Positions 1 to 20,704 are shown, numbered from the stretch's first letter. The stretch is DNA of 20,704 nucleotides from a virus (IMGVR_UViG_3300020196_000301:1-20704), one strand, 5' to 3'. The notes: generated from the letters alone by a model not told the origin. Numbers and translations: made by a program.

Positions 1-2
1 GA

Positions 3-1298
3 TCAATCACCGTGGATTGGGAATCCGGAGACAGTGTGACCATGACTGCTCAACACACACATGCCATGATATTTGGTCAAAATCGTCATTGGATGTTGAG
101 TGCGAACGGCACCATTTTTAGATCAGACACACAAGGCATCATACCCGGCTTGCTGGAGCGTTGGAATACAGAACGTAAAGAATTACAGGCTAAAAAAAAG
201 CAAGCACAAGACATCACAGACACGGAATTCTGGGACAAACGCCAATTGGTAAAAAAAATTAATTTGAACAGCCTTTATGGTGCTATTTTAAATCCTGGCT
301 CAAGATTCTTTGATAAACGCATTGGACAAAGCACCACACTCACAGGTCGTGTAATTGCCAGACACATGGATGCGCAGATCAATCAATGCATCACCGGTGA
401 ATATGATCACCAAGGACAAGCCATAATTTATGGAGACACAGATTCAGCAATTTTCACTGCTTATCCCACACTGAAACCAGACATAGACACAGGTCGTGTG
501 ACCTGGAATCATGAAATTTGTGTGCAACTCTATGACAGTATCTCGGAATCAGTGAATCAAAGTTTTCCTGGATTCATGGAACAGGCCTTTAATTGTCCCA
601 GAACACACGGTGAATTGATCCGTGGCGGTCGTGAATTAGTGGGCAGCACTGGCCTGTTTATCAAAAAGAAACGCTATGCAATTTTAATCTATGATAAAGA
701 AGGTCAAAGATTAGACAAAAATGGATCACCGGGCCGGGTCAAGGCCATGGGACTGGATCTCAAACGATCCGACACTCCCAAGTCAGTGCAAGACTTTCTA
801 TCTGATATTTTGCTCCGAGTGCTCACAGGTGCTCAGGCAGAAGAAATTTATCAGCAAGTTCGACAGTTCAAAACATGGTTCAAATCGAGATCAGCTTGGG
901 AAAAAGGCACCCCAAAACGAGTGAACAATCTCACTCACTACGTGGATCAGGAGATCAAACAAGGTCGTGCCAACATGCCGGGGCATGTGCGAGCTGCCAT
1001 GAACTGGAACACTTTGAGACGAATCAACAGTGATAATCGCAGTCTTGAAATAGTGGATGGCATGAAAACCATAGTGTGTAAACTGCGTGTGAATCCTTTG
1101 GGTTTGACGTCTGTGGGTTACCCCACAGACGAAACACACATACCAGAATGGTTTAAACTATTGCCTTTTGATGACACAGCCATGGAAGACACCATTGTGG
1201 ATCAAAAAGTGGAAAATCTTTTGGCAGTCATGGGATGGGATATCACAGCACACACAGACATACGCAGTGTGTTTGATGATCTTTTTTCAGTGGAATAA
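3..1298 (+). CDS. 43: DNA polymerase, family B, T4 gp43-like (C-terminal part)
   Basis: Replicative DNA polymerase of the phage; only the palm and thumb end is present because the frame is open to the left edge of the window. Numbering from the GTG at position 12, motif B (KKINLNSLYG) is at residues 81-90 and the catalytic motif C (YGDTDS) at 140-145. Further on, a KAMGLDLKRSDTPK segment aligns by eye with KIMGLETQKSSTPK of T4 gp43. The last residues (SVFDDLF) resemble the clamp-binding tail of gp43, which fits the sliding clamp gene that follows. No intein or frameshift is seen. The family is certain; the real start lies upstream, outside the window, so the exonuclease domain cannot be assessed. 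Confidence 0.95.
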   Translation, partial: SITVDWESGDSVTMTAQHTHAMIFGQNRHWMLSANGTIFRSDTQGIIPGLLERWNTERKELQAKKKQAQDITDTEFWDKRQLVKKINLNSLYGAILNPGSRFFDKRIGQSTTLTGRVIARHMDAQINQCITGEYDHQGQAIIYGDTDSAIFTAYPTLKPDIDTGRVTWNHEICVQLYDSISESVNQSFPGFMEQAFNCPRTHGELIRGGRELVGSTGLFIKKKRYAILIYDKEGQRLDKNGSPGRVKAMGLDLKRSDTPKSVQDFLSDILLRVLTGAQAEEIYQQVRQFKTWFKSRSAWEKGTPKRVNNLTHYVDQEIKQGRANMPGHVRAAMNWNTLRRINSDNRSLEIVDGMKTIVCKLRVNPLGLTSVGYPTDETHIPEWFKLLPFDDTAMEDTIVDQKVENLLAVMGWDITAHTDIRSVFDDLFSVE

Positions 1299-1306
1299 TT
1301 TTATCA

Positions 1307-1336
1307 TTGACATGCACACGATCTAAATAGTATACT
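1307..1336 (+). promoter_or_regulatory. Candidate sigma70-type promoter for the sliding clamp gene
   Basis: A perfect TTGACA (1307-1312) is followed after 18 bases by TATACT (1331-1336), in the short gap between the polymerase stop and the clamp start. A late-type element, TCTAAATA (1322-1329), one base off the T4 late consensus TATAAATA, overlaps the spacer, so either promoter class is possible. The downstream leader holds AAGGA ahead of the ATG at 1359. Confidence 0.5.
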
Positions 1337-1358
1337 AATTAAACGACAAGGATCAATC

Positions 1359-2090
1359 ATGAAAGATGCATTGCAAGACATAGTGGCGCACACCAGCGGT
1401 TTGAACATTGAACTGGTCAAGATCACCGGAGAGTCTAACCGAACATTGGTCAACGGAGTTGCAGAAGATCGCACTGTGATTCTAGAAGCAGAATTTCATC
1501 ATGCCATTCCAGAATTTCTTGGTGTGTTTGGCATGCCTAATCTCAACAAGCTGAATGTGATTTTAAACATTCCCGAATATCGCGAACATGCTCAACTGAC
1601 CATATGCCATCAGCCGGATGCCACAGGAGTCCCAGTGCCATGTGGCATTGACTTTGAAAACCAATATGGTGATTTTAAAAATAATTACAGGTTTATGGTG
1701 GCCAGTGTGGTTTCTGAAAAACTCAAAACAGTGAAGTTTCGTGGAGCCGCTTGGGACATTGAGATTGAACCTCAGGTCGCAGCCATACAGAGACTGAGGT
1801 TTCAAACACAGGCCAACAGCGAAGAAACCAGTTTTGTGGCCAAAACTAAAAACAATAATTTGGAATTCCATTTTGGAGTTGCCAGCACACATGCTGGTAA
1901 TTTTGTGTTTCATTCCGGAGTCATGGGCCGGCTGCAAGCAGATCGCAGCTGGCCAATTGGAGTGTTCAACACCATTTTTGGCATCAGTGGGGACAAAATT
2001 CTCAGATTTTCCGATCAAGGAGTGGCACAAATCACTGTGGATTCCGGCCTTGCTCGGTATAATTACAGTATTCCTGCATTGTCAAAATGA
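1359..2090 (+). CDS. 45: Sliding clamp, T4 gp45-like DNA polymerase processivity factor
   Basis: Ring-forming processivity factor that tethers DNA polymerase; in T4-like phages it also serves late transcription. The protein is 243 residues, close to T4 gp45 (228). The N-terminal part has the two-layer pattern ending in a FLGVFGMPNLNKLNV stretch that matches the FLGILSLVN region of gp45. The C-terminal part (NFVFHSGVMGRLQADRSW onward, then KILRFSDQGVAQITV) matches the NFIINMANMKMQPGNYKL region of gp45 and the strand pattern after it. The start ATG has AAGGA 6 bases upstream. It directly follows the polymerase without the clamp-loader genes (44/62) between them, and its stop overlaps the next start as ATGA. 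The assignment rests on a by-eye alignment and on position. Confidence 0.85.
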   Translation: MKDALQDIVAHTSGLNIELVKITGESNRTLVNGVAEDRTVILEAEFHHAIPEFLGVFGMPNLNKLNVILNIPEYREHAQLTICHQPDATGVPVPCGIDFENQYGDFKNNYRFMVASVVSEKLKTVKFRGAAWDIEIEPQVAAIQRLRFQTQANSEETSFVAKTKNNNLEFHFGVASTHAGNFVFHSGVMGRLQADRSWPIGVFNTIFGISGDKILRFSDQGVAQITVDSGLARYNYSIPALSK

Positions 2091-2461
2091 TTAAAAGTAT
2101 AGTTTCAGAAGGACCTTATCTTGTGGTCAATGGCGGATATCATAATTATCCATACCTGAGCCCAGGTGCTGTTAAATTTAAAAACGCCAATTGTGCAGGA
2201 CACCTGCGTTGGAATACCAACACAAATGAAATGGAAGTAAATGATGGTGTAAGTTGGCGTGTCCTAAGTGCAAAACATACCACTGTTTCTTTAACCACTG
2301 ACGCACAAAAAGCACTGACCTGGGTCATGACGAAGATGACAGAAGAACACGAATTGAACCAACGCATGGAACGCCATCCCGGATTACGAGACACCTATGA
2401 AAAGTTTCGGATAATGGAAGCATTATGCAGAGAAGAAGATGCAGCATCACTTAACAAATAA
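2087..2461 (+). CDS. Hypothetical phage protein with a tail-fibre-like turn motif
   Basis: A 124-residue protein translationally coupled to the clamp gene (ATGA overlap) and overlapping the next gene by 23 bases. Residues about 38-60 (GHLRWNTNTNEMEVNDGVSW) resemble the 'RYN-TNT-LEV-NG-W' motif common in phage fibre and other surface proteins. The C-terminal half is charged and helical (MTEEHELNQRMERHPGLRDTY) and ends in an acidic helix. No catalytic motif is visible. It could be a small structural protein, but its place between clamp and dpdA is not typical of one. Function unknown. Confidence 0.7.
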   Translation: MIKSIVSEGPYLVVNGGYHNYPYLSPGAVKFKNANCAGHLRWNTNTNEMEVNDGVSWRVLSAKHTTVSLTTDAQKALTWVMTKMTEEHELNQRMERHPGLRDTYEKFRIMEALCREEDAASLNK

Positions 2462-4022
2462 TCAATTAGATGCCAATGGTCGCAGTAAATGGGCCGTATT
2501 TCTTCCAGCCATATCGGGATTTTATGCTACATTTATTGGTCGTCAACGTCATGAACACTATGTGGATCCCAAAAGATTTCCTCCAGGCATGACTGACATG
2601 GAACAGCTGAATTGGTTAAACAGTCAAAAATCACTGTTTCCTTATCGTTGGAGTCTATATTCAGCAGGCCATGCCAACTTGGATTTGGCCAAATCAGACT
2701 GGTCAGAACTCATGGTGCGTGATCGAGAATCCGGAACCTTCATGTTAGGCGATTCTGGTGGATTTCAAATCGCCAAAGGCATTTGGCAAGGCGACTGGCG
2801 TGCGAGTTCAGGATGTGCACAAGCACAACAGCACAGGCATAGAGCATTGACCTGGCTGGATCACATTGCAGATTACAGCATGTGTTTGGATATTCCCACT
2901 TGGACCCCTAAAATACCAGGGTCCAAAGAAAAAACCGGCATACACACCAGCCAAGATGCTGTGGCCGCCACCAAATTTAACAATGATTATTTCATGCAGC
3001 ACCGTCGTGGCATCAGAGCAGGAGGCACTAGATTTCTAAATGTGCTACAAGGTACCAATCACCAAGATGCTGACTCATGGTATGACACCATGAAGCACTA
3101 TTGTGATCCCAAAAAACACCCAGGACGTCATTTTGATGGCTGGGCCATGGGTGGCCAGAACATGTGTGATGTACATCTGGTATTGAAAAGATTGATCACA
3201 CTGTGGCATGATGGATTACTACAGGAAGGACTACATGATTGGATGCACTTTTTGGGAACCAGTAAACTGGAATGGGCAGTGTTGCTCACAGTCATACAGC
3301 GGGCAGTGCGCAGACATGTGAATCCTAACTTCACTATCAGCTTTGACTGTGCCAGTCCATTCTTGGCCACTGCCAATGGTCAAGTCTATTATCAAAACGT
3401 GTTCCCTCACAATGACAAATGGAGTTATCGAATGGCACCCAGTGCCGACGATAAACGATACGCCACCGACACACGTCAATGGAGTGTTGGGGTATTGGCC
3501 GACGGTATTCATGTCAATTGGCAAGAAAGTCCAGTTAGTGAGTTGTGGCGCATGCAGGATATATGCTATTATAAACCAGGTGATGTAAACAAAAATGGCA
3601 AAGAAGGACGCACCAGTTGGGACAGTTTCAGTTATTGCTTGATGATGTCACACAATGTGTACCTGCACATCACAGCAGTGCAAGAAGCCAATCGGAGATT
3701 TGACATGGGTGAGTATCCAGAAATGCTGCGTGATCAAAAGCATGATCATGAAATGTTTTCTGACATCGTGGACCGCATTTTCCGTGCTCCCACAAAATCT
3801 GCTGCCATGGCTGTGATTGAAGATCCCAAATACTCTCGTAAATCTGGATATTGGAACCAAATTATAGGCACCCGTGGCATCAAAGGCCAAAACATCACTA
3901 GTTCAGAAGTCATGGCTGAAAAACACTGTGAATTAGACATTGACACCTCCAAGGTCAAGTGTCAGCGTGACACTGTGATTCCGGACCTGAATTCTCAATT
4001 TTTTGAGGTCGATCATGCATAG
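2439..4022 (+). CDS. dpdA: DpdA/TGT-like 7-deazaguanine DNA transglycosylase
   Basis: Predicted to exchange guanine in DNA for a 7-deazaguanine base, as the DpdA branch of the tRNA-guanine transglycosylase (TGT) family does. TGT landmarks occur in order along 527 residues: the DSGGFQ substrate loop (105-110), D151 in SMCLDIP, NVLQG (201-205), FDGWAMGG (232-239), FLGTSKLEWA (271-280) and FDCASPF (302-308). D303 takes the place of the TGT nucleophile aspartate in FDCxxPTR. The CxCxxC zinc motif of bacterial TGT is not visible. folE, queD and queE, which make the base precursor, are downstream in the same block, supporting a DNA-modification role over tRNA. The start ATG follows a purine-rich stretch inside the previous gene. 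The insertion substrate (CDG, preQ0 or a derivative) cannot be told from sequence. Confidence 0.85.
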   Translation: MQHHLTNNQLDANGRSKWAVFLPAISGFYATFIGRQRHEHYVDPKRFPPGMTDMEQLNWLNSQKSLFPYRWSLYSAGHANLDLAKSDWSELMVRDRESGTFMLGDSGGFQIAKGIWQGDWRASSGCAQAQQHRHRALTWLDHIADYSMCLDIPTWTPKIPGSKEKTGIHTSQDAVAATKFNNDYFMQHRRGIRAGGTRFLNVLQGTNHQDADSWYDTMKHYCDPKKHPGRHFDGWAMGGQNMCDVHLVLKRLITLWHDGLLQEGLHDWMHFLGTSKLEWAVLLTVIQRAVRRHVNPNFTISFDCASPFLATANGQVYYQNVFPHNDKWSYRMAPSADDKRYATDTRQWSVGVLADGIHVNWQESPVSELWRMQDICYYKPGDVNKNGKEGRTSWDSFSYCLMMSHNVYLHITAVQEANRRFDMGEYPEMLRDQKHDHEMFSDIVDRIFRAPTKSAAMAVIEDPKYSRKSGYWNQIIGTRGIKGQNITSSEVMAEKHCELDIDTSKVKCQRDTVIPDLNSQFFEVDHA

Positions 4023-4518
4023 GCCAGGATTTGATTCATCAGTGAACTTCTTCACTGGCATTGAAGTGGAACACTCTCCAGCGCTGGGTCAGCGAACTTT
4101 GTTTGTGGTGGGCTTACAGTCAGTCACAGACATTGCCAGACATTTACAAGGCTGCACACACATTTACTTTGGTGCCAACATGAGTTTTCCCAAAGATGCC
4201 ACCTATGAACAATATCAACAATGGAACTGCATGATTGTGTATTTCTTGACGCGCGATTACTGGTGTACTCTGGACATGGATTTGAGCAATTTAGATCAAT
4301 TTCATGATAGCAATTTATGTGAATATCGTAGATTTATTCCCATGATCAGTGTTAAACTACCTTATATTCAATTATTCAACTACAATACCACTATAAAAAT
4401 TGATGATCGAGATTTTCAAGCCACCAATCCAGGTGTATGGTGTCATAGATTACATGATTTGAAAAGCACAGACAAATTCACAGACTGGGATCAATACAAA
4501 CAAGACATTATATCATAA
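4015..4518 (+). CDS. Conserved phage hypothetical next to dpdA
   Basis: A 167-residue protein whose start overlaps the dpdA stop by 8 bases. I chose ATG 4015 over an in-frame TTG at 4003 because GAGG (4005-4008) sits a suitable distance before it. The first third (FDSSVNFFTGIEVEHSPALGQRTLFVVG split over two strands) and a central WCTLDMDLSNLDQF segment look globular. There is no signal peptide, membrane segment or familiar catalytic motif. From memory, proteins with a 'TLFVVG' start of this kind occur in T4-like marine phages. Coupling to dpdA suggests a partner in the DNA-modification pathway, but this is inference. Function unknown. Confidence 0.75.
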   Translation: MHRPGFDSSVNFFTGIEVEHSPALGQRTLFVVGLQSVTDIARHLQGCTHIYFGANMSFPKDATYEQYQQWNCMIVYFLTRDYWCTLDMDLSNLDQFHDSNLCEYRRFIPMISVKLPYIQLFNYNTTIKIDDRDFQATNPGVWCHRLHDLKSTDKFTDWDQYKQDIIS

Positions 4519-4526
4519 GGACACAC

Positions 4527-4973
4527 ATGGAACAAAGAAATCAAGCCTTGGCTGACAAACGTCAGCGTGTGAAAGATCGTGCTCGACGCATGATTTGGGT
4601 GACTTTTTCTCGTGAAGGCACACATTGCTATCCAGCAGCAGCCACAGATCCCGATTTGGCCACAGGCGACGAATACGATGTGAGTTTTCTGGCATCTCCA
4701 CACAGACACATTTTTCATTTTCGAGTGGCCATAGAAGTCAAACATGGAAATCGTGACATAGAATTCATACAATTTAAAAGATGGTTGGAAAAGTTATACA
4801 CCGGAACCTTGCAATTGGATCACAAAAGTTGCGAAATGATAGCAGACGATTTATATGAACAAATTGCCACACGATATCCCGATCGAGACTGTGAAATCAC
4901 AGTTTCAGAAGACGGAGAGAATGGTGCCACCTGTGAATTTCTCACTCATCAACCCCCTAAAATTTCAGTTTAG
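4527..4973 (+). CDS. Short QueD/6-pyruvoyltetrahydropterin synthase-like (T-fold) protein
   Basis: A 148-residue protein that I read as a divergent T-fold enzyme related to QueD/PTPS. Candidate zinc ligands are H33 (EGTHCYPAA) and H59/H61 (HRH, in the place of HGH). They are followed by a hydrophobic strand (IFHFRVAIEV), then IEFIQFKRWL, which resembles DFxxLKxxV. Next comes LDHKSCEMIADDLYEQI, which resembles LDHxxLN plus the PTxExxA helix, and finally VSEDGENGA, which resembles the catalytic ETxxxxA strand. The proven-type QueD at 9367 has a comparable GCEKIADMLYKYM helix. AAGG overlapping the previous stop gives a good ribosome site. It sits three genes before galE in the dpdA block. If correct, the phage carries two T-fold enzymes; its substrate is unknown. 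It could instead be an unrelated conserved phage protein. Confidence 0.5.
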   Translation: MEQRNQALADKRQRVKDRARRMIWVTFSREGTHCYPAAATDPDLATGDEYDVSFLASPHRHIFHFRVAIEVKHGNRDIEFIQFKRWLEKLYTGTLQLDHKSCEMIADDLYEQIATRYPDRDCEITVSEDGENGATCEFLTHQPPKISV

Positions 4974-4996
4974 TGTTTATACTCAGGAGTTTCTCA

Positions 4997-5227
4997 ATGA
5001 CTAAAAAAAGTCTTAAAAAGTATCTGCGTTTCACACCCGCAGTCACTGCAATTTTCAACGAACTGGATCAGTATTTGAATTTCTGCCGCGAATATGGTCA
5101 TGTGTACGATCCTCAAGATCTCGGACGCCAGACCCAGAGTTACCAAGATTTTCAACGACTGCAAGCTGGCAAACCTGTGCGTGATCAATGGTCACACATG
5201 ATCAAACAGGCACGCGGTCATGCGTAA
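4997..5227 (+). CDS. Small hypothetical protein
   Basis: A 76-residue basic protein. I chose ATG 4997, preceded by CAGGAG at 4984-4989, over an upstream in-frame GTG at 4973. The sequence has a Lys-rich start, an amphipathic stretch (TAIFNELDQYLNFCREYG) and a polar tail ending in WSHMIKQARGHA. No known motif is visible. It overlaps the glycosyltransferase start by 8 bases, so the two are probably co-translated. Function unknown. Confidence 0.65.
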   Translation: MTKKSLKKYLRFTPAVTAIFNELDQYLNFCREYGHVYDPQDLGRQTQSYQDFQRLQAGKPVRDQWSHMIKQARGHA

Positions 5228-6410
5228 GTTATTTTACATGTCTTTGGAATCTTATCCTGCTCGTTACACTTATCAACTCACGTCCTGGAATACCAGTGTG
5301 TTTGATCGTAGAGGCATAGACTATGTGATTGTGAACGGAGACGAACTCACCGCAGACAGAAACATAGTCACAGGACAAGTGTTAGACGCTCATGGGAGAA
5401 CATACTATTCCATGACTCAAATGGCCAATTTGATTCGCATGATGAAAGCAGGAGCAGTGACTCATGAAGATGTCATTTATTTTGAAGACATGTTTACGGC
5501 CGGTATCGAGAGCCTACCTTATATTCTCGATCAAGTGGATCCAAAGTATCGTCCCAAAATTTATGTGCGGTGCCTAGCACAAACCATAGATCCAGATGAC
5601 TTTGTACATGTCTGGGGCATGAATCGCTGGATGACCTGCTTTGAATACATGGTTAATTCTTTTGTCACAGGTGTTCTGGCCAGTAATGAAGAAATGGTGG
5701 CTCACATGCGTGTGGCCGGTTGGGGAGCTGACATTTACAACATATCGGGCCTGGCTTTTGGCAAGGATGAAGTCAAAAATCGCATATCGGGGCCTTTGCG
5801 ACCTTTCTCTGAGCGCACATATCGTGTGGGCTGGGCGTCCAGATGGGATCAAGAAAAACAACCAGAATTTTTCATGGACTTGATTGATCGCTATATCACA
5901 TTAAAAAAGAACTTAAATTATTTGCCGGAACTGGAGTTTGCTGTGTTTTCTGGTGGCAGGCTTAGATCCAATAATGCCAACATCTTAGATCGAACCAGAT
6001 CCATGATTGCAGACAATAAACTCAAAGTATATGAAAATTTGCCTAAAAACTCATATTACAATCTGCTCAATGACACAAGAGTGTTGTTCAATTGTGCTTT
6101 GCAAGACTGGGTCAGCAACACTGTGAGTGAAGCAGACGCTTTGGGTTGTAATGTGTTATTTCCGGCTTATAGATCATTTCCTGAAACCTTTGCAAATGAT
6201 CACGAACGTCTGTATGTGCCTTGGAGTCTCGATGATGCCATGGCCAAACTAATTCCCTTGCTGAGAGCTCCTCACAAAAATCAAGGACGTATTTCAGATC
6301 ACAACAACGGGACCATTGATCGTGTGTGTGACATCATCACAGGCCAAGGCCAAAAATGGCTGCGCGACACCAAAGATTATCGCCGACACCTGGCACCAAC
6401 AAAATATTAA
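5220..6410 (+). CDS. Glycosyltransferase, GT-B type
   Basis: A 396-residue protein with the two-domain look of GT-B glycosyltransferases. The C-terminal domain starts around residue 202 with RVGWASRWDQEKQPEFF. It continues with a LEFAVFSGG strand, then VYENLPKNSYYNLLNDTRVLFNCALQDW. A sugar-nucleotide-binding region with SNTVSEADALGCNVLFPAYRSFPE follows, a variant of the usual E-x7-E loop. The N-terminal domain is less conserved and holds DVIYFEDMFTAGIESL. It lies between the dpdA group and a GalE-like epimerase, the expected neighbour for supply of a sugar donor. The acceptor may be the modified base, a virion protein or a host glycan; nothing in the sequence decides this. Family call firm, substrate unknown. 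Confidence 0.75.
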   Translation: MRKLFYMSLESYPARYTYQLTSWNTSVFDRRGIDYVIVNGDELTADRNIVTGQVLDAHGRTYYSMTQMANLIRMMKAGAVTHEDVIYFEDMFTAGIESLPYILDQVDPKYRPKIYVRCLAQTIDPDDFVHVWGMNRWMTCFEYMVNSFVTGVLASNEEMVAHMRVAGWGADIYNISGLAFGKDEVKNRISGPLRPFSERTYRVGWASRWDQEKQPEFFMDLIDRYITLKKNLNYLPELEFAVFSGGRLRSNNANILDRTRSMIADNKLKVYENLPKNSYYNLLNDTRVLFNCALQDWVSNTVSEADALGCNVLFPAYRSFPETFANDHERLYVPWSLDDAMAKLIPLLRAPHKNQGRISDHNNGTIDRVCDIITGQGQKWLRDTKDYRRHLAPTKY

Positions 6411-6415
6411 CAATC

Positions 6416-7408
6416 ATGGAAAAAACTGTACTCATCACCGGCGCCACGGGATATATTGGCGGACATACAGCTCTGGCATTCAAAGAACTGGGTTACACTG
6501 TGATTGGTGTAGACAGACAAATCACAATATCGCAATCCTTGACATTTTTAGATGAATTTTTGTGTATGGATTTTGTGGAGGTAGTGGATTCGGCTGTGAG
6601 CATTAGATCTGTACCATTGATAGTGCATTGCGCTGCCAGTCATTCAGTGGAGCACAGTGTGCTGAATCCCGGTGAATATTATGACAACAATCTGGCCAAA
6701 ACCAATCGCATGCTTGTGATGCTGGCTGAAAAAAAATGGCAAGGCTGTGTGATCAACAGCAGTTCAGCAGCAGTGTATGGCATGACTCAAAGTCCCATCT
6801 CTGAAAGTGCTGTGAACACCAGCCGACCCATAAGTCCTTACGGCTGGAGTAAACTGTTTGTGGAACAATGCATGGCAGATCATTGTCGAGCGCAGGGATT
6901 TCGAAACATAAATCTCAGGTATTTTAATGCTGCCGGTTGCGATCATCAAGGGCGCATGGGAGCAGCACAACAAGGCAATCATTTGTTTACCACTGTGACC
7001 AAGGCTGTATGCCAAGAATCTCAGGAGCCTTTTGTGATCAACGGAGGTGACTATGAAACCAAAGATGGCACTTGTGTGAGAGATTTTGTGCATGTCAGTG
7101 ACATAGCTCAAGCTCATGTGTCTGCAGTCGGTGTGCTGGAAAACATGCTGGAATCACAATCAAGATCTTATAACATAGGCAGTGGCACAGGATACACTGT
7201 GCGCGAAGTCGTGGATGCTGTGAAACTACACAGTGGTTTCACAGATCTCAAAGTCACTGTGGGGCCCAGACGTGCAGGTGATCCTGAATCTCTTGTGGCT
7301 GATCACAGAAGATTTACAGAAGATTCCGGCTGGCGTCCTGTGGTCAGTACTTTAGAAGACTTGGCCAGCACCACATACAATTGGTTTCATGACCAATATT
7401 ACAATTGA
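6416..7408 (+). CDS. galE: NAD-dependent sugar epimerase, GalE-like
   Basis: A 330-residue extended short-chain dehydrogenase, near the usual GalE length of about 338. It is predicted to interconvert UDP-glucose and UDP-galactose or related sugars. The NAD-binding motif GATGYIGGH is at residues 9-17. The catalytic triad candidates are S116/S117 with Y142 and K146 (SPYGWSK), followed by NLRYFNAAGCDHQGRMG and a GTCVRDFVHVSDIAQAH segment typical of GalE. I chose ATG 6416 because it begins just before the beta strand of the Rossmann fold; an in-frame upstream ATG (6356) would overlap the glycosyltransferase by 55 bases. Its stop lies within the -35 box of the next promoter. It probably supplies the donor sugar for the upstream glycosyltransferase. 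Confidence 0.88.
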   Translation: MEKTVLITGATGYIGGHTALAFKELGYTVIGVDRQITISQSLTFLDEFLCMDFVEVVDSAVSIRSVPLIVHCAASHSVEHSVLNPGEYYDNNLAKTNRMLVMLAEKKWQGCVINSSSAAVYGMTQSPISESAVNTSRPISPYGWSKLFVEQCMADHCRAQGFRNINLRYFNAAGCDHQGRMGAAQQGNHLFTTVTKAVCQESQEPFVINGGDYETKDGTCVRDFVHVSDIAQAHVSAVGVLENMLESQSRSYNIGSGTGYTVREVVDAVKLHSGFTDLKVTVGPRRAGDPESLVADHRRFTEDSGWRPVVSTLEDLASTTYNWFHDQYYN

Positions 7409-7433
7409 CAACACAGTGTAAATACCATATAAT
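7405..7433 (+). promoter_or_regulatory. Consensus sigma70-type promoter ahead of folE
   Basis: TTGACA (7405-7410) and TATAAT (7428-7433) are both perfect consensus boxes with the ideal 17-base spacer. They lie at the end of galE and in the 67-base gap before folE. Transcription would begin near 7440, giving a leader of about 36 bases with CGGAG before the TTG start. Such a promoter is expected to be read by unmodified host RNA polymerase, hence early in infection. Confidence 0.8.
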
Positions 7434-7475
7434 GACTGTTACGGCAATCCTCTGCCTTATCATCGGAGCCAAATA

Positions 7476-8228
7476 TTGAATAAAAATAAAAAAAAACAAA
7501 AAATCAAAGCACAATCTCATGATCTAGACAATAAAAGTGCAGTATTTGGAAAACCCATCAGCGAAGTTATTCGTGAACGGATTCGTAACGCAGGAGCCAG
7601 ATTTCATTCCAATGACAACATCTCAGAATTTATTAGAAACAACGACGAGATTGATCGTCTAGTAGATGAGGTTGCTGGTCAATTTCAAGGTGTACTAAAT
7701 AGTTTAGTAATCGACACGCAAAATGATCATAACACGCAAGACACTGCAAGACGTGTGGCTAAGATGTTTGTACGTGAGACTTTTAGTGGACGCTATCGCA
7801 GCGTTCCCAAAGTCACAGCATTTCCCAACTTGGGATACAAAAGTCTTTATACCACAGGACCAATCAGTATAAGATCCACATGCGCTCACCATTTTCAAAA
7901 TATCATTGGACGATGCTGGGTGGGAATAGTGCCCGAAGAAGAAGTAATCGGTTTGAGCAAATTCAACAGGCTGGTACATCACATTTGCGAGAGACCTCAG
8001 ATACAGGAGGAAATGACCACACAGATTGCGTCTGCACTCCGCGACTATGCTCGGACCGAAAACATTGCCGTGGTCGTGAAGGCTGAACATCACTGTATGA
8101 CCATGCGTGGTGTAAGGGAACACGAGTCGGATATGACCACAGCAATCATGCTGGGAGCGTTTCATAATGACCCAGCACTGAAAAAAGAGTTTTATGACAT
8201 TTGCTTATCAATGAAAGGACATGCTTGA
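7476..8228 (+). CDS. folE: GTP cyclohydrolase I
   Basis: Converts GTP to 7,8-dihydroneopterin triphosphate, the first step to 7-deazaguanine bases and to folate. The catalytic core runs from about residue 85 to 230 of 250. The zinc site residues are C136 and H138/H139 (CAHHF) and C207 (EHHCMTMRG). GLSKFNRLVHHICERPQIQE (159-178) is a family hallmark. A Lys-rich, Asn-rich N-terminal 20 residues precedes the core. The start is a TTG, supported by GGAG (7465-7468) seven bases before it and by the absence of a nearby in-frame ATG. The downstream methyltransferase start overlaps its stop by one base. Valine codons favour GTA (8 of 18) over GTG (5), unlike neighbouring genes. With queD, queE and dpdA in the block, a base-modification role is more likely than folate synthesis. 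Confidence 0.93.
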   Translation: MNKNKKKQKIKAQSHDLDNKSAVFGKPISEVIRERIRNAGARFHSNDNISEFIRNNDEIDRLVDEVAGQFQGVLNSLVIDTQNDHNTQDTARRVAKMFVRETFSGRYRSVPKVTAFPNLGYKSLYTTGPISIRSTCAHHFQNIIGRCWVGIVPEEEVIGLSKFNRLVHHICERPQIQEEMTTQIASALRDYARTENIAVVVKAEHHCMTMRGVREHESDMTTAIMLGAFHNDPALKKEFYDICLSMKGHA

Positions 8229-9016
8229 TGACATTCGTAGGTGCAGTTGGCAACAGATCCGAATCTGACGCTGGAACCTATCCAGGATTTGTTGCTGCTG
8301 CTGTAAATGATTATAGTGTTTTTGAAAATTTTCGTAGGAACCCAACCTATAACGCCATACTAGAACATGTTAGTTATGATCAAGGGCAAAAGTATTTAGA
8401 AATTGTACGCACACAATCTCCTGATCTATATCAACAATTAGATCGGTTTCGAATCAATGATTTGGTAGGTAACCCATATTTGTTTGATTTTGATCAAGTC
8501 AGTCAAATTGGAACTACTACACTGCGTTATTTAAAAGTACTCAGTGATATTAAGAATCAATTCGGTACTGAATTTGGTCAGATTATTGAAATCGGAGCAG
8601 GCTACGGTGGTCAGTGTTTGATCTGTGATCAAGTTTTAAATTTTACTCAATATGTAATGTTTGACTTGCCGCCAGTTTTGAGGTTAATTAGTCGATATTT
8701 AGAAAGTCATAATCTAAATAACAGCTACAGCCTTAGTACTATTAATCAATGGGCCAAAAACTCCGACTGTGATTTAGTTATAAGCAACTATGCATTCAGC
8801 GAACTGCCTAGTCAACTACAGTTAAAATACTTAGAAAAAGTAATCAAACCATCTCGTCGAGGGTACATGACCATGAATAGTGGTAGAGATGGTACTGCTT
8901 TTTCTAATGACAAACTCACTGTTGACTATATACTAACACAAATACCAAACAGTAGAATCGTCGAAGAGATACCGCAAACTGGCAATAATAATTATATTAT
9001 CATATGGAGTAACTAA
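8228..9016 (+). CDS. Putative sugar O-methyltransferase (SAM-dependent)
   Basis: A 262-residue Rossmann-fold methyltransferase. The SAM-binding motif is IIEIGAGYGGQC, followed by YVMFDLPPVLRLISRYL (motif II acid D in FDLP) and CDLVISNYAFSELP. This pattern matches the family annotated as putative sugar O-methyltransferases (NanM-like). ATG 8228 overlaps the folE stop by one base and has AAGGA at 8215-8219; an in-frame TTG at 8201 lies inside folE. Counting valine codons gives GTG 0, GTA 7, GTT 8 and GTC 2 of 17, strikingly unlike the GTG-rich genes around it, so recent acquisition is likely. A small-molecule or base methyltransferase cannot be excluded. Its place between folE and queD suggests a part in the modification pathway or in trimming of the added sugar. 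Confidence 0.7.
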   Translation: MTFVGAVGNRSESDAGTYPGFVAAAVNDYSVFENFRRNPTYNAILEHVSYDQGQKYLEIVRTQSPDLYQQLDRFRINDLVGNPYLFDFDQVSQIGTTTLRYLKVLSDIKNQFGTEFGQIIEIGAGYGGQCLICDQVLNFTQYVMFDLPPVLRLISRYLESHNLNNSYSLSTINQWAKNSDCDLVISNYAFSELPSQLQLKYLEKVIKPSRRGYMTMNSGRDGTAFSNDKLTVDYILTQIPNSRIVEEIPQTGNNNYIIIWSN

Positions 9017-9018
9017 TA

Positions 9019-9303
9019 ATGGCAACAAAAAAATCTGCTGCTAAACAAGCAGCCAAAAAATCTACTAACACCGACTACCCCCAGGACGACGGCGCAGTCT
9101 CTAAGAAAACTGCGGAAAAGGTACAAAAAACAGCACTAAAACCTAAAAAACCCCCCAAGGTCAAGACTGAGTTATTTGAGGTCAAACCCGAAGAACCCGG
9201 TGTACATGTTGGCAACTATAGTGTACGCACTGTCCATCCCGGTGGAAAGGTTGACTTTGCTATAGACTGGGATAAACTCAAGGAACACATGAAAACAGTT
9301 TGA
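9019..9303 (+). CDS. Lys/Ala-rich small hypothetical protein
   Basis: A 94-residue protein with a strongly basic, probably disordered N-terminal half (Lys, Ala and Pro rich, residues 1-48) and a more ordered C-terminal half (VHVGNYSVRTVHPGGKVDFAIDWDKL). GGAG at 9005-9008 precedes the ATG by ten bases. It has no GTG among its ten valine codons, like the methyltransferase before it. The basic tail could bind nucleic acid, but there is no recognisable domain. Function unknown. Confidence 0.65.
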   Translation: MATKKSAAKQAAKKSTNTDYPQDDGAVSKKTAEKVQKTALKPKKPPKVKTELFEVKPEEPGVHVGNYSVRTVHPGGKVDFAIDWDKLKEHMKTV

Positions 9304-9366
9304 ACTATCAGTGGACTCAGACTCTCATCCCACTTTAAATATTCTGCAAGTCATCGGAGAAAAATA

Positions 9367-9879
9367 ATGACCAAATTTGAATCGGTGACATATAAATTTG
9401 TCAGCACCAAAGAATATCACGACGAATTTCCTGTGGCATATAAACAATGGAAGGCAGACAGTCATTGTAATCGCAACCACGGTTACTCATTTTCTATGAA
9501 ATTTTATTTTGGCGCAAATGAACTGGATAAAAGAGGTTGGGTATGCGATTATGGAGGACTCAAAGAACTCAAACAAATACTCAAAGATCAATTCGATCAT
9601 CGCACTCTCATTGCTGCTGATGATCCAGATCTTGAAAAATTCAAACAACTGGAACGAGAAGGAATTTTAGATCTGACTGTGCTGCCCGGCATGGGCTGCG
9701 AAAAAATAGCTGACATGTTGTACAAATACATGAACGGAGTGTACATACCGGATTATCTGGGACAAGCAGAGGCCCAACGAGTTTGGTGTTTCAAAGTCGA
9801 AGTCAGAGAAACTCAAAGCAACATGGCCTATCGACAAGGTCATAGAGAATGGAAGGAAGATCTGTTTGTAGATTCATGA
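9367..9879 (+). CDS. queD: 6-carboxy-5,6,7,8-tetrahydropterin synthase-like (QueD)
   Basis: Predicted to convert dihydroneopterin triphosphate to 6-carboxytetrahydropterin, the second step to 7-deazaguanines. The 170 residues show C34 in CNRNHGY (34-40), the place of the canonical CxxxHGH. Then come WVCDYGGLKELK (58-69, like GMVxDFxxLK), DHRTLI (77-82) with a candidate catalytic H78, GCEKIADML and RETQSNMA (147-154) with catalytic E148. The second zinc His of HGH is replaced by Tyr40; the first ligand is probably H18. E. coli QueD is about 120 residues, so this version has insertions, mainly in the DDPDLEKFKQLEREGILDL region. GGAG (9356-9359) precedes ATG 9367 by seven bases, in a leader almost identical to that of folE. 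Confidence 0.82.
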   Translation: MTKFESVTYKFVSTKEYHDEFPVAYKQWKADSHCNRNHGYSFSMKFYFGANELDKRGWVCDYGGLKELKQILKDQFDHRTLIAADDPDLEKFKQLEREGILDLTVLPGMGCEKIADMLYKYMNGVYIPDYLGQAEAQRVWCFKVEVRETQSNMAYRQGHREWKEDLFVDS

Positions 9880-9910
9880 TCAATTTGACAATTTTTATAC
9901 AGACATCAAA

Positions 9911-10198
9911 ATGAACACAAACATCGACCCAAAACTACAGGAAATCCTGTTGATATTACAGGAGGAATGTGCAGAAGTGTCCCAGGCAGTGAGCAAATGT
10001 TTTAGATTTGGTTTAAAAAACATTAAATATCAAAGTAATCTCACCAACTTGGAATTTCTTGAACAAGAACTGGGTGATTTACTAGCCATGATTGATCTAT
10101 TAAAAATCACAGGAGTCATAACAGATGAAAAATTGGCTCAGGCTCAAGTGAACAAACACACCAAACTCAAACACTGGTCGAATATATATGATCACTGA
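9911..10198 (+). CDS. MazG-like nucleotide pyrophosphohydrolase
   Basis: A 95-residue all-alpha NTP pyrophosphohydrolase, predicted to hydrolyse (d)NTPs to monophosphates. The metal-binding motif is EExxE at residues 18-22 (EECAEVSQA) with a second ExxD at 53-56 (EQELGDLLAMIDLL). A SKCFRFG loop lies between them. Phage MazG-like proteins have been linked to nucleotide pool control or host ppGpp. Here, next to queD and queE, it could also remove non-canonical or host nucleotides. No good ribosome site is visible ahead of ATG 9911. It overlaps the next gene by 11 bases. Confidence 0.82.
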   Translation: MNTNIDPKLQEILLILQEECAEVSQAVSKCFRFGLKNIKYQSNLTNLEFLEQELGDLLAMIDLLKITGVITDEKLAQAQVNKHTKLKHWSNIYDH

Positions 10199-10556
10199 AA
10201 CGCCAGCCAAAGGTATACTCAAAATCAATGATTGGGGTCATAGCAAAATGTATCGAGCTGTGTGTGAGTGCGGTGATGACACACATAACCATGTGTTGGA
10301 CATCGAAGCAGATGACCATGTCATCACAGTGTCAATTCACACAAACACCAAAACTGACTTTTGGAGCCGAGACAGATGGGCACACATATTCAAATTACTT
10401 TTCACAGGCTATGTCAGTAGAGAAAGCTCACTTTTGCTTTCCAAACAAGCAGCATTAAACTATGCAAGTGTGCTACAATCGGCAATATCAGATGTAGAAA
10501 ATTTCAGACAAAAACAGTATGACGACGTTTCATTAAAAAAACAAAATCATGATTGA
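10188..10556 (+). CDS. Conserved phage hypothetical protein
   Basis: A 122-residue soluble protein between mazG-like and queE. The N-terminal part has a CxC...HxH pattern (AVCECGDDTHNHVL) that could bind a metal. A Trp-rich central helix follows (DFWSRDRWAHIFKLLFTGYV), then SKQAALNYASVLQSAI. From memory, similar proteins occur in T4-like cyanophages. No enzymatic motif is clear. The start at 10188 overlaps the previous stop; no strong ribosome site is seen. Function unknown. Confidence 0.65.
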   Translation: MITETPAKGILKINDWGHSKMYRAVCECGDDTHNHVLDIEADDHVITVSIHTNTKTDFWSRDRWAHIFKLLFTGYVSRESSLLLSKQAALNYASVLQSAISDVENFRQKQYDDVSLKKQNHD

Positions 10557-10680
10557 TAAATTAATCATCATCATGAACAATGTGAATTGGTGGGCCTTGT
10601 TAGTGCCATGCACAGTGCTGATCATGGTGGGAATAGCAGCAGGTATAATAAAGATCAAAACAAAAAATTTTCTCAAATAA
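10549..10680 (+). CDS. Small single-pass membrane protein
   Basis: A 43-residue product: a short N-terminal segment, one hydrophobic helix (WWALLVPCTVLIMVGIAAGII, about residues 14-34) and a Lys-rich tail (KIKTKNFLK). This positive-after-membrane pattern suggests the C-terminus stays in the cytoplasm. It overlaps the previous gene by 8 bases and ends 17 bases before queE. Function unknown. Confidence 0.5.
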   Translation: MIDKLIIIMNNVNWWALLVPCTVLIMVGIAAGIIKIKTKNFLK

Positions 10681-10697
10681 CTTAAATCAGCGAAAAA

Positions 10698-11585
10698 ATG
10701 AACAAATCTAAAATCAGTGTTTCGGAAATCTTCATATCTTGCCAAGGTGAGGCTCGTTTCACAGGCGTGCCCAGTGTATTTCTAAGAACTTTTGGCTGTA
10801 ACTTTCGTTGTAAAAACTTTGGCCGATACCAAGAACATGTGTTGGAACCCAGTGTCACGCATAATCCAGAAGTCATCGCCATAATTAATGACCTGGATCA
10901 ATATAAATCATTTGATCAACTGCCACTGGTCAGCACAGGCTGTGACAGTTACAGTTCAGTGTATCCAGAATTTCGTCATTTGGCACAGCGCCTTACTGTG
11001 GATCAAATAGTTGAACGTTGTCGCGAACTATTGCCTTTTCACCGCTGGCGCAAAGAACACCTTGTGATCACTGGCGGAGAGCCTTTGTTGGGCTGGCAAA
11101 AATATTATCCTGACTTGTTAGAACATGAATTCATGAGAGACCTACGTGACATCACTTTTGAAACCAACGGCACTCAGCCCTTGACTGAAACATTTTTCCA
11201 ATACTTAAAGACCTGGAATCAACGCAGATATACCTTGGGAGCCGGAGGTGAAATCACTTTTAGTGTCAGTGCCAAATTGCCCAACAGCGGAGAATCCTGG
11301 GCAGATGCCATCAAACCAGATGTGGTATGCCAATATCAAAGTATTGGACACACTTATTTGAAATTTGTGGTGGCCACTGATGATGACATTCAAGCAGCAT
11401 TACAAGCCATGAAAGAATACCAAGATTCGGGTTTTGATGGTGATGTGTATCTGATGCCTGTGGGCGGTGTGGAATCTGTGTACCATCTCAATGCCAGACG
11501 TGTGGCTGAGGCCAGTCTACAACATGGTCTCAGATACAGTGCCAGACTGCAATGTGATTTATTTGGAAATGCCTGGGGGACCTAA
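10698..11585 (+). CDS. queE: 7-carboxy-7-deazaguanine synthase-like radical SAM enzyme (QueE)
   Basis: Predicted to convert 6-carboxytetrahydropterin to CDG using SAM and a [4Fe-4S] cluster. The 295-residue protein starts with ISVSEIFISCQGEARFTGVPSVFLR, the usual substrate-binding start. The cluster motif is unusual: C34 and C38 are in GCNFRC, but the position of the third Cys is Phe41. A CDS motif with C82 (STGCDSY) follows after a 40-odd-residue insertion and aligns with the CD(T/S) that normally ends CxxxCxxC. The GGEP SAM motif is at 126-129 and FETNGTQ at 154-160. The C-terminal QCDLFGNAWGT matches QueE. Typical QueE proteins are about 210-240 residues, so this one is long. It overlaps the next gene as TAATG. 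Confidence 0.85.
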   Translation: MNKSKISVSEIFISCQGEARFTGVPSVFLRTFGCNFRCKNFGRYQEHVLEPSVTHNPEVIAIINDLDQYKSFDQLPLVSTGCDSYSSVYPEFRHLAQRLTVDQIVERCRELLPFHRWRKEHLVITGGEPLLGWQKYYPDLLEHEFMRDLRDITFETNGTQPLTETFFQYLKTWNQRRYTLGAGGEITFSVSAKLPNSGESWADAIKPDVVCQYQSIGHTYLKFVVATDDDIQAALQAMKEYQDSGFDGDVYLMPVGGVESVYHLNARRVAEASLQHGLRYSARLQCDLFGNAWGT

Positions 11586-12046
11586 TGGCTTTTTTTGACC
11601 GCCTCAGACATGCTCTTGGTAGCAAAAGCACCAATATAGAATCAACCACGTCCACCACCACGTCCACCACCACAACTCCTCCACCTGCGCCTGCCAAAAC
11701 TCGTTCAAAACGTAAAAATACCACGCCTTTGGAAAAAACTCCCAAAGACATGGCCACAGATCGTGGAGAACCATATGTGTGCGTGACACAAGTGCATCTA
11801 GATCCTTTAGATCTGGCATCTGGTAATTTTGAGCTGGACTGGAATGACAAATTCATAGCACAGTTGGTGCGGGCCGGGTTTCAACAACAGGCCAACGAAA
11901 GTGAACATGTCATAGTGGATCGTTGGTTCCAGACAGTGTGTCGCAATGTGTTGTCAGAAAACTACGAACAACAACAAGCAGACCCTGATCTCAGGAGAAG
12001 CCAAAATCGTAGAGATTTAGGCCAAGGTCGCAGCGAATTCAGTTGA
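11585..12046 (+). CDS. Conserved phage hypothetical with Thr/Pro-rich linker
   Basis: A 153-residue protein starting with a short hydrophobic/basic helix (MAFFDRLRHALG), then a Ser/Thr/Pro low-complexity linker (residues about 20-40) encoded by repetitive DNA. A globular domain with FELDWNDKFIAQLVRAGF and IVDRWFQTVCRNVLSENYEQQQ follows. From memory this domain is widespread in T4-like cyanophages without a known role. GGGGGA precedes the ATG, which overlaps the queE stop. Function unknown. Confidence 0.7.
   Translation: MAFFDRLRHALGSKSTNIESTTSTTTSTTTTPPPAPAKTRSKRKNTTPLEKTPKDMATDRGEPYVCVTQVHLDPLDLASGNFELDWNDKFIAQLVRAGFQQQANESEHVIVDRWFQTVCRNVLSENYEQQQADPDLRRSQNRRDLGQGRSEFS
11649..11672 (+). 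repeat. 12-base tandem repeat in the linker of the preceding gene
   Basis: Two perfect adjacent copies of CGTCCACCACCA, in a wider (ACC)n-rich tract. They encode the Thr/Ser linker and probably vary in number between relatives through replication slippage. Confidence 0.7.
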
Positions 12047-12071
12047 CCGCGCTGGCAATATCAGTTAATAT
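12043..12071 (+). promoter_or_regulatory. Possible promoter for a leaderless rnh transcript
   Basis: TTGACC (12043-12048) and TAATAT (12066-12071) with a 17-base spacer lie just before the RNase H gene. Transcription would begin around 12078, at the ATG itself. No ribosome-binding site is visible, which fits a leaderless message. The -10 box matches consensus at only four of six bases, so the call is weak. Confidence 0.3.
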
Positions 12072-12077
12072 ACTCAC

Positions 12078-13070
12078 ATGACCACTTATTTGCTGATTGA
12101 TCTTGCCAACACTTATTTCAGAGCCAGGCACTCTGCACATCGTGGCACCACCACAGAAGAGCGAGTGGCATTTGCCATACATGTGACTTTGTCGAGCGTG
12201 AATAGGTGCTGGCGCGACCGCCAAGCTCAACACGCGGTGTTTTTGAATGAAGGTCGCAGTTGGCGCAAAGACTTTTATCCTCCTTATAAACGTAATCGCA
12301 CCGAGCAGAGAGCTGCCATGAGCAGCAAAGATGCAGCCGAAGATCAAGCCTTTTGGACAGGCCTAGATCAGCTCAAGTTGTTTTTAACAGAACACACCAA
12401 TTGCACAGTGTTAAGGCATCCTGAATTAGAAGCAGATGATCTCATAGCAGGATTCATAGATTTACATCCCAATGATGATCACATCATCATCTCCACAGAC
12501 TCAGACTTTCATCAACTGCTGTCAGAAAACACACAGCAATACAATGGCATCACAGACGAACTTCACACCATACATGGAATCAAAGATCGCAAAAATCGTC
12601 TGGTCGTGGACAAAAAAACACAACAACCCAAAAAGCCGCCGGAACCAGCATGGTTGCTATTTGAAAAGTGCATGCGCGGCGACAGCAGTGACAATGTGTT
12701 CAGTGCTTGTCCTGGTGTGAGACTCAAGGGCACAAAAAACCGTGTGGGGCTTTTGGAAGCCTATGCCGACAGGCACAAAAAAGGTTATGCTTGGAATAAT
12801 CTCATGTTGAGCCGTTGGCTGGACGCAGACGGCCAAGAACATCGTGTGTTAGACGACTATCAAAGAAATCAACAGCTGATAGATCTCAGAGCTCAGCCGC
12901 CAATCATCAAACAAAAGATCACACACACTGTGACACAAGGTTGTGTGCCAAAAAATTCACCGCAGATAGGCAGCCATTTTCTACGATTCTGTGGGCGATT
13001 TGATTTGCAAAAACTCAGCGAGCAGAGTCAAAATTATGCAGAAATCTTCACTGCTGCCTACACTGCCTGA
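12078..13070 (+). CDS. rnh: T4 RNase H-like 5'-3' exonuclease (FEN-1/PIN family)
   Basis: Removes RNA primers and 5' flaps during lagging-strand synthesis. The 330 residues show the metal-binding acids of the 5'-nuclease family. D8 is in LIDLANTYF, the helical arch segment is WRKDFYPPYKRNR (62-74), and E118/D120/D121 are in LEADDLIAG. D141/D143 are in STDSDFHQLL and D202/D205 in RGDSSDNVFSACPG, the last followed by the DNA-binding helix-hairpin. The length is close to T4 Rnh (305). No ribosome site precedes ATG 12078. The next gene begins inside its 3' end, giving a 35-base overlap. Position near other replication genes fits the function. Confidence 0.88.
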   Translation: MTTYLLIDLANTYFRARHSAHRGTTTEERVAFAIHVTLSSVNRCWRDRQAQHAVFLNEGRSWRKDFYPPYKRNRTEQRAAMSSKDAAEDQAFWTGLDQLKLFLTEHTNCTVLRHPELEADDLIAGFIDLHPNDDHIIISTDSDFHQLLSENTQQYNGITDELHTIHGIKDRKNRLVVDKKTQQPKKPPEPAWLLFEKCMRGDSSDNVFSACPGVRLKGTKNRVGLLEAYADRHKKGYAWNNLMLSRWLDADGQEHRVLDDYQRNQQLIDLRAQPPIIKQKITHTVTQGCVPKNSPQIGSHFLRFCGRFDLQKLSEQSQNYAEIFTAAYTA

Positions 13071-13521
13071 CGTGCCGGCAGAGGCATGGCCTGTGATAAA
13101 GAACAAGTTTTGGATCGTGAAACATCAAGGCGAGAAAATTGCCACTGTGCAGGCCACAGATCATGGTCTAGTTTTGGTCAAAGATCAAACCAGAATTCGC
13201 TACAAAGATGCAAAATCTCTGGCACAGTCTGTGCCCATACGATTTAAAAAGATCCAAAACCCAACCACGGTATTTCCTTGTGTGATAGATGGTTATCCCA
13301 CTACTCACAGGCCATGGAACGTGTTATACAATTTACAACTTAGATTGTGGCAGTACACACAGTCCAAACGCAGCCGCAGTTATCGCTGTGCTGGATGGTT
13401 TTCAGTGGTGATTCATGGTGTGATTCACTGGGAATTATGTCCCAAACTCATAACTCTGCAGAGAAATTGCTTTAAGGGTCCTTTTAGATCTAATCCTCAT
13501 TTCACAGAATCTCAAAACTGA
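13036..13521 (+). CDS. Conserved phage hypothetical protein
   Basis: A 161-residue basic protein. I chose ATG 13036 (inside rnh) because it begins MQKSSLLPTLPDVPAEAWPVIKNKFWI, whereas the longer form from 12991 lies wholly in rnh coding sequence. It has strands such as KHQGEKIATVQATDHGLVLV, a central GYPTTHRPWNVLYN motif and a C-terminal LCPKLITLQRNCFKGPF. The Arg/Lys-rich middle (QSKRSRSYRCAGW) could contact nucleic acid. From memory similar proteins occur in marine T4-like phages. Function unknown. Confidence 0.68.
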   Translation: MQKSSLLPTLPDVPAEAWPVIKNKFWIVKHQGEKIATVQATDHGLVLVKDQTRIRYKDAKSLAQSVPIRFKKIQNPTTVFPCVIDGYPTTHRPWNVLYNLQLRLWQYTQSKRSRSYRCAGWFSVVIHGVIHWELCPKLITLQRNCFKGPFRSNPHFTESQN

Positions 13522-13531
13522 TCACAGGTGT

Positions 13532-13584
13532 TGCTCATGTCCTGATAAATACTTGTGAATTTCAACAAGGATGTGACATGAGCA
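13532..13584 (+). promoter_or_regulatory. Inverted repeat that could hide a start codon, with a late-promoter motif in the loop
   Basis: TGCTCATGTC (13532-13541) and its exact reverse complement GACATGAGCA (13575-13584) flank a 33-base loop. The right arm contains the ATG at 13578 and lies just after AAGG (13567-13570). The loop holds GATAAATA (13544-13551). Read-through RNA from upstream would fold and mask the start, whereas RNA begun inside the loop would lack the left arm. Confidence 0.5.
13544..13551 (+). promoter_or_regulatory. T4 late-promoter-like motif GATAAATA
   Basis: Seven of eight bases match the T4 late promoter TATAAATA, and it fits the NATAAATA pattern reported for cyanophage late promoters. 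It ends 26 bases before the ATG of the gene at 13578. A clamp gene, which late transcription needs in T4, is in the same window. Confidence 0.5.
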
Positions 13585-13871
13585 GACCCAAACCCACTGT
13601 GATTTTAGAAAATTTAAACAAGCTGACCTACAAATGTGATCAAATCTTAGCCAGTCAGGGCATTTGGGCTGTGTATTACAACAATCAACCCGTGAATTTA
13701 AAAACACAAAACATATTGGTCAGTTACCCCGGTCCCAAATATCGCAAAGTCAGTTTCAGCAATCCGGGCCATGCCATAAGTCTGGCTAAAAAATTAAACG
13801 TACAGTTCAAAACAGATAAATTTTCTGTGGTGCTACTTGATCAAGGTTCAGTGGTGTATTCTTGTAAGTGA
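13578..13871 (+). CDS. Conserved small phage protein
   Basis: A 97-residue basic protein with the pattern MSRPKPTVILENLNKLTYK, a VYYNNQPVNLKT strand pair, a VSYPGPKYRKVSFSNPGHA centre and a LAKKLNVQFKTDKFSV helix-strand end. There is no signal peptide or membrane segment. From memory, relatives are common in pelagiphages and T4-like cyanophages with no known role. AAGG (13567-13570) gives a ribosome site. It overlaps the next start as GTGA. The candidate late promoter would make it a late gene. Confidence 0.7.
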   Translation: MSRPKPTVILENLNKLTYKCDQILASQGIWAVYYNNQPVNLKTQNILVSYPGPKYRKVSFSNPGHAISLAKKLNVQFKTDKFSVVLLDQGSVVYSCK

Positions 13872-14263
13872 CCAAGTTTGATCAGCAAAAGTTTACCAAA
13901 TGGTTGATAGACCATAGTTCTTTGTATGTGAACAGCGATTTTTATTCAATAATTTCTGATTCGGTACCACATTTCAGAAAAGTCTGGTTTTTTAATCCCT
14001 TTAATGTGGCTAGTGCTCGTCTCACAAAAACTGGCTTGGAATTCTGCACTAAAACCAACGAAATTCAGTCCTACAGGCACAAAATTACTGAAAAAATCAA
14101 CCTCAAACAACTGTTATTTTTAGAGAAGTATTTTACCAGTCCCTACTACATACATGATCTCCATGATATCACAGTTTTAGATCAAATCACCAGTGTGACC
14201 ATGATCATGTATGACAATAATTTGAAGCAAATGTTGGTTGACTTATCACTGCATGATAAATAA
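13868..14263 (+). CDS. Hypothetical protein, GTG start
   Basis: A 131-residue protein translationally coupled to the previous gene (GTGA overlap). It is rich in aromatic and basic residues (VWFFNPFNVASARLTKTGLEF, then KINLKQLLFLEKYF) and has mixed alpha/beta character, with no recognised motif. Its last codons and stop coincide with a GATAAATA motif (14255-14262) and run into a perfect hairpin. Function unknown. Confidence 0.65.
   Translation: MTKFDQQKFTKWLIDHSSLYVNSDFYSIISDSVPHFRKVWFFNPFNVASARLTKTGLEFCTKTNEIQSYRHKITEKINLKQLLFLEKYFTSPYYIHDLHDITVLDQITSVTMIMYDNNLKQMLVDLSLHDK
14255..14262 (+). promoter_or_regulatory. T4 late-promoter-like motif GATAAATA
   Basis: A second exact GATAAATA, at the stop codon of the gene ending at 14263 and 38 bases before the ATG at 14301. 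Placement at a gene boundary supports a late promoter, although in this instance the stop codon context could produce the word by chance. Confidence 0.42.
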
Positions 14264-14287
14264 AATTTGTGCGGTGCACAAATTTTA
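14261..14287 (+). terminator. Perfect 12-base-pair hairpin between two small genes
   Basis: TAAAATTTGTGC (14261-14272), loop GGT, and GCACAAATTTTA (14276-14287) are exact complements. The right arm ends in a short T run, but the stem is AT-rich at its base and no long U tract follows. A weak terminator, RNA-processing or mRNA-stabilising hairpin are all possible. It ends just before the GGAG (14290-14293) of the next gene. Confidence 0.5.
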
Positions 14288-14300
14288 ATGGAGTGACATC

Positions 14301-14474
14301 ATGACAAATCAAATATTTGATTGGCTGGAACGGTTGGCAGAACTGTTTCCTGATAAAGGATACCAAGTGAGATTGGAAAATTTTTTAAAAAATAAAAGCA
14401 TCACAGACACTGCTCAATTGGAAGTGTATCTCAATGAATTTCACAGACTAGGAACTAGTCGAGGGCATGGTTAA
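14301..14474 (+). CDS. Small hypothetical phage protein
   Basis: A 57-residue acidic-to-neutral helical protein (MTNQIFDWLERLAELFPDKG, then RLENFLKNKSITDTAQLEVYL). GGAG at 14290-14293 sits seven bases before the ATG, an excellent ribosome site. No membrane segment or motif is visible. The preceding hairpin and late-type motif suggest separate regulation. Function unknown. Confidence 0.6.
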   Translation: MTNQIFDWLERLAELFPDKGYQVRLENFLKNKSITDTAQLEVYLNEFHRLGTSRGHG

Positions 14475-14476
14475 CC

Positions 14477-14587
14477 ATGAAATTTTTGACTAGAATATTG
14501 CGTGGCATGATCAGATATCTTGAAGCACATGGCCAAACTCGTGCCAGAGCTCATTTAAAAATTTATGGGCGCAGACATGGACTATGA
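14477..14587 (+). CDS. Very small basic hypothetical protein
   Basis: A 36-residue, strongly basic helical peptide (MKFLTRILRGMIRYLEAH, then ARAHLKIYGRRHGL) starting two bases after the previous stop and overlapping the next start by 11 bases. The short size makes coding uncertain, but the tight packing and coherent amphipathic helix support it. Function unknown. Confidence 0.4.
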   Translation: MKFLTRILRGMIRYLEAHGQTRARAHLKIYGRRHGL

Positions 14588-14714
14588 ATTATTGGGCTGG
14601 GGTATAATTTTCACAGCATTGAGTCTGGTTTGGTTGGATCAAAAAATCAGTGATCGGCCAAGATTGGGACCTGAATGGGATTTCTTACAGGGATGGCGAA
14701 CCAAAGATAAATAA
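14577..14714 (+). CDS. Small membrane protein
   Basis: A 45-residue product with one hydrophobic segment near the N-terminus (LLGWGIIFTALSLVWL, residues 5-20) followed by a polar tail with several Trp and charged residues (EWDFLQGWRTKDK). No signal-peptidase site is obvious, so it probably stays as a membrane anchor. It overlaps the previous small gene by 11 bases. Its 3' end contains a GATAAATA motif. Function unknown. Confidence 0.5.
   Translation: MDYELLGWGIIFTALSLVWLDQKISDRPRLGPEWDFLQGWRTKDK
14706..14713 (+). promoter_or_regulatory. T4 late-promoter-like motif GATAAATA
   Basis: A third exact copy, at the stop of the small membrane gene and 50 bases before the ATG at 14764. The intervening leader is a CA-rich, unstructured stretch ending in AAGGA. 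By eye, the three + strand copies all fall within 1.2 kb and each precedes a small gene. Confidence 0.42.
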
Positions 14715-14763
14715 ACAGGTGCCACACACATGCACAACACAAACACACACACAAAGGAAAAAA

Positions 14764-15051
14764 ATGTCAAATAAAAATTTTGAATTGCCCAGGTACAATT
14801 TACCTGAATTTAAAACTCAGAAAAATGGTTACGAAATCAGAACAGAAATTTTGGCCATGGCCAAAGATCTTGTGGCCAATGAATACACTTGGAAATACAA
14901 CGGCTGGGAAATCAGTGCAGAACGCGACGACAAAGGTGCTATCACCAGCACGGTGAGAATGCCAGAATTTCCAGGACTGGAACACATTCTGGCCACTGCG
15001 CAACGCATGTATGATTTTGTCAGTGCTGCTGGACCCAAGCCAATCAAGTGA
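14764..15051 (+). CDS. Conserved small phage protein
   Basis: A 95-residue protein. I chose ATG 14764 because AAGGA (14754-14758) precedes it; the longer frame from 14650 runs through the previous gene. The core is GYEIRTEILAMAKDLVANEY, then a WKYNGWEISAERDDKG beta hairpin and a C-terminal helix MPEFPGLEHILATAQRMYDFV. From memory, proteins with this pattern are frequent in T4-like marine phages, sometimes near structural genes. Role unknown. Confidence 0.7.
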   Translation: MSNKNFELPRYNLPEFKTQKNGYEIRTEILAMAKDLVANEYTWKYNGWEISAERDDKGAITSTVRMPEFPGLEHILATAQRMYDFVSAAGPKPIK

Positions 15052-15054
15052 CAC

Positions 15055-15072
15055 TGTGGCATAAATGCCACA
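15055..15072 (+). other. Perfect 8-base-pair inverted repeat
   Basis: TGTGGCAT (15055-15062), two bases, then ATGCCACA (15065-15072), right after the stop of the gene ending at 15051. No T tract follows, so it is not a standard terminator. It lies 14 bases upstream of the -35 box at 15086 and could be an operator half or a hairpin protecting the 3' end of the message. Confidence 0.45.
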
Positions 15073-15085
15073 CTAGACCCAAAGG

Positions 15086-15114
15086 TTGACCAGAACAAGT
15101 CCTGGTGCTATACT
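15086..15114 (+). promoter_or_regulatory. Strong extended -10 promoter
   Basis: TTGACC (15086-15091) and TATACT (15109-15114) have a 17-base spacer, with TGC directly before the -10 box giving an extended -10. Transcription would start around 15121, leaving a leader of about 50 bases before ATG 15173. A long inverted repeat (15096-15140) surrounds the -10 region. Confidence 0.68.
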
Positions 15115-15140
15115 ATGCTTGACACTTGTACCAGGACTTG
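15096..15140 (+). promoter_or_regulatory. 11-base inverted repeat flanking the -10 box, operator candidate
   Basis: CAAGTCCTGGT (15096-15106) and its exact reverse complement ACCAGGACTTG (15130-15140) are arranged around the -10 box and start point. A dimeric repressor or activator could bind both arms. Only the right arm is in RNA started at this promoter, so a transcript hairpin would form only in read-through RNA. Confidence 0.55.
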
Positions 15141-15172
15141 ACATGTTCACAGACACAGACCAGGAGTCAACC

Positions 15173-15340
15173 ATGACCACATATGTGGTGTACATGATAA
15201 ATTTCGATATTTATCGCGGCACTTTTTTGACCTTGACCGAAGCACAAGATCATGCTCGCACCTTGGGTTTTGAGTGTGGTATTTACCGCAACGAACCCGG
15301 TTTGCCCAGTGTGTTGGTGTCAATGATCAAAACTCACTGA
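15173..15340 (+). CDS. Small hypothetical protein
   Basis: A 55-residue protein. ATG 15173 is chosen because AGGAG (15162-15166) lies six bases before it and because the strong promoter would give a message starting downstream of the longer frame's start (15086). The sequence has a strand (YVVYMINFDIYRGTFLTL) and a helix (EAQDHARTLGFECGIYR), a pattern seen in many small phage proteins. Function unknown. Confidence 0.6.
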   Translation: MTTYVVYMINFDIYRGTFLTLTEAQDHARTLGFECGIYRNEPGLPSVLVSMIKTH

Positions 15341-15342
15341 AC

Positions 15343-15534
15343 ATGGACCAAAATTATTTTCGTGGCATGATGATCATCATGCTGTTCGCTCTGTTGATCA
15401 TGCCGTTCGTGTCAGTGTGGGCCCTGAACACGTTGTTTGGTCATTTGGGCTTGGACATACCATACACTGTGGAAACTTGGTTGGCCAGTCTGCTATTACA
15501 TTCGGGTTTATGGTACAAAAACCACCGACCCTGA
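15343..15534 (+). CDS. Small two-segment membrane protein
   Basis: A 63-residue hydrophobic protein starting two bases after the previous stop. A first membrane segment (MMIIMLFALLIMPFVSVWAL, residues 9-28) and a second, weaker one (ETWLASLLLHSGLWY) flank a short loop containing LDIPYT. The size and layout resemble holin-like or other small phage membrane proteins, but no endolysin gene is adjacent, so I do not call it a holin. Function unknown. Confidence 0.6.
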   Translation: MDQNYFRGMMIIMLFALLIMPFVSVWALNTLFGHLGLDIPYTVETWLASLLLHSGLWYKNHRP

Positions 15535-15542
15535 TTGATGTT

Positions 15543-15571
15543 TTGACTGCGCATGAAATTTCTCATACAAT
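15543..15571 (+). promoter_or_regulatory. Sigma70-type promoter ahead of the MoxR-like gene
   Basis: TTGACT (15543-15548) and TACAAT (15566-15571) with a 17-base spacer lie in the 62-base gap before ATG 15597. Each box is one base off consensus. The start point would be near 15578 and the leader holds AAGG ahead of the ATG. Confidence 0.6.
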
Positions 15572-15596
15572 ACACTGATAACACAAGGACAAACAC

Positions 15597-16706
15597 ATGA
15601 CCACAGTGACCGAAAATCGTACCGTGACCACTATAGAAGCTCGCAGAGCCTTGTTGCGTTGCTTCAAACATCAGCGTCCGGTATTCCTTTGGGGCCCCCC
15701 GGGCATTGGCAAAAGCGAACTAGTGGCCGGCATCGCTCGTGACCTGGGGGGCCTGATGATTGATCTCAGACTCAGTCAAATGGAACCCACAGATCTTCGT
15801 GGTATTCCTTTTTACAACAGAGACATCAATCGCATGGACTGGGCTGCGCCTGTGGACCTGCCCAATGAAGAGTTGGCCAAACAATATCCCATTGTGATGT
15901 TGTTTCTTGATGAAATGAATTCTGCTGCTCCGGCTGTGCAGGCTGCGGCTTATCAGTTGGTGCTGAACCGGCGTGTGGGCACTTACAGTCTGCCTGACAA
16001 TGTGGTGTTGGTGGCTGCAGGCAATCGTGAAAGTGACAAGGGTGTGACTTACCGCATGCCTGCTCCACTGGCCAATCGTTTTGTGCACCTGGAGATGCGC
16101 AGTGATTTTGACTCTTGGCAGACCTGGGCAGTGAACAATCGTATTCACAAAGATGTAGTGGGGTACATCAGTTTTGCCAAGGGCGATTTGTTTGATTTTG
16201 ATCCCAGGTCCTCTGGTCGGAGTTTTGCCACTCCCCGCAGTTGGACATTTGTCAGCCAAATGCTAGATGATGACAATGACACAGGACTCATGGATTTAGT
16301 GGCCGGTGCTGTGGGTGAAGGCATGGCAGTGAAGTTCATGGCACACCGCAAGGTTTCCGGACAGATGCCTGACCCTGTGGAAATTCTTAATGGCAAAGTC
16401 ACCACATTGGCCATCAAGGAAGTGTCTGCCATGTACTCGTTGACTGTGAGTCTTTGTTACGAACTCAAAGATGCCTACGACAAAGCTCTGGTGTCAAATG
16501 ACACTCGTCTGGAAAAATGGTACGCAAAAGCAGACCACTTCTTTGCTTTTATCATGGACAATTTCACCACTGAACTGGTGGTAATGGCAGCACGTGTGGC
16601 CATTACCACATATGGCATTCCGTTTTTACCAGCCAAATTGAAAAACTTCACTACCTTTCACCAAAGGTTTGGCAAATATGTGATTGCCGCAGCTGAAAAG
16701 AAATGA
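15597..16706 (+). CDS. MoxR-type AAA+ ATPase
   Basis: A 369-residue AAA+ ATPase of the MoxR/CbbQ group, which act as remodelling chaperones with VWA-domain partners. Visible are Walker A GPPGIGKS (33-40), the group-specific MEPTDLRGIP region (62-71), Walker B MLFLDEMN (101-108), sensor 1 in VVLVAAGNR (136-144) and PLANRF (158-162) with a candidate arginine finger R161. The C-terminal third is helical and has no other domain. AAGG in the leader supports ATG 15597. It is followed after 18 bases by a metallopeptidase/VWA gene, the usual MoxR partner arrangement. What the pair remodels in a phage is unknown. Confidence 0.88.
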   Translation: MTTVTENRTVTTIEARRALLRCFKHQRPVFLWGPPGIGKSELVAGIARDLGGLMIDLRLSQMEPTDLRGIPFYNRDINRMDWAAPVDLPNEELAKQYPIVMLFLDEMNSAAPAVQAAAYQLVLNRRVGTYSLPDNVVLVAAGNRESDKGVTYRMPAPLANRFVHLEMRSDFDSWQTWAVNNRIHKDVVGYISFAKGDLFDFDPRSSGRSFATPRSWTFVSQMLDDDNDTGLMDLVAGAVGEGMAVKFMAHRKVSGQMPDPVEILNGKVTTLAIKEVSAMYSLTVSLCYELKDAYDKALVSNDTRLEKWYAKADHFFAFIMDNFTTELVVMAARVAITTYGIPFLPAKLKNFTTFHQRFGKYVIAAAEKK

Positions 16707-16724
16707 CATCAAAGGATTTGACAC

Positions 16725-17984
16725 ATGCCTAGACAAGACACCACTGTGGCAGAAAAGACTCAAAGTCACACTGTCACTGATCCCAAAACAGATGCTGCTG
16801 CTCTGGAAAAACTGATCACTGCTAGAATTGGTCTGCTGCTCCGTGCTCCTTTTTTTGGTAACTTGGCCACCAGACTGCGTTTGACCAATGCTGATGAATG
16901 GTGCGGCACAGCCGCCACAGATGGCAGAAATTTTTGGTATAACAGTGAGTTCATCAACAGGCTCAGTTTACGTGAATGTGAATTTTTGTTTGGTCACGAA
17001 GTGTTGCATGTGGTGTATGATCACATTGGTCGTAGACAAGATCGAGACCCCATGCTCAGCAACATTGCTGCTGACTATTGCGTGAACCAAGATCTGTTAG
17101 ATCATAAAATTGGCGAACGCATAACCAAGGTGCCTATTCTTCACAACGCCAAATATCGTGGCATGAGTTTTGAAGAAGTCTATGATGATTTGTTTGCTAA
17201 TGCTAGAAAAATCAAAGTTTCAGATCTATTGAAACAGGTTTTGGATGAACATTTGGAAACTAACAACGATGACAATGAAGATCATGACCGGTCCGGAAAA
17301 CCCAAACTCGGTCCCCAAGACATACGAGACATACGAGACGAAATCAAAGACGCGGTGTTACAGGCTGCACAAGCAGCAGGCACAGACAATTTACCTTTGG
17401 GCATCAGCAGATTGATTCGAGACATCACAAATCCTGTGATCAACTGGCGTGAAATGTTGCTGCAACAGATACAGAGTCTGGTGAAATTTGATTACAGTTG
17501 GCAAAAACCCAGTCGTAGAAGTTGGCATTGTGATGCAGTGTTGCCCGGTCAACGCCCTGGCCATCAGATTGATGTGTGTGTGGCCATTGATGCCTCGGGC
17601 AGTATTTCAAACGTGGATCTACAGGATTTTTTCAGTGAAATACAAGGCATCATGGATGCATTTGATGAGTATAAAATCAGAGTCTGGAGTTTTGACACCA
17701 GAGTCTACAATGTTCAAGAGTTCACCAGCGATGATGATAAATCGATCACTGATTATGAACCCAAAGGCGGTGGCGGCACAGATTTCATGTCCAATTGGAC
17801 ATACATGAAGCAACAAGGCCTTGAACCCAAAAAACTCATTGTGTTCACTGATGGTTGCACTTATGATTCATGGGGAGATCCCAATTACTGTGACACAGTG
17901 TGGATCATCAAAGGCAATCCAAAAGCACAGCCTCCATTTGGAGTGCACAGTCACTACGAACAAGAGAAAAGATCACAGACATGA
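16725..17984 (+). CDS. DUF2201-type metallopeptidase plus VWA domain protein
   Basis: A 419-residue partner of the MoxR ATPase. The N-terminal domain has a zinc-peptidase HExxH motif, HEVLH at 91-95 with H100 beyond it. A downstream NIAADYCVNQDLLD segment is typical of the DUF2201 putative metallopeptidase domain. A charged linker (about 165-215) leads to a VWA-like domain. Its MIDAS residues look complete: D289, S291, S293 in DASGS, T352 in GGGGTDF and D376 in FTDG. AAAGGA before ATG 16725 is a good ribosome site. The stop overlaps the next start. Metal-dependent ligand binding by the VWA domain and possible proteolysis are family-based inferences. Confidence 0.85.
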   Translation: MPRQDTTVAEKTQSHTVTDPKTDAAALEKLITARIGLLLRAPFFGNLATRLRLTNADEWCGTAATDGRNFWYNSEFINRLSLRECEFLFGHEVLHVVYDHIGRRQDRDPMLSNIAADYCVNQDLLDHKIGERITKVPILHNAKYRGMSFEEVYDDLFANARKIKVSDLLKQVLDEHLETNNDDNEDHDRSGKPKLGPQDIRDIRDEIKDAVLQAAQAAGTDNLPLGISRLIRDITNPVINWREMLLQQIQSLVKFDYSWQKPSRRSWHCDAVLPGQRPGHQIDVCVAIDASGSISNVDLQDFFSEIQGIMDAFDEYKIRVWSFDTRVYNVQEFTSDDDKSITDYEPKGGGGTDFMSNWTYMKQQGLEPKKLIVFTDGCTYDSWGDPNYCDTVWIIKGNPKAQPPFGVHSHYEQEKRSQT

Positions 17985-18265
17985 TGATCACAAATGTTAA
18001 ATCTTTGAAAAAAATCACTGAGGCCAGAGGCATTATTGATCAATTGCAACAACAATTGTTGCGCACAGAACAGACCTTGGATGATCTTGTGCGGGCCAGT
18101 GAAATAGCCACCACGATGAACAGTTGGCATCTGTTGGACAGTTTTGTGACAGCAGCAAGAGAATGTCTGTTGACCAGACTGGTTGTGCCAGAACATCAAA
18201 TTGATGTCAATCCCGAATTAATAGTGATTGATCATGACCAGTCCGATTCAAGTACATCCACTTAA
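17981..18265 (+). CDS. Small hypothetical protein with a coiled-coil start
   Basis: A 94-residue protein starting at ATG 17981, which overlaps the VWA gene stop (ATGA). The next codon is also ATG. The N-terminal half is a probable coiled coil (KKITEARGIIDQLQQQLLRT), followed by a helix around MNSWHLLDSFVTAARECLL and an acidic Ser-rich end. It may act with the MoxR/VWA pair, on position only. Function unknown. Confidence 0.6.
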   Translation: MMITNVKSLKKITEARGIIDQLQQQLLRTEQTLDDLVRASEIATTMNSWHLLDSFVTAARECLLTRLVVPEHQIDVNPELIVIDHDQSDSSTST

Positions 18266-18509
18266 TGCCACAGGCCTCAGGAGACTGACAGTGTGTCCTC
18301 CCTATTTTTCGCCAGTGGATTTTGATTGTGCTGTGAAACCAAAAATAATTCTTGATTGGATTTGGATCAATCTCACCGGAAGATTCTACATGAGCGACCA
18401 TTACAGGACTAAAGAAACCAAGTTGGAAATTGTCACCAGAGTGGCCTTTGAAATTCCCAGCGAAGCCAGCTACTTTGCCTTGTGTGTGTCAGAAATCAAC
18501 AAATTTTAA
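18234..18509 (+). CDS. Conserved small phage hypothetical
   Basis: A 91-residue protein overlapping the previous gene by 32 bases. ATG 18234 is preferred to the TTG at 18228. It has strand-rich segments (LRRLTVCPPYFSPVDFDCAV), a Trp helix (IILDWIWINLTGRFYM) and a C-terminal AFEIPSEASYFALCVSEI. No catalytic motif or membrane anchor is clear. Function unknown. Confidence 0.6.
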   Translation: MTSPIQVHPLNATGLRRLTVCPPYFSPVDFDCAVKPKIILDWIWINLTGRFYMSDHYRTKETKLEIVTRVAFEIPSEASYFALCVSEINKF

Positions 18510-18525
18510 TGCTTGAGAAATTTCT

Positions 18526-18533
18526 TGTAAATA
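18526..18533 (+). promoter_or_regulatory. Weak late-promoter-like motif TGTAAATA
   Basis: Located in the 50-base gap between two small genes, 26 bases before ATG 18560. It has TAAATA like the three GATAAATA copies but G instead of A at the second base. Support is position only. Confidence 0.25.
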
Positions 18534-18559
18534 ATGCTAACTATACAGGAGATCGACAA

Positions 18560-18793
18560 ATGAGCGATGACTCAGAAACATTAGACACCGTAGTAGAAAC
18601 CCAGCCCAAGCCCACTATCACCTTGCAAGACATTGCCAGTGTGGTAGAAATTTTACAGATCTGCACAGCTCGCGGAGTCTGGAAAGCCACTGAACTCAGT
18701 GTGGTGGGCGGACTTTATGACAGACTCACTGGTTTTTTGGAAGGGGCAGGTGCTCAGTTTGATAAAACTCGTGTCAACTCCGCTGCAGAATAG
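18560..18793 (+). CDS. Conserved small phage hypothetical
   Basis: A 77-residue acidic protein. ATG 18560 is chosen for the AGGAG at 18547-18551. After an acidic, Pro-containing N-terminal 18 residues comes one compact helical domain (ITLQDIASVVEILQICTARG, then ATELSVVGGLYDRLTGFLEG). From memory, similar short proteins recur in T4-like cyanophages. Function unknown. Confidence 0.65.
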   Translation: MSDDSETLDTVVETQPKPTITLQDIASVVEILQICTARGVWKATELSVVGGLYDRLTGFLEGAGAQFDKTRVNSAAE

Positions 18794-18803
18794 GTGAATG
18801 ATC

Positions 18804-19448
18804 ATGATAAAACATGTGGGGAAACACAACGGAAAAAAAATCATCTTGTTGTTCAGACAGGTTCCAGAAGAACATCACATGTGTTTGGTGTTGTACAGTG
18901 ACAGCTTGCCTCAACTGATTCATGACAACGTGATGCGAGTATTAGAAAGTGCTGTGGGACAGCAGAGTAAAGATTTGGCAGATGCTTTGTTCAGACACAC
19001 CATGGATGATGGCACCAACACCTTGACCACTTTGCATAAGAGTAAACTGATAAAGAAGGTTTCCACCAATCAAGTCATCATCACTCCCAACAGCAAAACT
19101 TCAATTTATCTAGACAAACTGAACACGCTGTTGAATGAAATAGAATCAGGTGCAGATGCCAAACAACAGTACGCTGAGTTGGAAAATCAAACTGCTGCTT
19201 CACCTGTGATTCAACAAGATGTGGGAGAACCCAAAACATCACCAGTGTCATCACCTACGGTAAGCCCGGTGTTGTCAAATCAAGATTTAGCCGAACAACA
19301 TAGAATTCAAGCCCAACGCCTCCGAACAGATGCAGCAGCTTTACTGGCACAAGCAGATTCGCTGATGACTCAAGCACAAGAATTGGATTCTAAGATTACC
19401 ATGCCACAAACTAAAACCAAATCCCGTGTCAAAGTCAAAAAAAGTTAA
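18804..19448 (+). CDS. Conserved phage protein with coiled-coil C-terminus
   Basis: A 214-residue protein. ATG 18804 is preferred to the in-frame ATG at 18798 because AGGTG (18792-18796) spaces better. The N-terminal domain (MIKHVGKHNGKKIILLFRQV through about residue 110) is compact and contains VLESAVGQQSKDLADALF. From memory, it resembles a protein conserved in T4-like marine phages. A Ser/Pro linker near residues 143-160 leads to a helical, Ala/Gln-rich coiled-coil region and a basic tail (KTKSRVKVKKS). Function unknown. Confidence 0.7.
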   Translation: MIKHVGKHNGKKIILLFRQVPEEHHMCLVLYSDSLPQLIHDNVMRVLESAVGQQSKDLADALFRHTMDDGTNTLTTLHKSKLIKKVSTNQVIITPNSKTSIYLDKLNTLLNEIESGADAKQQYAELENQTAASPVIQQDVGEPKTSPVSSPTVSPVLSNQDLAEQHRIQAQRLRTDAAALLAQADSLMTQAQELDSKITMPQTKTKSRVKVKKS

Positions 19449-19740
19449 TGTTTCGTCTCGAATGAAATGGAAACAGATTCTCAAACAAGTGGACAAAGAT
19501 CAGATACCTTTGAACTATATTTTGAATATTCAGGTAAATTTGATAGATGGCACCACTGTGAATCTGGACATCAAAGCACTGTTACAAGCAGGAGCAGATC
19601 CTGTGGAACTGAAAGCTCACATAGACAACAAACTGTCACTGATTGACGAAATGGTAGCAGACATAGATTTTCACATCAACATAGATGATGTGGCCAAAAC
19701 TGTACAAACTTTAACGGATCACATGCTGAAAGACTTATGA
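19426..19740 (+). CDS. Conserved small phage hypothetical
   Basis: A protein of up to 104 residues. The GTG at 19426 overlaps the previous gene by 23 bases; an ATG at 19462 would give 92 residues, and neither has a clear ribosome site, so the start is uncertain. The body has WKQILKQVDKDQIPLNYIL, then a beta hairpin (IQVNLIDGTTVNLDI) and a C-terminal IDFHINIDDVAKTVQTLTDHML. From memory, this layout is widespread in T4-like marine phages. It overlaps thyX by four bases. Function unknown. Confidence 0.65.
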   Translation: MSKSKKVNVSSRMKWKQILKQVDKDQIPLNYILNIQVNLIDGTTVNLDIKALLQAGADPVELKAHIDNKLSLIDEMVADIDFHINIDDVAKTVQTLTDHMLKDL

Positions 19741-20420
19741 AAGTGAAATTGATCAGCCATAGTTGTGCCACCGATGAATTGATAAATTCAGGATTGTATT
19801 CTGCACAGGATCTAGTGGCTTTTTGTGCCAGAGTCAGTAATCCCAGCAATCAGTTAAACACAGAAACCAGCGAACGTTTGATACGCTATCTCATCAAGCA
19901 CCAACACTGGTCTCCGCTGGAGATGGTGTCGGCATGCTTGGAAATTGTCACCACCAGAGACATTGCCAGACAAATTCTTCGTCATCGCAGTTTTAGTTTC
20001 CAAGAATTCAGTCAACGCTATGCTGATCCCACACAAGACTTGAATTTTGTGTATCGTGAGGCCAGGTTACAGGATTCAACAAACAGACAAAACAGTGTGT
20101 CAGTGAATGATTCTGTGTTGGCCAATCACTGGCAAATCAAACAACAACAGGTCATAGATGCTGCTAAATCGGCCTATCAATGGGCCATGAGAAATGGCAT
20201 TGCCAAGGAACAAGCTCGCGCAGTGTTGCCAGAAGGCCTAATGGAAAGTCGTCTTTATGTGAACGGTACCTTGAGATCGTGGATACACTATTGTGAGCTG
20301 AGATCTGGTCATGGCACACAAAAAGAGCACATGGAAATTGCCAAGGCCTGTGCGCGAGTCATTGCTGACATTTTTCCCATGATCATTGGATCAGATTCTG
20401 ATCTGACACCGCAGTCATGA
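19737..20420 (+). CDS. thyX: Flavin-dependent thymidylate synthase
   Basis: Makes dTMP from dUMP with FAD, methylenetetrahydrofolate and NADPH, supplying thymidine for phage DNA. The 227 residues carry the ThyX signature RHRxxSxxxxSxRY at 82-95 (RHRSFSFQEFSQRY). The C-terminal substrate region is ARAVLPEGLMESRLYVNGTL followed by RSWIHYCELRSG. The length is typical for ThyX (210-250). The start overlaps the previous stop as ATGA. Phages often carry thyX, and no role in the 7-deazaguanine pathway is implied. Confidence 0.95.
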   Translation: MKVKLISHSCATDELINSGLYSAQDLVAFCARVSNPSNQLNTETSERLIRYLIKHQHWSPLEMVSACLEIVTTRDIARQILRHRSFSFQEFSQRYADPTQDLNFVYREARLQDSTNRQNSVSVNDSVLANHWQIKQQQVIDAAKSAYQWAMRNGIAKEQARAVLPEGLMESRLYVNGTLRSWIHYCELRSGHGTQKEHMEIAKACARVIADIFPMIIGSDSDLTPQS

Positions 20421-20448
20421 TTGACCATTTTCAGTTTTAAACACAGAC

Positions 20449-20704
20449 ATGGCCATCAGTGCCACTACATGGCAGGACCAAATCCACCAATTGAAATCAG
20501 CACCACACACAGATCCCAGCACTGTGCAGTCAGGTAGACACATTGTGGTACATGAATTTGTCATGGGCGATGTGGAAGATCCAGATTTGTATGCAGGAGC
20601 AAGTTTATGGGATTTCGAAAAGAGCGAGAAAGGTCAATGGGTCATGACTCACGCCCTAGAAACACCTGTTTGGCAACGGCAAGTGCACCATGTGCGTTGG
20701 GGAT
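20449..20704 (+). CDS. Conserved phage hypothetical (truncated at window edge)
   Basis: The first 85 codons of a gene that runs off the window. The product begins MAISATTWQDQIHQLKSAPH and contains HEFVMGDVEDPDLYAGASL, then WDFEKSEKGQWVMTHALETP. From memory, a 'MGDVEDPDLYA--PLW-WE-SE-G-W' pattern occurs in many T4-like marine phages. No ribosome site is obvious before ATG 20449. Function unknown. Confidence 0.65.
   Translation, partial: MAISATTWQDQIHQLKSAPHTDPSTVQSGRHIVVHEFVMGDVEDPDLYAGASLWDFEKSEKGQWVMTHALETPVWQRQVHHVRWG

Follow-up and report, generated by a model that had tools for sequence, protein, structure and literature searches.

The analysed stretch, here called the window, is a 20.7-kb virus record from IMG/VR. 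In the window, genes for a glycosyltransferase (GT), the epimerase GalE and a putative sugar O-methyltransferase (MT) lie amid dpdA, folE, queD and queE (Table 1). The original prediction described this arrangement, and the open reading frames agree with it in position. The likely ATG start of the MT gene is at 8228 and has one base in common with the folE stop codon. A gene for a QueD-fold protein, not covered by that prediction, is also part of the module. No tRNA genes are found in the window.

Table 1. Genes of the 7-deazaguanine block in the window and the evidence for each assignment.
Gene or product	Coordinates	Strand	Evidence
dpdA-type TGT-like DNA-guanine transglycosylase (putative), 527 aa	2439..4022	+	Invariant D105 (DSGG) and D303 (ISFDCASP); profile match to DpdA2 of nt-1/ACP17/X1
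Conserved gene between dpdA and the T-fold gene	4018..4518	+	114 relatives (fetched loci); 32% identical protein adjoins DpdA2 in ACP17
QueD-fold (T-fold) protein, phrog_17812, without the QueD cysteine	4527..4973	+	phrog_17812 2e-32; predicted structure
Glycosyltransferase (GT), predicted GT-B fold, GT4-like, 396 aa; core of the finding	5220..6410	+	Predicted fold; conserved residues; dpdA co-occurrence
galE, UDP-glucose 4-epimerase, lineage-specific accessory	6416..7408	+	TIGR01179 272.8 bits, cut-off 262.3
folE, GTP cyclohydrolase I	7476..8228	+	PF01227 5.7e-46
Putative sugar O-methyltransferase (MT)	8228..9016	+	TIGR04371 57.5 bits, cut-off 44
queD, 6-carboxytetrahydropterin synthase	9367..9879	+	PTPS PF01242 5.6e-18; phrog_2389 1.7e-36
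queE, 7-carboxy-7-deazaguanine synthase	10698..11585	+	Several QueE models, best 3.9e-13, all below cut-offs; syntenic relatives across loci

The translated dpdA gene has no sequence match in Pfam, PHROG, NCBIfam or the PDB. In the window protein, D105 and D303 (the latter in an I-S-[FY]-D motif) are invariant in 31 relatives, including those of PA5oct and Phosso. Its profile matches the DpdA2 subfamily (ACP17, X1, BUCT-ZZ01, nt-1, KVP40, pf16 and Moby) with an hhalign probability of 93.9 and an E-value of 1.5e-7, and dPreQ0 has been demonstrated in the DNA of the DpdA2 phage nt-1 (PMC6884629). The motifs and the DpdA2 profile match confirm the gene as a dpdA by sequence; guanine exchange itself is predicted.

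The GT is faint in sequence libraries. Its Pfam match (PF13524, 0.0014) is below the cut-off, and it has no PHROG or NCBIfam match. Sequence profiles give no useful link from either DpdA or the GT to solved structures, the best match of the GT being WlaC with an E-value of 0.011. A structure model built from 40 relatives (pLDDT 85.5) has a complete GT-B/GT4 fold. It aligns with 6kih over 344 residues (Z 26.7, rmsd 3.6), and the GT-B fold spans the whole protein. Twelve positions are invariant across the window-type and divergent GTs (E10, R15, Y16, T17, D90, D127, E142, R208, E212, K213, E304 and E322). At the E-x7-E position, the window type has D296-x7-E304, and PA5oct, Phosso, ACP17 and L158 have E-x7-E. 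The gene product is a GT4-like, putatively retaining glycosyltransferase of GT-B fold on the basis of this model, and sugar transfer is predicted. Sucrose-phosphate synthase, MshA, BshA, SenB and the tetrahydrobiopterin glucosyltransferases all match the model with Z-scores of 23-27 (23-25 for MshA, BshA and others). Sugar, lipid and thiol glycosyltransferases match the fold equally well, and the fold gives the class of glycosyltransferase and not its acceptor. The net charge of the GT (-1) is uninformative as a DNA-binding signature.

The model of the phrog_17812 protein (pLDDT 93.6) has the T-fold of the QueD/PTPS family, and its best Foldseek matches are to E. coli QueD (E-value 4.9e-5, probability 1.0). 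The expected zinc ligands H33, H59 and H61 are invariant, as are C102, E103 and E128. In QueD, the H-x-H zinc motif is preceded, at a distance of four residues, by the catalytic cysteine; phrog_17812 has an invariant leucine (L55) at this position. The protein is therefore QueD-like and not a QueD. Five further phages contain phrog_17812 without the GT, and the window-type DpdA was not found in these five.

At least 598 IMG/VR stretches contain relatives of the window GT, and the best 80 were taken for locus comparison. Among these, 63 window-type GT loci have 6.5 kb or more of upstream sequence, and every one of them contains dpdA. An alignment-based search with the divergent GT type yields at least 585 further stretches. 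Among the best 80 of these, both dpdA and the T-fold gene are present in all 61 loci with at least 7 kb upstream, and where at least 9 kb is available downstream, folE is present in 35/35 loci and queE in 33/35. QueC has no match in these 80 divergent loci. IMG/VR scans with a single GT protein are less productive: those from PA5oct and X1 have no match and the ACP17 protein matches only ACP17 itself. When the search is made from the other side, 31 of 33 large dpdA-region records contain the GT. Of the two without it, one is a prematurely ending contig and the other is Vibrio phage 2.275.O, where QueC and QueF are found in its place. Across 84,980 genomes of bacterial and archaeal species there is one GT match, on a contig that also contains dpdA. 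The GT family is essentially viral. The link between the GT and dpdA that was proposed for a check across related phages has no exception in the sampled GT loci (63/63 and 61/61), and the gene arrangement is not due to chance.

In the IMG/VR loci, the usual order is polB, a phrog_12062 gene, dpdA, the T-fold gene, the GT gene, folE and queE. Since most of these loci have a common syntenic backbone, common descent explains much of the co-occurrence of the GT with dpdA. The independent points are few, namely ACP17, X1 and BUCT-ZZ01, with 2.275.O as a negative. The GT is kept in freshwater, marine and soil phages. DpdA sequences are 35 to 78% identical across phages, versus approximately 65% for the GT, which is the pattern of a core enzyme.

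In isolate genomes, the GT occurs with two DpdA subfamilies. It accompanies the window-type DpdA in PA5oct and Phosso, as in the IMG/VR loci, and lies beside DpdA2 in three unrelated isolates. The block of ACP17 contains QueD, FolE, DpdA2, GT, T-fold and QueE, and that of X1 contains FolE, GT, DpdA2, T-fold and QueE. The block of BUCT-ZZ01 contains GT, T-fold, DpdA2, a second GT, FolE, QueD, a phosphoribosyltransferase and QueE. BUCT-ZZ01 is a cyanomyovirus by its genome and has a DpdA of the other subfamily, yet its GT is 59% identical to the window GT. In a small DpdA2 tree, the DpdA2 carriers with a GT do not form one clade. The GT and dpdA genes of PA5oct and ACP17 share 1-4 bases, and in X1 a single base separates the two. 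In Phosso, the T-fold and GT genes adjoin those for FolE and QueE, and dpdA is far off.

Whole-genome searches of 13 DpdA-bearing isolates divide them into two groups. The GT and phrog_17812 are present in all five isolates without QueC (BUCT-ZZ01, PA5oct, Phosso, ACP17 and X1, the last having no QueC match over the cut-off). They are absent from all eight isolates with QueC (2.275.O, pf16, Moby, nt-1, KVP40, 9g, CAjan and Dp-1). In Moby, the QueC assignment is a weak QueC-like match that adjoins dpdA. The split has a Fisher p-value of 8e-4, uncorrected for relatedness. QueC was also sought in the large IMG/VR relatives, where there are five weak matches; the two that were inspected, in two contigs, are NAD synthetases. 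In the isolates, the GT is mutually exclusive with QueC; a host could supply QueC, and the window is a genome fragment.

The other sugar genes are less constant. Of the 63 loci of the window's group, 57 have GalE between the GT and folE; GalE is there in 3 of 26 loci of a second group and in at most 1 of 41 divergent loci, where reading of the cluster representatives gave one epimerase-like gene. The accompanying genes also differ between groups: in the window's group, 43 of the 63 loci have a short DegT-type aminotransferase between the GT and folE; in the second group, 14 of 17 loci have a gene resembling heptose/glycerol-phosphate nucleotidyltransferases between folE and queD; and in the divergent set, 37 of 41 loci contain a phosphoribosyltransferase. 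An epimerase lies less than 4 kb from the GT in 15 of 18 large contigs, versus 3.1 expected at random positions. Most second-group loci and nearly all divergent loci lack GalE, so the donor sugar is not fixed, and GalE as a universal donor enzyme was rejected. GalE is a lineage-specific accessory. A part for it in base modification, as originally proposed, is more weakly favoured than that of the GT, since GalE is common beside the GT only in the window's group.

The MT gene is AT-rich, with a GC3 of 0.274 versus 0.34-0.52 for the other genes measured. This search found no relatives of it in IMG/VR, and among the sampled loci it is present only in this phage. The only relatives, distant ones, come from cyanophages of marine origin and from a single large uncultured phage. 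The lack of an IMG/VR relative and the deviant base composition argue against the MT as a conserved part of the module, and its inclusion in the original prediction is not upheld. It is treated here as recently acquired, and the same sugar may or may not be its substrate.

FolE, QueD and QueE produce 7-carboxy-7-deazaguanine (CDG), and QueC converts CDG to preQ0 (PMC13329287). In the proposed pathway, GTP would be converted to CDG by FolE, QueD and QueE, all members of known enzyme families. Where a block encodes a DpdA but no QueC, the base inserted should be CDG or one of its derivatives, and the TGT-like DpdA would swap guanine in the phage DNA for such a base. The mutual exclusion of phrog_17812 and QueC suggests that phrog_17812 acts on CDG, and it may process the base in QueC's place. 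With a nucleotide sugar as donor, the GT would then glycosylate the inserted base, most simply at the 7-carboxylate or at a group made by the T-fold protein. Cui and colleagues reportedly gave the name DpdL to a CDG decarboxylase in 2023, in work on four additional 7-deazaguanines. If phrog_17812 is a CDG decarboxylase, no carboxylate is left as an acceptor for the GT. In the window's lineage, GalE may provide a donor of the UDP-galactose type. Capping of the sugar by the MT is conceivable in this one phage, and a methylhexose adduct on 7-deazaguanine is a guess. The likely product would be DNA with a sugar-bearing 7-deazaguanine, protected in this way from the nucleases of the host.

The GT is inherited and moves with DpdA, abuts or overlaps it in three isolates and is absent where QueC is present. 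This is best explained by action on the inserted base. We put the probability at roughly 0.6 that phage 7-deazaguanine DNA modification has a branch without QueC, to which the GT belongs as a dedicated enzyme that glycosylates the inserted base. For the GT, the original proposal of a hypermodified base is strongly favoured by the dpdA link, the two DpdA subfamilies, the different genomic backbones and the exclusion of QueC.

An alternative is that the genes for the GT, GalE and MT serve in decorating virion proteins or remodelling the host surface polysaccharide and are in the block only through conserved gene order. Genes matching TIGR04371 and cyanophage sugar genes are often located in surface-sugar clusters, and GalE and the MT vary between phages. 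These phages also contain other sugar-nucleotide genes elsewhere (49 epimerase matches in 18 contigs, as well as full-length DegT and epimerase pairs), which are consistent with such a role; however, the location of these surface-sugar genes outside the block argues against it for the genes within. The GT is conserved across habitats, accompanies DpdA in unrelated phages and is lacking from QueC-bearing ones, and decoration of virions or surfaces accounts for neither the QueC exclusion nor the link to two DpdA subfamilies. This explanation, whose virion part the original prediction named as the main alternative, is unlikely for the three genes as a set and is disfavoured for the GT; it may hold for GalE or the MT.

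It is also rather improbable that the GT, like the cyanobacterial tetrahydrobiopterin glucosyltransferases, acts on a pterin intermediate or on the base in its free form, either ahead of insertion into DNA or in place of that step. These enzymes have the same GT4-like fold (9v0l, Z 23.8; 5zes, Z 23.1), and their ligand is akin to the pterin intermediates that the block makes; the block also has a second PTPS-fold protein. They act on free pterin, and their Z-scores are tied with those of many unrelated GT4 enzymes, including those for sugars, lipids and thiols. One carrier of the GT, BUCT-ZZ01, infects Synechococcus, but the other carriers infect Pseudomonas, Acidovorax, Xanthomonas and Sinorhizobium, and the most constant and closest partner of the GT is DpdA, which acts on DNA. 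Glycosylation of another DNA base or of tRNA queuosine, with a merely regulatory tie to the deazaguanine genes, is very improbable. Galactosyl- and mannosyl-queuosine are known in tRNA (PMC12518689), as are sugars on hydroxymethylcytosine. The window, however, has no tRNA gene, the late steps of queuosine synthesis have no phage genes (PMC6884629), and the QueC exclusion points to the deazaguanine pathway itself.

Glycosylation of the inserted base would be a new variant of phage DNA hypermodification, which is the best reading of the locus. The DpdA and DpdA2 phages 9g, CAjan and nt-1 (Hutinet 2019, PMC6884629) likewise contain FolE, QueD, QueE and a TGT-like guanine-swapping enzyme. These phages encode QueC (or Gat-QueC and QueF) and lack the GT and phrog_17812, whereas the GT-bearing phages have the reverse. 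Glycosyl groups are not mentioned in that study (PMC6884629). In T-even phages and RB69, glycosyltransferases likewise add a sugar to a modified DNA base and protect it, yielding glucosyl- and arabinosyl-hydroxymethylcytosine, respectively (PMC13216743, PMC6024577). Their acceptor is hydroxymethylcytosine, whereas the window GT is linked to a transglycosylase pathway. QTGAL and QTMAN are dedicated glycosyltransferases that add galactose and mannose to a 7-deazaguanine nucleoside, queuosine, but their acceptors are cyclopentene hydroxyls in animal tRNA, which phages are unable to synthesise (PMC12518689). Neither a report of glycosylated 7-deazaguanine in DNA nor a nucleoside analysis by mass spectrometry of the GT-bearing phages was found in the literature searched, which covers the phage-deazaguanine papers incompletely.

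The chances are about even that a large and widespread group of phages has glycosylated 7-deazaguanine DNA, in which a QueD-fold protein and a dedicated GT4-like enzyme would replace QueC, with lineage-specific sugar tailoring. The prediction is directly testable because isolates that bear the module exist (BUCT-ZZ01, Phosso, ACP17, X1 and PA5oct/Paride). If true, the GTs would widen the set of DNA glycosyltransferases on which labelling and sequencing chemistry can draw. Among the known bases of DNA, the modified base would be the first guanine analogue to bear a sugar and would define the product of the QueC-less deazaguanine phages. In phage DNA, hydroxymethylated pyrimidines are known to bear sugars; a sugar on 7-deazaguanine would join two separate anti-restriction strategies and would confront host defences with a bulky mark in the major groove that they would need to recognise.

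The putative methyltransferase gene of the window overlaps the stop codon of folE by one base. Its GC3 is 0.274, the highest third-position AT content among the coding genes measured. These two features suggest a recent acquisition of this gene. The product encoded between dpdA and the T-fold gene is conserved and has no family match. In ACP17, a copy with 32% identity lies directly ahead of DpdA2, a member of the other DpdA subfamily.

A phosphoribosyltransferase is a recurrent member of the block, present in 37 of the 41 divergent GT loci, as well as in BUCT-ZZ01 and PA5oct, and may salvage the guanine displaced by DpdA. One group also contains a GMP reductase-like gene. Phages of the second group encode a second GT4-like protein after queE, and in BUCT-ZZ01 such a protein adjoins DpdA2; it possibly adds a second sugar.

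Features in the window and in other phage loci
Feature	Location	Phage
Gene between dpdA and T-fold gene	window 4018-4518	
Methyltransferase	window 8228-9016	
Phosphoribosyltransferase	L250:9914-10456	
Phosphoribosyltransferase	L035:15393-15932	
Phosphoribosyltransferase	L159:26303-26764	BUCT-ZZ01
Phosphoribosyltransferase	L161:17940-18374	
Second GT4-like protein	L038:14903-16237	
Second GT4-like protein	L159:23504-24847	BUCT-ZZ01
Macrodomain (Appr-1-p processing) protein adjoining phrog_17812 and FolE	L170:9417-10241	Rhizobium phage RHph_I1_18
GT beside glutamine-fructose-6-phosphate aminotransferase and GlcNAc-malate deacetylase-like gene	L174:6735-9969	Xanthomonas phage PhiXhv-12
dpdA, then Amidoligase_2-like protein; QueF and QueC close by	L160:13797-16727	Vibrio phage 2.275.O

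Neither the GT nor a window-type DpdA was found in RHph_I1_18. The PhiXhv-12 GT is related to the window GT family at only 24%, and its locus is a different small sugar cluster. The gene set of 2.275.O possibly yields an amino-acylated deazaguanine in place of a glycosylated one.
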